From NCBI RefSeq assembly GCF_012027425.1, contig NZ_SNUE01000004.1:137887-201886 (forward strand): 64,000 bases of DNA. Direction: 5' to 3'. The position numbers and the translations under genes are program-made. Of this stretch, positions 1-64,000 are shown piece after piece. The notes beneath the pieces are model-generated. The model searched no databases, was not told the origin of the DNA, and saw nothing but the letters and a program-made list of their open reading frames with translations. The stretch comes from Thermococcus sp. MV5. Lineage in GTDB: Archaea > Methanobacteriota_B > Thermococci > Thermococcales > Thermococcaceae. The stretch's first letter is position 1; each line of letters opens with the position of its first letter.

Positions 1-187
1 CCGTATAATCTTTTTTCCACGCATCAAAGAGTACAACAGCATTATCTGTTTTCATCAAATAGGCATTGTACGTTATTCCCTCTGGAATGTCCCAAGTGGC
101 CTCAAAATACCTTATCTGATCATCATCAATTCTCAAAAGGTAAAGTTCTGGCTCTTCTAGAAGTTTCTCAATCCAAACCTTTGGCAT
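1..187 (-). CDS. Flavodiiron (FprA-type A flavoprotein) N-terminus, partial
   Basis: Only the first 62 codons are inside the window; the gene runs off the left edge. The protein begins MPKVWIEKLLEEPELYLLRI and continues with IRYFEATWDIPEG and TYNAYLMKTDNAVVLFDAW. This is the opening beta-sandwich of the metallo-beta-lactamase domain of flavodiiron proteins, which reduce O2 or NO at a di-iron site and carry FMN in a C-terminal flavodoxin domain. Neither the metal ligands nor the FMN domain can be seen here. The ATG is preceded by GAGGTGATGAGAAA, a good ribosome-binding site. The neighbouring peroxiredoxin genes fit a role in oxygen defence, which is inference. Confidence 0.75.
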   Translation of the reverse strand, partial: MPKVWIEKLLEEPELYLLRIDDDQIRYFEATWDIPEGITYNAYLMKTDNAVVLFDAWKKDYT

Positions 188-233
188 TTTCTCATCACCT
201 CAATTTAGTTCTAAAATCAAAAATATAAAATTT

Positions 234-683
234 TCACCTCTCAAAAAACTCAAAAATCTCCCCCAAGTCAGGTACTTCCTTAATAGGATACACCTTCAAA
301 AAGGCCACCTTACCTTCTTCGTCAACAATCACATTTGCTCTTTCTGAAAACCCATCCTTTTCTCTGAAGAGATCATAAAGTTTGGCTACTGCTCCATGGG
401 GCCAAAAATCACTCAAAATTTTAAGTTTTTTGAGCCCTATGTGTTCTGCCCAAGCCTTCTTAGCAGGAACTGAATCAACGCTTATACCCACGGGGACGAC
501 GTTTAAACTTTCGAATCTATCATAATTTTCCTCTAATGCTCTCATTTGCTTTTCACAGATGCTAGTCCATGCAAGAGGATGGAAGGATAGGAGAACTTTT
601 TTCTCCCTAAATTCCGAAAGTTTAAATTCCTCCCCATTTTGATCCTTTAAAACAAAATCCGGTGCATCTTCTCCAATATTCAT
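234..683 (-). CDS. Peroxiredoxin, 1-Cys/BCP-like
   Basis: 149 residues with a thioredoxin-like AhpC/TSA fold. The N-terminus reads GEDAPDFVLKDQNGEEFKLSEF, and the peroxidatic site is HPLAWTSICEKQM, a variant of the family PxxxTxxC motif with Cys near residue 43. There is no second cysteine, so a resolving thiol must come from elsewhere (1-Cys mechanism). Family members reduce hydrogen peroxide and organic hydroperoxides in the cytoplasm. The start ATG follows GGGGGTGAAAAC. It sits 28 bases from the 2-oxoacid oxidoreductase genes on the same strand and 46 bases from the flavodiiron gene, so co-transcription is likely. Confidence 0.85.
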   Translation of the reverse strand: MNIGEDAPDFVLKDQNGEEFKLSEFREKKVLLSFHPLAWTSICEKQMRALEENYDRFESLNVVPVGISVDSVPAKKAWAEHIGLKKLKILSDFWPHGAVAKLYDLFREKDGFSERANVIVDEEGKVAFLKVYPIKEVPDLGEIFEFFER

Positions 684-711
684 GTTTTCACCCCCAAAAT
701 ATTATAAAATA

Positions 712-1584
712 TCAAAAACCTTTTTTCATCCCTAGAATTTTCTTAATCTCCTCAAGTTTTGGTTTTCTCTGCCATAATGGTGTTTTATCCTTCTTATAAG
801 CCGTAACTTGTTCTTCAAATGTTGGTTTCTCGCGAATGTAGAATATTCCAAGTGGAAGTGGATCGGTTTCTATTGCCCTCTTAAAAGCCTCCTCTCTATT
901 ATATGGATCATGGTCTTCCATCCAGTATGTATGCTTGTTGTACCATTCGTATGTATTTACCTTGTTAAAGCTTACACAGGGATGAAATATATCCACTATA
1001 GCCAATCCTTTGTGCTGAATTGCTTTCTTTATAATCTCTGCACTTTTCTCAAAATACCCCATGAAAGTTCTCGCAACAAATGATGCATCAAGAGCTATTG
1101 CTAATGCTATTGGGTTAAATGGCTCTTCAAAGACACCCCAAGGTTGAGTTGGAGTCTTCATTCCGAGCATTGTTGTGGGGGAAGCCTGGCCTTTGGTAAG
1201 CCCATAAATCTGATTGTCATGGATGAGAATCGTGATATCGGGGTTCCTTCTTATTGCGTGAAGAAAATGATTCCCTCCTTCAGCATACATATCTCCATCT
1301 CCCCCTTCCGCTATCACGGTGAGCTTGGGATTAGCTGCCTTTACAGCAGTTGCTATAGGCAATGAACGTCCGTGAAGTGTGTGATAACCATTAACCTTTA
1401 TGTAGTGGGGCATCTTCGCGGCTTGACCTATTCCGCTTATGATCACTACTTCCTGAGGAGTTAGATTAAGTTCAGCAAAAACCCTCCTTAAGATGTTTCT
1501 AATTCCAAAGTTCCCGCATCCGGGGCACCATGCTATATCCTTGCTCCCCGGCCTTTTTGGTTCAAAAAGCATTGGAGAGGTCAT
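712..1584 (-). CDS. 2-oxoacid:ferredoxin oxidoreductase, beta (TPP) subunit
   Basis: 290 residues. The beta subunit binds thiamine pyrophosphate and a [4Fe-4S] cluster and decarboxylates a 2-oxoacid to an acyl-CoA while reducing ferredoxin. [13 protein letters not shown] near residue 20 is the conserved cluster/TPP region. [13 protein letters not shown] followed by [14 protein letters not shown] is the Mg-TPP binding motif. The start overlaps the end of the alpha gene by four bases, so the two are translationally coupled. The substrate (2-oxoglutarate, pyruvate, aliphatic or broad) cannot be told from sequence alone. Confidence 0.88.
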
Positions 1585-3293
1585 TCTAACACCCCCTTAA
1601 GAGCATCAAAAATCTCCTCAACTGAGAAAGGTCTCCCGTCATACTTCAAAATCTTATGATCTACGCTTACTCCAAATTCTTTCTTTAGAAGTTCTGCAAA
1701 CTGAGCTGTAACGTTCTGCTCAATATCAATCAGTACTTTATCTTCCAATAGTTCTTTAACAGCATCTGGTAGTGGATAAAGCCATTTAAAGTGTAAAAAT
1801 GCGATATCCTCCCTTCCAAGATTCTCAAGAACCTCCTTTACTACATGATACGTTGAACCCCAACTAATAACAAGGTACCTTGGGTCTTCACTTCCAATAA
1901 GCTCTGGCATCATTGCATCTTTTCTCATTGTAATGAGCTTTTTGATGGCCCTTTTCTCCTGCATAAGTCTCGAGAGATCTTCCTCTTCTGTAATATCCCC
2001 CCATTCATCGTGTTCATTCCCATTTGCCACTATAACCCCTTTTCCATAGCCAGGTATTCCTCTCGGAGAGATACCATCCTCTGTAAGGAGGTAGCGCTTG
2101 TAATTTTCATCTGTCTCGACTATATGTTTCTCAAGCTTGAGTGCGCTCAAATCAAACTCTGGCACGTTATAGTATGTATCAACAAAGTATTGATCAGTGA
2201 GAATTATCACAGGAACCTGATATTTATCTGCCAAGTTGAAGGCAGTAGCTGTTAGGTAGAACGCCTCTTCTATACTCCCCGGAGCAAGAACTATACGGGG
2301 AAACTCACCATGTCCAGAGTATAGGACAAGATTCAAATCGCTTTGTAGTGTCCTTGTCGGTAAACCAGTTGCCGGGCCTGGCCTTTGAGCTAGATGGATT
2401 ACTATTGGGTTCTCTGCCATTCCAGCCAAGCTCAGGGCCTCACTCATTAGAGCAAATCCTCCACCGGAAGTTGTAACCATTCCCCTTGCACCAGCAAACC
2501 ATGCACCCAGTGCCATGTTTACTGCTGCAATTTCATCTTCTGTTTGTTCCACAATTATCTCAAACTCCTCTGCATGTTGAGCGGAAAAAACAGCGACTCC
2601 AGTTGATGGACTCATTGGATAAAAAGTTAGAATGTTCATTCCTCCAGCAATAGCCCCTAAAGCAATAGCCTCAGTGCCACTCAAGAGTACTTCTTCCTTA
2701 ACTCTCTCATCTTTTTTCACATCGATTCCAATGATCTTTTCTTCACACAACTTTACACCAAGGTTATATCCTTTTTCAGCTGCCTCAATATTTCTAGAGA
2801 CTACATCCTCTCCTTTAGAACCAAACCTCTTCCTTAAGTACTCTTTAAGAATCTCAAAATCCCCACGAAAGAGGCCAACTGCTATTCCAGCGGCTATTGT
2901 GTTTAGATATAAAGCACTGCCCACATCTTTTGCCATTTTGTTAAAAGGAACTTCAACAAAAGTAATCTTCTCCATAAATTCCTCTTCAACGTTTTCTCGC
3001 TCTCCAAGAACAACTGTATTTTCTGAGAGCCTATTTTGCAGCCAAGGTAAAACTCCACGCTTGAAGGGGATCAGAATATCAATTCTTCTTACAAAAGCTC
3101 TTACTTTCTTAGAAGAAACCCTTATTTCGGTTGTATTTATACCCCCTCTCACTCGAGACATGTATTCTTTATTCGCATAGACATTGTATCCAGAAAGTTT
3201 CAAAACTCTTGTTAAGATTTCCTCCACGGTTTGAATTCCCTGCCCTGCTGCACCTCCCAAAACAATAGAAACATCTTCTTTAAACTCAACCAT
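1581..3293 (-). CDS. 2-oxoacid:ferredoxin oxidoreductase, fused gamma-alpha subunit
   Basis: 570 residues with two fused domains. The N-terminal gamma domain has [17 protein letters not shown], and the alpha domain starts near residue 205 ([20 protein letters not shown]). The substrate-binding loop reads YPMSPSTG, close to the YPITPSTG of two-subunit archaeal enzymes. The alpha plus beta layout has no separate delta ferredoxin subunit, unlike the four-subunit POR, VOR and KGOR enzymes also known in this order. The start ATG lies behind GGGATTGAG. A TATA-like stretch at 3347-3360 gives the pair its own promoter. Confidence 0.85.
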
Positions 3294-3346
3294 ATCTCAA
3301 TCCCTCACATTAAGTTCGACTTTCGTCATAATAAGGTTTGTGAGTT

Positions 3347-3360
3347 AGGTTTATATAATT
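3347..3360 (-). promoter_or_regulatory. TATA box of the 2-oxoacid oxidoreductase operon
   Basis: Read on the minus strand, AATTATATAAACC lies about 55-65 bases upstream of the alpha-subunit ATG. This leaves room for a start site about 25 bases downstream and a leader of about 30 bases. Assignment is by sequence resemblance only. Confidence 0.5.
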
Positions 3361-3436
3361 TTCTTTTGGAATCCTAATAATAAGATTCTCCATCTTAAAG
3401 AAGATCTTTAGAAGAAAAAAATAGAGTTGGAAAGAG

Positions 3437-4087
3437 TCATTCTAGCTTTTTATGGCAGAACCACCAATCATAGCATTCAATCTCTCCTTTTTCCTTGGCT
3501 TTCTCACGTTTCTTGATCTGATCAACTGTTCCAGCAGGTGGAACAATAACCTCATCTCCAATTAGCTCATTGCTGGGCCATTTATGAGGCAGAGCTACAC
3601 CTCTCTCGGTGCTTATTTTAAGAGCCTTCACAAGTCTAAGTATTTCGTCCCAATCTCTACCAACTTCTGCCGGGTAGTATACGATAGCTCTGATAATTCC
3701 TTTATTATCTACTATGAAAACCGCTCTTGCTGTGATTGTCGCTCCACTAGGTATCATACCTAAAGCTTCAGCGAGGCTACCACGATCGTCAGCGATTACT
3801 GGGAACGTTATCTCCACCCCAAGGTTCTCCTTTATCCACTCCATCCACTTAAGGTGGCTAAACACCTGATCAACACTCAATCCAATAGGCTCAACACCAA
3901 GCTCTCTGAACTGTTCAACTCTTTTTTGCATACCGTAAAATTCAGTTGTACAAACAGGGGTAAAATCCGCCGGATGGCTAAACAGGACAAACCACTTGCC
4001 CTTTTCAACAAAGTAGTCGGGAAGCGTTATCACTCCATGGGTTGTTTTCACTTCCACTTCTGGAAACTTTTCTCCAATAACTACCAT
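3437..4087 (-). CDS. Peroxiredoxin, archaeal AhpC/Prx6 type
   Basis: 216 residues from [11 protein letters not shown] to CHKKLE, the usual length of the Pyrococcus horikoshii-type thioredoxin peroxidase. The peroxidatic cysteine is in [13 protein letters not shown]. Two more cysteines in IECYDWWFC at the C-terminus match the resolving pair of this archaeal group. It detoxifies peroxides in the cytoplasm, and known relatives form decameric rings. An open frame continues 24 codons further upstream, but that part lies in the promoter. GAGGTGATGGAA before the ATG at 4087 fixes the start. A TATA-like stretch lies at 4134-4143. Confidence 0.93.
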
Positions 4088-4133
4088 TTCCATCACCTCA
4101 TAATTACTTTCATATGAAACTAGTGTAGTTCGA

Positions 4134-4143
4134 ATATATAAAA
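4134..4143 (-). promoter_or_regulatory. TATA box of the peroxiredoxin gene
   Basis: On the minus strand the sequence TTTTATATATTCG is about 50 bases upstream of the peroxiredoxin start codon. No inverted repeat that would mark a repressor site is obvious around it. Confidence 0.45.
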
Positions 4144-4247
4144 TTTTTGGTTTGTCCAATAATAGCTACATAGCAAAATTTCGAATATAATGTTGTGTAA
4201 AAATCCCTATTATTCTCCGAAATTCTACATTTTCTGGGAAAAATCTC

Positions 4248-5003
4248 TCACAAAGAAGAGAGTCTTAAAACTAACTCGGCTTTTTCACAGTGCTCTTTAA
4301 GCCGTTTCTTTACTTCCTCTTCTCCTCCTAAAACAGGCCAGAGAATAGAATCTATATGCAGAGGAGGTATCCCAACTTCTTTTGAAATCTTTTCCCAAAA
4401 CTTTACGGGATCCTCAGATGTAAACCTTTTTGTGTAATTTTTAATTCTAAAGTCTTTAGGTATGTGAATTTCCATTGGATAAGGAACAAATTTTCTAAAA
4501 ACAATTCTAGATGCATATCCAAACATTTTAACAGCAAATACTATTGTTTTAGCATCCTCCTTGGCTCTCATGACCTTCACAAGATCATTCCTAAATTTCA
4601 GCATGTTGTTGTAATAAACTTCAAAATCCCCTAACGTCAAATTCATTAAAAAAGGTTCAAGTCTTTCCAGACGGTTTAGCTTTGAGGAAATCAGCCTTTT
4701 ATTAGTTTTAGATTTAGGTAAAAACTCAGAATAAGCTCTTAAGATAGTGGTCTTTGGATAATTTTGAGAGAAATAATTTGAGAATTCCAACCACCACTGC
4801 TCACCCTTAGCAGAGATCTGATAACTAACAATAGAATTTGCTATAACAAGCTTAATGAAAAGTTCATCATCACCAAGGTGCTCGTAGAGATTTTTTAATG
4901 CTGAAAACTGGAGATCCACTTTTTCTTCAATAATTTTCGCGCATTCGATCCCCAGTTCCATAAGGATATTTTTGAGTACCTCAACTTTCAACGCTTCCAC
5001 CAA
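4248..5003 (-). CDS. Archaeal 8-oxoguanine DNA glycosylase (AGOG)
   Basis: About 250 residues, all helical in character, resembling archaeal GO glycosylase/lyase (AGOG), a helix-hairpin-helix enzyme. It removes 8-oxoguanine and nicks the abasic strand using a lysine and an aspartate. The region KVMRAKEDAKTIVFAVKMFG carries the lysine-rich helices, and IPKDFRIKNYTKRF carries the conserved Asp. The start is uncertain. TTG (5003) and GTG (5000) are adjacent, and a GGTGG stretch sits 6 bases before a TTG at 4991 that could be the real start. It lies between the peroxiredoxin gene and the mbx operon on the same strand, so oxidative-damage repair fits the neighbourhood. Confidence 0.82.
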   Translation of the reverse strand: MVEALKVEVLKNILMELGIECAKIIEEKVDLQFSALKNLYEHLGDDELFIKLVIANSIVSYQISAKGEQWWLEFSNYFSQNYPKTTILRAYSEFLPKSKTNKRLISSKLNRLERLEPFLMNLTLGDFEVYYNNMLKFRNDLVKVMRAKEDAKTIVFAVKMFGYASRIVFRKFVPYPMEIHIPKDFRIKNYTKRFTSEDPVKFWEKISKEVGIPPLHIDSILWPVLGGEEEVKKRLKEHCEKAELVLRLSSL

Positions 5004-5054
5004 AATAGAAAGAGGGTTAAGGGCTTATAGAGTTTGCGAAAAAGAAAAAGGGAA

Positions 5055-5666
5055 CTAATCAACTTTTTCCTCTTCTACAGACTCTTTCTTTTCTTTAGAT
5101 GGTTTTGGCTTTGCTGGTGGTTTAAGACCGTAGCCGAGTATCTTAAATTCAAAAGTGCTTCCATCCCTAAGGATATATCTAACTTTCCCATCTTCAAGAT
5201 ATTCAATCTTAGCTAATGGATGCCTGTAGTCTTCGAATTTTCTCACCATATCTTCTGGCAATGGAACCCAGTCAAAGAGCTCAAGTTCTTCCTCTTTCCA
5301 CTCTGTAGTTAAGATATAATGCTCCACATGGCCCAGTGCTCCAGTAGGACATACATCAACACAGAACTGACAGAAGGTACATCTACCATAGTCTATCTTT
5401 GGGTGTGCCCTTTTTTCTCCTTCAATCCAGGTCATCTCTATGGCTCTTGCAGGACATATCTGACCACACATATTACAACCGATACACGTCTTCCAGTTGA
5501 GAGTATGGAATCCACGGTATTTTTCAGCAATTTGCGTAGATTCATAGGGGATCTTTATAGTTACAGGCTTTTTGAAGAGATATTTTAGACTAAGCCAGGG
5601 TTTCAAGAAGGAGGGCCTCTTCTTAACCTTCTCCTCAGGCGCAATTTTAAATTTAGCTTCACTCAT
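5055..5666 (-). CDS. mbxN: MbxN/MbsN, NuoI-like 2x[4Fe-4S] subunit
   Basis: 203 residues, last gene of the mbx operon. Two ferredoxin motifs are visible: CIGCNMCGQICP near residue 60 and CTFCQFCVDVCP near residue 100. Each binds a [4Fe-4S] cluster and together they pass electrons from ferredoxin towards the MbxJ cluster. The C-terminal tail (about residue 185 onward) is rich in Lys, Glu and Pro and looks disordered. The start ATG has GAGGTG-type pairing (AGGTGATGAAAA). It follows mbxL by 6 bases. Confidence 0.93.
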   Translation of the reverse strand: MSEAKFKIAPEEKVKKRPSFLKPWLSLKYLFKKPVTIKIPYESTQIAEKYRGFHTLNWKTCIGCNMCGQICPARAIEMTWIEGEKRAHPKIDYGRCTFCQFCVDVCPTGALGHVEHYILTTEWKEEELELFDWVPLPEDMVRKFEDYRHPLAKIEYLEDGKVRYILRDGSTFEFKILGYGLKPPAKPKPSKEKKESVEEEKVD

Positions 5667-5672
5667 TTTTCA

Positions 5673-6848
5673 TCACCTGTCTATGTCCGGTGGACAGTTT
5701 CCTAATGTCATCAATATAACTGGCACATCTGCTATTCTAGCCCCCACCAAAAGCTGCTCTATTACTCTAATTCCATGAGATATGCTTGGACCTCTTATCT
5801 GAACCCTATATGGCTTGTTTCCTCCATCGCTTACAACATAGACTCCAAAATCTCCAGTCGTAGCTTCTACATGGGCGTAAGCATCTCCTGCAGGAACTTT
5901 AAATCTTGGTAGTGCCTTAAGTCTTGGATCTTCTACTTTATAGGGTCCATCTGGTGGTCCCATCTCAAGAAGCTGTTCGAGGATGTAAAGGTCCTGCTCA
6001 ATTTCAAATCTCCTCACAAGTGCTCTGGCCAAAGAGTCACCTTCTTTGAGAATAGGTACTTCAAAATCAAGCTCTGGATAGAGCAAATATGGATCTAACC
6101 TCCTTACATCAGCTTTTACTCCTGTAGCTCTTAAGTTTGGCCCGGTAACGCCTTCTGCTAAAGCAAACTTTTTGTCCATTACTCCAATCCCTTCAAGCCT
6201 GTTGTAAGTGATGTAATTTTCAAATAAGATATTGTCAAAGTCTGGAAGTTTATTCTTAACATATTCCACAGTGTCTTTGAGCTGCCTTAGCCACTTGTCT
6301 CCAGGGATATCCCTTCTAACTCCACCAGGAATTGTATAAATGTGGTAAACTCTTGCCCCAGTAAGCTGTTCGAAGAGTGCCATAAACCTCTCTCTATAAG
6401 CAGCGGCCCATTGTCCTGCGGTGTAAACACCAAGCTTAAATGATAATCCCATTGTCCAAAATAGGTACGAAGTAACTCTAGCCATCTCGAGAACAACCGT
6501 CCTGATCCACTGAGCCCTTTCTGGAACCTCCCATCCCATAAGCTCATCAACAGCCATGGAATAAATAGCCTCTGGAACATCAGGCTCTGGGACACAGATT
6601 CTCAGTAGGAGTGCTATGTTTGTGTACCACGGTCTTAGCTCGGCAAGTTTCTCAAATCCTCTGTGAAGGAAGCCTGGATTAGCTATAGCCTTAACAACTC
6701 TATGCCCATCCAGTTTTAAGATTAAGCTGTAATTCTCAGTTGCCATGTGCTGGGGACCAAAAAACAACTCATAAGTGTCTTTATCCAGGGGTAAGAGCTC
6801 CATCCCATTCTCTCTCGCTTCTCTAATGAGTTCCTCTTGTGAGACCAT
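5673..6848 (-). CDS. mbxL: MbxL/MbsL, NuoD-like catalytic subunit lacking the NiFe site
   Basis: 391 residues from MVSQEELIREAR; GAGGTGATGATG places the start at the last of three ATGs. The subunit descends from the NiFe-hydrogenase large subunit. A hydrogenase would need two CxxC pairs. Here one Cys remains in RICVPEP (Cys85) and one in GNCPPDIDR at the extreme C-terminus (Cys385), so a NiFe site cannot form. This two-cysteine arrangement is the signature of the sulfane reductase, where reduction of dissolved polysulfide is thought to occur near these residues. That separates this operon from the H2-evolving mbh. Confidence 0.94.
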   Translation of the reverse strand: MVSQEELIREARENGMELLPLDKDTYELFFGPQHMATENYSLILKLDGHRVVKAIANPGFLHRGFEKLAELRPWYTNIALLLRICVPEPDVPEAIYSMAVDELMGWEVPERAQWIRTVVLEMARVTSYLFWTMGLSFKLGVYTAGQWAAAYRERFMALFEQLTGARVYHIYTIPGGVRRDIPGDKWLRQLKDTVEYVKNKLPDFDNILFENYITYNRLEGIGVMDKKFALAEGVTGPNLRATGVKADVRRLDPYLLYPELDFEVPILKEGDSLARALVRRFEIEQDLYILEQLLEMGPPDGPYKVEDPRLKALPRFKVPAGDAYAHVEATTGDFGVYVVSDGGNKPYRVQIRGPSISHGIRVIEQLLVGARIADVPVILMTLGNCPPDIDR

Positions 6849-6858
6849 CATCATCACC

Positions 6859-7386
6859 TCAAATTACATAGTTCTCCTTATCCTCTTCGAACCTATCCAG
6901 AATCTTGTATTTCCTTTTCACGTAATTAAGCATGTCAAAGTCTTTTCTATGGCAAACTCCTGCTTCTCTATCCTCATCCTCGAGAATCCATGGCATTTCC
7001 AGTTTTTCATTACCCTCAAAGTACACCTTGTAAAATTCATGAGCATCTCTCTCGTAGGTTTCTGCCACGGGATAGATATCCTTCACTGAAGGTACCTTTG
7101 CTTTTTCCACTTCCCTTGGAATCCTTGTCTTTACAAATGCATGGACAGCGTGAGTATAACTCCACATTTGATAAACAAGCTCTATGTCCCCATCTTTAAT
7201 CCAGTCTACTGCCGTTATTTGCATCATGGTTTCAAAGTTACTCTCTTTAAGAAGTGTGAGAAACTCTCTAATCCTCTCTACGGGGATGTGGAACTCAATT
7301 CTCCTAACTCTTCTAACCTTTCCCTCTGCATATGGTGCCTTTTCAAGAATTTGCCTCACTATATTCTCCTCTTTTTCCAGTGTCAT
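6859..7386 (-). CDS. mbxK: MbxK/MbsK, NuoC-like subunit
   Basis: 175 residues. Contains the complex-I 30-kDa signature region, IPREVEKAKVPSVKDIYPVA followed by YERDAHEFYKVYFEGN. This peripheral subunit holds MbxL and MbxJ together and binds no cofactor. The ATG has a strong GGAGGAGTG site. It ends 2 bases before the first possible GTG of mbxL, consistent with one transcript. Confidence 0.92.
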   Translation of the reverse strand: MTLEKEENIVRQILEKAPYAEGKVRRVRRIEFHIPVERIREFLTLLKESNFETMMQITAVDWIKDGDIELVYQMWSYTHAVHAFVKTRIPREVEKAKVPSVKDIYPVAETYERDAHEFYKVYFEGNEKLEMPWILEDEDREAGVCHRKDFDMLNYVKRKYKILDRFEEDKENYVI

Positions 7387-7389
7387 GTT

Positions 7390-7971
7390 TCACTCCTCCT
7401 TAACTTTCTTCTTTTTGTTCATTAACCATGGAATCCATCTTCTCGCAGTCTTTTCTCTCCATCCCTCACCAAAGAGCTCGTCCTGATTTTTCTTGTAGTA
7501 CTCGTAGTTCTCCTTGTAGCGTTTCCATCCATCGGCCTTCCCACTATCAATGAGTTCCATTATCTTCTTGATGCCATCCATAACCGCCTCAGGCCTCGGC
7601 ATGCATCCAGCTATTGCAACATCAATTGGCAGGTACTTGTCAAGGTGCTTGATAGCATTGTAACCGTCCCAGTAAATTCCACCATTTAGTGGACATGAAC
7701 CATGAGCAAGAACGTACTTTGGATCTGGCTGCATTTCATAGGTGATTATTATTCGTTTAAGGGTCTTAGGAGTCACGTAGCCAGTAATGAGGAAGAGATC
7801 GGCCATTCTTGGGGCTGGATTAGGCATCATACCAAAACGCTCTAGATCATATCTTGAGGTCATTAGCGGAGGCATTTCTATACCGCCGCATCCTGTACAA
7901 AATGCCACAATCCACATGCTCCTTTTTCTCGCAAAGTTGATTAGTGGTTCATATAATCTCCAATCAACCAT
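7390..7971 (-). CDS. mbxJ: MbxJ/MbsJ, NuoB-like [4Fe-4S] subunit
   Basis: 193 residues. Cluster ligands are visible in FCTGCGG (Cys25, Cys28), AHGSCPLNGG and AGCMPRPEAV, the pattern of the NuoB/hydrogenase small subunit that binds the proximal [4Fe-4S] cluster next to the catalytic subunit. It receives electrons from MbxN. The start ATG follows GAGGTGAAGAAAA. Confidence 0.93.
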   Translation of the reverse strand: MVDWRLYEPLINFARKRSMWIVAFCTGCGGIEMPPLMTSRYDLERFGMMPNPAPRMADLFLITGYVTPKTLKRIIITYEMQPDPKYVLAHGSCPLNGGIYWDGYNAIKHLDKYLPIDVAIAGCMPRPEAVMDGIKKIMELIDSGKADGWKRYKENYEYYKKNQDELFGEGWREKTARRWIPWLMNKKKKVKEE

Positions 7972-7982
7972 TTTTCTTCACC

Positions 7983-8912
7983 TCACAGAGTCGCTAATAT
8001 TGCCCCCAGAGCGGCTATTATTGTAGGCCATTTCCAGTAGAACCTAGCAGCTTGATCTATAGTGAACCTTGGGAATATTGCACCCATGAAAGTTGCCACC
8101 AAAAGTACCGCAGTCTGCTTGATGAGGAGTACAACTAAAGTTGCTATTGTATTGAGTATTGGACTTCCAAATAGTGTAATTGCTGCTCCCCCAAGGAATA
8201 TGTTTGAGAAGAACAATGTCTCTCCAAAGAGGGCTATCGCATGTTGAATCTGAAGTATTCCCATGTGTTTACCACCAAACTCAACCATTGGGCCAAGGGA
8301 TATCTCACCAGGCGCAATCATGATGTCAAAGGGCTCTTTACCAAACATTGCTTGAAGTACAAGATCGTAAGCAATTGCTGCAAACAAGAGTGGAAGCGCT
8401 GTTATACTCCATCCCATGCTCTGCTGAGCCATCACTATTTCATAGGTACTGAATGTACCATAATATTCAGCAAGAGCAACTATTGCAAACCCCAGTGGTA
8501 CTTGAATTGCTAAGAGCGTCAACAAGGCTCTTTGAGCACCAATGCCAGCATAAGGGTTTCCTGAGCTCATTGCTGCAAACATTATTCCGAGCATTGGTAT
8601 CTCAAGGAGGAAGGTAATTAATACTAGATCACCGTACGCTCTGAGAACACCGATATTTCCAAGAGGTATGAACATTATAGCCAGTATTGTTGCTCCCAAT
8701 GCGTAGATCACGCCAAAGTCATATATTAAACCATGAGTTATGTTGCTTTTCTTTGAAAGGAGCTTAATCGTATCTAAGATGGGCTGATAGATAGGAGGCC
8801 CAACTCTTCTGTGTATTCTTGCAGTGACTATTCTTATTATTCCCATGAACATGAAACCTATGAAAGTTGCATAAATTAAGATAAAGAGAGCTTTTAGAGC
8901 AGTTTCAATCAT
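7983..8912 (-). CDS. mbxM: MbxM/MbsM, NuoH-like membrane subunit
   Basis: 309 residues, strongly hydrophobic with about eight membrane helices. The loops RIHRRVGPPIYQP and PGEISLGPMVEFGGKHMGIL correspond to the conserved quinone-cavity loops of NuoH. In MBX-type enzymes there is no quinone, and the subunit couples redox change in MbxL/J to the antiporter modules. The acidic DIMIAPGE segment is typical of the family. Confidence 0.92.
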   Translation of the reverse strand: MIETALKALFILIYATFIGFMFMGIIRIVTARIHRRVGPPIYQPILDTIKLLSKKSNITHGLIYDFGVIYALGATILAIMFIPLGNIGVLRAYGDLVLITFLLEIPMLGIMFAAMSSGNPYAGIGAQRALLTLLAIQVPLGFAIVALAEYYGTFSTYEIVMAQQSMGWSITALPLLFAAIAYDLVLQAMFGKEPFDIMIAPGEISLGPMVEFGGKHMGILQIQHAIALFGETLFFSNIFLGGAAITLFGSPILNTIATLVVLLIKQTAVLLVATFMGAIFPRFTIDQAARFYWKWPTIIAALGAILATL

Positions 8913-8915
8913 TCT

Positions 8916-10769
8916 TCACACCCCCCAAAGTGCGAGTATTAGTAATAGTATTGCAAGATACCACGCATACCTCTGAGTATTCCCATTGTAAATATAGTTC
9001 CTCATAACTTCCGCTAGATCTTCAACCCATGTTCCTATGGTGCGATAAAGCCTGTCAAAGCTTATCCTAAGCCAGAATGCCAATGTCTCTTTGAGTGGAA
9101 GGAAGAAGTTTTTCCTTATTGTAAGATTATATTCCATTGTCACAGGGTTGGCAGACTGGTAGGTGTCCGTAACGGGGACTTTTCTAACCTTTGCACCGAG
9201 GAAATAGATTATTCCCGCGATTATTATACCAACTACAAGATAAATCGTAACTGCCAGTGCATTGTACTTTCCAAACCCTAGATCTAGTATAAAGAGGTCC
9301 CCGCCGATAACTTCTTTCCCAAATATCTTATTAAGCTCCTTTGCAACAAGCCCTGGTGCAATTCCAAGTATCACATTGAAAAGGGCTAAAATTGCCATTG
9401 CTACAGCCATTGGTAAGGGCGCATCTTTGGTTTCATCTAAATCAGTAGGTCTTTGTCCAAACCATACTGCATATACGAATCTTATGAGATAAACAAACCC
9501 AATTGCACTTCCAAAGAACACCATGCCACCCAATATAGGTAAGTTCTGGCTTATTACTGCTTCAAAGAGAACCCACTTGCTGGCAAACCCAACTAAAGGC
9601 GGGATTCCAGCAAGGCTAAGAATGGCTATAAAGGCCATTGCGAATGTAAACGGCATTTTCTCAGCAAGCCCTCCCATGTCTGCAAAGGTCGTTTTACCAG
9701 TCCTGTATACTATTGTGGCTACTATGAGGAAGAAAAGGCCCTTAAACAACGCGTGGCTAAGAGCGTGGAACATTGCTGCTTGAATACTTAACGCTGTGCC
9801 AACACCAATTCCCACCAGTATGTATCCAAGTTGGCTTATACTTGAATATGCAAAGAGTTTTCTTATATCCTCCTGAAGAGCAGCTAACAGTCCACCAACA
9901 ATTATAGTTAAACCTCCAAGGAATGCTATGATGTAACCAAATTTCGTTGTGCTCCTGAATGCTCCAAATTCGAGTGCCAAACGGGTTCCCATAAGTACAT
10001 AAAGCAAAATGAATCCATAAACTCCTGCCTTGCTCAAAACTCCACTAAACATCGCTGTATAACTTTGGTTTGTCTCTCCATACGCATCTGGTGCCCATAC
10101 GTGCAGTGGAAACATGCCCGCTTTAACTCCAAATGCAATGAGGAACAGCAAATAAATTAATGCACTCTCGTTCTTGCTTATTAGTGTCTCAGCGCCAAAT
10201 GCACTTGCATATGCCTCTTGGTACATTGCCTGTTGAATTGTTCCAAAGTCAAAGGTTCCTAGTTTTGCATAAATGATTCCCAATGCAATCAGCATTGCAT
10301 ATGCTCCGAAAACGCTTAATAGGAAGTACTTCAGCGATGCACTCTTATTGTACCGAAGTACCATCATAAAGCTTGCAAATGTCATTACCTCCCAGAAGAT
10401 AAAGAATGTCATCATGTCATTTGCAAGGAACACCCCCAGCACACCACTGAGGCTCATTAAAGCAAAGAGCCACTCATAACTGTCTTTAGCCGTTGAGACT
10501 AAAGCTAGTATTGAGGCAAAACCTACCAAACTTCCAATTCCAATAAAGAACCAATTAAGGTGATTTAGGGCAAAAGTCAAATTGAAAACCCCAATATTGA
10601 GAGCAAGGTTGATGCCTTCAGTTGTTTTTTGGTATAGTAAAAGGGAGAATCCTAGAGGTAATGCTGCTCCAGTGACTCCAATTAGTTCCCTAATCCCCTT
10701 TACCTCTATAAGCCACGCTAAGGCTCCAGCTAACAGAGGAGCGAAAATGATTATGGCAAGTTCATTCAT
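8916..10769 (-). CDS. MbxH', second antiporter-like (NuoL/MrpD family) subunit
   Basis: 617 residues, about 14-16 membrane helices. The core region NDMMTFFIFWEVMTFASFMM holds the conserved TM5 Glu, and KAGMFPLHVWAPDAYGE holds the TM7 Lys. The extended C-terminus (about residue 540 onward) has an amphipathic stretch and a final helix, resembling the lateral helix of NuoL. Two antiporter-like subunits, H and H', mark MBX and differ from MBH, which has one. The start overlaps the mbxH stop (ATGA). Confidence 0.92.
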   Translation of the reverse strand: MNELAIIIFAPLLAGALAWLIEVKGIRELIGVTGAALPLGFSLLLYQKTTEGINLALNIGVFNLTFALNHLNWFFIGIGSLVGFASILALVSTAKDSYEWLFALMSLSGVLGVFLANDMMTFFIFWEVMTFASFMMVLRYNKSASLKYFLLSVFGAYAMLIALGIIYAKLGTFDFGTIQQAMYQEAYASAFGAETLISKNESALIYLLFLIAFGVKAGMFPLHVWAPDAYGETNQSYTAMFSGVLSKAGVYGFILLYVLMGTRLALEFGAFRSTTKFGYIIAFLGGLTIIVGGLLAALQEDIRKLFAYSSISQLGYILVGIGVGTALSIQAAMFHALSHALFKGLFFLIVATIVYRTGKTTFADMGGLAEKMPFTFAMAFIAILSLAGIPPLVGFASKWVLFEAVISQNLPILGGMVFFGSAIGFVYLIRFVYAVWFGQRPTDLDETKDAPLPMAVAMAILALFNVILGIAPGLVAKELNKIFGKEVIGGDLFILDLGFGKYNALAVTIYLVVGIIIAGIIYFLGAKVRKVPVTDTYQSANPVTMEYNLTIRKNFFLPLKETLAFWLRISFDRLYRTIGTWVEDLAEVMRNYIYNGNTQRYAWYLAILLLILALWGV

Positions 10770-12250
10770 GAGCTCACCCCCACTAGAGGAACATTCTTAA
10801 TGTATTCGGCAACGTTAAAGACGTCACTCCCAGCTTTTTGCATTATATTCCAGAAGGGTTGTGGATATATTCCTATGAGGATGATGAACGTTATTAAGAG
10901 AAGCATCACTAAAGCTAAGGCACTGTTTTCTCTGATCTTATCTCCATCCCCTTGGAACCAAATCGTATGAATTAGCCTAACGTAATATACCATCTCTACC
11001 AAGCTTGCACCAAGGATTAAAGCAACGACGCCGGTTTTCTCTGCCTCCAATGCAGCCATGATTAGCTGCATCTTACTCCAGAATACATTGAAGAGTGGAA
11101 TTCCAATAATGGCTATGGCTCCAAGAGTTATCCCGAATGCTGTAATTGGCATTCTCTTTCCTAGGCCCTTGAAATTCTCCATCTCTGGTCCACCAAGTTC
11201 TAAGGCGGCGTATCCAACAGCCAGAAACATCAGAACTTTCACTATCGCATGATTGAACATTTGAAAAATACTTGCATCAAGTCCCTTTTGAGTCCCCAAT
11301 GCTATACCCACAGCGATAAGACCAACTTGAGCAATACTTGAGTACGCAATCATTCTCTTAACATTAGTTTGCCTCAAAGCACTGAGTTCGCCAATCACTA
11401 CGGTAAGCGTTCCCATAATTATGAGAAGGCTCAAAACTGAGTTCCAGCCCTCTGAAGCGCTGAGAATATAGAGTATCCTTCCTATTGCATAGAGCGAGGC
11501 CTTGACCACAAAGGCTGAAAATACTGCAGTTATCGGATGAGGCGCTTCCTGATAAGCATCAGGTGCCCAAGCATTTAATGGAAAGAGTTCAGCTTCAACT
11601 GCCAAACCAAAGATAAGAAGTGCCAATCCTGCCTTAGCAACAGTTGGATTAACTATTGAAGCCAGTTGGGCAATGTGTGCCATGTTTAATGTTCCAAGGC
11701 TTCCATAGATTAAAGCAACACCAACTAGGAAGAAGCTCGAACCAATACCTCCAAGAACCACATATTTGAGAGCAGCCTCACTCGCTTTCCCTGTTTTATT
11801 GTAAGCAGTTAGGGCATAAGCACTTATTGCTGTTATTTCCATGAAGACAAAGAGATTGAAGATGTCTCCTGTTGCAATCATACCGGTTGCACCAAGCATC
11901 AAAAGAAGGAAAAGCATTGCGTATTTATCCTGTGGTTCGACTTTTACAGCTTTTATACTGAATACAGCCATTAAAAAGCTTGCAACTGCAACTATAAGAA
12001 TGAACAATGCTGCGAAATAACCTATGTAAAGGTTAATTCCAACTGGGGGTTTAAAACCACCGGCCATGATTATTATTGGCTCTCCACTCGTGTAAACTTC
12101 ATTAAATACCCAAGCCGCGATTCCAGTTTGTATTAAGGTTGTCAAGACTAGGAATGGCATTACGAGGTTTTTGCCTACTTTCTTGAGGATAGGTATAAGG
12201 AACGCACTAAATAATGGTAACGCAATGAGAAGTGAAGCGTACTGGCTCAT
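10766..12250 (-). CDS. mbxH: MbxH, antiporter-like (MrpD/NuoN family) subunit
   Basis: 494 residues, about 14 helices. GDIFNLFVFMEITAISAYAL carries the conserved Glu, and VEAELFPLNAWAPDAYQEAP the conserved Lys-loop region of Mrp antiporter subunits (here with Glu). It is proposed to move Na+ or H+ across the membrane when sulfur is reduced. Start and stop overlap both neighbours by four bases (ATGA junctions). Confidence 0.92.
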   Translation of the reverse strand: MSQYASLLIALPLFSAFLIPILKKVGKNLVMPFLVLTTLIQTGIAAWVFNEVYTSGEPIIIMAGGFKPPVGINLYIGYFAALFILIVAVASFLMAVFSIKAVKVEPQDKYAMLFLLLMLGATGMIATGDIFNLFVFMEITAISAYALTAYNKTGKASEAALKYVVLGGIGSSFFLVGVALIYGSLGTLNMAHIAQLASIVNPTVAKAGLALLIFGLAVEAELFPLNAWAPDAYQEAPHPITAVFSAFVVKASLYAIGRILYILSASEGWNSVLSLLIIMGTLTVVIGELSALRQTNVKRMIAYSSIAQVGLIAVGIALGTQKGLDASIFQMFNHAIVKVLMFLAVGYAALELGGPEMENFKGLGKRMPITAFGITLGAIAIIGIPLFNVFWSKMQLIMAALEAEKTGVVALILGASLVEMVYYVRLIHTIWFQGDGDKIRENSALALVMLLLITFIILIGIYPQPFWNIMQKAGSDVFNVAEYIKNVPLVGVSS

Positions 12251-12588
12251 CCCCTCAACCTCCTTATCTCTTCTACGTTAAGGGTTTTGTACTTTTCATA
12301 GAGATTTATCACAACACTCAAGGCCATTGCAGTCGTTGCAACACCTATTACAATTGCCGTAAGCACTAAAGCCTGTGGAATTGGATCTACCGCATTATTT
12401 GGGGTTATTCCTTCTGTTAAGATTGGAGCACTCTTGCCACTCACGTAGCCAACACTAATTAGCAGAAGATTAACCCCTGTTTCCATTATACTTAGACCTA
12501 CAAGCATCTTTAGGATATTCCTCTTAGCTAATATCGCATAAAACCCGATTAATATGAGAGCTATTGAAGCAAAGTAGTACGGATTCAT
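12247..12588 (-). CDS. mbxG: MbxG, MrpC/NuoK-like subunit
   Basis: 113 residues with three predicted helices. The NuoK-type segment LKMLVGLSIMETGVNLLLIS contains the conserved Glu, and DPIPQALVLTAIVIGVATTA matches MrpC. It is part of the ion-translocating module and overlaps mbxH and mbxF by four bases each. Confidence 0.92.
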   Translation of the reverse strand: MNPYYFASIALILIGFYAILAKRNILKMLVGLSIMETGVNLLLISVGYVSGKSAPILTEGITPNNAVDPIPQALVLTAIVIGVATTAMALSVVINLYEKYKTLNVEEIRRLRG

Positions 12589-13298
12589 TGCCCTCCCTCC
12601 TCGGGCTCTTTAATCATGTTGTCAATAATTCCAGTAAGCTCAGTGCCAACTTTAATTCCAATTAAGGTATAGATTATTGGAATGAAGCCTGCACTAAGGA
12701 GTCTTCCAATGTTCTCCTTTCCTACTCCCCATGTTTGCCATATCCAGTCAAAGAGGAAGTAACCACCCACTGCTAGACCGATAAGACCAACTGTAACGTA
12801 CCCAATTCCCGCAAGACCTTCAAGTGGCTCGAAGGTTTTATGATCGACTTCATAGAGGGTGAACGTCAAGTAGAGGAACAAAAATGCTGTTGCAATTGTG
12901 GCCCCACCTGGGAAGCCTCCTCCTGGAGTAAGATGTCCATGGATGAAGATATAAGCCCCAAAGAGCATTATGAAGGGTAAAAGAATTCTCGCACCTGTTG
13001 TTAGAACAACACTCCCTTCCGTTTTAGCAGACCTTTCTTTTCGTTTTTTCCATAGAAGTGCTGCAACACCAGTAGAAGCTATGAATAGTACTGTGACCTC
13101 TCCAAGAGTATCAAAACCTCTATAGTTAACAACTACAGCAGTTACAGCATTCACAGCGCCTGTCTCTTCTTTCACATGCTCAAGGTAGTATTTACCCACG
13201 AGCATTCTGTCTTCGCCAAAAGGAACTTGATCAAGTGCTTTTGCCATCCAGAGGCCTATGATAAGTATGAAAACTATTGCTAGAACTCTTTTTACCAT
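12585..13298 (-). CDS. mbxF: MbxF/MbsE, MrpA C-terminus fused to MrpB
   Basis: 237 residues. The N-terminal part resembles the MrpA-tail/MbhE region (FGEDRMLVGKYYLEHVKEET, then NAVTAVVVNYRGFDTLGE). The rest is MnhB-like (ILLPFIMLFGAYIFIHGHLT, PGGGFPGG). The start ATG at 13298 follows GGTGGGTGAG and lies inside the end of mbxD. The fused arrangement explains why the operon has 13 rather than 14 genes. Confidence 0.9.
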   Translation of the reverse strand: MVKRVLAIVFILIIGLWMAKALDQVPFGEDRMLVGKYYLEHVKEETGAVNAVTAVVVNYRGFDTLGEVTVLFIASTGVAALLWKKRKERSAKTEGSVVLTTGARILLPFIMLFGAYIFIHGHLTPGGGFPGGATIATAFLFLYLTFTLYEVDHKTFEPLEGLAGIGYVTVGLIGLAVGGYFLFDWIWQTWGVGKENIGRLLSAGFIPIIYTLIGIKVGTELTGIIDNMIKEPEEGGQ

Positions 13299-13567
13299 CT
13301 CACCCACCATCCTGTGCCTTCCTCTTCCTTTTCATATCTCTCAGTTCTCTTTATTGCAAAGATAAACACTGCAGCGCTTAATGCAGCCCCGATAGCAGCT
13401 TCAACCATTGCAACATCTGGAGCTTGGAGGAAAAAGAACGCTATTGAGGCAAAAAGACTCACTGCCGCCATTCCAACAACTGCTGCTAAGAGGTCTCTCC
13501 ATTCCACTGCAAAGATTGCAGAGATAACCATTAGTGCAGCAATAAAAATGGCTACCAAATCACCCAT
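13292..13567 (-). CDS. mbxD: MbxD, DUF4040/MrpA C-terminal-like subunit
   Basis: 91 residues, three helices, with the hallmark FFFLQAPDVAMVEAAIGAA of the NuoJ/DUF4040 family. It contributes to the ion-translocating membrane arm. The start is the ATG at 13567 (GGAGGTTGAAAAA before it), overlapping the end of mbxC by 8 bases. Confidence 0.92.
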   Translation of the reverse strand: MGDLVAIFIAALMVISAIFAVEWRDLLAAVVGMAAVSLFASIAFFFLQAPDVAMVEAAIGAALSAAVFIFAIKRTERYEKEEEGTGWWVRW

Positions 13568-13973
13568 TTTTTTCAACCTCCTTAGCTGACTCCTCTAAGG
13601 CCTCCTTTATCTGCTCTATTCTCTCCAAAGAAGTCTCCGCCTCTTTGTATTTGTCAATGATGCTTCCCTCCCAGAGAGGCACTCCACTCTTGTATGCTGC
13701 TCTAATAAGCGCATGAGCTGCTATTGGATTAGTTAAAAGCAAGAACACGGCAATTGTCAAAGTTTTTGGAATCCAAGAGTAACTGTCTACTTCTCCGACT
13801 GCCCATATTCCAGCTCCAATAATGACACCAAGGGATCCCAAAGTAGCGCTCTTTGTCGCAGTTTGCATTCTGTTGTAAACATCTGGCATCCTAATTAGAC
13901 CAAGAGATGATAGTACATAGAAGAATGTTCCAAACAATACAAGTGCTTGTCCAACTATAGAAGCAAGACTCAT
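13560..13973 (-). CDS. mbxC: MbxC, MrpG-like subunit
   Basis: 137 residues: three membrane helices and a charged C-terminal tail of about 40 residues. LGLIRMPDVYNRMQTATKSA is the MnhG/MrpG signature. The start overlaps the mbxB stop (ATGA). Confidence 0.92.
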   Translation of the reverse strand: MSLASIVGQALVLFGTFFYVLSSLGLIRMPDVYNRMQTATKSATLGSLGVIIGAGIWAVGEVDSYSWIPKTLTIAVFLLLTNPIAAHALIRAAYKSGVPLWEGSIIDKYKEAETSLERIEQIKEALEESAKEVEKNG

Positions 13974-14218
13974 AGTCCCCCCTCCATGTATCTGGCAAAA
14001 GCTATGACTCCTACAAATGCAAGCACCGCATAAACCAAGGCCACATCAAGGAATATTGCTCTCCTGTAGTAAAGGGCAAAAAGCACCATTAATCCGGTGG
14101 TGAGTGTTGTCATGATATCGACAGCGACAATCCTATCTGCTGTTGTTGGACCTCTGAAGAATCTATACATGCTTAAGATCACCGCAATCCCAATTAAGAG
14201 TAGGTAAATCTCTATCAT
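13970..14218 (-). CDS. mbxB: MbxB, MrpF-like subunit
   Basis: 82 residues, three helices. RFFRGPTTADRIVAVD is the MrpF signature with its conserved Asp. Start and stop overlap the neighbouring genes by four bases. Confidence 0.92.
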   Translation of the reverse strand: MIEIYLLLIGIAVILSMYRFFRGPTTADRIVAVDIMTTLTTGLMVLFALYYRRAIFLDVALVYAVLAFVGVIAFARYMEGGL

Positions 14219-14721
14219 TCGAAGATCACCTTTAGGAATTTTTCAAACGGTTTAATTATACTCTCAGAAGCTCCTTCTACACTCTCATCTTTCACATCAA
14301 TCCAGTGAATGAAGTATCTATCCCCTTTGACATCAAGGGTTATTGTTCCTGGAGTTAGAGTTATTGAGTTTGCAAGAACGAGTTTCCCAGTGTTGTTTGT
14401 GAGCGTTGTTTTACATTCAACAATTCCTGGGTTTATTGGGCGTTTTGGGTGTAAAACACGATAGGCAACATCCAGATTGGCCATTACCATTGCCCAGATA
14501 AAATATGGAATATATGCTACGAAATAAGTTATTCTTCTCGGATTAAGATTTGCTAGGCCTTTTTCAGTAAATACCTCGTATGTAAGTGCTCCAACGATTA
14601 ATGAAAATATTACTCCCATTACTAGCTCTTGTGGATCAAAACTGCTTGTCAAAAACATCCAAATAATAAACAGGATTAAAACCGTGTATAGATAGCGGCT
14701 TACTTTGCTTGCTTCTCCCAT
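14215..14721 (-). CDS. mbxA: MbxA, MrpE-like subunit; first gene of the mbx operon
   Basis: 168 residues. Two N-terminal membrane helices, a third near residue 65, and a soluble MrpE domain with LVLANSITLTPGTITLDV. As first gene it sits behind GAGGGTTGTTAA and the promoter described at 14759-14839. The 13 genes 14721-5055 run without a gap longer than about 12 bases, so they form one long operon for the ferredoxin-dependent sulfane reductase. Confidence 0.92.
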   Translation of the reverse strand: MGEASKVSRYLYTVLILFIIWMFLTSSFDPQELVMGVIFSLIVGALTYEVFTEKGLANLNPRRITYFVAYIPYFIWAMVMANLDVAYRVLHPKRPINPGIVECKTTLTNNTGKLVLANSITLTPGTITLDVKGDRYFIHWIDVKDESVEGASESIIKPFEKFLKVIFE

Positions 14722-14758
14722 TTAACAACCCTCCGTAAGCAAAGGTTGAAAGTTTTTA

Positions 14759-14839
14759 CACCTAATGTTTCTAACGTTTATTGGGACATATACATTTATA
14801 AACCTTCCCAAGAGAACAAATGGTTAATAACTATTGGTT
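14759..14839 (-). promoter_or_regulatory. mbx promoter with two SurR-like sites
   Basis: A TATA box (minus strand GGTTTATAAATG, 14790-14803) predicts a start near 14770. The known SurR consensus in Pyrococcus is GTTn3AACn5GTT. An exact match lies at 14823-14839 (plus strand GTTAATAACTATTGGTT), just upstream of the TATA box. A one-mismatch match on the minus strand (GTTAGAAACATTAGGTG, 14759-14775) overlaps the expected transcription start, a position suited to repression. The element TTCCCAAGAG occurs twice nearby (14805-14814 and 14856-14865). Binding itself is inferred. Confidence 0.65.
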
Positions 14840-14985
14840 ATATATAAAAAACACGTTCCCAAGAGTAAGAGCAAATTAAGATCCACAACATTTAACAGAT
14901 GCAAAAAGCTAAAAACGCCAGCACATTCAAATTGGCAAATATAGAATGGAACCTTCCTCAAATAATTCAAGAAGAATAAAAAAGC
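14840..14985. other. Non-coding stretch between mbx promoter and ACT gene
   Basis: AT-rich. A second TATA-like run, TTATATATAAAAAA, lies at about 14838-14851 and could serve either strand. No open frame or convincing RNA structure was found. Confidence 0.4.
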
Positions 14986-15486
14986 TCAATAAATTGAAAT
15001 CCTTTTAACTCCTTCAAGCTTTGATAGTTCGTTTATCAGTTCGCCAGGAATTGGCTTCTCTGTTATTATTGTGAGTGTAGCCTCTGGATAAAGTTCTGGG
15101 TCTTCCGCAACTACTTGTATAGTATTTATACCCCTATCAGCAATCTTAGAGGCCACTTTTGCCAAGATTCCGATAGCCCTTGGTTCTGGTTCAATCTCTA
15201 TGACTCCATAACCAACATGCCTTCCAACAAACTTCATGTGCACAGTAGGCTCTAGATTAACGTAAACCTCCTTAAGTTCGGGAATTTTCAGAATCATTGT
15301 GACAGTTTCTTTAACAACTCTCCTATCAACATCAAGAGCCTTTGCTATTTTTGTGTAGGGTACCTCTATTTCCCCACACTTGATTTTCATGTCATCTGAA
15401 ACCTTTAAACCATACTTTAATAGCAACTTGGCTATTTGTTTCCTCACAGGATATTCATCAAAGTAATGTTCAAGCTTACCCCACAT
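14986..15486 (-). CDS. HTH plus ACT-domain regulator of amino-acid metabolism (COG2150-like)
   Basis: 166 residues. The N-terminal half has a helix-turn-helix-like segment, PYTKIAKALDVDRRVVKETV. The C-terminal half is an ACT domain (RAIGILAKVASKIADRGINT, then TLTIITEKPIPGELINELSK), a small-molecule, often amino-acid, sensor. No enzyme domain is attached, so a ligand-responsive transcription factor is the likeliest role; the ligand is unknown. GAGGTGAGGAAG places the start at the ATG at 15486. Confidence 0.82.
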   Translation of the reverse strand: MWGKLEHYFDEYPVRKQIAKLLLKYGLKVSDDMKIKCGEIEVPYTKIAKALDVDRRVVKETVTMILKIPELKEVYVNLEPTVHMKFVGRHVGYGVIEIEPEPRAIGILAKVASKIADRGINTIQVVAEDPELYPEATLTIITEKPIPGELINELSKLEGVKRISIY

Positions 15487-15629
15487 CTTCCTCACCTCTG
15501 TCCACAATAGTTCATCATTAGACCCTTTGCTACAAAAGTATTAAAATGTTTCCATGCGGTAATGTGCTCAGTTATATATTTTATAAATCTTGCTAAAAAT
15601 TTTAAAAGGAAGTTCTTTTCAAAGGGCAT

Positions 15630-16889
15630 ATGATGAGAATAAAGCTTCCAAATTCATATTTTGAAGAGCACGGGAACAGCATAAGATTGATTTGGAGAGA
15701 AACTCTCTATGCCGATTTTGAAAAAAAGCTTCTTGAGAGAGCCATAAAACGAAAGTTTAGGGTAAAACCTATTATAAACGTTGAAGAGGGATATCTCATT
15801 GTAGATGTTGAAAACGAAGAGATTGAAAGACTGATTACATTTCTAATCCAAAGTCACCTAGGGGAATTTTTAAGAAGTAGATATACAAAAAGAAAGGTGC
15901 TCTATATCCACGAAGGGATGGACGTCCCGCTTTTAGGCTATAATGCATTTGGATTGATAGACCGAGGAACAAACTTAATTCAGGTTAGAGGCTCTACAGG
16001 GTGCAATGTTTCGTGTATTTTCTGTTCCGTGGATGAAGGACCATATTCAAGAACTAGAATTCTTGACTACGTCGTGGATGTAGATTACATACTAAAATGG
16101 TTCAACGAAGTCGCCCAGTTTAAAGGAAAAGGACTTGAAGCCCACTTGGATGGCCAAGGGGAACCTTTACTCTACCCATTTCTCGTGGAACTCGTACAGG
16201 GACTTAGGGAGAATCCAAATGTTAACGTCATTTCAATGCAGAGTAATGGGATTCTGCTCAATGAGAAGTTAATTGAAGAGTTAGCAGAAGCCGGATTAGA
16301 TCGAGTGAATCTATCCATACACTCTCTCGATCCAGAAAAAGCCAGAATGCTTATGGGAATGAAAAATTACGACCTCAATCATGTCCTGGAAATGGCCGAG
16401 GCCTTGATAAATGCTGGAATTGATGTCCTTTTTGCCCCAGTGATCATTTTTGGAATAAATGATATGGAAGCCGAGGCTTTTATTGAATTTGCAAGGAAAA
16501 TTGGGGCAGGAAAAAGATGGCCTGCTCTAGGATTTCAGAACTATGTGCCATACAAATTTGGACGACATCCCTCTGTTAGGTTTTTATCTTTCAAAAAATT
16601 CTACACATGGCTTAGAGAACTCGAAGAAAAAACTGGTATGAGGCCTTTAGTACTAAAGCCAGAACACTTTGGGATACACAAAAGAAGGTTCATTCCATTA
16701 GAGTTCCACGTTGGAGAGGTTGTTAAGGCAAAAATAATTCTTCCTGGGAGAATTGAAGGAGAGATGCTAGCTATTGCGAGAAACCGTCTGATAGAGATCA
16801 TAAATACTCACGCAAAAGTTGGCGAAGAGATTAAAGTAAAAATAGTAAGGACAAGACATGGAATCTACGTTGGCACTCCAATTAAATAA
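15630..16889 (+). CDS. Radical SAM protein (COG2100-like) with C-terminal TRAM-like domain
   Basis: 419 residues. The radical SAM CxxxCxxC motif is GCNVSCIFCSVD (Cys125, 129, 132), preceded by an N-terminal domain of about 115 residues. The barrel continues through DGQGEPLLYP (the glycine-rich SAM loop), SMQSNGILLNE and DRVNLSIHSLD. The last 60 residues (VGEVVKAKIILPGRIEGEML onward) resemble a TRAM RNA-binding fold, suggesting a nucleic-acid, perhaps tRNA, substrate. The reaction is unknown. The two start ATGs at 15630 and 15633 are equally possible. A TATA-like run lies near 15572-15590. The 3' end overlaps the convergent wecB gene by 8 bases. Confidence 0.82.
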   Translation: MMRIKLPNSYFEEHGNSIRLIWRETLYADFEKKLLERAIKRKFRVKPIINVEEGYLIVDVENEEIERLITFLIQSHLGEFLRSRYTKRKVLYIHEGMDVPLLGYNAFGLIDRGTNLIQVRGSTGCNVSCIFCSVDEGPYSRTRILDYVVDVDYILKWFNEVAQFKGKGLEAHLDGQGEPLLYPFLVELVQGLRENPNVNVISMQSNGILLNEKLIEELAEAGLDRVNLSIHSLDPEKARMLMGMKNYDLNHVLEMAEALINAGIDVLFAPVIIFGINDMEAEAFIEFARKIGAGKRWPALGFQNYVPYKFGRHPSVRFLSFKKFYTWLRELEEKTGMRPLVLKPEHFGIHKRRFIPLEFHVGEVVKAKIILPGRIEGEMLAIARNRLIEIINTHAKVGEEIKVKIVRTRHGIYVGTPIK

Positions 16890-18015
16890 ACCTTGAACTC
16901 TTTACTCTGAGTTCTCCTTTCTCATAAAGCTGCAGGAGAATATTAACAATTCTTTCCCCACTCTTTCCATCCCCAAAGGGATTGGGAGCCTTTGCCATTT
17001 GTTCATAGAACTGCTTATCATTTAAGAGCCTATCAACATAATAAAGAACTCTCTCCTTTTCTAAGCCTACGAGGACATTCCCGCCTGCTTTTATTGTTTC
17101 TGGTCTCTCAGTATTGTAGCGGAGCGTTAAACACGGGACATTTAGGATTATGCTTTCCTCCTGAATTCCTCCAGAATCCGTTAACACAAATTTTGCATTC
17201 TTTTGAAGCTTTAAGAAGTCAAGATACCCCAAAGGCTTTGTTAAAATTACATGAACTTTTTTCTCCAGCCTGTTCCAGAGATCTAACGATTTTAAGCGCT
17301 TCTCCGTTCTTGGATGTACCGGATAAATTACAGTTATCGGCAAGGATTCTATTATCTCCACGAGTTTTTTGAGGTTCTCCTCACTATCAGTGTTCTCTGC
17401 CCTGTGGGCTGTTAAAACGGCATACTCTTTGGGCCTTAACCCAAACTTGTCTAAGATTTTACTCTTTCTTTCAGCTATTTCCGAATTCTGAAGAACCGCA
17501 TCAACGATTGTGTTTCCAACAACATAAACTCCTTCAGATATACCTTCTCGTTCGAGATTTTTCTTTGCTTCCTCCGTAGGCGCAAAAAGAACTTCACTAG
17601 CATGATCTGCTAAGATTCTGTTTATCTCCTCAGGCATTGTTCTATCGAAACTTCTCAAACCTGCTTCAACATGAGCCACGGGAATCCTAAGCTTTACACT
17701 CGCCAAAGCACCAGCTAAAACAGTGTTTGTATCCCCTTGAACTAAACTGACATCCGGCTTTTCTTTCATCAGAACCTCTTCTATTTTTATCATAGCACTT
17801 CCAGTTTGATATGCTTGAGTTCCAGAACCAACTTCGAGATGATAGTCTATCCTGTGAAGCTCAAGCTCTTCCAAAAAGATCTTGCTCATTTCATAATCAT
17901 AATGCTGACCAGTGTGAATGAGTAAGGGCTCAATACTCCTTTCCTCAAATGCCCTTATTACAGGTGCCAGCTTTATTATCTCGGGCCTTGTTCCAAAAAT
18001 AAAAGTCGGTTTCAA
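16882..18015 (-). CDS. wecB: UDP-N-acetylglucosamine 2-epimerase
   Basis: 377 residues, normal length. GTRPEIIKLAPVIRAF at the N-terminus and HVEAGLRSFDRTMPEEINR in the middle are WecB signatures; GGIQEESIILNVPCLTLR is the nucleotide-sugar binding region. It converts UDP-GlcNAc to UDP-ManNAc in the cytoplasm. It overlaps the wecC stop by four bases, so together they make UDP-ManNAcA for a cell-surface glycan or N-glycan. Confidence 0.95.
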   Translation of the reverse strand: MKPTFIFGTRPEIIKLAPVIRAFEERSIEPLLIHTGQHYDYEMSKIFLEELELHRIDYHLEVGSGTQAYQTGSAMIKIEEVLMKEKPDVSLVQGDTNTVLAGALASVKLRIPVAHVEAGLRSFDRTMPEEINRILADHASEVLFAPTEEAKKNLEREGISEGVYVVGNTIVDAVLQNSEIAERKSKILDKFGLRPKEYAVLTAHRAENTDSEENLKKLVEIIESLPITVIYPVHPRTEKRLKSLDLWNRLEKKVHVILTKPLGYLDFLKLQKNAKFVLTDSGGIQEESIILNVPCLTLRYNTERPETIKAGGNVLVGLEKERVLYYVDRLLNDKQFYEQMAKAPNPFGDGKSGERIVNILLQLYEKGELRVKSSRFI

Positions 18016-19298
18016 TACTCGCCCCTCCCAATCCCCTTAAACACAAAACCCTTTGGAGGAGTCTGTACTACGTGTCTTCCATCTATTAAAACTCTATTTC
18101 TCATGAGTTTTCCCAATTCTTCCCAATTAAGATTTCTAAACAGAGAGTGATCTGTTGCTATTACTGCCACATCACTCCCTCTTAAGGCCTCTTCAAGAGT
18201 TTCATGAGTACCTTTTACGTATGGATCATAGGTTCTTACATCCTTTACTTCTTCTTTTATCTCTTCAATAAAGGATAAAGCTGGAGAGTTCCTCATATCA
18301 TCCGAGTCTCCTTTATACGCCAATCCAAGTACCGTGACAGTGGCGTCCTCTGGAGGCAAGTTTATAGTCTTTAGAGCACTCACTAGAAGATCCTTGACAA
18401 AGAGAGGCATGTCTTCATTGATTTCTCTAGCTTTCTTCACCAATCCAAAATCTTCTTTAGCAGAGCTTAGTAATAAATAAGGATCTTTTGGCAAACAATG
18501 ACCTCCAACACCTATTCCCGGAGTGTGAATTTTGACCCGTGGATGTGTATTAGCCAATTCTATTGCTTTAAAAATATCAATACCATATTGGTGAGCTAAG
18601 AGAGCAAATTCATTTGCCAGTGCTATATTCACATCTCTAAAAGTGTTTTCCATCAGTTTTACCATTTCGCTGGTTGTGGAGTTCGTTTTAAATATTTGCC
18701 CTTTTACAAAAGAGCGGTATAATATCTCGGCTAGTTCTGCACTCTTTTCATCTATACCTCCGAGTATCCTCGAGTTATAAACAAGTTCCTTAAATATTCT
18801 TCCAGGCATTACCCTCTCAGGAGCATGTGCCATGTAGAAATCCCTTCCAGCTTTTAGACCATTTACCCTTTCTATGAGCTTTGCCATTCTTATAGTGGTC
18901 ATTGGTGGAATCGTGCTCTCAATAATCACCAAAGAGCCCATTTTCATAGTCTCAGCAACTGTTCTAACAGCATTTTCAAGATAACTTAGATCAGGAGTTT
19001 TATCATCCTTTAATGGCGTTTGAACACATATTAAGTAAACATCTTTCCCTCTTATATCATTCTTATCAGAGGTCGCCCTTAATCTGCCACTTTTTATGGC
19101 TTTATGTAAAAGTTCATCTATGTCAGGTTCTACTATATGAGAGTTGCCAGAATTCAATTTTTTCACGACTTCTTCCCTTATTTCATATCCCATCACATTA
19201 AAACCTGCATTTGCAAACATTATAGCTGTTGGAAGCCCAATATATCCCAACCCAATGACCGCAATTTCTGCACTTTTCTCAATTATTCTCTCTTTCAT
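18012..19298 (-). CDS. wecC: UDP-N-acetyl-D-mannosamine dehydrogenase
   Basis: 428 residues. Rossmann motif IAVIGLGYIGLP at the start, central dimer domain, and active-site Cys in GVGGHCLPKDPY. The last third is the UDP-binding domain (VLGLAYKGDSDDMRNSPA). It oxidises UDP-ManNAc to UDP-ManNAcA using NAD. The ATG at 19298 is chosen because GGTGGAAGAG precedes it; a GTG three codons upstream lies inside that ribosome-binding site. Confidence 0.95.
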   Translation of the reverse strand: MKERIIEKSAEIAVIGLGYIGLPTAIMFANAGFNVMGYEIREEVVKKLNSGNSHIVEPDIDELLHKAIKSGRLRATSDKNDIRGKDVYLICVQTPLKDDKTPDLSYLENAVRTVAETMKMGSLVIIESTIPPMTTIRMAKLIERVNGLKAGRDFYMAHAPERVMPGRIFKELVYNSRILGGIDEKSAELAEILYRSFVKGQIFKTNSTTSEMVKLMENTFRDVNIALANEFALLAHQYGIDIFKAIELANTHPRVKIHTPGIGVGGHCLPKDPYLLLSSAKEDFGLVKKAREINEDMPLFVKDLLVSALKTINLPPEDATVTVLGLAYKGDSDDMRNSPALSFIEEIKEEVKDVRTYDPYVKGTHETLEEALRGSDVAVIATDHSLFRNLNWEELGKLMRNRVLIDGRHVVQTPPKGFVFKGIGRGEY

Positions 19299-19596
19299 CT
19301 CTTCCACCCTAAGTAAAAGAGAATAGAACCCAAATTTAAGGTTTTTCCACGCAACAATTTCAAACTAAAACTTTCAAAGATTTCCCCAGAATTTTTGATT
19401 TTTCTTAAGATAGGAGCCCAATGATAAGATAAAACTACAGAACATGGCTCTAAAATATCCGTTTCATTAACAGAAATTGTAATAAACGTTTGCAACTAAA
19501 AAGGAGCTTTTGGGATATGAGTATCCAGACTCAAAAAAACCATTTTACGGAAACCCTTTTAATGGACAAAGGTGTTCATAATATTGGGTGAAATCT
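19299..19596. other. Divergent intergenic region wecC / DUF354 gene
   Basis: About 300 bases, AT-rich, carrying the divergent promoters. A CTTTTAATGG run at about 19555 could be the TATA element for the plus-strand gene. The minus-strand open frame here has no ribosome-binding site and no family features. No repeat or RNA seen. Confidence 0.4.
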
Positions 19597-20685
19597 GTGA
19601 AGATTTGGATAGACATTGTTAATGCACCTCACGCTCACTTTTTCAAGGGTATAATCAGGGAACTCGAGAAGAGAGGACATGAAGTTTTGGTCACTACAAG
19701 GGAATTTGACGGTTTAACTGGAATTTTAGACATGTTGGGAATAAATTATTACACTGTCGGAAAACATGGTGGTTCTACACTTGAAGGAAAGCTCATAGCA
19801 AGTGTTGAAAGACAGCATAAGCTCGCTAAATTAATAATTGAAGAAAAACCCGATTTAGCCCTCTATAAAAATTCTCCAGAGGCTCCAAGAATTGCCTTTG
19901 GTTTGGGAATTCCAACTATAGGATTTGCAGATAATGACACCGCAACAGCGGTTAATAAACTTATGTTACCATTCACAAGGAGACTTGTTTATCCGAAAGC
20001 CATTGACGCATATGAGCTTATAAAATGCGGAGCTGATGCGAATTCTTTAAGACCTATAAACGGCATACCCGAGCTTGCTCACCTATATGGATTCGTTCCA
20101 AGCAAAAAACCGCTGAAAGAACTAGATTTAACCGCCTACAGCTATATCGTTATGAGAACTGAACCGATAAAAGCCAATTACTTTAACGGGGATGCTGAGA
20201 AAAGCATACTTGAGAATATCATACCCCTCCTCCCCGACATTCCCATTGTCCTTTTCCCAAGAACCAAAAGCCAGGCAAAGCGGTTTAAACACTTTGAAAA
20301 TGTTATAATCCCCGACCATGTTACCGATAGCCTATCGCTTCTATATTACGCAAAACTCATGATAGGAGCCGGTGGAACAATGAATAGAGAGGCACTAGCT
20401 TTAGGAACTCCAACCATATCCACATATCCAGGTAAGCTACTCGCAATAACTCGGTGGCTTATAAACTTGGGGATTAAGTTCCACTCCACAGATCCCATAA
20501 GAGTTTCTGAGAAGGCATGGGAGCTCATGAGAAAGAATGGGGCCTTTAGAAAGCATATTAGAAACGTAATTATGACCATGGAAAATCCCGTAGATGCATT
20601 TTTGAACGAAATCGAAACGTATGAAGAATATGGAACATTCCCTGTCCAAGAAACTGCTCCCGAAGAACTGGTGAGCAGAAAATGA
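19597..20685 (+). CDS. DUF354 protein, glycosyltransferase-B-like
   Basis: 362 residues, matching the archaeal DUF354 (COG1817) family. It opens VKIWIDIVNAPHAHFFKGI, like GT-B glycosyltransferases and epimerases. The second half carries MIGAGGTMNREALALGTPT, a typical nucleotide-sugar/acceptor loop. The start GTG at 19597 is favoured by GGTGAAATCT six bases before it. Its position beside wecB and wecC suggests work in the same surface-glycan pathway, by inference. It overlaps the next gene by four bases. Confidence 0.8.
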   Translation: MKIWIDIVNAPHAHFFKGIIRELEKRGHEVLVTTREFDGLTGILDMLGINYYTVGKHGGSTLEGKLIASVERQHKLAKLIIEEKPDLALYKNSPEAPRIAFGLGIPTIGFADNDTATAVNKLMLPFTRRLVYPKAIDAYELIKCGADANSLRPINGIPELAHLYGFVPSKKPLKELDLTAYSYIVMRTEPIKANYFNGDAEKSILENIIPLLPDIPIVLFPRTKSQAKRFKHFENVIIPDHVTDSLSLLYYAKLMIGAGGTMNREALALGTPTISTYPGKLLAITRWLINLGIKFHSTDPIRVSEKAWELMRKNGAFRKHIRNVIMTMENPVDAFLNEIETYEEYGTFPVQETAPEELVSRK

Positions 20686-22601
20686 GGGCCAGATTGGCCA
20701 CGATTATTTTTCTTTTACTCATTTACGCTTCTCCGGCAAGATCATTTGAATATCATCTCCATGGAATTGGGAAGGTAATTGACACCTCTCCCCCACCTTC
20801 TCTTGTTCTAAATATTGAAGAAATTCCGGTAACTTATGTAGTAGGGCCTGATTCAAGCGGATACATTTACGGAGTAGAGTATAAGAGATTGAGGCACCAG
20901 AGAATGAAAATACTAAAAAGTCTAGATGGAAAGGAGTGGGAAGTATTATATATACACAATACCGAAATAACTTCCCTTTATCTATGGAAAGACACGCTCT
21001 TCTTCTCGGACATCAAAGGAAGGATATTCATGTGGAATGAACAAACTTTTGAAGAGGTTTTGAGACTTGATGATGGCAAATATGCTATCTGGTGGTCATG
21101 GGCAGGAAATGAAGACTTTCTGCTTATAGGAGAATATGGGAAGAAGTCCAATAGTGCAAAAGTCTATAGAACTTTCGACGGGAGGCATTTTGAAGTTTTC
21201 TTCGATATAAAAGATCACTACGAAGTTAAAGACAATGGATGCCATATCCACCTAGTCACCATAGATCCCTACGATAAAATCGTTTACGTTGGAGTTGGTG
21301 ATAATCCCCCGTATAGAGGACTGTATATCTATAAAAACGGCACTTGGATGTTTAGAAATACTAACAACCATGTAATTAATTATGTAATGAACAGTGGACC
21401 CCTAGCTGCCACGTATCCCGATGAAAATAGAGTCTTCTTCTATAATGATAACTTTCCCCAGATAATAGAGTACAACAAGAAAAAGGACGAACTTAAACCC
21501 CTAGCAACATGGTTCGGGAAGTATTATAAAGCAGAAATGAAGTTCTACGATGCCATAAGAGACCCAGAAACTGGAATTCATTATGCAGTAAGCGTGGACT
21601 ATCATAAAGAGGGCATGGGTTATCTCTGGATATCCCTCGACGGAATAGTATGGAGGAAGATAAGTGGAGGGTTAGTAAATGGTACCAATATTCTCTACCC
21701 CATTCACATAGCAAACGGTTATCTCTATATGAACAATTTACGAATGAAATTATTCACACGAGAAGAGGCCCTAAAATTGATCTATGGAAAAGGCTCTAAC
21801 TTTCCCGTCTCTGGAACCCTTGTTGAAAACAGGCTTATAGTATTTCCAGTACATGTGAAATATCCAATTGCAATTGTTATAAAAGGGAAGAAATTCCAAA
21901 ATCATCTTTCCACTGAACTGAATTGGAAGGCAATAAACGGTACTATAGAAAAGAAAAGAGATGTTTTAATTTTATTCCCTTCAAGACCCTCTTCAGCCCT
22001 GGAACTCACGGGGTTAAAACTCGAAAATGGATGGTACACTTTAGGGCTGTGTCTCAAAAGTTCCCAACCCTGGGGCACTCAAATTAACCCAGTACGTGTT
22101 ACCGTTTATACAGAAAAAAATGTTTATGGCGGGCTTGCCCAGGTAAGCAATGAATGGCGGCCTTTCTACTATGTCTTTTATATGCCCACTGATGGAACAA
22201 TAACTCTTTCCCTTCTCTTCAATGGGACAGCAACATATTGGATTGGATGCCTGTTTTTATCCAACGATATCAGCACATCTAAACCAAACGGAAAATTCCT
22301 AATGGGAGAAAGTTACTCAAAAAATGTGAGGCTACGAATAGACGATAAAACTTATTATATAGGAGACCTAAGGCCAGGAGAGACTTATGTCCTGCATCTT
22401 AAGGATTTAGAAACTATCGAGCTCCTCTCTGGAGGAGCCGTTGACATATTGATCACAGACAAATGGGAAGAAAAGCACGGCCTAATGATAGCAAACAACC
22501 AAATAAATAACCCTGAGTCAAATAGCATTTTCTCTGTCATGTATCTTCTGTTAATCTCCTTTATTTTGGGAGGATATGCACTCAAACAGCAGATGCAATA
22601 G
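20682..22601 (+). CDS. Secreted, membrane-anchored propeller-like protein of unknown function
   Basis: 639 residues, family not recognised. A signal peptide is visible (RLATIIFLLLIYASPARS). The region to about residue 370 has repeated units with W, D and G (TSLYLWKDTLFFSDIKGRIF; VYRTFDGRHFEVFFDIKDHY; LWISLDGIVWRKISGGLVNG), as in a beta-propeller of BNR/sialidase type. The part from about residue 450 to 540 is beta-rich and may be a carbohydrate-binding-like fold. A final hydrophobic helix (FSVMYLLLISFILGG) anchors it facing outward. It overlaps the DUF354 gene start-to-stop and, at its 3' end, the convergent SpoIIM gene by 20 bases. Confidence 0.75.
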   Translation: MRARLATIIFLLLIYASPARSFEYHLHGIGKVIDTSPPPSLVLNIEEIPVTYVVGPDSSGYIYGVEYKRLRHQRMKILKSLDGKEWEVLYIHNTEITSLYLWKDTLFFSDIKGRIFMWNEQTFEEVLRLDDGKYAIWWSWAGNEDFLLIGEYGKKSNSAKVYRTFDGRHFEVFFDIKDHYEVKDNGCHIHLVTIDPYDKIVYVGVGDNPPYRGLYIYKNGTWMFRNTNNHVINYVMNSGPLAATYPDENRVFFYNDNFPQIIEYNKKKDELKPLATWFGKYYKAEMKFYDAIRDPETGIHYAVSVDYHKEGMGYLWISLDGIVWRKISGGLVNGTNILYPIHIANGYLYMNNLRMKLFTREEALKLIYGKGSNFPVSGTLVENRLIVFPVHVKYPIAIVIKGKKFQNHLSTELNWKAINGTIEKKRDVLILFPSRPSSALELTGLKLENGWYTLGLCLKSSQPWGTQINPVRVTVYTEKNVYGGLAQVSNEWRPFYYVFYMPTDGTITLSLLFNGTATYWIGCLFLSNDISTSKPNGKFLMGESYSKNVRLRIDDKTYYIGDLRPGETYVLHLKDLETIELLSGGAVDILITDKWEEKHGLMIANNQINNPESNSIFSVMYLLLISFILGGYALKQQMQ

Positions 22602-23142
22602 TGGGTGTGATATAAGCCTCAACAAAAGCTGCCACCAAAAGCATTACAAGCGCTATGGCAAGCATTTTCATAGACTTCCTGAATCCATTTAAAAAGCGCT
22701 CTCCTAGAGTACCTTCCCCTTTAACAAGCTCAAAATACCATTCAACACCCCCAACCCCAGCAACGGCAAAAGCCGGGATTTCAATCAATCCATGAGGGAG
22801 TATAGCTAACACAATCCTTAACAAATCCTCACCCTGTAAATGGAAGTACTCTACCACTATCCCAACTATAAACCCATTGAAGAATAATATTCCAGCTGGT
22901 ACTATTCCAAATAAAACCCCTCCAATTGCCGAAATAATTGCAACCCTGGAATTATTAAAGAAAATGAACGTGAAAAGGCTAAACCTATCCATGCTCTCGT
23001 TAATGTTGCCCCCCAAGAATTCCCTTAAATTTGAAAATATTATCTCAGCTGAACTAGGATTTACCCGAGCAAAAAGGATGCCAAAGGCAGATCCAACTAA
23101 AAATAAGGCTATAAACCCGCAAAAAATCCTACTTCTTTTCAT
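22582..23142 (-). CDS. SpoIIM/DUF95 family integral membrane protein
   Basis: 186 residues with about five membrane helices. GVLFGIVPAGILFFNGFIVG and LAILPHGLIEIPAFAVAG are the family hallmarks (the HGxxEIPA motif). The name derives from the Bacillus sporulation protein; the archaeal function is not established, and the fold is suggested to handle cell-envelope or membrane-remodelling tasks. GGTGAAA precedes the ATG at 23142. The gene overlaps the end of the upstream ligase-domain gene by 14 bases. Confidence 0.85.
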   Translation of the reverse strand: MKRSRIFCGFIALFLVGSAFGILFARVNPSSAEIIFSNLREFLGGNINESMDRFSLFTFIFFNNSRVAIISAIGGVLFGIVPAGILFFNGFIVGIVVEYFHLQGEDLLRIVLAILPHGLIEIPAFAVAGVGGVEWYFELVKGEGTLGERFLNGFRKSMKMLAIALVMLLVAAFVEAYITPTIASAV

Positions 23143-23419
23143 TTTCACCACTCAATGCATTTTTAAGGGCCATCTTAAAGTCTTCAGCGTCAATATAGGG
23201 CATTTCGATGTCCATTCTTACAGAAAAGAACTCGTCTATTATACCCTCAAGCTCTTCCAGCTTCTTTCCTTTTAACGCATCCTCCAGCTCAAGAATGGTT
23301 TCTTCAGGATAGATAAAAAAATCCCCAGTAATTCTCACATTTTTAGCAATACTGCCCTCCTCTTCAATCTCAAACCTTATAAGACCCTTCTTAGCCTTAT
23401 GTTCTCCAATCCTTTTCAT
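23129..23419 (-). CDS. Lipoate-protein ligase C-terminal domain protein (LplB-like)
   Basis: 96 residues (MKRIGEHKAKKGLIRFEIEE onward). It resembles the separately encoded C-terminal domain of archaeal lipoate-protein ligase, needed with LplA-N for adenylation of lipoate. The pattern GSIAKNVRITGDFFIYPEE and the following helix LEDALKGKKLEELEGIIDEF are typical. The N-terminal partner gene is not in this window. The ATG at 23419 has only a weak upstream GTGAGTG; an earlier in-frame start adds five residues but lies in the promoter. Confidence 0.8.
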   Translation of the reverse strand: MKRIGEHKAKKGLIRFEIEEEGSIAKNVRITGDFFIYPEETILELEDALKGKKLEELEGIIDEFFSVRMDIEMPYIDAEDFKMALKNALSGENEKK

Positions 23420-23449
23420 GACACTCACAAACAAATTTAAAGCGGGTAG

Positions 23450-25423
<1,974 letters not shown>

Positions 25424-25442
25424 GATCTTTTCTTTTCCATAC

Positions 25443-25482
25443 ATTTTAGGTGTAGAACTCCTTTTTTCCACAAACCTAAAAT
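25443..25482 (+). repeat. Inverted repeat between argS and the aldolase gene
   Basis: ATTTTAGGT at 25443-25451 and ACCTAAAAT at 25474-25482 are perfect inverted copies (9 bp) separated by 22 bases that include a T6 run. It could be a 3'-end hairpin of argS or an operator for the next gene. The reader should treat both as open. Confidence 0.5.
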
Positions 25483-25512
25483 ACACCAAAACCAAACTAT
25501 TCTGGTGATCCT

Positions 25513-26400
25513 ATGCGCGGAGTTGTAGTACCCCTTGTAACACCCTTTAATGAGGACTATTCAATTGACCTCTCTGCCCTTGAAGAGCATATAAATTACC
25601 TTCAAAAAGTTGGAGTGCATGGTATTTTCATAAACGCCACTACCGGAGAATTCACAAGCTTAAATAATGAAGAAAGGAAACTTTTGGCAGAAAAAGGCAG
25701 AGAAATTGTTACTTCAGCCTTTTACCTAGTAGGAACAGCCTCAACGAACACCTTTGAAGTTATAGAACTCACCAAACATGCTCAAGATATAGGAGCTGAT
25801 TATGTGGTCATAGCCCCTCCTTATTACTGTCCGCTTAATGATGATGCTCTCTTTAAACACTACTCTCTAGTGGCAGAAAAAACAGAAATTCCAATAATCC
25901 TCTACAATATCCCCAGTTGTGCCAATCCAATGAGTGTTTCTCTAATAAAACGCCTTGCTCTCGAGTACTCAAACATAACTGGGATAAAGGAAACCATAGA
26001 TAGCATCAACCACGTTAGGGATGTAATATTTGAAGTAAAAACCGAAAGGAAAGACTTTAAAGTGTTCACAGGTCTAGATCAGCACCTTTTAAACACGCTC
26101 TTTTTAGGAGGGGATGGAGGGATAATGGCATGTGCAAACTTTGCCCCCGAGCTTCATCTTGAAGTCTACAAGGCATTTGAAGAGAGAAAGTTTGAAAAAG
26201 CCATGGAGTACTCCCAAAAGCTTGCAAAGGTCTCAAAAGTCTATGATCTAGCATCATCATTTGGCTCTGCAATAAAAATTGCCATGAATATAAGAGGGTT
26301 TTCAATAAAACCAATCCTTAGACCACCTTATATAATGGATGGAGAAAAAGCCAGAGAAAGAATAAAACAGCTACTAGCTTCACTGGAGCTTATACCTTAA
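25513..26400 (+). CDS. Dihydrodipicolinate synthase/N-acetylneuraminate lyase family aldolase
   Basis: 295 residues, (beta/alpha)8 class I aldolase. [10 protein letters not shown] holds the pyruvate-binding motif, PIILYNIPS the catalytic Tyr and GIKETIDS the Schiff-base Lys near residue 157. Members condense or cleave pyruvate with an aldehyde: lysine synthesis, sialic acid lyase or KD(P)G aldolase. No lysine-synthesis genes are nearby, so a sugar-acid aldolase is equally plausible. The gene overlaps the convergent aRF1 gene by 21 bases. Confidence 0.85.
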
Positions 26401-27627
26401 GATTGCACCAATTCCCCCAAAAGCCCTATAGAACTGCTGACCTTCATCAGTATCGAGGGATATTATTTCAACTTCAGATCCACTCTCTTCTGCTATTTTT
26501 ATAAGTTCTTCGGCCACATCCCACTTCTCAAAGCTTATGTTCTGACTGTTGCACTTAGGACAGTTTTTGAGGTTTTTCTTATAAATCTCAAACTCAGGCT
26601 CATTCATAGTTTTTAACTCTTCCCATCCGCAATTGTTACACTTGGCCCTTACTCTAACCCTGTCATATCCTTCACTTAGTAAGAGCGTGTCCACTGCTCC
26701 AAGTTCAAGAGCATTTCTCACCTCTTTTTCACCGTATGTTATAAGGCCCGTATCTTTGACTAGGTGCTTGAAAAACTGCTGAATGAGTTTCCTCTCTTTA
26801 ACAGCCTCATGCTCTCTTAAAATGTCACTTGCCTTTTCAACAAGCTCTCTAAGACCATACTGACCATGATAGCTTATATCCACGACTCCAAGAATCCTTT
26901 TTCTGAGCTCATGATGCAAATACTCCCCTTCAACAAATTCCTCCTTTGTTGGTCCCGGACCACCAACAATAATACCCTTAAGCTCCCCCTTTTCCAGAAG
27001 AGGCAGAAAAACCTTGGTAGAATGCTCACCAATTCTTTTCATGAACTCATGGGTCTCTTGCTCCCTAATTCGCTCATATCTTCGAGCTGACTGACCACCA
27101 GCCCTTGTCTTTCCAGGTACATTAGAAGTCAACTCTTCTATAACATCTATCTTTTTCCCTCTAAGAAGCCCTATTGTGGCTTCGTTCTTTTCAACCGTTA
27201 TTAAACCATAAGCATCTTTAACACGGAGCATCTCCTCAAGGGGTTCCGTTACAAAAGTTTGGTCACATCGATAAAGCCTGACGTTCAGCGGTTCCGGTGG
27301 AATGATAGCAAACACCCTAATATCGGATACTCCCTCCTGCTCGCTCACGTTACCAACAAAAAGAGCTAATCCGGTTTCAGGAGTCTGTTTATAAAGCTTA
27401 AGATGCTGCATAGCTCTTTCTAAAGCACCGAGAACGTTTTTTCGAGTTGTCTTCGATTTAATATTCTGTGCTGTTCCATACTCCTCTCTAAGCTGCTGCA
27501 TAACCTTATTCAAATCATAATCTGCTGGAATATAGAGGGAGACCAACTCTGTGGCTCGACCTCGGATCTTTTTAAGCTCCTCAACCTTCTTTTTAAGCTC
27601 ATACATTTCAGCAGACTTGTGAGACAT
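26380..27627 (-). CDS. prf1: Peptide chain release factor aRF1
   Basis: 415 residues, usual for archaeal RF1. NIKS stop-codon recognition motif at residues 55-58, GGQ at 177-179 in the peptidyl-tRNA hydrolysis domain, and zinc-finger cysteines CNNCGWEE ... CPKCN near residues 340-375. It reads all three stop codons and releases the peptide. The ATG at 27627 follows GAGGTGATAATC. The 3' end lies antisense to the end of the aldolase gene. Confidence 0.97.
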
Positions 27628-27707
27628 GATTATCACCTCACCAACTCTTCCCTTTTCTCACTACAACCCTCTTAAAAAATTCGACTTTATAAAGATTTGG
27701 AAAAAAG

Positions 27708-27944
27708 CTAGAGATAAGACAAGAACAATAAAAGAAAAACGCCCAAAATTCCGCCAACGGCCACTATAAGGAAGTTTATTAGGTTTATCTCTATATGTGC
27801 TATACCAAGATAATTCAGAACTCCCAAGAGGATTAAACCAACTACTGCATTCATAGCCATCCATCTCAGCACTGCGAAGGTCAGTTTGACAACTATCACT
27901 GCGGCAATTATTAATAATATTATGAATATTAAGACATTAATCAT
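27708..27944 (-). CDS. BofA-like small membrane protein
   Basis: 78 residues: three hydrophobic segments (NVLIFIILLIIAAVIVVKLT, NAVVGLILLGVLNYLGI, NFLIVAVGGILGVFLLLFLS). It matches the pro-sigmaK-processing-inhibitor BofA family in length and in the NAVVGL and N-L-VA-GGxxGV pattern. In Bacillus BofA inhibits an M50 protease; an M50 protease occurs elsewhere in this window, but a link is speculative. GGAGGTGAAAGGA sets the start at 27944, overlapping the HEAT gene by 8 bases. Confidence 0.8.
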   Translation of the reverse strand: MINVLIFIILLIIAAVIVVKLTFAVLRWMAMNAVVGLILLGVLNYLGIAHIEINLINFLIVAVGGILGVFLLLFLSYL

Positions 27945-28515
27945 TCCTTTCACCTCCTAAGTCTTTTATCACTTCCCGGGCGATTTCACCCAAAGAAACC
28001 CATTTAACACCTTCAAGTGGTAAAATAACAGCTTCAGTAACATCCTTAAATTGCTCAATTATTGGAAGAACCTCCTTAACTTTGAGTTTCTTAAGCATTA
28101 ACATTGCAAAGGCTTTTCTATTTTTATCCCCTCTCTCAAGAATGTCTATAAGCTCTTCTATTATCTCATCCCTGAACATCCCTTCAATCCATGGGAAAAA
28201 CCTTAGCATTAGTTCAAATGTCTGCATAGCATTCTCTTTAACATATGGGTCTGGATCGTTTACAAGGAGGAGAGTTTTCAATGGAAGGCCCTCTTCGACA
28301 TACTCCATCATCAAATCCTTGTGTCTTGAGACAAGCTCCCCAAGGAGTAAGAGAGCATCGCCCTTAAGGCCAGGATTTTCTTCATCGAGAAGTTCTATTA
28401 TTGCATCAACGTATTTTTGATCTTTCATCGCAGAGATGAGGATTTCTTCTAAATCGCCCTGAGAGAGCATTTTTATAACTTTATTCTTTTTGGAACCGAA
28501 TGAAAATAACCCCAT
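27937..28515 (-). CDS. HEAT-repeat protein
   Basis: 192 residues, almost entirely helical. Paired helices recur about every 35-40 residues (YVDAIIELLDEENPGLKGDA; PLKTLLLVNDPDPYVKENAM; IIEELIDILERGDKNRKAFA), each with the D/P-V-A spacing of HEAT repeats. Such proteins are scaffolds, and no catalytic motif is present. It is transcribed ahead of the BofA-like gene with overlapping ends. Confidence 0.8.
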   Translation of the reverse strand: MGLFSFGSKKNKVIKMLSQGDLEEILISAMKDQKYVDAIIELLDEENPGLKGDALLLLGELVSRHKDLMMEYVEEGLPLKTLLLVNDPDPYVKENAMQTFELMLRFFPWIEGMFRDEIIEELIDILERGDKNRKAFAMLMLKKLKVKEVLPIIEQFKDVTEAVILPLEGVKWVSLGEIAREVIKDLGGERND

Positions 28516-28597
28516 TACACAACCCTATTGTAATTTTGCATTAAACTTTAAATCATTTTCCTTAAGTTTTAAAAAAGAAGCACGAGAATTTAAAGCT

Positions 28598-28653
28598 AGG
28601 CAATGAGGAGAGCGAATTGCGCTGAGCTATGATGAAAAAAGAGGTCCGAGCCT
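28598..28653 (+). ncRNA. Box C/D sRNA candidate (2'-O-methylation guide)
   Basis: All four boxes are present in order with archaeal spacing: C box ATGAGGA (28603-28609), 12-nt guide (28610-28621), D' box CTGA (28622-28625), 3-nt spacer, C' box ATGATGA (28629-28635), 10-nt guide (28636-28645), D box CCGA (28646-28649). A terminal stem AGGC/GCCT (28598-28601 with 28650-28653) closes it. C box position 5 is G instead of U and D box position 2 is C instead of U. The two changes together replace the usual U-U with a G-C pair in the K-turn. The predicted D' target is CGCAAUUCGCUC, methylated at its fifth base. It ends a few bases before the MazG ribosome-binding site. Confidence 0.72.
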
Positions 28654-28668
28654 CTGGAGGGAGATATT

Positions 28669-28959
28669 ATGCACATCAAAGAATTCCAGGAACTTATTAA
28701 GGAGCTCTACTTTCATAGGGATGAAAAAAGAGGGTTAGAGAAGACTTTTCTCTGGTTTAGTGAGGAAGTTGGCGAACTAGCAGAGGCCTTAAGGAAAAAT
28801 GATAGAACGGCCATAGAAGAAGAATTTGCCGATGTCTTAGCTTGGCTCGTGAGTTTAGCCAACATAGTAGGGGTGGATGTGGAGGAAGCCGCTAAGAAGA
28901 AGTATCCTGGAGTCTGCCCTTACTGCGGGAAGAATCCTTGTGAGTGTGAGAAGGAGTGA
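28669..28959 (+). CDS. MazG-type nucleotide pyrophosphohydrolase with zinc-knuckle tail
   Basis: 96 residues. FLWFSEEVGELAEALRKND and EEFADVLAWLVSLANIVGVD supply the four metal-binding acidic positions (ExxE ... ExxD) of the MazG fold, which hydrolyses NTPs or dNTPs to NMP and pyrophosphate. The C-terminus CPYCGKNPCECEKE is a short cysteine-rich tail that may bind zinc. GGAGGGAGATATT precedes the ATG. Confidence 0.88.
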   Translation: MHIKEFQELIKELYFHRDEKRGLEKTFLWFSEEVGELAEALRKNDRTAIEEEFADVLAWLVSLANIVGVDVEEAAKKKYPGVCPYCGKNPCECEKE

Positions 28960-28965
28960 GAGGTA

Positions 28966-29429
28966 CTATGGCAACTTTTTAAATCCATACGTCTCAAAGT
29001 CTCGATCAAAAGTGAAGGCTTCTCTAATTTTCAATCGCTTCATTATCACAAAGCTCAAGCAATCTATAATATCCATACCATTCTGGTCTTCATATTGTTC
29101 AAATATTTTCCAAGCTTTTTCCCAGTCTTCTTCCGTCTCTTTTTCAAGGATTATAACCCTGCTCTTGCTATATTTTTTATCTTCCCGTTGCTTGCAAGAC
29201 CCCTTCCGTAAGGGAGGAGTAGTTCACAGAGCTGAATGGCAGTTTTTTTGTTCACCCTCTTTGAGACTCCATTAATAAACTCTACCAATACCGGCCTCCC
29301 AGTCATAACCTGCGGGAATTGAATTCTCCGGAAGTTTTTTGAGAAAATCCCTAGTTTTCTCAAATGTGCTGGCTTTAGGACTTTTGGAGCCGATTTTAGC
29401 ACATGCGGATGAACTTCCACCCTGGACAT
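28966..29429 (-). pseudogene. Degenerate vapBC-like locus (PIN toxin split by a mobile-element relic)
   Basis: The first part of the minus strand reads, in one frame, FEKTRDFLKKLPENSIPAGY and ends at a stop near 29283, which looks like an antitoxin tail. Overlapping it, another frame carries GRPVLVEFINGVSKRVNKKT, a PIN-like N-terminus. After the 47-bp relic at 29181-29227 the frame changes. The toxin C-terminus follows (LEKETEEDWEKAWKIFEQYE, then DCLSFVIMKRLKIREAFTFD, ending GFKKLP at 28966) with the conserved PIN Asp residues. The middle of the PIN domain, including its central acidic residues, is missing. The VapB assignment is less sure than the PIN tail. Confidence 0.6.
29181..29227 (+). 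mobile_element. 47-bp minimal copy of the element at 35205-35453
   Basis: The first 21 bases (CTTCCCGTTGCTTGCAAGACC) match the left end of the 249-bp element with one difference (A for G). The last 26 (CCTTCCGTAAGGGAGG then AGTAGTTCAC) match its right end with one difference. Everything between is gone, probably by recombination between the similar end hairpins. It sits inside the PIN gene remnant. Confidence 0.75.
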
Positions 29430-29545
29430 TTAAGCCATATAAATTCAGCTTTATTTTAAAACATTGGCTTTGAGTTTAAGGGAAAATGAGCTATATGGCA
29501 AAATCCTTAAATATTCTAAGAAAATTAAGTAAATCGGGTGTAGAA

Positions 29546-29737
29546 ATGGCACATGTTGAGACCCTTGAAAAGAGACTTGAGCGAATTGAAAAGCTTCTAA
29601 TAGAACTTAACTCCAAAATAGATAATTTCATGGGATATGAATATCTCTCCAAAGATGAAAAAAAAGAGCTAAAGAAAATGAAAGAGGAGATAAAGAAGGG
29701 AGAATTCATTAAGTTTGATGAACTCTTTGGGGATTAG
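29546..29737 (+). CDS. RelB-like antitoxin
   Basis: 63 residues (MAHVETLEKRLERIEKLLIE to FDELFGD), charged and helical, with a heptad-like first helix and an acidic tail. The archaeal RelB of P. horikoshii has this length and layout and wraps around its toxin. GGTGTAGAA before the ATG at 29546 sets the start; an upstream in-frame ATG is less well placed. It ends one base before relE. Confidence 0.85.
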   Translation: MAHVETLEKRLERIEKLLIELNSKIDNFMGYEYLSKDEKKELKKMKEEIKKGEFIKFDELFGD

Positions 29738-29738
29738 A

Positions 29739-29999
29739 ATGTACGAAATTATCTTTACAAAGAAAGCAGCAAAGCAAGTCCAAACTCTAGAGAAAGCCCA
29801 TATGCAGAAGCTAAAAGAAATACTGCTCTCCCTTCGTGAAAATCCTTTTTCTTACCCATATAAAAAGATCAGAGGAGAAGAGAACATATACAGAATTAGA
29901 GTTGGAAAATTCAGAATTTTGTATGAGGTTAATGATAAGGACCACTTGGTAATCATTTTCAAAATCGAAAGAAGGGAAAGAGCATACAAAAGAAAGTGA
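29739..29999 (+). CDS. RelE-family toxin (mRNA interferase)
   Basis: 86 residues, RelE fold: MYEIIFTKKAAKQVQTLEKA, then YPYKKIRGEENIYRIRVGKF and RILYEVNDKDHLVIIFKIER. Basic residues IRGEENIYRIR and the C-terminal RRERAYKRK correspond to the arginines that matter in the archaeal aRelE, which cleaves ribosome-bound mRNA. The pair shows no decay, in contrast to the neighbouring vapBC remnant. Confidence 0.9.
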   Translation: MYEIIFTKKAAKQVQTLEKAHMQKLKEILLSLRENPFSYPYKKIRGEENIYRIRVGKFRILYEVNDKDHLVIIFKIERRERAYKRK

Positions 30000-30062
30000 T
30001 TTTTCAATAAGTCTTATACTTTTCCTGAAAAAACTCAGAACATTCTCTAAAAAAGCTCTGAT

Positions 30063-30440
30063 TCAATCACCCAAAACATAAACTATCGCTTTGCATGAAT
30101 CGAGGTCATTTTCGTAGATGCACTTATTGTAAGCGTTTTCAAGGGTGTCTGAGTAGGAAAATGCCGGGTCATCTATATTTTTTGTTTCACCGTTAAATGT
30201 GCATTGAGAGTTTGAGCATGAGATGGTTTTATTTTTGAAGGAGTTCCAAGCTTCTGTAGCTTCATAGTTAGATTTTATAACTTCCACACTGTTTTGATAT
30301 TGCAAAATTTCATTTTGCTGGGTGGATCTTATTGCCTTTGGTACGACACCCTCACCAAAGTAAAAAACCGCTACCAATATTATCACGAGAATAAGGGCTA
30401 TCATCGCAGAGTACTCAAGAGAACCTTGAGCTTTTTTCAT
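30063..30440 (-). CDS. Class III signal-peptide pilin-like protein
   Basis: 125 residues. The N-terminus MKKAQGSLEYSAMIALILVI has the class III processing signal (QGSLEY) cut by EppA-type peptidase, then a hydrophobic assembly helix. The rest is a small globular domain with four cysteines (ISCSNSQCTF and NKCIYENDLDSCKAIV), enough for two disulfides. It is probably a subunit or minor pilin of a type IV-like filament, with its own leader 46 bases after the next pilin gene. Confidence 0.85.
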   Translation of the reverse strand: MKKAQGSLEYSAMIALILVIILVAVFYFGEGVVPKAIRSTQQNEILQYQNSVEVIKSNYEATEAWNSFKNKTISCSNSQCTFNGETKNIDDPAFSYSDTLENAYNKCIYENDLDSCKAIVYVLGD

Positions 30441-30486
30441 TAATAATCCCTCACAAATTTGAAAGATTTAAGAAAAGAAAACAAAA

Positions 30487-30936
30487 CTAAGTTCCACCAA
30501 GGGCCGCTAAGACTTTACATGCTGTGGCGTTTCCTTGCATACAGTTAGTGTAGAGACTGCCCAGATTAGTATCAATCACTTCATTGTCATCATATAGATT
30601 GTTAAGATCATCTTTGTATGCACTTTCAGTGATATCTATAACGGTAACTTGTTGATCAGCCGAGGTTGTGATGTTTAAATAGTAGGAAGAGTCTGACTCT
30701 TCGAATTTAACTTTATATGTATCATCCCACCAGTTTTTTGCTTGCAACGCAGATTTTCCAAGCTCTGCTTGGCTTTGAAGTGAAGCAATGTCTCCTTGCT
30801 GTGTAGCTTGTTGTCCACTGCTTGAAATGTATCTCACAACCACAAAGATTATTATCAGCGCTGCTGCGATCATGAAGAGGTACTCCAGCGCACCCTGACC
30901 CTTCTTCCTTCTAAACAACTTTTTCAGGTTTATCAT
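30487..30936 (-). CDS. Class III signal-peptide pilin-like protein
   Basis: 149 residues. Basic leader INLKKLFRRKKGQGALEYLF with cleavage expected after KKG, then a hydrophobic helix (MIAAALIIIFVVVRYI) and a Ser/Gln-rich helix (GQQATQQGDIASLQSQAELG). The globular domain has two cysteines near the C-terminus (YTNCMQGNATACK). GGAGGTGTTGGTGAA precedes the ATG. A TATA run (GTATTTATACAAG, minus strand, about 30988-31000) gives it a strong-looking promoter. Confidence 0.88.
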   Translation of the reverse strand: MINLKKLFRRKKGQGALEYLFMIAAALIIIFVVVRYISSSGQQATQQGDIASLQSQAELGKSALQAKNWWDDTYKVKFEESDSSYYLNITTSADQQVTVIDITESAYKDDLNNLYDDNEVIDTNLGSLYTNCMQGNATACKVLAALGGT

Positions 30937-31297
30937 TTCACCAACACCTCCAAATGGAAAATTTCCAAATACAAATTACGCCAAACTTGTATAAATACCT
31001 TTCCCCCCAATTATGTCTATTATTACCTCAAAATTGATGAATATTGAGTGGAAATTTTCCAATACGCATTTGGTATCATTGGATAAAATCCAATACAAGT
31101 CAAAATAATACCAGAACCCACTGTAAGCATTAGGAAATGTGCCAATGAATTTCCAAACGATTAAAGATATCCTCACGACCTAAATTTTTAGTCTGATATC
31201 CACAGTCTCCCACATTATGGGCAAGCCCCACCAAATCGTATAAATATTTTAAGTGCCAAACCATGTATACAAAATCCCCAAAATTGCGGTGAGTAAA
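30937..31297. promoter_or_regulatory. Divergent pilin / HTH-gene control region with repeated CCAATAC motifs
   Basis: This 360-base non-coding region holds the pilin promoter (about 30988-31000) and a plus-strand TATA run (CGTATAAATATTTT, about 31228-31241). A motif related to TTTCCAAATAC recurs: at about 30961-30971, TTTTCCAATAC at about 31056-31066, AATCCAATAC at about 31087-31096, and an inverted version ATTTGGTATCATTGG at about 31069-31083. Such a cluster suggests an operator for the pilin genes. The binder is unknown; the divergent HTH gene is a candidate. Confidence 0.5.
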
Positions 31298-31834
31298 ATG
31301 CTGGTCTTCATCGAATGCGAAGCTGTAAGTGTGGAAGGATGTTTAAGAGAATTGAAAGAAAAAGCTAAAATCCTTGAAAATATGCCCGGTTCAATAGAGA
31401 AGGCTAAAATAGAGCTCTCTTTTGGAGCTTTTATGGGAATAAGGATAGCCCTAAATATAGACCCGACCAAAAAAGCAGAAAAATACATAATAGCCGAATA
31501 TACCTCAGGAAAAGACGTTATAGAGAGACTCCAGCAAAAAATGCAGAACGGAATAAAGGACGCTGAAATAGTGGACTTCACCTTTGGAACCTACACGATG
31601 CCGGTGACAAGAAGAAAATATGCCGTTGGGATAGCGGTGGTAAACAGGCCCAAAGAAGGAGTAAGCTTTGAAAACAGCAGTATTGAAGAAAGAAGGGCAA
31701 TCTTAAGAAAGGCACTCGAAGTTTTTGGCTGGAATCCCAAGGCATTAAACATATCCGAAATAGCGAGGCTTTTCAATGTCTCAAGGGATTCAATATACAA
31801 CGACATAGAGCAGATTATGAAGGAGAAAAGCTAA
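31298..31834 (+). CDS. HTH protein of unknown family, divergent to pilins
   Basis: 178 residues from MLVFIECEAVSVEGCLRELK. A helix-turn-helix is clear at the C-terminus (NISEIARLFNVSRDSIYNDI). The N-terminal 130 residues are an unrecognised alpha/beta domain (KIELSFGAFMGIRIALNIDP; VTRRKYAVGIAVVNRPKEGV), which may sense a ligand. GGTGAGTAAA precedes the ATG at 31298, and a TATA box lies about 60 bases upstream. A DNA-binding regulator, perhaps of the adjacent pilins, is the best guess. Confidence 0.65.
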   Translation: MLVFIECEAVSVEGCLRELKEKAKILENMPGSIEKAKIELSFGAFMGIRIALNIDPTKKAEKYIIAEYTSGKDVIERLQQKMQNGIKDAEIVDFTFGTYTMPVTRRKYAVGIAVVNRPKEGVSFENSSIEERRAILRKALEVFGWNPKALNISEIARLFNVSRDSIYNDIEQIMKEKS

Positions 31835-32060
31835 AGCATTTTCATTAATTCTCCGAGAACTCGTTCAGAAATTCTGAAGCCAACGTTCCTTAACTGTTTT
31901 ATTGCTTCAACAAGTCAAAATCCTCTGCGGGCGACTTCTTCATATACTGCCTCAGCTACAAAAACTTCAAATCTCTCGGTGAGTGGAATGAGAGGAGGAG
32001 ATGAAATATTAAAAATACTAACTGCTATTGATACTACCCCTCAATGCTCTAAAGAGAAGA
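31831..32060 (-). pseudogene. Decayed DUF3368 (PIN-like) gene
   Basis: One minus-strand frame reads FNISSPPLIPLTERFEVFVA, then EAVYEEVARRGF, a stop, and LVEAIKQLRNVGFRISERVL to the end ELMKML. The pieces match the start (SSPLI ... AVYEEV) and the end (GFRISE-VL-ELMK) of DUF3368 proteins, toxin-like PIN relatives. The middle, with the catalytic acidic residues, is deleted. It overlaps the stop of the HTH gene by a few bases. Confidence 0.6.
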
Positions 32061-32144
32061 CTTACGAAAATCGGTGGTTCGACTCCGCCCGAAATTATTA
32101 AAAAAGCCCTCTTAATTTTAGACGAATTAGAAAAAGAAGAATAA
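32040..32144 (+). pseudogene. Short coding remnant, plus strand
   Basis: A 34-codon frame (LNALKRRLTKIGGSTPPEII to DELEKEE) has coding-like, charged composition but no start codon. The preceding sequence reads as coding in another frame (GGDEILKILTAIDTT from about 31998). It looks like the tail of a frameshifted small gene. The family was not recognised. Confidence 0.35.
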
Positions 32145-32153
32145 ACCCAAAAA

Positions 32154-33380
32154 TCACTGAACAACACTTATTGGCACTGGAGTCGCTGACAAAACAAATA
32201 TTGCCAACACAATTAAAGCTAAAGCAATTCTTTTCGGCGATATCGGGCTCACTTCGTCCAAAGCACCTGGATTGCCAATTCTTCCCATGAGCAAAATTAT
32301 GAATCCCCATATAAGCCAGCCAGCCCATAGAACACTCAAACCAATCATGGCTAAGCCGAGTCCAAAGGTTAAAATGGAGTGGAACTTCTCCCCAAGAAAG
32401 GCCCTAGCTATATGGCCTCCATCGAGCTGGGCTGCAGGGATTAAGTTCAAGAAAGTTACTAAAATTCCAACCCATCCAGCTATTGCCACGGGATGAAGGT
32501 AGATCACATAATCCTCGGGAATTCTGAAGACGTATCTCTCAAGGAGCACCATTATTAGACTCTGACCAAATGCTATTCCTCCTTCAACTTGAGCAATCGT
32601 GCTCATAGGCAAAGCAGGAGAAAGTCTCAAACCTATGAGTAAAACCGGTATAGCAACAATAAACCCAGCTATAGGACCACTTGAACCTAAATCTATGGCA
32701 GCATTTCGCGTGGGGATTGGGGATTTAACTCTTATAACCGCCCCCAAAGTACCTAGGATATTAGGGAATGGAATAAAGTATGGAAAAGTTGACTTTACTC
32801 CATGAAATGTGGCCGCTATCTTGTGGCCCATCTCATGCGTTCCCAAAATTGCCAAAACACTTATTGAAAACGCCAAAGCATTGAGATAGATGTTCCTAAT
32901 CCCAGGTAAGTTGTATTCATCGAGAAATGAGATATAAGACCCCGAAAGCCAGTAACCCGCAAAAAGCGTGCTCAATATAGTTGCTATGAAAAGTCCTATA
33001 CCAATGAATGGGTTCTCTTCCTTCACTTCCTGGGCCGGGAAGAGGTAGAGAATGACCTTTCCTTCCTTCTTCTTTAGAGCTCCCCAATAGCCAAGTTCTT
33101 CAAGTTCCCTGAGAACTTTCTCAAAGTTGCTCTCTCTTATCTCGAGAACCTCAAAAGCAGTGACATTCCCTCTAGACTGCGTCTCTCCCAAAGAATAGAA
33201 TTGACTGAGTTTTTCAATTAAATCTCCCGCAGGTCCCTCCTCAACCACAGGCTCGATTTCAAACCCCACAATAACCATATCAGAGCCACATTTAGGACAA
33301 GCCTTCTCCAAGAGGGCCTCATTTGAATCTATAACTTCTCTATGGCCACAGTTAACACATTCATAAATACCTTTCGGCAT
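32154..33380 (-). CDS. M50 site-2 protease family membrane metalloprotease
   Basis: 408 residues. The N-terminal zinc ribbon (ECVNCGHRE ... CPKCGSD, residues 8-32) is followed by a soluble domain and then at least six membrane helices. The catalytic motif is HEMGH at residues 182-186, and the second motif QLDGGHIARAFLG supplies the third zinc ligand. It cuts substrates within the membrane. GGTGGAAAAA places the start at the ATG at 33380. The next gene upstream on this strand is the aconitase-X pair. Confidence 0.93.
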   Translation of the reverse strand: MPKGIYECVNCGHREVIDSNEALLEKACPKCGSDMVIVGFEIEPVVEEGPAGDLIEKLSQFYSLGETQSRGNVTAFEVLEIRESNFEKVLRELEELGYWGALKKKEGKVILYLFPAQEVKEENPFIGIGLFIATILSTLFAGYWLSGSYISFLDEYNLPGIRNIYLNALAFSISVLAILGTHEMGHKIAATFHGVKSTFPYFIPFPNILGTLGAVIRVKSPIPTRNAAIDLGSSGPIAGFIVAIPVLLIGLRLSPALPMSTIAQVEGGIAFGQSLIMVLLERYVFRIPEDYVIYLHPVAIAGWVGILVTFLNLIPAAQLDGGHIARAFLGEKFHSILTFGLGLAMIGLSVLWAGWLIWGFIILLMGRIGNPGALDEVSPISPKRIALALIVLAIFVLSATPVPISVVQ

Positions 33381-33423
33381 TTTTTCCACCACTAAAAGAG
33401 AATTGGAAAGGAGAGCTTAAAAA

Positions 33424-33816
33424 TTATTCCTCTACAATGATCTCCCCTCTATCAGCATCAACCTCAACAAGTTGTCCCGTCCTGATTTTGCTTATATCTA
33501 TTTTATCCACCATAGGAATTTCGGCTATTATTGCACCTGTAGCTACAATGGTTTCCGCCTCTTCGACAATTATCGCTCTAGGCGCAACTCCATTTTTCTT
33601 GAGCTGGTAGATTACGTAAGAACCAACGGTTGATCCTTTCCCTCTCGGAAAAACTAGAATCTTATTCTTCACACTCTCGCCTTTAATATCACTCTCCACA
33701 TCCTTAACAATTCCTGTCTTTGGATCAACGCCTCCCAAAAAAGACAAGGGTTTTTTAGATACTAATGCAACGCCTCTAGCTTTTCCGCCAAAAATTTTTC
33801 TCCCCTTAATTTTCAT
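33424..33816 (-). CDS. Aconitase-X swivel-domain (small) subunit, phosphomevalonate dehydratase
   Basis: 130 residues of the DUF126 family: GKARGVALVSKKPLSFLGGV, FPRGKGSTVGSYVIYQL and PMVDKIDISKIRTGQLVEVD. In archaea this swivel domain is a separate subunit that pairs with the catalytic DUF521 protein. The complex in Aeropyrum was shown to dehydrate 5-phosphomevalonate to trans-anhydromevalonate 5-phosphate in the archaeal mevalonate pathway. The catalytic partner is 9 bases upstream. Confidence 0.88.
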   Translation of the reverse strand: MKIKGRKIFGGKARGVALVSKKPLSFLGGVDPKTGIVKDVESDIKGESVKNKILVFPRGKGSTVGSYVIYQLKKNGVAPRAIIVEEAETIVATGAIIAEIPMVDKIDISKIRTGQLVEVDADRGEIIVEE

Positions 33817-33825
33817 TTTCTCACC

Positions 33826-34986
33826 TCACGGTGCCCCTAGTATAAGTTCATCCGTGTTTTCTAATCTAACTTTCAAACCAGCTGTGGAAAAGTAAAAGCT
33901 TGCCTTTCCACTGTTTGTTGCTATTCCTTGATACCACTTTTCGACTGGAGAGACTATTAGGCAGCTGTCAACTATCATTTTTCCGTTGTACCGCTCTATT
34001 ACATCAGTATATCCTAAAGCGTCTGCTAAAGCTTTTACAACCCTACTAAGAGTTATTAAGAGGGGAATCTTCAAGGGTTTTTCCCGTATTTTAAGGAGCT
34101 CAACAATTTCTTTTACCTCTTGAATAGAAGCATGAGGACATCCTATAACTATCGCATCTAGTTCCTCCCACTCAGCGTTAAATCTCTCTTTAACTTCTTT
34201 AAGTTCTTCATCACCCACTTGAAGCCTTTCTACACTGTCTACCAAAGCCTCTTTATACTCTGGGGTTTCCCCTTCAACGTGATAGAGGGCTATTGAACCA
34301 GTGGCGGCCATTGAAGCCCCAAGCTCTTTTAAGTGATCAAGAGTTTGGACTTTAAGACCTTTAAAGTAAGGGACATCATTCTTTAGTGTCTTGCCAAGAT
34401 AATAGCCTAAAAAGCTATAATCAGCGAATCCTTTAACTTTGGCATCAACTTCAACTATTATAGTTGCTTTTCTGTTTTCTTCTAAATGAAGCCCATAGTT
34501 AGGAGTTTTTCCCACTATTGCTGCTGCCAAACTAGAAGGACCACCCTCCCTGTTGGTTCTAGCCCCAATTATAGAGTTTGCAAAAACGACTGCCGAGCTT
34601 TCACTCCATGCTATATGATCCCCAAATTTAGGAAGGTTTGCTCCATAATAAGGAGTACAGGTAGAGGTTATCTCAATCCCCATGGCCCTATAAAGGTTTA
34701 AAATTTCTCTCTGCTTCTCCATAAAAGCTTCTTCCCCAATTCCCGCGGGGTTTAGGGTAGTGTAAACACTCACCTTTGCCCCTGCGTCTACAAAGTCCTT
34801 AAGAAACTCTATTCCTGCATCCCCAATATTTTTGTAAGAAACTCCTGCAACTTGAGCACTTTTAATAGTGATAAGCTTATCAGCACCATAAATCTCTCCC
34901 AAGGCCACGAGGATTTCCATGGCCTTCTGAAGTGCAAAACCATACTCCCCAGCCAATATTAACTCTTCTTCTTTCGTGAGGTACAT
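33826..34986 (-). CDS. Aconitase-X catalytic (large) subunit, phosphomevalonate dehydratase
   Basis: 386 residues. MYLTKEEELILAGEYGFALQ is the family start. Cysteines in STCTPYYG, IGCPHASIQE and DSCLIVSP are the likely [4Fe-4S] ligands. GARTNREGGPSSLAAAIVGK is a further conserved block. It acts with the small subunit just downstream in isoprenoid (membrane lipid) synthesis. The longest open frame adds 44 residues that cross the upstream repeat; GGTGATAAA before the ATG at 34986 argues for the shorter form. Confidence 0.9.
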   Translation of the reverse strand: MYLTKEEELILAGEYGFALQKAMEILVALGEIYGADKLITIKSAQVAGVSYKNIGDAGIEFLKDFVDAGAKVSVYTTLNPAGIGEEAFMEKQREILNLYRAMGIEITSTCTPYYGANLPKFGDHIAWSESSAVVFANSIIGARTNREGGPSSLAAAIVGKTPNYGLHLEENRKATIIVEVDAKVKGFADYSFLGYYLGKTLKNDVPYFKGLKVQTLDHLKELGASMAATGSIALYHVEGETPEYKEALVDSVERLQVGDEELKEVKERFNAEWEELDAIVIGCPHASIQEVKEIVELLKIREKPLKIPLLITLSRVVKALADALGYTDVIERYNGKMIVDSCLIVSPVEKWYQGIATNSGKASFYFSTAGLKVRLENTDELILGAP

Positions 34987-35041
34987 TTTATCACCACTAC
35001 CCTTTATACAAAAGAACTTTAAAGGTTTGCTAAGCATAGTA

Positions 35042-35075
35042 TCTGACCTCCTTCCCACCGTGAAGGGCGAGGCTT
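35042..35075 (-). repeat. Solo 34-bp hairpin repeat, copy 1 (IS605-like right-end remnant)
   Basis: On the minus strand, AAGCCTCGCCCTTCACGG then TGGGAAGGAGGTCAGA. It matches the copy at 63315-63348 at 30 of 34 positions. CTCGCC pairs with GGTGGG allowing G-U pairs. The CCTCGCC-loop-GGCGGGGAGGA pattern is typical of the 3' end of IS200/IS605-type tnpB elements. No transposase is beside it. Confidence 0.6.
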
Positions 35076-35153
35076 GGAGAAAGAAAAAGTCAAATAACCA
35101 GCAAAGTAATGGTTTCAATAATTAGATAAGATCTAATCTTAAAGGTGATAAAA

Positions 35154-35276
35154 ATGCGAGGACAAGGCTCCATTGAATATACATTTATGCTAAGTGGCGC
35201 TTTACTTCCCGTTGCTTGCAAGGCCTCTTCCGAGAGGGATGGGATACGCAAGGGGAGGCGGGTGGAGAAGATTTAA
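35154..35276 (+). pseudogene. Truncated class III pilin gene
   Basis: AAAGGTGATAAAA precedes an ATG that reads MRGQGSIEYTFMLSGAL, the class III signal (QGSIEY) and the start of the hydrophobic helix. After 17 codons the frame enters the mobile element (CTTCCCGTTGCTTGC), loses all pilin character and stops at 35276. No continuation of the pilin was found beyond the element. Confidence 0.65.
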
Positions 35277-35280
35277 ATAC
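35269..35280 (+). promoter_or_regulatory. TATA box inside the element
   Basis: AGATTTAAATAC is a good archaeal TATA element and lies about 25-30 bases before the start of the folded RNA (about 35300). An independent transcript is therefore likely. Confidence 0.55.
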
Positions 35281-35299
35281 TCCAAGGAAATAGAGTATG

Positions 35300-35453
35300 A
35301 CGGCCTTGTAACAGCCGTAAGGCTGGACAGCCCATAAGGGCTGGTGTAAAGTAGCTCCCGATTCCGAGAGGATAGGGAGTAGTGGCCGCGTGAACCGGCC
35401 TGTGGGGAGCAAACCCCCCACGAAGCTCCTTCCGTAAGGGAGGAGCAGTTCAC
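35300..35453 (+). ncRNA. Orphan omega-RNA-like structured RNA
   Basis: Perfect helices follow each other: CAGCC-GTAA-GGCTG (35312-35325), CAGCCC-ATAA-GGGCTG (35328-35343), CTCCC ... GGGAG (35355-35379), GGCC ... GGCC (35383-35400), GTGGGG ... CCCCAC (35402-35421) and a 9-bp GNRA-capped stem GCTCCTTCC-GTAA-GGGAGGAGC. GTGAAC at 35390-35395, in the loop of the GGCC stem, is complementary to GTTCAC at 35448-35453. This makes the 3' pseudoknot typical of TnpB guide scaffolds. The sequence just after 35453 would be the guide. No tnpB is in the window. An H/ACA or other GC-rich ncRNA remains an alternative. Confidence 0.68.
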
Positions 35454-35549
35454 AGGCTTAGATAAATCCTACCCTTCACATTTAGAATGCTAGCTATACA
35501 ACGTGCAACAAACAATTCTAAGGTAATAGATGGCTCCTTATAAGAACCG

Positions 35550-35564
35550 TAAGCTTTATAAATT
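35550..35564 (+). promoter_or_regulatory. Promoter of initiator tRNA-Met
   Basis: GTAAGCTTTATAAATTA contains a TATA box centred about 36 bases before the tRNA 5' end, leaving a short 5' leader for RNase P. Confidence 0.55.
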
Positions 35565-35593
35565 ACCATCAGATAAGAGATATCGGGTCAAGC

Positions 35594-35671
35594 AGCGGGG
35601 TGGGGCAGCTAGGAGTGCCCGCCGGGCTCATAACCCGGAGGTCGGCCGTTCAAATCGGCTCCCCGCTACCA
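35594..35671 (+). tRNA. Initiator tRNA-Met (CAT)
   Basis: A complete cloverleaf with encoded CCA. The acceptor stem AGCGGGG/CCCCGCT gives A1-U72, and the anticodon loop CTCATAA carries CAT. The anticodon stem CCGGG/CCCGG ends with the three G-C pairs that mark initiators, and the T-loop is TTCAAAT. A1-U72 together with GGG/CCC identifies the initiator rather than an elongator. No intron. Confidence 0.95.
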
Positions 35672-35714
35672 GTTCATTTTTGTGCGTTGATGCATAGCCT
35701 TGGACGTTAATGTT

Positions 35715-36554
35715 CTATGGCAAACCTAAATATTCTCTCAAAAGTTGTTGTTTTCTAGATATAGTAAACCCTATCAATTGGTAGAATTTAAAAATATTTT
35801 CTTTCCTATAAACCCTTATCTCATAAAGGTCTGAGGAATATTCGTATTCCTTTCCCCAGAGTTTTACTTTTGTTCCTTTCCTTTTTGTTAATGTGATACG
35901 ACTTTCTATACCTAGACTTTTTAGGAGTCCTCTACAAAATTCTAAAACCTCTATATCATAATTTGAAGCACTAAGATAACCATAGCCCTGCTTACTATTG
36001 AAGTTGAACGTTCCCTCACTATCAAAGAACCCCTTCAAAAATTCAGTAGGATGAGTTCTGGCAATTTCAAATAGGATCTCTTTAGGTTTGTTTAATAAGT
36101 AATATACTCCTTTACTGGTGGCTTCAGTTACAAATCTTTTTCTTCTACCATCACTTTCTTCATAAATCCTAGGATTAGCACCGATTTCCTTAAGAGCTCT
36201 AGCAAATGCCTCCGCAAATTCTTTATCAATAACCTTTAACCTAACCCTGTATTTGTAGTTTCCATGAATATTTATACTGGCGTCTCCAAAATAAACACCT
36301 ATAATATAAGCCAACGAAGGAGAAGGCTCCAGGTTAACAAACTTGATCTTATTAAAGGGATCATGCTCCCCTTTGCACCATCTCGAAATGGTAACCCTAG
36401 AAATTTTGATTCCTTTCTCTTCCAGTGCTCTTTTTGCTATTTGAGAGTAGTTCAATCCTATTTTCCTTAATTCATTAATGTATTTTAAGAGTTCTTGAAG
36501 CTCTTCCTGTCCAAGATCTCTCAGACTGCGCATGATGCTAATTAAGAGACCCAT
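35715..36554 (-). CDS. Free-standing LAGLIDADG homing endonuclease
   Basis: 279 residues. Two LAGLIDADG-type motifs, LAYIIGVYFGDASI near residue 88 and FLKGFFDSEGTFNF near 178, each with the catalytic acidic residue. The N-terminal 65 residues have a helix-turn-helix-like segment (NYSQIAKRALEEKGIKISRV, then TISRWCKG). It is not embedded in an intein or a recognisable intron. It lies tail-to-tail with initiator tRNA-Met (43 bases apart). The start is either ATG 36554 or ATG 36533; there is no clear Shine-Dalgarno, and a TATA run close upstream suggests a near-leaderless mRNA. Confidence 0.85.
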   Translation of the reverse strand: MGLLISIMRSLRDLGQEELQELLKYINELRKIGLNYSQIAKRALEEKGIKISRVTISRWCKGEHDPFNKIKFVNLEPSPSLAYIIGVYFGDASINIHGNYKYRVRLKVIDKEFAEAFARALKEIGANPRIYEESDGRRKRFVTEATSKGVYYLLNKPKEILFEIARTHPTEFLKGFFDSEGTFNFNSKQGYGYLSASNYDIEVLEFCRGLLKSLGIESRITLTKRKGTKVKLWGKEYEYSSDLYEIRVYRKENIFKFYQLIGFTISRKQQLLREYLGLP

Positions 36555-36662
36555 TATTTTTAACTTTTTTCGTAATGTTCATACAATTATATATAATTAA
36601 ACTTCAGGAACTCGTGAAGCAACATTAATAAATCCCTCACTAATAGCTCAGAGAGGGCGATT

Positions 36663-37493
36663 ATGGAATTAGTAGTACTCGGTCACGTTGCAATCGATCA
36701 TGTTATATTTCCAAATAAAAAGGGGGTAATTCTCCCTGGAGGGGCTGCTACTGCTGTAGCCACTTCAGCAGCCTTAAGTGGTGCCAAAGTAGGATTAGTA
36801 ACAAAAGTTGGTAAGGATTTCCCAAAAGAGTGGCTTGAGAAGCTTGAGGAAATCATGGACATAAGAGGAGTGCAGATTCTTGAAGGAAATACCATTCACA
36901 TATACATGATTTATCATGAAGACGGAAGTGTTGACGCTCCTGTAGATATGGGAGTGGCCCAAAAAATGGGAGAGACAAAAATTCCTGAAGAGTATTTAAA
37001 TGCAAAGATCTTTCATATCTCTCCAATACCTCCTGAAGAGCAGCTTAAAGCTATAAGACGCCTAAAAGGTAAACGAATAAGTCTGGATTTTAATCCCACA
37101 TACATAGAGGACTACAGAATTAAAAAAGACCTTATGATGAAAATCATATCAAAAGCAGAAATAATTTTTCCAAATGAAAGAGAGGCCCTGACAATAACCG
37201 GAGAAAGAGATATCAAAAAAGCTATCAAAAAACTTCATGCATGGGGAGCTGAGATTGTTGTTGTTACTATGGGTGAAAAGGGTGTTCTTTTATATAATGG
37301 AGAAAACTTTATGCGTTTTAAGGCCCTCCCCATTGATGAAATCGTTGACCCTACCGGAGCTGGAGATGCCTTTGCTGGAGGTTTTCTGGCCTATTATGCA
37401 AAAGAGAAACCGATAGAAGAATGCGTAAAACAAGGACTGCTAAGGGCAAGGGAAGTCTTGAAGAAAAAGGGGAGCTGGAGTATCGAAGTTTAG
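36663..37493 (+). CDS. PfkB-family carbohydrate/nucleoside kinase
   Basis: 276 residues of the ribokinase fold. LGHVAIDHVIFPNKKGVILP, PGGAATAVATSAALSGAKVG and the anion-hole/catalytic motif DPTGAGDAFAGGFLAYY with the base Asp. It phosphorylates a sugar or nucleoside with ATP; the substrate is not predictable. GAGAGGGCGATT lies before the ATG. The 3' end overlaps the convergent small membrane gene by four bases. Confidence 0.88.
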   Translation: MELVVLGHVAIDHVIFPNKKGVILPGGAATAVATSAALSGAKVGLVTKVGKDFPKEWLEKLEEIMDIRGVQILEGNTIHIYMIYHEDGSVDAPVDMGVAQKMGETKIPEEYLNAKIFHISPIPPEEQLKAIRRLKGKRISLDFNPTYIEDYRIKKDLMMKIISKAEIIFPNEREALTITGERDIKKAIKKLHAWGAEIVVVTMGEKGVLLYNGENFMRFKALPIDEIVDPTGAGDAFAGGFLAYYAKEKPIEECVKQGLLRAREVLKKKGSWSIEV

Positions 37494-37909
37494 TCCCTCG
37501 TAACCATTCTTGAAAACAAGTAGAGGGAGAGTAAAACAAGCACTGCGATTGCTGTAACCTCAAACTTAGGCATAAACGCTGAAAGCCCCGCTATTAAAAT
37601 GTAGGTCGGAATTGCCAGAAGAGATGCTACAGTGACTATTAAGTAGTGCTCCCGTGGGGCCTTTTCTCTATCCAAGTACGCAGATTCAATAAAAATAAGT
37701 CCCAAGGCCACCAAAAACAGGCCCTCAATACTCCCTATTTTGTAATATACTAAGAATCCTATAAGAGCTACAAGAAATAGGGTGCCAAAGAAATATGATA
37801 AAAACACCAATGGGGTTAGTATTAACACAGGCAAAATCTCCCTATAATTTAACAAAACAATAACCATAACTACAAGCGGAATTGGGGAAAATCTTATTCC
37901 AATCTTCAT
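37490..37909 (-). CDS. Small integral membrane protein, last gene of the MoxR operon
   Basis: 139 residues, about five hydrophobic segments (PLVVMVIVLLNYREILPVLI, TLFLVALIGFLVYYKIGSIE, and others), no recognised family. It overlaps the DUF58 gene stop, so it is co-transcribed and probably serves the same membrane-associated complex. Confidence 0.7.
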   Translation of the reverse strand: MKIGIRFSPIPLVVMVIVLLNYREILPVLILTPLVFLSYFFGTLFLVALIGFLVYYKIGSIEGLFLVALGLIFIESAYLDREKAPREHYLIVTVASLLAIPTYILIAGLSAFMPKFEVTAIAVLVLLSLYLFSRMVTRD

Positions 37910-39141
37910 AGGCTAACGACCTCCGCAATGGCTGTCTTAAGAGGTTTCTTAACATCCCAGTCTATTATCAGCGCATAGGAAGAAAGCTTCCTGAGATATG
38001 CTTTTCTTTTAAGGTCTAAGATCTTAATTGCAAGTTCCTGCTCTTTGCTTCTCGGTTTTAAAGCAGAATAGGGATCAGGAGAAACAACTATTGTCTTATA
38101 GCCGTAATAGTACATCATCTTCAGGGCCTTTCTGCTTTCCTCACTTACAAGCGGAGAAATGTAAATTATCTGAGCATTTGCCGGGAAGCGCGTTCTTATG
38201 AGATGCTCCACTTGATAGGCAATGAGATTGTTCTTATCGGGTTTTGCTGTGCTCAAGAGGTCAACACATCTGAAGAAATGCCTCTTTCCATAATCCACTC
38301 TGGCCCAAAGGGGAACACTTTCAGAAAGCAGAAGACCAAAGCTTGTTCCATTTTTGAGACAGTCTAACATAAGAGAAGCTGCCGCTCTTACGGAATAGTC
38401 TATAACCTCAGCACCCAGGTAACCTGCATCAAGAACTATTACAACATCCACCTTTCTTTCGCTCTCATATTCGTTACTCATTATCTTGCCAATTTTGGCT
38501 GTTGCTTTCCAGTTAATTATTTTAAATGGATCCCCAGGCTGATACTCTCTAATTGCATGAAATTCAACCCCTTCACCAATTCTGGGAGATGGCAATGGAC
38601 CAACGGTGATTTTCGTTCCCTTTGTGGAATAAGGAGTTATTACGTCCTCAATAAGGGGCACGCCAATAAGTTCGTCGTATAATTCAACCTCCCTATCCTT
38701 TTTGAAAAAGCCAAAAGGATCTTGGTAACTCATCCTAATTCTGGTGAACTCGTGAACTCCTCTGCGAACTTTAATTTTATAAGAAACTTCTCTAACCTCA
38801 TCTTTTTTTAGCGAGAGTAAAAACTCCTTACTGCCTTCAATTATTTCAAGCTCTTCTGGAACATCTTCGGTTATTTTTAAGCTTGGAATTCTCTCTTTTG
38901 ATTTGACTTTAAGCCTTACCTCTATAATATCTCCTTCGAGGATCCTATCGTGAGGAAGAATGCGCTCAATCTCTACATCAAGTCGAGGTTTGAAAAATGC
39001 CACAGCAATGAAGAAAAGCCACATTATTGGAAGCGTTAAATAAATCATGTCCCACCTTAATGTGAAGAACGCTATTAATACCCCTAACCATAAAGCAAGT
39101 AAAAGTTGAAGTGCCTTTCCAGTCGGATAAAACTCCCTCAT
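37906..39141 (-). CDS. DUF58 protein (MoxR partner)
   Basis: 411 residues. Two membrane helices at the N-terminus, a beta-rich extracellular-type domain (VSYKIKVRRGVHEFTRIRMS) and the DUF58 signature GEGVEFHAIREYQPGDPFK followed by INWKATAKIG. VVIVLDAGYLGAE is a VWA-like start. DUF58 proteins occur beside MoxR ATPases across bacteria and archaea. The ATG at 39141 (GAGTGAGGAAT before it) is preferred over a GTG nine bases upstream. Confidence 0.88.
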   Translation of the reverse strand: MREFYPTGKALQLLLALWLGVLIAFFTLRWDMIYLTLPIMWLFFIAVAFFKPRLDVEIERILPHDRILEGDIIEVRLKVKSKERIPSLKITEDVPEELEIIEGSKEFLLSLKKDEVREVSYKIKVRRGVHEFTRIRMSYQDPFGFFKKDREVELYDELIGVPLIEDVITPYSTKGTKITVGPLPSPRIGEGVEFHAIREYQPGDPFKIINWKATAKIGKIMSNEYESERKVDVVIVLDAGYLGAEVIDYSVRAAASLMLDCLKNGTSFGLLLSESVPLWARVDYGKRHFFRCVDLLSTAKPDKNNLIAYQVEHLIRTRFPANAQIIYISPLVSEESRKALKMMYYYGYKTIVVSPDPYSALKPRSKEQELAIKILDLKRKAYLRKLSSYALIIDWDVKKPLKTAIAEVVSL

Positions 39142-39146
39142 ATTCC

Positions 39147-40100
39147 TCACTCGAATTTCGGAACTGGTATTTTCTCAAGCATTCTCTCTACTACCATTTC
39201 CTGACTGACTCTCGTGTACCAGAGTTCCCTCTTTAGGATAAGGCGGTGGCTTAAAGCAGGAATGGCAACTCTCTTTACATCATCAGGGATTACATAATCC
39301 CTTCCATCCAAAGCAGCGTAAGCCCTTGAAAGCCTAAGTAAGGCCAAACTTCCCCTTGGTGAGGCCCCAACTTCAATCTCTTTCTTATTCTCCCTCGTAG
39401 CCCGTACTATCTCAGTTATATAATCCAACACTGCGTCACTTACATAAACTTCTTCAATTGCCTTCTGCATTTTAATGACTTCCTCAGAAGAGCTTACCTG
39501 GTTTATATCAACTTCTTCCTTCTTTCTCCCAATTCTCCTCTTTAGTATTTCAACTTCTTCTTCCTTTGTGGGATATCCTACTCTAAGTCTAACCAAAAAC
39601 CTATCTAGCTGAGCCTCTGGAAGGGGGTACGTCCCTTCCTGCTCTATGGGATTTTGAGTTGCTATTACCACAAACGGCCTCTTAAGATAGCGAGTCTTTC
39701 CCTCTATTGTTACCTGTCTTTCCTGCATAGCCTCAAGGAGAGCAGATTGGGTTTTTGGAGGTGCCCTATTGACTTCATCTGCAAGAAGAATATTTGTAAA
39801 TATTGGACCCTCTTTGAACTCAAACTCGAGAGTTTTCTGGTTAAAGACACTAACTCCCAAAATATCAGAAGGCAATAAATCAGGAGTGAACTGGACTCTT
39901 CTAAATTTAACGCCCAAAGCCGTGGCAAAGCTCTTTGCCATTAGTGTTTTTGCCAAGCCAGGTAGATCCTCAATAAGTATGTGGCCATCTGCTAATATTG
40001 TTGCCAGCATCAGTTTCAAAACTTCTCTTTTTCCAACTATTGCCTTACCCACCTCATTCAAAATTTCATTTCCTTTTTCGTGGACCTCTTCTATTTTCAT
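39147..40100 (-). CDS. MoxR-family AAA+ ATPase
   Basis: 317 residues. Walker A region [20 protein letters not shown] (MoxR form GLAKT), Walker [21 protein letters not shown] and sensor 1 [20 protein letters not shown]. MoxR ATPases act as chaperones that assemble or activate complexes containing VWA proteins, here presumably the DUF58 partner just downstream. The start overlaps the previous gene by 35 bases. Confidence 0.94.
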
Positions 40101-40503
40101 CTACATCCGCCTCCACAATTTTAAGAGCATTTTCAAGATTCTCCAAAAAGTTTCCCCCATGATATGAAGAACTAAAAACTTCCCTTGTTCTCTCCACTGC
40201 TTTTTCTCTATTCTCCTCTAGAACCTCATATATTTCGAGAACTGTATCAGAAATAATTTGTCTTGCAACTGTTCCCTTTTTTGCCATTTTTATAACATCC
40301 GCTAGTCTTTCAACATCAGTTCTCTTTTCTCGCTTACTTTCTCTCCTCCTCGGGATATATGGGAGTTCAGTCTCCTCCAAGATGAATGCGAGCAGGATCA
40401 CTCCCGCAATTAAAACGGCAACCCACCTAACTAGATACGAACCAGCAAAAAAAGCTATCAGCACAAATGGCAAAACCAAGATAAGTACAAGGTTAAATCT
40501 CAT
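40066..40503 (-). CDS. Membrane protein in MoxR operon, unknown family
   Basis: 145 residues. Two N-terminal membrane helices ([36 protein letters not shown]) and a charged cytoplasmic region of about 90 residues with long helices. GGGGGATGTGA gives the ATG good support. Neighbouring genes overlap at both ends. Confidence 0.7.
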
Positions 40504-41326
40504 TCACATCCCCCTTAATCTTCATATAAAGATCGTAAGCTCTCTTAGCATCCTCCATTGTGACCTTTTCAGGTGCATATTTCGCTTTTTCAAATAGCTT
40601 TGCAAGGTTCACATATGCTTCATGCTTATACTTCACCCTCTCGGCATGTTCCCAATGGGTCCAACTTTCCCTGTAGGGGATGCCCAAAAGTTTGAGCCAT
40701 ATCACCGCATTTTTGTACAATTTGACAACTATTTCATTTGGATCTCCAAGGAAACTTATGCCCTCTTCCTCCAATTTTTTATCAAATTCCTCTACCATCT
40801 CTTTAAGTTTTCTCCTCTCCCTTGCGGCCCTTAAATCAAGATAGAATCTAACAGCGATATAAGCCAAAAGGGCCACAAGCACTCCGAAGAGAGCGTATAA
40901 ATAAATGCTTCCTTCGACAGAGGGGCCCAACGGATTTTGGAAGTATCTCTCATAAAAGCTGACACGATAACTCTGGTTAACATGATAGACTCCCTCTGTC
41001 TGGTTAATGGTCATATTTGGCAGGGGTGTCTTATACACCTTGTAAAGGATTGGAAGGGCTATTATGATAGAACCAACAATTATAGCAAAAAATATTCCCC
41101 AATTTACTTTGTAATCTGGGCCTTCTTTGGCAAATGGGTCCCCAACCGTAAGAAAGATCTGAATTAATATTATCCCTGCAATAACTATCAAAATAGCAAA
41201 GAACAGTCCAATTAAGTAATAGTCTTGAGTTCCCTTTTTAATCTCACCAATTTTAGCTTGAGAGCTTATTATTGCACTCATTAGTAGAACAATGATAAAA
41301 TAAAGGATTGTCAATCTACGCTTCAT
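40493..41326 (-). CDS. DUF4129-containing membrane protein, first gene of the MoxR operon
   Basis: 277 residues. Three to four membrane helices; the extracytoplasmic stretch has several N-glycosylation sequons (MTINQTEG, HVNQSYR). The C-terminal cytoplasmic part NEIVVKLYKNAVIWLKLLGI, then RESWTHWEHAER and AKYAPEKVTMEDAKRAYDLY, is the DUF4129 motif normally at the end of transglutaminase-like partners of DUF58/MoxR. The transglutaminase domain itself is absent. Confidence 0.8.
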   Translation of the reverse strand: MKRRLTILYFIIVLLMSAIISSQAKIGEIKKGTQDYYLIGLFFAILIVIAGIILIQIFLTVGDPFAKEGPDYKVNWGIFFAIIVGSIIIALPILYKVYKTPLPNMTINQTEGVYHVNQSYRVSFYERYFQNPLGPSVEGSIYLYALFGVLVALLAYIAVRFYLDLRAARERRKLKEMVEEFDKKLEEEGISFLGDPNEIVVKLYKNAVIWLKLLGIPYRESWTHWEHAERVKYKHEAYVNLAKLFEKAKYAPEKVTMEDAKRAYDLYMKIKGDVNEI

Positions 41327-41399
41327 AATCTCTCATCTGTAAATCTATGCAAAGATAGGTTTAAAAAGTTTTATAGCGGGAGAAAAGCTGGGTGAGAAT

Positions 41400-41897
41400 A
41401 TGGAAAAAGTCCCACGGCTTTTCGTTGAGAGCACTGCTGAGGAATGTCTTGAGAATGAGAAGGCAAAAGTAGATTGTATAATTATTCAGGAAAACATAGA
41501 AGTGAGGCTAAAAAAAGAAGAAAAAGTTCCCGCGTTTATAGATGTAAAAAAAGCAAAATTCATGAAAAAAGAAGTCTATGACAGATTCCATTTCTATGTA
41601 GATAAATATGAGCATAGAATGATTTGTGATGTGATAATAGTCTTGCCAGATAGAAGAACAGAAATAAGACTTTACAAAGGAGATGAATTAATGCTCCTAC
41701 CCGTAGAAGGATATGTCTCAAGTATAATTGCAGAGGTAGGAAATAGAGTCAGAAAAAGCGATGCATTTGCTGTAATAACCACTAAAAAAGGAGAAGTACA
41801 CTACCTCAAACCGCCTAAGAACGGAACAGTTGTTTACATCGATGAATTCAGCAACCGACCTCACTATGTATATTACCTTCTCCCAGAGGAGCGTTAA
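41400..41897 (+). CDS. DUF2118 protein (biotinyl-like C-terminal fold)
   Basis: 165 residues of an archaeal family of unknown function. The last 70 residues (LLPVEGYVSSIIAEVGNRVR, then GEVHYLKPPKNGTVVYIDE) resemble a biotinyl/lipoyl hammerhead domain. There is no MKM biotinylation motif, so covalent cofactor attachment is unlikely. The gene stands alone, with GGGTGAGAAT before its ATG. Confidence 0.8.
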   Translation: MEKVPRLFVESTAEECLENEKAKVDCIIIQENIEVRLKKEEKVPAFIDVKKAKFMKKEVYDRFHFYVDKYEHRMICDVIIVLPDRRTEIRLYKGDELMLLPVEGYVSSIIAEVGNRVRKSDAFAVITTKKGEVHYLKPPKNGTVVYIDEFSNRPHYVYYLLPEER

Positions 41898-41934
41898 GGC
41901 CCTTTTCACAAAAGAATTAGTGAGAACTAACTAA

Positions 41935-42222
41935 TCACATGCCTTCCATTATCGACCGTACATTCTCTTTAATTCTCATTTTTAAAGTTTTTAGTTTGTC
42001 CATTCCCTGGATTGTCCTTGTATTCTTCGCACTTGTGATTATTAAAGACCATCTATGTAAATCATGTTTCATTGGTTCGTCCTGGAACATTACAAGCATT
42101 TTAGAACCCTTTATCTCCACTTCAATTATTTCAATATTCCTATTACCAAGCTTTGTGGAATAAATCTCTGTAGTTTTCAATCCACTGAACTCTCTTTCAA
42201 GCATTTCCGCAAATTCTCCCAT
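41935..42222 (-). CDS. Hypothetical small protein
   Basis: 95 residues, soluble, alpha/beta pattern (NRNIEIIEVEIKGSKMLVMF; DKLKTLKMRIKENVRSIMEG). Supported by CCAGGTGACGTTAT before the ATG and charge-rich coding composition. Family not recognised. Confidence 0.65.
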   Translation of the reverse strand: MGEFAEMLEREFSGLKTTEIYSTKLGNRNIEIIEVEIKGSKMLVMFQDEPMKHDLHRWSLIITSAKNTRTIQGMDKLKTLKMRIKENVRSIMEGM

Positions 42223-42352
42223 ATAACGTCACCTGGGAGTATTTATGCTAAACTCCTATATATACTTTATCACAAAATTGTATAACGCTGACCAAAAATG
42301 TTATAAGGGCAATGAAAGAGTTAAGCTTGAGAAAATTTAGTTGGTGGAAAGA

Positions 42353-42835
42353 ATGAAAGTTGAAAAAGGCGATTTTGTGGTTTTTAACTACATTGGAAAG
42401 TTTGAGAATGGGGAAATTTTTGATACGACTTATGAGAATATCGCTAAAGAGGCAGGTATTTATACTGAAGACAGGACTTATGGTCCCCTTGGTGCCAATG
42501 TGGGGGTTGGTGAGCTTATCTCTGGAATGGACGAAGGCTTAATAGGAATGGAAGTTGGAGAGAAGAAAACTATAACGATCCCCCCAGAAAAAGGATACGG
42601 AATGCCACGTGATGACTTAATAGTTGATGTGCCAACAAGTGAATTTGAAAAAGCAGGTATAGAGCCGATAGAAGGAGCCTATATTATGACCGACAGTGGA
42701 ATTGCAAGAATAACTGCTGTTGGAGAAGAGAACGTTACCCTTGACTTTAACCACCCTCTTGCCGGAAAAACACTAATTTTTGAAGTAGAAGTAGTGGACA
42801 TAGAAAAAGAAAAATCAGATAAAGCCGAGGCCTGA
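42353..42835 (+). CDS. FKBP-type peptidyl-prolyl isomerase (SlyD-like)
   Basis: 160 residues, matching the Thermococcus FKBP18 type. VEKGDFVVFNYIGKFENGEI, ANVGVGELISGMDEGLIGME and NHPLAGKTLIFEVEVVDIEK form the FKBP core, and the insert-in-flap chaperone domain lies at about residues 85-130. It accelerates proline isomerisation and helps folding. GGTGGAAAGA before the ATG at 42353 sets the start. Its 3' end overlaps the convergent TadC-like gene by 21 bases. Confidence 0.93.
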   Translation: MKVEKGDFVVFNYIGKFENGEIFDTTYENIAKEAGIYTEDRTYGPLGANVGVGELISGMDEGLIGMEVGEKKTITIPPEKGYGMPRDDLIVDVPTSEFEKAGIEPIEGAYIMTDSGIARITAVGEENVTLDFNHPLAGKTLIFEVEVVDIEKEKSDKAEA

Positions 42836-43741
42836 TATTTGAACCTTAGTAGCTACGAGAAACGTTAAGACACCCATTACGGCAAGCATTGCACTGTATT
42901 TAAAGCCTGCTGAGAACTTTCCTTCTCTTATTATTCCAATTCCCAGTCCAGAAACTATTGCTTGCAGTGCCACAAATGCTAAGAGAATGTTGTAAATGGC
43001 ATCCAGCGGTAGGTTGAGACCAACTTCTGGCGTATTCATACCCCCCATGATTTGAGAGACTATTCCGAGGATTATCGGGCCAAGGAATCCACTTGCAATT
43101 ATGAAAAACATTGTCTGCATTCCCGTAGAAGCTTTTCTCTCTTTTTTTATTCTTAGGATCTCACGAACATCATTAGCAACAGCCACCAGCACATCAGCCA
43201 TTGGTGCACCTCTTTCATAGGCCTCAAGGATGATCATCGTAGACCGGTATATTATAATTGATCTCCTGTTTCTCAGTGCAAAAGCCTTTAAAGCCTCGTA
43301 AGTTGATCTACCTCTCTTTATCTCACTGACTGTTCTTTTAAACTCATCTGTTAAAGCTCCAAATCTAGCAGTGGAGGCCTCTTCCAATGCCTCTGAAAAC
43401 GATACTCCTGCCCTAAGAGAACTCGCCAAATAGAAAAACGCATCAGGAATGTTGTTTTCCATGTTTTCAATTTTCTTTATGAGCTTCCAGTAAGGATACA
43501 CCCATGCAACCCCAATGAATACCGCAAGGAAGACAGGTAGGGCATAGAGCTTGACTGGAGAAATTATGAATACCACAATACTCACTAAAAGTGCAAGTAG
43601 CAAAGATACTATTAAAAATTCTAGTGCCAAGAATGATATGCCCGCAGAATACAGAAACAGAGTGTACCTCCTAGTCCACCTCTTTGGGATTATCCTTTCA
43701 AGGACCTTTGCAATCGGATGTAGAAAGGTAATTTCAGGCAT
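42815..43741 (-). CDS. TadC/GspF-like pilus assembly membrane protein
   Basis: 308 residues. Hydrophobic segments near the N-terminus and three to four at the C-terminus flank the GspF domain: NIPDAFFYLASSLRAGVSFS, ARFGALTDEFKRTVSEIKRG, then RSTYEALKAFALRNRRSI. Such proteins form the inner-membrane platform on which the assembly ATPase works. GAGGTGATCAA supports the ATG. It is the last gene of the operon that starts at 50376. Confidence 0.88.
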   Translation of the reverse strand: MPEITFLHPIAKVLERIIPKRWTRRYTLFLYSAGISFLALEFLIVSLLLALLVSIVVFIISPVKLYALPVFLAVFIGVAWVYPYWKLIKKIENMENNIPDAFFYLASSLRAGVSFSEALEEASTARFGALTDEFKRTVSEIKRGRSTYEALKAFALRNRRSIIIYRSTMIILEAYERGAPMADVLVAVANDVREILRIKKERKASTGMQTMFFIIASGFLGPIILGIVSQIMGGMNTPEVGLNLPLDAIYNILLAFVALQAIVSGLGIGIIREGKFSAGFKYSAMLAVMGVLTFLVATKVQISGLGFI

Positions 43742-43745
43742 TTGA

Positions 43746-44807
43746 TCACCTCGGCTCGCTTCGTTTTATCATGAACACTACCATTGTGGACATGGCAGGG
43801 AATCCAAACAATAAGATAACAGCCAGTGCGGAGGGTGGTAATACAACACTTCTTGACATCATGGATGCCGCAAGTATTGCCACAACAAAGAGTGTCGGCA
43901 TAATTATCGTCATGAACATGTAAACGAATGCTATACCATTAACCTTCTGTATGTATTCTACGAGCTTCATCCTATATTCAAAGGAAAAGTCCTCAGCAAG
44001 TTTGTATAATATATCCGCCAAGTTTCCACCGAATCTTGTAGCCCTTAATATCTGCTTCACTACTCTGCTAACGTTTTCAGAAGCCATTCTTTCTTCAAAT
44101 CTCATTAAAGCATCCTCAAAAGATGTTCCACCATGCATGTCTCTTATCATTAGGTCAAATTCCTCAGAGATCGGGCCATAATCAGCATTAGCTACTGAAA
44201 CCATGGCTTCGGCTATACCTACACCCGCACTTAAGAGGGATGCCATGTGCCTCAATACATATGGCAACGCCTTCTCTACCTCTACCACCCTCCCCTTCCA
44301 CACTAACCTTGGATAGTTCCTCATGTAAAGAAAACCACCGATAAAACCAAGAAGTCCTAGCATTATTGATATGTCAATTGGGAGGATGAGAAGAATACCA
44401 AGTATAAACCCAAAAATAGCAGAGAATATTGATATTCCTATCATCAATGCGACGTACTGTTCCTTACTCATTTTGATATTTGCACGAAGCAGATCATAAT
44501 CTAGACCTTTGATAGATTTTGTGAAAGATTCAACTGGACCTCTGAAACGCCTCAACATGAATTCTGAAAATCTGTGAGTAAACGATTTCTCCAGTTCCTT
44601 CTTTCTCCACTCTACTAATTCCTCAATCTCTTCTTCATATCTCTTTTCTCTTTCTTCAGTGATCTCTTCCTGCAGTTTTTTCAATAGCTGGAGTCTCTCC
44701 TCTAACGTGAGCGTCTTGGGGATTCTACGAATAGGTCGTTCGCTCACTTCAATAGTTTTTTGTCCTAACCTTTCTATAAACTCCAATATTCTAGCCTTCA
44801 ATCCCAA
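43746..44807 (-). CDS. TadB/GspF-like pilus assembly membrane protein
   Basis: About 353 residues. A long charged N-terminal region (to about residue 90) precedes two helices, the GspF domain (ALPYVLRHMASLLSAGVGIA; GPISEEFDLMIRDMHGGTSF) and three C-terminal helices. The start is uncertain. GGTGAGACAT best fits a TTG at 44807, and the GTG at 44816 lies inside that site. Two tandem platform proteins per ATPase are common in archaeal type IV-like systems. Confidence 0.85.
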   Translation of the reverse strand: MGLKARILEFIERLGQKTIEVSERPIRRIPKTLTLEERLQLLKKLQEEITEEREKRYEEEIEELVEWRKKELEKSFTHRFSEFMLRRFRGPVESFTKSIKGLDYDLLRANIKMSKEQYVALMIGISIFSAIFGFILGILLILPIDISIMLGLLGFIGGFLYMRNYPRLVWKGRVVEVEKALPYVLRHMASLLSAGVGIAEAMVSVANADYGPISEEFDLMIRDMHGGTSFEDALMRFEERMASENVSRVVKQILRATRFGGNLADILYKLAEDFSFEYRMKLVEYIQKVNGIAFVYMFMTIIMPTLFVVAILAASMMSRSVVLPPSALAVILLFGFPAMSTMVVFMIKRSEPR

Positions 44808-44818
44808 ATGTCTCACCT

Positions 44819-47800
44819 TTATATGATTCTTCTTACTTTCTCAGTCAGTTCAAGGGAAGCATCTTTTTCGATCCTCATTAAAGTCTCTTCCGAATTAATG
44901 TAGAATTCTCTTATATAGTGCCCAACTTCTTCGATACTTCTTATTCCCTTTTCTACCATCCATTGAAGAACGACTTCTCTCTTTAGCCTCTCTTCTAAGA
45001 GTTCTTCTGTGGTGAGCCCAGTGTGTTCAGCAAGCTGGTTCATGACCCTGCTTGGAACTCCAGTGTGATAAAGTTCATCCTTTGCTGGATTGTACTTGTA
45101 AATCGTGTTCAACTGAACGCTTTCCCCTTCTATTCCTGAAACCTCTGCAATCTCAGTGATCCTTCTTATAGTTCCTTTCTTTCTGTTGTTGAATCTCACC
45201 TGCATTATGATGACATCAAGGGCTGGAATCATGATTCTCGGAACGTTCATAGGAGGACTCTCAAGCCTAACAATAGTTTCTCTTGCAGAGTTAGAGTGTA
45301 TCGTACCCATACATCAACCGTTAAATCATATAAGTACCTAATACCTATCTCTTTTGGATCCACTTCCTCAATACTTATAACCTCATCCCAGTACACGTCT
45401 CCCTCAGCTATTAACTGGAGCCTTTTAGCCATAACCCAAGCTTCTTCGTCACCCAGATCATTTGCAATCTGCTGAAATGCAAGGGCAATCCCTTTAAGTG
45501 CTGAACGTCTTATTTCACTGGTTCTCCCCTTCTCCACATGTCGTATCAAGCTTTCTGAGACTTTTTCACCAGCATAATACGAGGCTAACTTTGAAAGCTC
45601 TACAACAGTAAGACCAAGTTTCTCACGAAGTGGTTTAATCATCGAACTGGATATTGGTACGCGATATGCTCTTTTTCCGCGATATGGTCTTTTACTTCTA
45701 ATTATTCTCTCAAGCTTCTCTCGCTTTCTTGAGTGGTTGAGTGGAATCATATTAGCAAACTTCTTCAGGTCCTCAACCCCACGGACAACAACCCTGAATA
45801 TGTATCCTTCCTTAAAACCATTATTTTTCACGTGAGAAACCGTACTTATTATGCCAAGTCTTTGGAGGGAATACCAGATCTTTCTAGCCGCATTCTCACT
45901 TTTAGTGGTGAGAATGACTGCCGGTCCGCTCTCATCTACATAACCATCGGCGTCAAAAAGCCCAGCAATAAAGTACCTCATCAGGTCGTCATTAGATAAG
46001 ATTATGTCTGGGACATCCCATGTTCTTGACTTCTTACCCTTGGGTATTCCAAATATCCTTGAGAGCATCTCTGCAAAAATTTTGGAACCATAAGTAACGA
46101 TTGTGCTCTTTTCATTCATTCTAACTTGGGGAGAGTACCCAATCAAGAATTTTGAGGCCGCATTTATGAAAGCTCCCATATAGTCCTCGTCGTCAAAAGT
46201 TGCTGAAAAGTAGTAACCATTAGATGCTATATATCCATCACCAAGAAGTACTCCTGCAAGGTATGCTAGTTCCTTATTAACCTCTCTAATCAGCCTTACT
46301 GGGCGTGAATTAATAGAAACCAAGAACTGAGCCTTCTCAGGAGGCACACCATCATTTGGTACTTTTAACATACCCTTGCCATTAGGAACAAGATAATAAT
46401 CACTTAATCCCACATAGGTTTCAGATGGAATCACGGCTCTTCTTTGAGGTGGCTTGGGAGGACGCATCATTACCGCAACTCTGTCTCCCTTTTTTAACTT
46501 CTCCGCCTCCTTTCTTAAAACATCCCCATCAGAGAATACGAAGAATGGATGAGTTTTGGTTAGTATGACCTCATTGCCAGTCCTTGTTCTTATGCGCACC
46601 AGTTTCTCGCCTTTTCTAATTTTCCTCCTCCAAACCCTTGAGACAACATGTTTTCCTGCCTTTAGATCAGGACCCACACTCACAACCTCAAAGCGATCTT
46701 TCTCATCAAGGACTATGTACTCAAGATCTTTATAACTTTCGACTCTGTCAGCATATTTCTGGAAGAGCCTCTCTATTAAATCCCCAATAAGCTCAAACTT
46801 ACCATTAGAAAGCTGAATAACAGAGAAATCATAGAGAGCGCCATTATGTCCAGTATTCATTGCAGTGAACATCGTTCTTGCCTCTGGACCTCTGACCTCA
46901 CCTACAATAATCCTATCTGGCCTCATACGTAAGGTATTTTTAACTAGGTCGTCCATTGTGATTTCTCCTCTACCTTCAATATTCGGTGGTCTCGTTTCAA
47001 GTCTCACCCAGTGCTCAATTGGAAGCTGGAGTTCAGCTGTATCCTCTATGCTAATTACACGCTCACTTGGAGGAATAAACATTGCCAATGCATTAAGGGT
47101 TGTAGTTTTACCTGAACCGGTTCCTCCCGCTACAAGCACGTTTGCTGGCTTAACTCCAAGCCCATCAACAAATATCCACAATAAGGACGCTATTTCTAAA
47201 TTGAATGTACCATACTTCAGAAGATCAATTATCGTCAAAGGATCCTTTTTGAATTTTCTTATGGTCAACGTAGGGCCTTCCAAGCTTATAGGTCTAATTG
47301 TTGCGTTAACTCTACTTCCATCAGGTAAACGAGCGTCTAAAAGGGGTGTTTGCTGATCAATCCTTCTTCCAACCTGTCTAGCTATGCGTTCAATTATGTT
47401 TAATATCTCTCTTTCATCGTCAAAAAGTATGTTCGTTTTACACATATAGAACTTCCTATGCCACACGTAGACTGGTTTTCTAGTCCCAACAACCATAACT
47501 TCTTCTAAATTATCGTCTCTAACTAATGGATCCAGTTTACCGTATCCAATCATGTTCTGAACCACTAGATTCACTAGAATCTCCATTCTTCCCTCTGAAA
47601 CATTTGGAGCAAGTTCTCTCATTATGTTCTTCACGGCCCTACCAAAAATCTTCCTTCTTTCTTCTGGGTCCGGGATGCTTTCTGGGTCTATTTGGATTTC
47701 AGCAATCGCCCTATCTCGAACTATCCTAACCAGCTTTTCTTCCTCTTCACTTAATTGTGGAAGGCGAATTTCGTATATCGGTATTGGCTCTCCACTAACT

Positions 47801-48123
47801 TTTAGAATTCTCACATTACCATAAACATCAAGTACTTTTGCCTCCTCACCATAGTATGTTGGTGTAGGAGTTCTCACAGGTGGACCATGAGTCCTTTTCA
47901 ATATCCCCTCTAGACTTCTATTTCCCCATGTCTCGCTACTTCTATACGAAGTTGGAGTCTTAACCTCAGGTATTGTAGAAATATCCCCTTTATCTCTCAG
48001 AGTAGGGGGTTTTTCTTCATGTTCATCCTTTATTATTTCCTCTAATGGGGGAGCCTCCTCATTGAGGATTTCTTCTATCCATGATAAACCTGAACGTTTT
48101 TTCTTTTTCTCTTCCAAATTCAC
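44819..48123 (-). pseudogene. klbA: klbA: PilT/GspE-type ATPase with a disrupted intein
   Basis: The N-extein (48123-46840) has the secretion ATPase core with Walker A GGTGSGKT at residues 333-340 and the Walker B region RPDRIIVGEVRGPEARTMFT. It ends NTGHNG at the intein. The C-extein should restart at Cys (TGT, 45311-45313) and continue MGTIHSNSARETIVRLESPP, but it lies in another frame, because the intein end has been deleted. The intein frame instead runs on to a stop near 45247. An ATG at 45310 could begin a separate 163-residue C-terminal fragment with only a weak ribosome-binding site. The start is GTG 48123 or TTG 48117, and it overlaps the upstream gene. Confidence 0.82.
45314..46839 (-). 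other. KlbA intein (class 2, LAGLIDADG) lacking its C-terminal splice block
   Basis: It begins ALYDFSVIQLSNGKF after NTGHNG, so residue 1 is Ala, as in other KlbA inteins that splice by direct attack of Cys+1. Two intact LAGLIDADG motifs are present (LAGVLLGDGYI and IAGLFDADGYV). The normal ending (a short segment with His-Asn-Tyr-Val and a final Asn before Cys+1) is missing. After YDLTV only two bases, GA, remain before the TGT of Cys+1. From the remembered family ending, about 43 bases are gone. Splicing should be impossible, while the endonuclease part is still readable. Confidence 0.82.
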
Positions 48124-48964
48124 TCACCCGCATTAGATTTTCCCATTTAACCTTGTATTCATATTCAAAATCATGGCCCCCTAAAAACACTATCCATAAA
48201 GGATAATCAAACTTTAACTCTGATCTTTGTACGGTCTTTGACTGTTCGGGCTTCTCTTTACTTTTTGCCAAGAGATCATCTGTTAGGGAATAAAGAACAA
48301 CCCTTGAAGAAAGCTCCGATAAGTCAGTATTGTTCTCAGATTCTCTATCAAGGTAAGTGGGCATAAAGTCTCTCACGTATTGAGCGTATTGAGATAATAT
48401 AACATCCACGTACTCACTGTATTTCATAGTGTATTCGGGTTCAAACTCATAAATTTCTGCTCCATCAAAGAGGATTGGTATTCCAACAGCAATATACTTA
48501 ACTTCTTCTGCAAGAGGATTTTTCACAGTCACCTTCACACTACCTGTATACTTAACCACCTTCACGTAACCATCGGAAATGAAGAAGGTATCAACCATAT
48601 AATATTTTTGTGGATACAACACTAACTCTGGATAAACTGGACTATAAAAGAGGTTTGGCCCTTCTACTCCACCTACAGAACTCACAGATAAATTCTCATC
48701 TATTTTCACATTTACTTGCAAAGTTTCATAGGGGGCAATCCAAAATCCCATGTTGTTTACATTAACTATCTCATTTCCTTTTCTGATTAGAGTGTATTCA
48801 TAATCCGGATTGATTAACACAAACTTATAAAAGGGACCTGCATTTACTAAAGTCACATTTAAGTCAACTATTCCAGAAGCCTCAATATTCCCCCCCTCTT
48901 GGGCATTTACTAAACTGGAAACTAACAAAATAAAGAAAAAGGCAAGAGCCACCTTTTTTATCAT
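48059..48964 (-). CDS. Secreted protein of the pilus/secretion operon, unknown family
   Basis: 301 residues. Signal peptide KKVALAFFFILLVSSLVNAQ, then a beta-rich extracellular domain (VDLNVTLVNAGPFYKFVLIN; FISDGYVKVVKYTGSVKVTV). Near the C-terminus is a hydrophobic YPLWIVFLGG segment. GGGTGAGTGGC supports the ATG at 48964. It lies between DUF515 and klbA with overlaps at the klbA side, so it is probably a component of the same envelope machine. Confidence 0.75.
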   Translation of the reverse strand: MIKKVALAFFFILLVSSLVNAQEGGNIEASGIVDLNVTLVNAGPFYKFVLINPDYEYTLIRKGNEIVNVNNMGFWIAPYETLQVNVKIDENLSVSSVGGVEGPNLFYSPVYPELVLYPQKYYMVDTFFISDGYVKVVKYTGSVKVTVKNPLAEEVKYIAVGIPILFDGAEIYEFEPEYTMKYSEYVDVILSQYAQYVRDFMPTYLDRESENNTDLSELSSRVVLYSLTDDLLAKSKEKPEQSKTVQRSELKFDYPLWIVFLGGHDFEYEYKVKWENLMRVSEFGREKEKTFRFIMDRRNPQ

Positions 48965-48969
48965 GCCAC

Positions 48970-50376
48970 TCACCCTACAATCTTTGTTATGTAAAGCGCG
49001 TTTCTATATTTGAGTATGTCCTCAACGAACTCTGCCGGTACTTCAACTATCACCAGAACTTTGGCCGTTGGGTCTGTGGCCATTAGGCCTGTATCCTGCT
49101 CTAAACCAAATACTTTCCACATGTATCTGCTCAGCTGTTCCTTAACCTCATCTGGAGCTGCTATTTTGTTAGCTGCAATTGCTTTCAATATTTCTGATAA
49201 CGCCACGTTATAGGTGTAGGAAGCAGTTATTGTTTGTGAACTTGACTGTGTAGTTGAATGGCTTTCATCTTTGCTCTGCTCGTAAGTGATTGATTGCTCA
49301 CCAGGTGAATAACTCTCCGAGTATTGATCTGAGTAAGAAGTCTCCGTAGAGCTTTCTATATTATTACTCTCCGTCTGTGACTCAGAAACTGAAATCTCAC
49401 CCGAATCTTTTAAAAGGAGCACAGTGGTTATGTATCCTTCATCAGCTATCTTCTGAATAGAAGTTGCGTTTATCTGAGCAAAAATCTTTACTTTGTCCCC
49501 AGAAGACAAGAACGCCCCATTAACGTTTTCTCTTGGGAGAACCAAGGCAACTTGAACCATCTCCGCTTTCTCGATTGTATACTGCATCAGTTCAGCAAAG
49601 TCTGTAATTTTGCTTAGAACATATTTGGCCTCTGGTTTTGTATGTATGCTCTTCTCAACACCTTTCTTAAGAATAACTTTTTGAGTTGGAGTGGCATCTA
49701 TAAGGTAATAATAGTACTTCCTCCATAGATCAAGCAAATATGGATTGGGATCAACCAATAAAACTTCATCCTTGGTTTCTGCGGAGTTAACCCTCTCCTT
49801 CAGTTGGTTTAATGTTTGAATCGCTTCACTTTTTATATCTGCCGGAAGAGGTTGCGAAATAAGGAGTTCAAATGATTGTTCTATCTCTGATAACTTAACC
49901 ATCTTTGCCTCTTGAAGTTCCTTTTGACGCTTTTCTTCTTCTAACTGTGCTTTTCTTTGCTCTGCCAAAGTTTTTACATCAATTTTCTCAAGTTCTTCTA
50001 CGCTTTGAGCCCTGCTAATTTGATTTATCAGCTGTGTTTTCAAAGTATCATTTTGAAGTTCTCCGGTGAAGTATTTATTGACCTCCGCGATTTTTGCAAG
50101 TTTAGCCTCTTCAAGCTGTTTCGCTGCCCTATTTTGATAAGTTATGTACACCCCAACAACAACAGCTATGATAATTATCGCCAGAATAGAAGCACCAATA
50201 ATAATCCTCCTACGTCTTTCCCTCTCTCTAAGTCTACCAAGTCTAGAGGGTTTTCTAGTGGGACCAGAGGGTCTTGCAACTGGTACAGAGGGAGTTTTTG
50301 ATTCCCCCCTCTCCTCAACAGAAACTTTCCCCAATTCCCTTAACCGTCTAATTTTTTCCTCAATATCTTCCGCCAC
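48970..50376 (-). CDS. DUF515 membrane protein, first gene of the pilus/secretion operon
   Basis: About 468 residues. A basic N-terminal region (RLGRLRERERRRR) precedes a single membrane helix (IIIGASILAIIIIAVVVGVY). An extended coiled-coil rich domain follows, then a Ser/Thr/Glu-rich low-complexity linker (about residues 335-390) and a final alpha/beta domain. This is the DUF515 layout found beside KlbA genes in Thermococcales. GGTGCTCACC favours GTG at 50376 over upstream GTGs. It may act as the outward-facing stalk or assembly factor; this is inference. Confidence 0.8.
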   Translation of the reverse strand: MAEDIEEKIRRLRELGKVSVEERGESKTPSVPVARPSGPTRKPSRLGRLRERERRRRIIIGASILAIIIIAVVVGVYITYQNRAAKQLEEAKLAKIAEVNKYFTGELQNDTLKTQLINQISRAQSVEELEKIDVKTLAEQRKAQLEEEKRQKELQEAKMVKLSEIEQSFELLISQPLPADIKSEAIQTLNQLKERVNSAETKDEVLLVDPNPYLLDLWRKYYYYLIDATPTQKVILKKGVEKSIHTKPEAKYVLSKITDFAELMQYTIEKAEMVQVALVLPRENVNGAFLSSGDKVKIFAQINATSIQKIADEGYITTVLLLKDSGEISVSESQTESNNIESSTETSYSDQYSESYSPGEQSITYEQSKDESHSTTQSSSQTITASYTYNVALSEILKAIAANKIAAPDEVKEQLSRYMWKVFGLEQDTGLMATDPTAKVLVIVEVPAEFVEDILKYRNALYITKIVG

Positions 50377-50472
50377 GGTGAGCACCACCACAATAATAAT
50401 TTTCTTTTTATGAACTAATAGTCCTAGTAAATATTTTAGCCTTTATTCCTTATTTACCTTTTGGTGATGAAA

Positions 50473-50805
50473 ATGGGAAAACTGGTAATAAAAGCCATAA
50501 ATATTAAGGGTAGGTGTCCAGTGTTCAAAGTAGGGGACAAGATAGTTATAGAAGGCCCGAAGGTCAATCTAGAGGAGACTACTGCAATTTGCACACATGC
50601 CTTTGCATCATTCTTACCTTACATAGTGGCCTTGCGAAAAGGTGTTAAACCCCAAGAAATAGGATTGGGTAGAGGTGAGAAGGCTTATGTTCAATGCTTA
50701 GATCCGGGGCCACCATATACAGATGGAGGAACTGTGATATTTGAGATAGCGGTGATACGAGATGAAACAGAAAAAGGCTTGGAGGATAGTAAGGGAAGCG
50801 ATTAA
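50473..50805 (+). CDS. TIGR04076-family small protein
   Basis: 110 residues. VIKAINIKGRCPVFKVGDKI, CTHAFASFLPYIVALRKGV and YVQCLDPGPPYTDGGTVIFE with three cysteines are the family pattern, seen in anaerobes beside redox or metal genes; function unknown. GGTGATGAAA gives the start at 50473. It overlaps the following GTPase gene by 44 bases. Confidence 0.8.
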   Translation: MGKLVIKAINIKGRCPVFKVGDKIVIEGPKVNLEETTAICTHAFASFLPYIVALRKGVKPQEIGLGRGEKAYVQCLDPGPPYTDGGTVIFEIAVIRDETEKGLEDSKGSD

Positions 50806-51835
50806 AGAAGGCGATATTATAGTTGAGGTAGTGGATGCTAGAGATCCAATAGGGACCAGAAATCCCAAAGTTGAAAAAATTGTACAGGAAGAGGGAAAGA
50901 AGTTACTAATAGTTATGAACAAAGCCGATTTAGTGCCAAAGAAGTGGGCTGAAGAATACAAACAGAAAAACCGAAATCTCCCAATAGTCTTTATCAGTGC
51001 AAGAGAAAGAAAAGGGACCGGTATCTTAAGAAAAGAGATAAAAAAGATTGCAAAGGATCTTTTTAATGAAGGCAAGGAAAAAGTAAAAGTTGTCCTAGTA
51101 GGATACCCTAATGTAGGAAAGAGCACAATAATAAATGTCTTAAAAGGAAAACATGCAGTTGGCACTGCCCCAATACCTGGATATACAAAGGGAAAGCAGC
51201 TAATCAAACTTTCTAAGAGAATATGGCTACTTGATTCTCCTGGAGTGGTCCCAATTGATGAGTTTGAAGAGCTTGTTATTAGAGGGGGTTTTCCTGCAGA
51301 TAAAATCGAAGATCCTGTTAAACCAGCTCTAAGACTCATACGTAGAATCTTGGAAACAAGAAAAGAAGCCATAACTGAAAAATACGGAATCGACAAATTC
51401 GAAGATGAGGAACAAATATTGGAGGCTATAGGAAAGAAAAAAGGCCTCTTAAGAAAAGGGGGAGAAGTTGACCTCGAAGAAACTGCGAGATACCTTTTAA
51501 GAGAGTGGCAAACTGGAAGATTCACCCTTTTTGGCAAAGAAGAGAAAAAAGAGGAAAGATTTATCTGGGATTTTGAAGAGATCTTAGATGAAATTGAACG
51601 TGAATTCCTAATCGACCCAAGAAGGATCCTTTGGAAATATGAGGAGCAGCTCTGGCCTAGAAAAGAACGACGTGTTGGAATCAGAGAAATTGAAGGAGTT
51701 ATAGTAGGGATAGCAACAGGATTTAAGAAATGTCCTTCTGCCATACAATTCCTTGAAGAGCTAACAGGTAAAAAAGTGATTGCAAGTGAATGCTTTGGTG
51801 GGGAATGGAAGGGCGTAATAGCAATTCTAGAATGA
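50762..51835 (+). CDS. Circularly permuted YlqF/YawG-type GTPase
   Basis: 357 residues. G motifs occur in permuted order: NKAD (G4) near residue 58, then GYPNVGKST (G1) near 119, then DSPG (G3) near 158. This marks the ribosome-assembly GTPases (RbgA/Nog-like). A basic N-terminal stretch and C-terminal helical region likely bind rRNA. The C-terminus GVIVGIATGFKKCPSAIQFL is unusual but conserved-looking. GGTGATACGAG lies before the ATG. Confidence 0.9.
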   Translation: MKQKKAWRIVREAIKEGDIIVEVVDARDPIGTRNPKVEKIVQEEGKKLLIVMNKADLVPKKWAEEYKQKNRNLPIVFISARERKGTGILRKEIKKIAKDLFNEGKEKVKVVLVGYPNVGKSTIINVLKGKHAVGTAPIPGYTKGKQLIKLSKRIWLLDSPGVVPIDEFEELVIRGGFPADKIEDPVKPALRLIRRILETRKEAITEKYGIDKFEDEEQILEAIGKKKGLLRKGGEVDLEETARYLLREWQTGRFTLFGKEEKKEERFIWDFEEILDEIEREFLIDPRRILWKYEEQLWPRKERRVGIREIEGVIVGIATGFKKCPSAIQFLEELTGKKVIASECFGGEWKGVIAILE

Positions 51836-51912
51836 TATTGTTAAGCAAATGTGTTTACTATTCGTGCAGAATGTTTATAAAATCTTTTTCCATACCAAAA
51901 AAGGGATACGCT

Positions 51913-52941
51913 ATGAAGAGGATGCCGTTCATTTTTGTGGTATTTCTAACTGTTAGTATCGCTATTGGATGCATTGAAACCCCTAAAGCAGGAACCACTA
52001 CTACAGAAACTCCAAGAGTTTTGACAATCTCAACTACAACAAGCTTATATGACACAGGAATTCTGGAAGAGGTTGTTGCACCAGCATTCAAAGAAAAATA
52101 CGGCATTGAATTACGTTTTATTCCCAAAGGAACAGGTGGGGCAATTATGGATGCAAAAAATGGCGCAAGCGATGCTATCCTAGTGCACGCACTTTCCAAG
52201 GAACAGGCATTTATGGAAGAAGGTTATGGTGTTAATAGGAAAGTATTCGCATACAACTTTTTCGTGATTGTTGGGCCAAAAAGTGACCCTGCTGGAATTA
52301 AGGGACTGGGTGTCACAGAGGCCCTTAAAAAGTTAGTTGAGTACGGAAGAATGCATCCCGACCAACTCGTATGGATCTCAAGAGATGATGGTTCTGGAAC
52401 CAACACAAAAGAAATCGCATTGTGGAAGGCAGCAGGGTTTAGCTTCGAAGAGCTTAAAAATGAAAAGTGGTTTGGAACGACAGGCTCGGGGATGGGAAAC
52501 ACCCTTCTATACACAAGTGAGAGAAAAGCCTACACCCTCTCCGATATCGGGACGTATCTTAAATACCAGAAAGAGGGTAAAATTGACTTGAATGTGCTAG
52601 TTGACAAAGGAAAGCAACTTATAAATGTGTATGCCATAATCATCATAAATCCAGAAAAGATTGAGGATAAAGACTTTGAAGGCGCAATGCTTCTTGCAGA
52701 GTGGCTCACCTCTGAAGAGGGGCAAAAAGCAATAGCAGAGTATGGAAAAGATGAATTTGGGCGGTCTCTTTTCTATCCAGCTGTTCCAGTGCTAGAGCAA
52801 AAAGAAGGAGAAGTCTTTAAGTGGTTACTCGAATACGGCTTCATGAAAGACGGCGAGAACTATACCGAGTGTCCAACCAAATTCCGATATAATGCCGCCT
52901 ATGAGTTTTTTGAGTTTCCAGCCACAATGGTAGAAGGATAA
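51913..52941 (+). CDS. tupA: Tungstate-type ABC transporter, substrate-binding lipoprotein
   Basis: 342 residues. Lipobox SIAIGC with lipid-attached Cys20, then a Thr-rich linker. The oxyanion-binding motif STTTSLYDTGILEEV near residue 45 is the TTTS signature of TupA proteins; RDDGSGTNTKE is the second binding segment. It collects tungstate (or molybdate) outside the cell for the tungsten enzymes typical of Thermococcales. The longest frame starts further up inside the GTPase gene; the ATG at 51913 has a signal peptide directly behind it. Confidence 0.88.
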   Translation: MKRMPFIFVVFLTVSIAIGCIETPKAGTTTTETPRVLTISTTTSLYDTGILEEVVAPAFKEKYGIELRFIPKGTGGAIMDAKNGASDAILVHALSKEQAFMEEGYGVNRKVFAYNFFVIVGPKSDPAGIKGLGVTEALKKLVEYGRMHPDQLVWISRDDGSGTNTKEIALWKAAGFSFEELKNEKWFGTTGSGMGNTLLYTSERKAYTLSDIGTYLKYQKEGKIDLNVLVDKGKQLINVYAIIIINPEKIEDKDFEGAMLLAEWLTSEEGQKAIAEYGKDEFGRSLFYPAVPVLEQKEGEVFKWLLEYGFMKDGENYTECPTKFRYNAAYEFFEFPATMVEG

Positions 52942-52982
52942 CACTTTTATCTTATCTCCCTATTTATTGAGGAGGAGAAAAG

Positions 52983-53690
52983 ATGGCATGGGAGTACATA
53001 ATCCAGGGATTTTCAGATGCCCTAGGACTTATAACGGAGCCTTATATTATTGAAATAGCCCTAAGATCAATAAAAGTATCGGGAATAGCTACAGTACTGG
53101 CCGTTGCCTGGTCACTTCCCCTATCCATGTTAATAGGTCTCAAAAATTTCCGGGGGAAATGGCTAGTTAAAACTTTCATTAATGGTCTTATGGGAGTACC
53201 AACGGTTATTTGGGGCCTCATACTCTACCTTCTTCTTGTGCCACGAGGGCCCCTTGGAACATTTGGTCTTCTTTATACAGAAATGGGAATAAGCTTTGGT
53301 CAGGCTTTACTCATAACCCCAATAATAATGAGCATAGTGGTAAACTCTCTCGAGGCAATTGAAAACGAGATCAGAGAATTGGCTTTAACCCTCGGTGCAG
53401 ATGAGATTAGAGCATCATTCCAAGTAGTTATAGAGAGTGTTGGGGGAATAATACTAGCAATAATCGCTGGATTTAATAGAGCAATTGCTGAACTGGGAAT
53501 AGCGCTTATGATTGGAGGAAATATATACGTTAAAGGAGGTCACTACAACACGAGAGTACTAACCACGGCAATTCAGATGTACACTGTAAGAGCTGAGATC
53601 AGTGTCGCCATAGCCCTAGGGATAATACTAATGGGGATTGTTTTGGGAGTAAATCTTCTATCGAATCTCATCAGGAAGTGGTTAACATGA
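52983..53690 (+). CDS. tupB: Tungstate-type ABC transporter permease
   Basis: 235 residues, about five to six helices. The EAA loop reads EIRELALTLGADEIRASFQV, the cytoplasmic contact to the ATPase. It forms the membrane channel with the next gene's product. GAGGAGAAAAG precedes the ATG, and its TGA overlaps the ATG of tupC. Confidence 0.9.
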   Translation: MAWEYIIQGFSDALGLITEPYIIEIALRSIKVSGIATVLAVAWSLPLSMLIGLKNFRGKWLVKTFINGLMGVPTVIWGLILYLLLVPRGPLGTFGLLYTEMGISFGQALLITPIIMSIVVNSLEAIENEIRELALTLGADEIRASFQVVIESVGGIILAIIAGFNRAIAELGIALMIGGNIYVKGGHYNTRVLTTAIQMYTVRAEISVAIALGIILMGIVLGVNLLSNLIRKWLT

Positions 53691-54409
53691 GCTTCATCAA
53701 AACAATTGGAATTACAAAGAGGTATGATAATGAAGAACCCCCTGCTCTTGAAGATGTAAATCTCGAAATTAAAAAAGGAGAGATATTCTGCATAATGGGG
53801 CATAGTGGGGCTGGAAAAACCACCCTGTTAAGGATTTTAGCCCTTTTAGAAAAGCCAGACTCAGGAGAATACTACTTTGATGGAATTAAAGTGAGCTGGA
53901 ATGATAATTTAAGGAAAAACATTACAATGGTCTTCCAAATTCCCGTGATGTTTAACACTACCGTTTTTAAGAACATAGCATATGGGTTAAAAATCAGGGG
54001 ATACTCAAAAGAGGAGATAAAGAAAAAAGTTGAGGAAGTTTTAGAGCTGGTTAGACTCCAAGGTTATGAAAATAGGAGGGCAAAATATCTTTCAGGAGGA
54101 GAAAAGCAACGAGTTGCCATAGCAAGAGCAATTGTCCTCGAACCAAAGCTTTTACTTATGGACGAACCGACCGCAAATTTAGATCCAACAAATTCTGCTA
54201 TAATCGAGGAAATAGTTAAAGAAATAGTTAAAGAAAAGGAAACTACAATACTCTTTTCAACTCATAATCTATTCCAAGCAAAACGATTAGCCCACAGAGT
54301 GGCCCATATATACAAAGGAAAGATCATCGAGATAGGAAAGACAAAAGAAATTTTTGAACGACCAAAGAATGAACTAACGAAGAGGTTTATTAATGGGGAG
54401 CTCTTCTGA
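53687..54409 (+). CDS. tupC: Tungstate-type ABC transporter ATPase
   Basis: 240 residues. Walker A GHSGAGKTT, Q-loop MVFQIPVMF, ABC signature LSGGEKQRVAIARA, Walker B LLLMDEPTANLD and switch His in STHNLFQ. It powers the import of tungstate by TupAB. An ATGA overlap couples it to tupB. Confidence 0.93.
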   Translation: MSFIKTIGITKRYDNEEPPALEDVNLEIKKGEIFCIMGHSGAGKTTLLRILALLEKPDSGEYYFDGIKVSWNDNLRKNITMVFQIPVMFNTTVFKNIAYGLKIRGYSKEEIKKKVEEVLELVRLQGYENRRAKYLSGGEKQRVAIARAIVLEPKLLLMDEPTANLDPTNSAIIEEIVKEIVKEKETTILFSTHNLFQAKRLAHRVAHIYKGKIIEIGKTKEIFERPKNELTKRFINGELF

Positions 54410-54443
54410 GCTAAAACTTATAACAGGGAGTTAAGTATTCTGA

Positions 54444-55535
<1,092 letters not shown>

Positions 55536-55540
55536 GTAGG

Positions 55541-56218
55541 TTAGCAGAGAATCGATCGCTCTGCCAACACCTCTTCTTTTAAAACCCCGATCCCCTCTAT
55601 CCATGCCTCTACTAAATCACCATGCCGTAAGGGTCCAACACCTTCTGGAGTCCCTGTTGCAATTATGTCACCCTTTTCGAGGGTCATTATGTTTGAGATG
55701 TGTTCAATTATCTCATCTATTTTAAAAATCATTTTACTGGTTCTCGAAAGCTGTCTGACTTCACCATTGACCTTGAGACCTATTTCAAGATCAGCCACAT
55801 CAAGCTCTCTTTTATCAACTACACGCGGACCAATCGGAGCGAATGTGTCAAACCCCTTAGGTACTGTCCAAGGGAGCCCCTTTGTCTTTGCCTCCCTTTG
55901 AAGATCCCTAGCCGTTATGTCCATTAGGATAGTATAACCCAATACGTATTCCATTGCTTTTGCTTTCGGAATGTTTTTCCCTCTTTTTCCAATTATCACA
56001 GCAAGCTCTACTTCATGATGAACCTCTTTACTTCTTCTGGGGAGTATTATAGTCTGATTTGGGCCTATTAAGGAGGATGGGGGTTTTAAAAATATCACAG
56101 GCTCTTTTGGAACTTCATGGCCCAATTCTTTAGCATGCTCTGCATAATTTCTTCCAAGACAGATTATCTTGCTTGGCCTAACTTCATAAAAACCATCTCT
56201 AAAGGGTAAGCGAATCAT
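55541..56218 (-). CDS. Fumarylacetoacetate hydrolase (FAH) family protein
   Basis: 225 residues. KIICLGRNYAEHAKELGHEV, FLKPPSSLIGPNQTI, metal ligands in VHHEVELAVIIGK and the ending TGTPEGVGPLRHGD. Family members hydrolyse or decarboxylate 2-oxo acids such as acylpyruvates or oxaloacetate with Mg2+. No pathway partner is visible next to it. Confidence 0.9.
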   Translation of the reverse strand: MIRLPFRDGFYEVRPSKIICLGRNYAEHAKELGHEVPKEPVIFLKPPSSLIGPNQTIILPRRSKEVHHEVELAVIIGKRGKNIPKAKAMEYVLGYTILMDITARDLQREAKTKGLPWTVPKGFDTFAPIGPRVVDKRELDVADLEIGLKVNGEVRQLSRTSKMIFKIDEIIEHISNIMTLEKGDIIATGTPEGVGPLRHGDLVEAWIEGIGVLKEEVLAERSILC

Positions 56219-56264
56219 TACATCACCAAATAAAAATAATGAAGAAAAAATAAAGAGTTTGCCC

Positions 56265-57314
56265 TTAACTAACCTCCGCTTCTCTATCCCTAAGGAACTC
56301 AGGCTTAAGCTTATAAGTTATATAGAGCACAATTGGCATTATTATAAAAGCCATAAGATCTCCTGTACTGCCTGCAGCCCCCAAAACCTCAACGAAGTCC
56401 CTAATTCCTACCATATAAAGTATCAACGGTGGGAAAACTGTTATGATCCAAGCAGATTTCCTATTCATCTTTAGGTACTCTTCCATGTTGTCCAGTTGGG
56501 CCAAACCAAGCCCTATGTAACTTGTCAAGATAGCAAAGATCGGAATTAAACTTCCAACAAGCATCCCTATTCTCCCATATAGCTGTTCAAGGGCTTGAGT
56601 AGCTATTTGGGGAGTGTTCTCGCCAAAGACTAGGAGGAATGAAGCCACAAATAGTGAATACACTATAGCCGGAACTAAGAAAGCCAAAAGCAATACTTTT
56701 TTAGCCTCTTCATAACTTCTAAGTCCCTTATAAATATCCGGAACTATTGTATGACAGCCAAATGCAAATATCGCAACCCCAAAGAGAGTTACAATCCCCT
56801 CACTTCCCATATAAAATGCGTTCTCAACCTTTGTATGGGGTATAGCCATTATCGCAACCACTACAAAAAGGGCCAACAAAACGCCACTTAGTATCAATTC
56901 ACTCTTCCCTGACATTTCCAGCCCTCTGTAGATAATAAAGCTGGCAAATGCCCAAAAGACCAACGCACCCATTTCTTCACTTATACCGAAAAGGTTTGCA
57001 AAAACACTCCCTCCACCAGCAATATAGGCCAAAAGAGCACCGTAACTCATTAAAGAGATGCTAGCAAACATTAGTACTCCCCCTGGCCTTCCTAATATCT
57101 CCCTAGCCAACGTAGACATCTGCTTTCCGCCATTCTTTGCAGAAAGTTCAAGAACAAAAAGAGCGGTAATATACATGATTGAAGCCACCAAAAACATTAG
57201 AGCCACGCTTGGTATCAAACCGATTTTTCTTGCTGCATAGGGCAATCCTAAAACACCCGCACCAACTTGAGTTCCTATAGCTAAAGCGAGAGCTTCATTC
57301 CTACTCAATGCCAC
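56265..57314 (-). CDS. Amino-acid permease, aromatic/hydroxy amino acid (HAAAP) type
   Basis: About 349 residues, 11 helices. The first helix has the broken-helix motif LAIGTQVGAGVLGLPYAARK of the APC superfamily, close to tryptophan/tyrosine/serine permeases. GGAGGTGAAAGAA before GTG 57314 is the best start. TrpS lies upstream on the same strand (180 bases), but a functional link to tryptophan is only suggestive. Confidence 0.85.
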   Translation of the reverse strand: MALSRNEALALAIGTQVGAGVLGLPYAARKIGLIPSVALMFLVASIMYITALFVLELSAKNGGKQMSTLAREILGRPGGVLMFASISLMSYGALLAYIAGGGSVFANLFGISEEMGALVFWAFASFIIYRGLEMSGKSELILSGVLLALFVVVAIMAIPHTKVENAFYMGSEGIVTLFGVAIFAFGCHTIVPDIYKGLRSYEEAKKVLLLAFLVPAIVYSLFVASFLLVFGENTPQIATQALEQLYGRIGMLVGSLIPIFAILTSYIGLGLAQLDNMEEYLKMNRKSAWIITVFPPLILYMVGIRDFVEVLGAAGSTGDLMAFIIMPIVLYITYKLKPEFLRDREAEVS

Positions 57315-57494
57315 TTCTTTCACCTCCAAAAAACGAAAGCTTTTCGAAGGTAATAAAACTTGCTCTATGTAAAATTAATTCTTTAATGAAGAAATAGAAA
57401 CGTCCATCTGCATACATGTACACGAAGGACAAGAAGAAAAGAATATGGCGTGAAATAATTTTCAGAGAAAAATAGGAAATCCCGAAGCCACATA

Positions 57495-58649
57495 TTACCT
57501 CTTTAAAGCTTCGGGAATCGATTTGTCCCATTGTTCTTGGGCAAGTTTTCCAGTATATTTGAATCTCTCTACCAAATCCCTTGCTTTCTCTCTTTTCTCC
57601 TGGTGTTCCTTTAAGAAGTTCTGGACCTTCTCTATGAGATAGCGCTTGCACTGACCGCAAAGTATTTCTCCACTTTTACAGGCATTGTACCTTTCGAGGA
57701 GTTTTTTATCCTCAGGCTCAAAGAATATTTCAAGCCATTTAAATACAACACACTTGTCAGGTTCGCCTCCCTTTTCGCGCTGCTCTTTCGCAGTAGCCCT
57801 CCCACCAGTTAAAGCATATTTCCAGACCTTTTTACCAGCTTCTTCTGGATCATCCGTTAAGTAAATAGCTGTTTCTGGCTTTGAAGCGCTCATTTTCCCG
57901 CCCAAACCCAATAAACCAGGTACAAACTTTGAATGGAGTGCTGCTGCTTTATAATAACCCAAACTCTCTGCAAAATCTCTTTGAATTCTCCAATAGGGAT
58001 CTTGATCAATGGCGGCTGGGATTAAAGAACGTTTCTCTTCAAAAAATGTCGGAGCAGCTTGAATGGCAGGATAAAATATCATTCCAACCTTGCTTTGATC
58101 ATCAAATCCAAAAACAGCCTTTGCCATGGAGTAAGTTACTTTTTTCGCTATAGGAATGGCCATCTCGTATATCTTGGTGAACTCAGTGTCCTGAAAGATA
58201 AATGTCTTATCTGGGTCAAACCCAACGGCAATTATATCAAGTATGTTCTCATATGCCCATCTTTTTGTTTCTTCAAGGGTAAGCTTGGGTTTAAAGAGGA
58301 ATTTCTCATCATCTGTGATTTGAACATACAGGTTAACTCCAAAATTATCCTGAAGCCACTTTGTGGCAAAGAATGGAATTATGTGACCAATGTGCATTGG
58401 GCCGCTTGGCCCTCTACCCGTGTAGAGGAAAAATCCTCTTCCTGCTTCATAGTCCTTAAGCACTAAATCATAGTCCCTGTGGGAAAAGAAGAATTTCCTC
58501 TTGAAATAAAGTGGCAGATCACTTTTTGTAAGTTCTCTTGTCTTTTCCAGTAGATCGTCTGTAAGGGGTGTTGTTCCAAATTCTTTGATAAGTTTGTTGT
58601 AGTCCACTATTCCTGTAACTTCCCATGGAGTTACCTCAAATTCTGGCAC
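57495..58649 (-). CDS. trpS: Tryptophanyl-tRNA synthetase
   Basis: 384 residues, archaeal/eukaryotic-type. HIGH-like GPSGPMHIGHIIPF, KMSKS-like KMSASKPETAIYL and PVT-region VQITDDEKFLFK. C-terminal CNACKSGEILCGQCKRYLIE has cysteines close to the anticodon-binding part. GGAGGTGAATTCT sets the GTG start at 58649. Transfers Trp to tRNA-Trp. Confidence 0.95.
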   Translation of the reverse strand: MPEFEVTPWEVTGIVDYNKLIKEFGTTPLTDDLLEKTRELTKSDLPLYFKRKFFFSHRDYDLVLKDYEAGRGFFLYTGRGPSGPMHIGHIIPFFATKWLQDNFGVNLYVQITDDEKFLFKPKLTLEETKRWAYENILDIIAVGFDPDKTFIFQDTEFTKIYEMAIPIAKKVTYSMAKAVFGFDDQSKVGMIFYPAIQAAPTFFEEKRSLIPAAIDQDPYWRIQRDFAESLGYYKAAALHSKFVPGLLGLGGKMSASKPETAIYLTDDPEEAGKKVWKYALTGGRATAKEQREKGGEPDKCVVFKWLEIFFEPEDKKLLERYNACKSGEILCGQCKRYLIEKVQNFLKEHQEKREKARDLVERFKYTGKLAQEQWDKSIPEALKR

Positions 58650-58768
58650 AGAATTCACCTCCTAAAAAGATTAAGCTAGCCAAAAGAAGGATAGAATTTT
58701 TACTACCAAAGCCAAAAGCAATCACCGAACATGAACTAAAAATGGGAAAAGAGAATTTAAAGTTTTCC

Positions 58769-60157
58769 CTAACCTTCAACTTCTTTGAGATATTGTCCAT
58801 ATTTAACAAGTGCATACGCTGCATCGACTCCATCTTCCACAGTCTCAAAAACTGGTACTCCCACTTTTTCTATTCTTCTAGCCATCTTCTCCGGGTAAGC
58901 TCCTCCAGGAGCTATGAATATAACCGGCTTGCCGTATTCCTGCATTCTTGCAACCGCATCAACAATGCCATCATCCAATGCGGGACTCTGGAAAAGGGCT
59001 ATAACAGCCAAGACATCAACATTTTCATCTTCTATAGCATAGCGCATGGCTATTTCATATCTACTTGATGGAGCATCTCCAATAATGTCAATTGGATTCT
59101 TATAGCTCATGTGTTCTGGAAGTTTTCCTTCTTCTATAGCTTTTGCAAACCTCTCTTTAGTCTCTTCGCTTAATTCGGCCATTTTTAGCCCGGATTCTAG
59201 CACACCATCACTCATCATCACTCCCGCGCCACCACCATTTGTAACTATCGCTATCCTATCCCCTTTTGCAGGTTTTTGCATTGCTAAAGCTTTAGCGTAG
59301 TTGAATAGCTGTCTCATACTTCTTGCTTCCAAAACCCCACTTTGCTCAAATGCTGCTTGATAAATAGCATAACTTCCCGCAAGAGACCCTGTGTGAGAGG
59401 CCGCAGCTTTTGCACCAGCCTCAGTTCTTCCACTTTTAAGAATTACAACGGGCTTTTTTCTTGTAGCATCTTTAGCTGCCTGTAAAAACTTTCTTCCATC
59501 TTTTACTCCTTCAAGATACGCAGTTATAACTTTAGTAGCATTATCGTCCTTTAAATACTCCATAAAGTCACTCTCATCCAAATCAGCCATGTTTCCAAGG
59601 CTTATGAACTTGCTCATCCCAACCTCGTGCCTTGCGGCCCAATCAAGAATTGCCGCTCCAAACGCTCCACTCTGACTCATGAATGCTATACCACCAAACT
59701 CTGGTCTAGCTTGTCTCTCAGGTGGATTAAAGGTACAGTCAAAACCGTTTTCAATGTTAGTGACGCCCAAACAATTTGGCCCAACCACCTTTATGTTCCA
59801 TTTTTTGGCCACTTCAACAAGTTTCTCTTCAAGTTCGATGTTTCCAGCTTCTTTAAAACCTGCACTTATTACAACTGCTCCCTTAATTCCTTTTTGTCCA
59901 CATTCCTCGAGAGTTTGGGGAACGAATTTCCCTGGAATTGCTATTACTGCAACATCAACTTGATCTGGAATCTCTAGAACACTCTTGTAGGCTTTAAGAC
60001 CCATTACCATATCTTCCTTTACGTTAACAGGGTAGATTTTTCCCTTAAATCCAAAGTTTATAAGGTTCTTCATTATCGCGTTACCAATTTTTCCTTCTTT
60101 ATTTGAAGCTCCAATAACAGCAACGCCTTGTGGGTAGAACAGAAAATCCAAGTTCAT
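58769..60157 (-). CDS. acdA: Acetyl-CoA synthetase (ADP-forming) alpha subunit
   Basis: 462 residues, the length of the P. furiosus alpha subunit. CoA-binding domain VAVIGASNKEGKIGNAIMKN, then succinyl-CoA ligase-like domains. The phosphorylated His is in AAASHTGSLAGSYAIYQ (His255). It makes ATP from acyl-CoA, ADP and Pi, the main energy-conserving step of peptide and sugar fermentation, together with a beta subunit encoded elsewhere. GAGGTGAAAAAC gives the ATG at 60157, and a TATA run lies at about 60211-60226. Several alpha paralogs exist in this order, so the acid range is uncertain. Confidence 0.92.
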   Translation of the reverse strand: MNLDFLFYPQGVAVIGASNKEGKIGNAIMKNLINFGFKGKIYPVNVKEDMVMGLKAYKSVLEIPDQVDVAVIAIPGKFVPQTLEECGQKGIKGAVVISAGFKEAGNIELEEKLVEVAKKWNIKVVGPNCLGVTNIENGFDCTFNPPERQARPEFGGIAFMSQSGAFGAAILDWAARHEVGMSKFISLGNMADLDESDFMEYLKDDNATKVITAYLEGVKDGRKFLQAAKDATRKKPVVILKSGRTEAGAKAAASHTGSLAGSYAIYQAAFEQSGVLEARSMRQLFNYAKALAMQKPAKGDRIAIVTNGGGAGVMMSDGVLESGLKMAELSEETKERFAKAIEEGKLPEHMSYKNPIDIIGDAPSSRYEIAMRYAIEDENVDVLAVIALFQSPALDDGIVDAVARMQEYGKPVIFIAPGGAYPEKMARRIEKVGVPVFETVEDGVDAAYALVKYGQYLKEVEG

Positions 60158-60314
60158 GTTTTTCACCTCTCTACAGTAATGTTCATCCTTGCTGTGTGAT
60201 GTGGGGATTTTACATTTATAAAATTTTCCAGACAAGGAAAAATCTCTAAAAAGAGAAAAGGTTATATTCTCGAGCGCTTAAATTTCTGTTAGAACGTTAA
60301 AATTGGTGAGAGCC

Positions 60315-60896
60315 ATGAAAAAGAAAGTTAAAGTCATCACAAATCCAGAGGTAATAAAACTTATGCTTGAGGATACAAGAAGACAGATACTAAGACTGTT
60401 AAGAAGCAGGGAAATGACAATTTCACAACTCTCCGAAATACTTGGAAAAACACCACAAACTGTTTACCACCACATCGAAAAACTCAAGGAAGCTGGCCTC
60501 GTCGAGGTAAAAAGAACCGAGATGAAGGGAAATCTGGTAGAGAAATACTATGGAAGAACCGCAGATGTATTTTACATAAACCTATACCTTGGAGATGAGG
60601 AATTGAGATATTTAGCAAAGTCCAAACTAAAAACAAAACTCGAGATCTTTAAAATACTGGGCTACAAGTTTGACGAGGAAGAACTTTTGAATCTCATGGA
60701 CAAAATTACAGAAAAGGAACATTCATATACAACAAAGATTTCCAAAGAATTAGAGGAAAAAGGAGAGGCCCTAAAAGAATTTTCAAACGAAGACATAATC
60801 CACGCCGTAGACTGGCTCACTATGGCCGAGTTAGGAAGGGATAAGGAAGCCCTAGAGCTCCTGAGGAAACTTGGAGAAATCCTTAAAAAGGAGTAA
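60315..60896 (+). CDS. ArsR-like winged-helix transcriptional regulator
   Basis: 193 residues. Winged helix DTRRQILRLLRSREMTISQL, SEILGKTPQTVYHHIEKLKE and AGLVEVKRTEMKGNLVEKYY, followed by a helical C-terminal domain of about 110 residues. GGTGAGAGCC places the ATG at 60315. It is divergent from acdA, whose promoter is in the shared interval. A similar regulator lies two genes downstream. Confidence 0.85.
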   Translation: MKKKVKVITNPEVIKLMLEDTRRQILRLLRSREMTISQLSEILGKTPQTVYHHIEKLKEAGLVEVKRTEMKGNLVEKYYGRTADVFYINLYLGDEELRYLAKSKLKTKLEIFKILGYKFDEEELLNLMDKITEKEHSYTTKISKELEEKGEALKEFSNEDIIHAVDWLTMAELGRDKEALELLRKLGEILKKE

Positions 60897-60920
60897 TTTC
60901 AAGAGTCGTTGGGATAAAAG

Positions 60921-61226
60921 ATGGCAAAGGGAATTAGACTTCTCGTATTGGATGTGCTCAAACCCCATCAGCCCATGGTAACCGAGCTGGCTCTGGGGTT
61001 AAGTGAGCTAAAGGGGGTTGATGGGGTTAACATTACCCTTGTGGAAATTGACAAAGAAACTGAAAATGTTAAGATAACCATCGTTGGTGACAATTTGAAT
61101 TATGAGGAAATAGTAAGGACCATCGAGGAATTCGGGGGAGTTGTACACAGTATTGATATGGTGGCCGCCGGTAAAAAGATTATTGAAGAAAGTGAAACTC
61201 CTCAAGATAGATTAGAGGAATTTTGA
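60921..61226 (+). CDS. DUF211 protein
   Basis: 101 residues, ferredoxin-like fold. MAKGIRLLVLDVLKPHQPMV, then LGLSELKGVDGVNITLVEID and IVGDNLNYEEIVRTIEEFGG with VVHSIDMVAAGKKII at the end. Conserved archaeal DUF211 (COG1888) family. Structures are known, but the function is not settled; a ligand-sensing oligomer is suspected. It sits between two related HTH regulators with short gaps (24 and 4 bases), so the three may be one transcript. Confidence 0.85.
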   Translation: MAKGIRLLVLDVLKPHQPMVTELALGLSELKGVDGVNITLVEIDKETENVKITIVGDNLNYEEIVRTIEEFGGVVHSIDMVAAGKKIIEESETPQDRLEEF

Positions 61227-61230
61227 TATC

Positions 61231-61791
61231 ATGAAAGATGTCCTCATAGTTACCGCCCCCCAAAAAATTAGGATATTAGCCGAGACGACCCGCTTAGACA
61301 TTATTTCGTTACTCAGAGAGCGCGCAATGACAGTGTCTGAACTTAGTATGTTGCTTAATAAAGACCCTTCAACAATATATCGACACATACACCTGCTCAA
61401 ACAGGCAGGTTTTATTGAAGAGGTTGGAAGGGAAGGAAGTGAAAAACTCTATAGAAGGAGCGCAAAGGTGTTCCTAATATCACCTTATGAAAATGATGCT
61501 ACTGCGTGGGTGGCGATGGATAAGATACACACGAATGAAGCAGTGAGGCTCTATGAGATATTCACTGAAGCTGGATTCACAATACCCAATAAAAAAGAGT
61601 TCATAAATCTGATAAAGAAATTTTTAAGTAATTTTGAATTTCTCTCCAGAGACATCATTAAAAGACTTGAAGGCGTCGAAATGAATCGTCTTGAGTTTAT
61701 CCGGGTAATGGCCCTGCTGGTCCTCATAAACTCCCCCCAACTGCAAGAAGAAGCAAAAAAATTAAGGGAGATTTTAAAACTTAAGGACTAA
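61231..61791 (+). CDS. ArsR-like winged-helix transcriptional regulator
   Basis: 186 residues. Winged helix AETTRLDIISLLRERAMTVS, ELSMLLNKDPSTIYRHIHLL and KQAGFIEEVGREGSEKLYRR, then a helical domain. It is clearly similar in layout to the regulator at 60315. It overlaps the convergent NAD(P)HX repair gene by four bases. Confidence 0.82.
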   Translation: MKDVLIVTAPQKIRILAETTRLDIISLLRERAMTVSELSMLLNKDPSTIYRHIHLLKQAGFIEEVGREGSEKLYRRSAKVFLISPYENDATAWVAMDKIHTNEAVRLYEIFTEAGFTIPNKKEFINLIKKFLSNFEFLSRDIIKRLEGVEMNRLEFIRVMALLVLINSPQLQEEAKKLREILKLKD

Positions 61792-63230
61792 AACTCCAAA
61801 GCCCACTTAATAGCGAAAGGAACTTTTTTAGCAACTTCCAATGCAGTGTAATTTTCTCCCATTTCTTCCTTTACAATATCCCCTGCAAAACCTGTAAGAA
61901 AGGCCCCCACTGTGGAAGCTCTCAAGGGATTGTTGCCCAAAGCCAATAAACCACCAGTAATTCCCGAGAGAACATCCCCTGTTCCACCAGTGGTCATTCC
62001 CCTATTTCCTGTTTTGTTGTATTTCCAAGTGCTTCCATTACTGATTATGTCATAAACTCCTTTCAGTAGAATTGTACCCCCTATTTGCTTTGCTTTTTCC
62101 ATTACAATTCTGGCCTTTTCAACCAAATTCCCCTCAGGTTTTTCTCCAAAAATAATCTCAAATTCCCCGGCGTGTGGGGTTAATACAAAAGTCTTACCTT
62201 CAAGAGCTCCTAACTCTCCTGCTATTGCTTTTAATCCATCAGCATCTATAACTAAAGGTTTTTCACACTGTTTTACAAACCCTCTAACAAATTTTTTAGT
62301 TTCTTCTTTTTGGCCAATTCCAGGGCCTATAACAACAGCATCAACATTTTTTGAAAGCTCTAAAGCTCTTTTAACATGGACTTCTATGAAATTTTCGCCA
62401 TTAAAAGGCCTCAAAATTAAATCCGGATCATTAATCCTTCTAGCCGAATATTCAGGCATGACTAGATAGACCAAATCCACTATATAGCTAGCAGCTTTTG
62501 CTGCCAGATAAGGTGCCCCAAAGTAATCTTCACTCCCCCCAATTACCAGAACTTTTCCATTTTGACCTTTATGTTCACCTTTTTTCCTCAAGGCAAATTT
62601 TACATCGCCCGGACCAACCAAATGATAAAGTTCTTTTGGATAACCAATTTTCGCTATTACCCGTTCAAAACCCCCATATTCTTCCTTGTCCCATTGGAAA
62701 GTTACGGCAAAATCACAATTTACCCTAACGCTCGATGGATAGCCGGTTGGCAGATCAACGCTAACTATCCTAGCTTTTCCCGAATATTCATTAATTTTCT
62801 CGACAGCACTCTTTATTGGTTCTCTTGGCTCTCCTCTAGTACCCGCACCAAGAAGAGCATCAACAATCACGTTAAACCTACCAAGATCTAATCCTTTTAT
62901 TTGACTTGAGTCTTTTAGAGTTTTAATCCTTACAAAATCAAGCTTTTTGAGAATTTCCCAGTTGTGTTTGGCTTCCTCACTTCTGATCTTTATCTCATCA
63001 CCCACCAAAAACACGGTCACATCATTTTCAAAGCTCAAATGCCTCGCTATTACAAAACCATCTCCGCCGTTGTTGCCTGTCCCACAAAAAATTGCCACCT
63101 TAAGTCCTTTTCCAAACTTTTCTTCTATAATTCGAGCGACTCCGGCCCCAGCATTTTCCATGAGCTGAAACGGTGAAATACCAAGCCACTTAGCATTTAT
63201 GTCCCAGATGTAAACGTCTTCAATTTTCAT
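61788..63230 (-). CDS. nnr: Bifunctional NAD(P)H-hydrate epimerase/dehydratase
   Basis: 480 residues. N-terminal YjeF_N epimerase domain with FCGTGNNGGDGFVIARHL and DALLGAGTRGEPREP. C-terminal ADP-dependent dehydratase domain with VIGPGIGQKEET, FVLTPHAGEFEIIFG and TGGTGDVLSGITGGLLALG. It restores NAD(P)H from heat-damaged NAD(P)HX, important at high temperature. GGTGGTGTTC before the ATG at 63230 sets the start. Confidence 0.95.
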   Translation of the reverse strand: MKIEDVYIWDINAKWLGISPFQLMENAGAGVARIIEEKFGKGLKVAIFCGTGNNGGDGFVIARHLSFENDVTVFLVGDEIKIRSEEAKHNWEILKKLDFVRIKTLKDSSQIKGLDLGRFNVIVDALLGAGTRGEPREPIKSAVEKINEYSGKARIVSVDLPTGYPSSVRVNCDFAVTFQWDKEEYGGFERVIAKIGYPKELYHLVGPGDVKFALRKKGEHKGQNGKVLVIGGSEDYFGAPYLAAKAASYIVDLVYLVMPEYSARRINDPDLILRPFNGENFIEVHVKRALELSKNVDAVVIGPGIGQKEETKKFVRGFVKQCEKPLVIDADGLKAIAGELGALEGKTFVLTPHAGEFEIIFGEKPEGNLVEKARIVMEKAKQIGGTILLKGVYDIISNGSTWKYNKTGNRGMTTGGTGDVLSGITGGLLALGNNPLRASTVGAFLTGFAGDIVKEEMGENYTALEVAKKVPFAIKWALEF

Positions 63231-63314
63231 GAACACCACCATGAAAAGTTCTCACAAGAGGATTAAAGAATATCGCTAAAGAATAGTCTTAAGTTCTACC
63301 ACCGTAGCTATCCA

Positions 63315-63348
63315 TCTGATCTCCTCCCCGCCGTGAACGGCGAGGCTT
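63315..63348 (-). repeat. Solo 34-bp hairpin repeat, copy 2 (IS605-like right-end remnant)
   Basis: Minus strand: AAGCCTCGCCGTTCAC then GGCGGGGAGGAGATCAGA. CCTCGCC pairs with GGCGGGG (one U-G) around the loop GTTCAC. It matches the copy at 35042-35075 at 30 of 34 positions. No transposase or left end is nearby. Confidence 0.6.
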
Positions 63349-63452
63349 TCAAAAGAAAAACATAAAGGACGATGAATAATAGAACATTAGGAGCTCTGCC
63401 TCTATTATTGGAAATTTGAGCATAAGAAGAATTTTGAGAAATAGTGGGATAT

Positions 63453-63557
63453 TTAAGAAAAAACTGGAGCTAACTCCAAGTCCAGAAAAACCAATAAGCG
63501 AAACACGAGTTTGAACACTATCAGAAGAAGTAGCCAATTTTTAAGGCCATTATTCAT
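63453..63557 (-). CDS. Possible small membrane peptide (34 aa)
   Basis: AGGAGGAATCTTTC precedes an ATG reading MNNGLKNWLLLLIVFKLVFR and a second hydrophobic half (LLVFLDLELAPVFS). In another frame the hydrophobic character continues (LNIPLFLKILLMLKFPIIEA), so it may also be a frameshifted remnant of a longer membrane protein. Kept because of the strong ribosome-binding site. Confidence 0.35.
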   Translation of the reverse strand: MNNGLKNWLLLLIVFKLVFRLLVFLDLELAPVFS

Positions 63558-63585
63558 GAAAGATTCCTCCTAAATTAACATTGAG

Positions 63586-64000
63586 CTAATCTCCTATCAC
63601 TCTCAAAGCTCTCTCGTAATCGGTCCTCGAATAAACCACAAGATAAACTCCCCTCACACTCTCAGCTTCCTTTGAAAACTCTTCCACAACCTCAAGGAAA
63701 GTTTTAATAACCTCTTCTAATGGACAGCCATAAATCCCAGCACTTATAGCTGGAAATGCTATGCTTTCAACTTTCAACTCATCAGCCTTTCTCAAAGCTC
63801 CAAGAATAGCTTTCCTAAGTTTATCCTTTTTATTCTCATCCCACGTACCACCACAATAAGGACCAACTGTATGAATGACGTACTTAATCCCATGTTGTTC
63901 CATTTTTAAGGCTGGAGTTACAACCACTTCTCCATGTTCAATCCAATCCCTTCCAATCTGCTCTCTCATGGCTTCCTTGCTTATTTCTATGTAGTCTCTT
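63586..64000 (-). CDS. Macro-domain protein (ADP-ribose binding), partial
   Basis: The frame stays open to the window edge, so the N-terminus is missing; 137 residues are visible. GEVVVTPALKM, IKYVIHTVGPYCGGTWDE and SIAFPAISAGIYGCPLEEVI form the ADP-ribose pocket of the macro domain. Members remove ADP-ribose from proteins or hydrolyse O-acetyl-ADP-ribose and ADP-ribose-1-phosphate. It stands apart from neighbours on the right of the repeat region. Confidence 0.88.
   Translation of the reverse strand, partial: RDYIEISKEAMREQIGRDWIEHGEVVVTPALKMEQHGIKYVIHTVGPYCGGTWDENKKDKLRKAILGALRKADELKVESIAFPAISAGIYGCPLEEVIKTFLEVVEEFSKEAESVRGVYLVVYSRTDYERALRVIGD

Follow-up and report, generated by a model that had tools for sequence, protein, structure and literature searches.

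In ISDra2, the RNA used by TnpB is made of the 3' end of tnpB, the right end of the element and about 16 nt of flank. The nuclease cuts the TAM plus guide at the donor joint, and repair has been proposed to restore the transposon (PMC8612924, PMC10097598). Deletion derivatives of such elements, called PATEs (palindrome-associated transposable elements), have been described in Haloquadratum (PMC3119063) and Halanaerobium (PMC7290912); one PATE of Halanaerobium consists of the left end, the last 58 nt of tnpB and the right end.

Finally, P. abyssi transcribes the RNAs sRk48/52 and sRkB/C, which are related to orfB 3' ends, as observed by Northern blot, primer extension and CR-RT-PCR (PMC3124441). 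For sRk48 and sRk52, primary RNAs of 177/180 nt and processed RNAs of 130 nt were found (PMC3124441, Phok et al. 2011). Transcription of sRk52 starts 22 nt after its BRE/TATA, and the orfB-derived RNAs of this species bind L7Ae (PMC3124441).

The window is the whole 64,000-nucleotide stretch of Thermococcus sp. MV5 DNA that was analysed. Judged by its sequence, the segment 35205-35453 is a non-autonomous element of the IS200/IS605 type (IS1341-type), without tnpB, that has kept its ends and a promoter-driven ωRNA gene. Its features are as follows.

35205-35453, plus strand: whole element, left end to right end, delimited by the empty site in genome G007, the filled site in G003 and family BLAST.
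35224-35237, plus strand: left-end hairpin CCTCT-TCCG-AGAGG, from the fold, with an equivalent in the left ends of tnpB-bearing and orphan relatives.
35266-35280, plus strand: archaeal promoter, a BRE-like AGAAGA and the TATA box TTTAAATA (35272-35279); TTTAAAT is invariant in 36/36 type-A copies (defined below).
35297-35302, plus strand: predicted transcription start at about 35299, placed by the TATA-to-start distance of P. abyssi sRk52 (PMC3124441).
35312-35325, plus strand: 5' hairpin 1, 5 bp with a GUAA loop, outside tnpB; from the fold, with 93% of cells paired in 30 copies.
35328-35343, plus strand: 5' hairpin 2, 6 bp, outside tnpB; 98.8% of cells paired, one of the pairs occurring as AU, GU and GC.
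35348-35453, plus strand: ωRNA scaffold, about 106 bp, from the tnpB 3' end and the right end; alignment A2 with the tnpB-bearing L038, L023 and L032, and model R1.
35355-35379, plus strand: scaffold stem CTCCC/GGGAG (5 bp) with inner TCC/GGA (3 bp), from covariation.
35384-35400, plus strand: highly conserved 4-bp stem GGCC/GGCC with GTGAAC in its loop; 99.2% of cells paired.
35390-35395, plus strand: 5' strand of the pseudoknot, GTGAAC, pairing with 35448-35453.
35402-35421, plus strand: variable-loop stem GTGGGG/CCCCAC, 6 bp; 98% of cells paired, three pairs changed on both sides.
35425-35446, plus strand: right-end 3' hairpin, 9 bp with a GUAA loop and one non-Watson-Crick pair; six pairs changed on both sides.
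35448-35453, plus strand: right terminus and 3' strand of the pseudoknot, GTTCAC, from complementarity, site comparison and covariation.
35454-35469, plus strand: would-be guide AGGCTTAGATAAATCC, host flank, matching the empty site TTTAT/AGGGTTAAATAAATCC of G007 with two differences.

The boundaries can be read from related genomes. In the sister genome G007 the site is unoccupied and reads GAGAAATTTTTAT/AGGGTTAAATAAATCC, where the slash marks the junction. In G003, a second sister species, an element of another type (L135, type B) sits precisely between TTTAT and AGGCTTAAATAAATCC. These empty and filled sites give the insertion rule: the elements insert after TTTAT, start with C, end with TTCAC and duplicate no target. 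The window element begins CTTCCCGTTGC and closes with GTTCAC, and in 24 of 35 copies TTTAT stands before the left end. The family has IS605-type ends without a transposase, site-specific insertion and no target duplication.

The window element belongs to type A, and its right junction (35453-35454) is identical to that of the type-B element in G003. Two element types at one junction need either independent insertion or recombinational replacement. At the left, TTTAT and the flank of the window copy have been deleted, leaving the fusion CTTTA/CTTCCC. The flank is now joined to the beginning of a gene of which both G003 and G007 have an intact copy, and the deletion measures about 650 bp.

The surroundings hold several other features. 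The cut-off gene start occupies 35154-35205 (MRGQGSIEYTFMLSGA...), most of the gene having gone in the deletion that reaches the left end of the element. A 46-bp insertion at 35043-35088, absent from the orthologous flank of G003 and G007, is similar to the right end of a different IS605-type group, that of L013 (minus strand ...CCTCGCCCTTCACGGTGGGAAGGAGGTCAG). This sequence recurs in most congeneric genomes, and here it makes up another, minimal element consisting of an end only, on the opposite strand and 117 bp upstream of the main one. A tRNA-Met(CAT) gene, which from general knowledge of archaeal tRNAs we take to be the initiator, lies at 35594-35671, so that the element is 140 bp upstream of it. 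Directly 3' of the tRNA gene is a 279-aa ORF (35715-36554) with a LAGLIDADG_3 domain (Pfam E 1.4e-21).

The guide length of 16 nt is taken from ISDra2 (PMC8612924). A first-pass annotation of the window had placed a guide in the bases after 35453, and the comparison with G007 agrees with this: the flank sequence outside the right end corresponds to the empty site next to the TAM. The sequences 3' of TTCAC differ between copies, except at insertions common to two genomes. A search of the window genome for a second target of the guide gave no close one, returning the element itself and one site with two mismatches.

The predicted structure largely bears out that annotation. The TATA box claimed within 35269-35280 is present at 35272-35279, and GTGAAC (35390-35395) is exactly complementary to GTTCAC (35448-35453). 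Six hairpins do follow the promoter, but not all of them are perfect, as had been said; the 3' stem at 35425-35446 has the nine pairs and the GNRA-type cap described, here GUAA, but includes a non-Watson-Crick pair.

For the 171-nt strand 35300-35470 the folding energy is -82.6 kcal/mol, compared with -56.7 +/- 4.0 for shuffled sequences (z -6.5, 0/200). Pairing that is kept in homologues is more telling than folding energy. Among 30 type-A sequences, the structure with its pseudoknot has 95.4% of cells paired, falling to 35-48% when partners are slid, and 12 pairs are altered on both sides against 6.8 in shuffles, with 0/500 reaching 12; in a mixed set of type-A, type-B and tnpB-bearing sequences, 95.5% of cells are paired and 17 pairs are double-sided (1/500 shuffles). 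Since the structure was drawn on members of the tested sets, and sequence kinship inflates shuffle tests, these numbers support the fold rather than prove it.

Some of the changes can be followed in single helices. The stem at 35355-35379 goes from CCGGC/GCCGG in most tnpB-type copies to CCCCC/GGGGG-like forms in type A, with double-sided changes in 11 copies at each of two pairs. In four relatives the pseudoknot GTGAAC/GTTCAC becomes GTGACC/GGTCAC, an AU to CG change; 97.8% of its cells are paired, and the varying pair is broken in 3 of 30 sequences.

The origin of the scaffold can be found in tnpB-bearing elements. Three of them (L038, L023 and L032) share the right end of the window element, which in them lies behind a tnpB gene; the scaffold overlaps the last part of the tnpB coding sequence (..KVAGDSPIGGIAGSGRVNRPVRVR..). 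A match to tnpB right ends had been set beforehand as a check, and relatives of this kind uphold the description of a transposase-less element carrying an orphan ωRNA-like scaffold with its own promoter. The TnpB of scaffold-sharing relatives matches NCBIfam guided_TnpB and Pfam OrfB_IS605. By alignment A2, the window scaffold is a descendant of a tnpB 3' end and a transposon right end.

L038 has a BRE/TATA before tnpB. In type-B copies such as L021, L026 and L030, the left end and the tnpB promoter region run straight into the scaffold, the gene having been lost. Only one tnpB element with ends matching type A turned up, L068 (tnpB broken), and what lies between its left end and its gene is a different sequence; the promoter and hairpins of type A therefore look like a replacement or the result of strong divergence. 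No parent tnpB element with the type-A promoter-hairpin segment was found among the elements examined. One candidate, on contig C29 of G011, was rejected, being by eye rather a type-A copy split by about 1 kb with an unrelated transposase-like gene.

The annotation had suggested an independent, domesticated guide RNA. The locus is instead a member of a mobile, dispersed family whose guides differ from copy to copy. Of 13 congeneric genomes, 11 give BLAST matches to 35195-35470, and many of these matches cover all or nearly all of its length. Among 94 Thermococcaceae genomes, 49 are matched by model R1 (34 matches in G011, 28 in G010 and 21 in G003), counts that include tnpB-bearing elements and cross-reacting right ends. 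Sixty further genomic regions were read, giving 36 type-A copies with the window copy included (two regions were fetched twice). All 36 have the same layout: left end, BRE/TATA, two 5' hairpins, scaffold, right end. Type B (L021, L026, L030, L043 and others) has another left end, its TATA lies about 85 nt ahead of the conserved core, and most of its copies have no 5' hairpins. Shorter copies consist of the ends only (L004) or of the ends and part of the scaffold (L002, L109).

A few copies depart from these types. L113 is a hybrid in which a type-A left end and 5' hairpins are followed by a tnpB-type scaffold stem (CCGGC/GCCGG), which suggests recombination between element types. L122 and L132 are type-B-like, with the GTGACC/GGTCAC pseudoknot, and by eye have 5' hairpins of their own (AAGACC-GTGA-GGTCTT in L132), possibly an independent gain.

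The enzymes that could serve these elements are present in some hosts. Intact cognate TnpB genes occur together with a single Y1 transposase in G003 and in G011. Several orphan-bearing relatives have no intact cognate TnpB: G006, with one Y1, has broken copies only, and G007 has none. In the window genome (95.9% complete) no Y1 transposase was found, and the search for a cognate tnpB, which the annotation had proposed as a check, gave only a TnpB about 31% identical. Trans activity is therefore plausible in some hosts but unlikely in the present one, where the window copy is probably inert. The distant TnpB of the window genome (G000), at C1:169678, is an intact 441-aa protein of another group (L013); its 3' end matches R1 (E 8e-11), so the scaffold architecture is common to different TnpB groups.

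Taken together, the sequences make it probable that this is a tnpB-less element with a promoter-driven ωRNA, a satellite moved by TnpA and using TnpB in trans in suitable hosts. In hosts with Y1 and cognate TnpB, the Y1 TnpA would move the element in trans. The TATA box would drive an RNA of about 155 nt of scaffold and about 16 nt of flank. After excision, a trans-acting TnpB with the orphan RNA would cleave the donor site left empty (TTTAT followed by the guide), and repair would restore the element. With both enzymes acting in trans, the copies would be satellites of both. Dozens of copies in relatives keep scaffold and promoter, which suggests that the nuclease is borrowed. For the family, use by TnpB in trans appears by analogy to be the best-supported reading. 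The window copy itself most likely neither moves nor has an effector, though it may still be transcribed, and at present it is likeliest a relic.

Alternatively, the element may be a passive deletion derivative (PATE), in which TnpA needs nothing but the ends, while the ωRNA part and promoter are leftovers without a role in trans. PATEs of such a kind are known from Haloquadratum and Halanaerobium, as cited above, and a cognate TnpB is missing both here and in G007. The copies are also related, so that shared sequence is partly ancestry, and conservation may in part come from recent copying off few masters. Against leftovers, promoter and 5' hairpins are better conserved than the left end. In 33 site-distinct type-A copies the left-end columns average 72% conservation and the promoter is the best-conserved 8-column window among 104 in the 5' part, with a slight bias toward TATA conservation because copies were collected with a TATA pattern (up to 3 mismatches). 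The full TTTAAATA is found in 33 type-A copies and TTTAAAT in all 36; two type-A copies without a scored TATA are L102 (truncated contig) and L115 (decayed).

Hairpin 2 also has compensatory changes, yet end-only copies show that the ends alone can be copied. Since L002, L004 and L109 exist without a promoter, promoter and 5' hairpins are dispensable for the copying of an end pair. A further point against leftovers is that the type-A promoter-hairpin segment is absent from L068. On balance, a purely passive derivative is unlikely.

It is highly improbable that the RNA has been domesticated for a host role at this locus, for instance in regulating the neighbourhood of the initiator tRNA. Such a role would suit the 140 bp between element and tRNA-Met gene, and the same junction is occupied in both G000 and G003. 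However, the elements in these two genomes are of different types and the junction is empty in G007, so the domestication and the tRNA link suggested by the annotation are not borne out. The guide also has no second close target in its own genome, where a cognate TnpB is missing as well.

An RNA class unrelated to TnpB (H/ACA, C/D or another L7Ae-binding RNA) can be dismissed as barely conceivable: the RNA is GC-rich and structured in a hyperthermophile, and L7Ae binds related RNAs of orfB origin in P. abyssi (PMC3124441), but direct homology to tnpB 3' ends already contradicts it, and Rfam, at gathering and relaxed thresholds, gives no match beyond one chance microRNA hit and thus no better family of the sort that the annotation had said would count against it. 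L7Ae binding could be an addition compatible with the ωRNA reading.

If orphan RNAs are used in trans, they form a natural multi-guide TnpB system, and the elements are parasites of the parasite, benefiting from both enzymes without transposase or nuclease genes. This would also give a likely function to the archaeal ncRNAs sRk48/52 and sRkB/C, unexplained in 2011, and provide natural short, promoter-driven ωRNA genes from hyperthermophiles. A wider proposal is tentative: Thermococcales may carry dispersed TnpB-less satellites, each expressing, from a promoter under selection, an ωRNA with its own guide; a single TnpB would then be multiplexed in trans over dozens of sites, and the design would have arisen several times from different TnpB groups.

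The closest parallels differ from the window family in separate ways. Like the ISDra2 RNA, the window ωRNA combines a tnpB 3' end and a right end, has a flank guide of about 16 nt and ends in a pseudoknot with an upstream strand (PMC8612924, PMC10097598). Unlike it, it is encoded without tnpB and under its own promoter. With PATEs the family has in common IS605-type ends only, no transposase and no target duplication, and PATEs are mobilised in trans; the window family keeps a full ωRNA gene and a conserved promoter, neither of which is mentioned in the available parts of the PATE descriptions.

The RNAs of P. abyssi are of the same design. As in the window family, sRk48/52 are orphan RNAs from an orfB/tnpB 3' end with a BRE/TATA promoter, an extra 5' stem and repeated loci. 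Their right end, in contrast, is AGAACGG, as in the tnpB loci L009-L011 of the window genome, and they have about six copies. They give no R1 match and no significant BLAST match to the window element, and reading of the loci led to rejection of an identity with it; they belong to a different orfB group. The RNAs sRkB/sRkC are likewise promoter-driven, derived from an orfB 3' end and transcribed, whereas their right end, by reading of the sequences, resembles the L012 tnpB group, and they too give no R1 match. Both sets are presumably ωRNAs, although not so named in 2011.

Since sRk48/52, sRkB/C and the window family fall in separate groups, at least three tnpB groups show this architecture, and transcript evidence exists for two of these (sRk48/52 and sRkB/C). 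A search of the literature on orphan or MITE ωRNAs of TnpB, with most subscription journals outside its scope, found no paper on the window family. Orphan RNAs of like design, promoter-driven and belonging to other orfB (tnpB) groups, set a precedent in 2011 (PMC3124441), and the general idea is not wholly new. As we read the comparison, what is new is this high-copy family, and the interpretation that elements which lost tnpB have repeatedly retained or acquired a promoter for the ωRNA.
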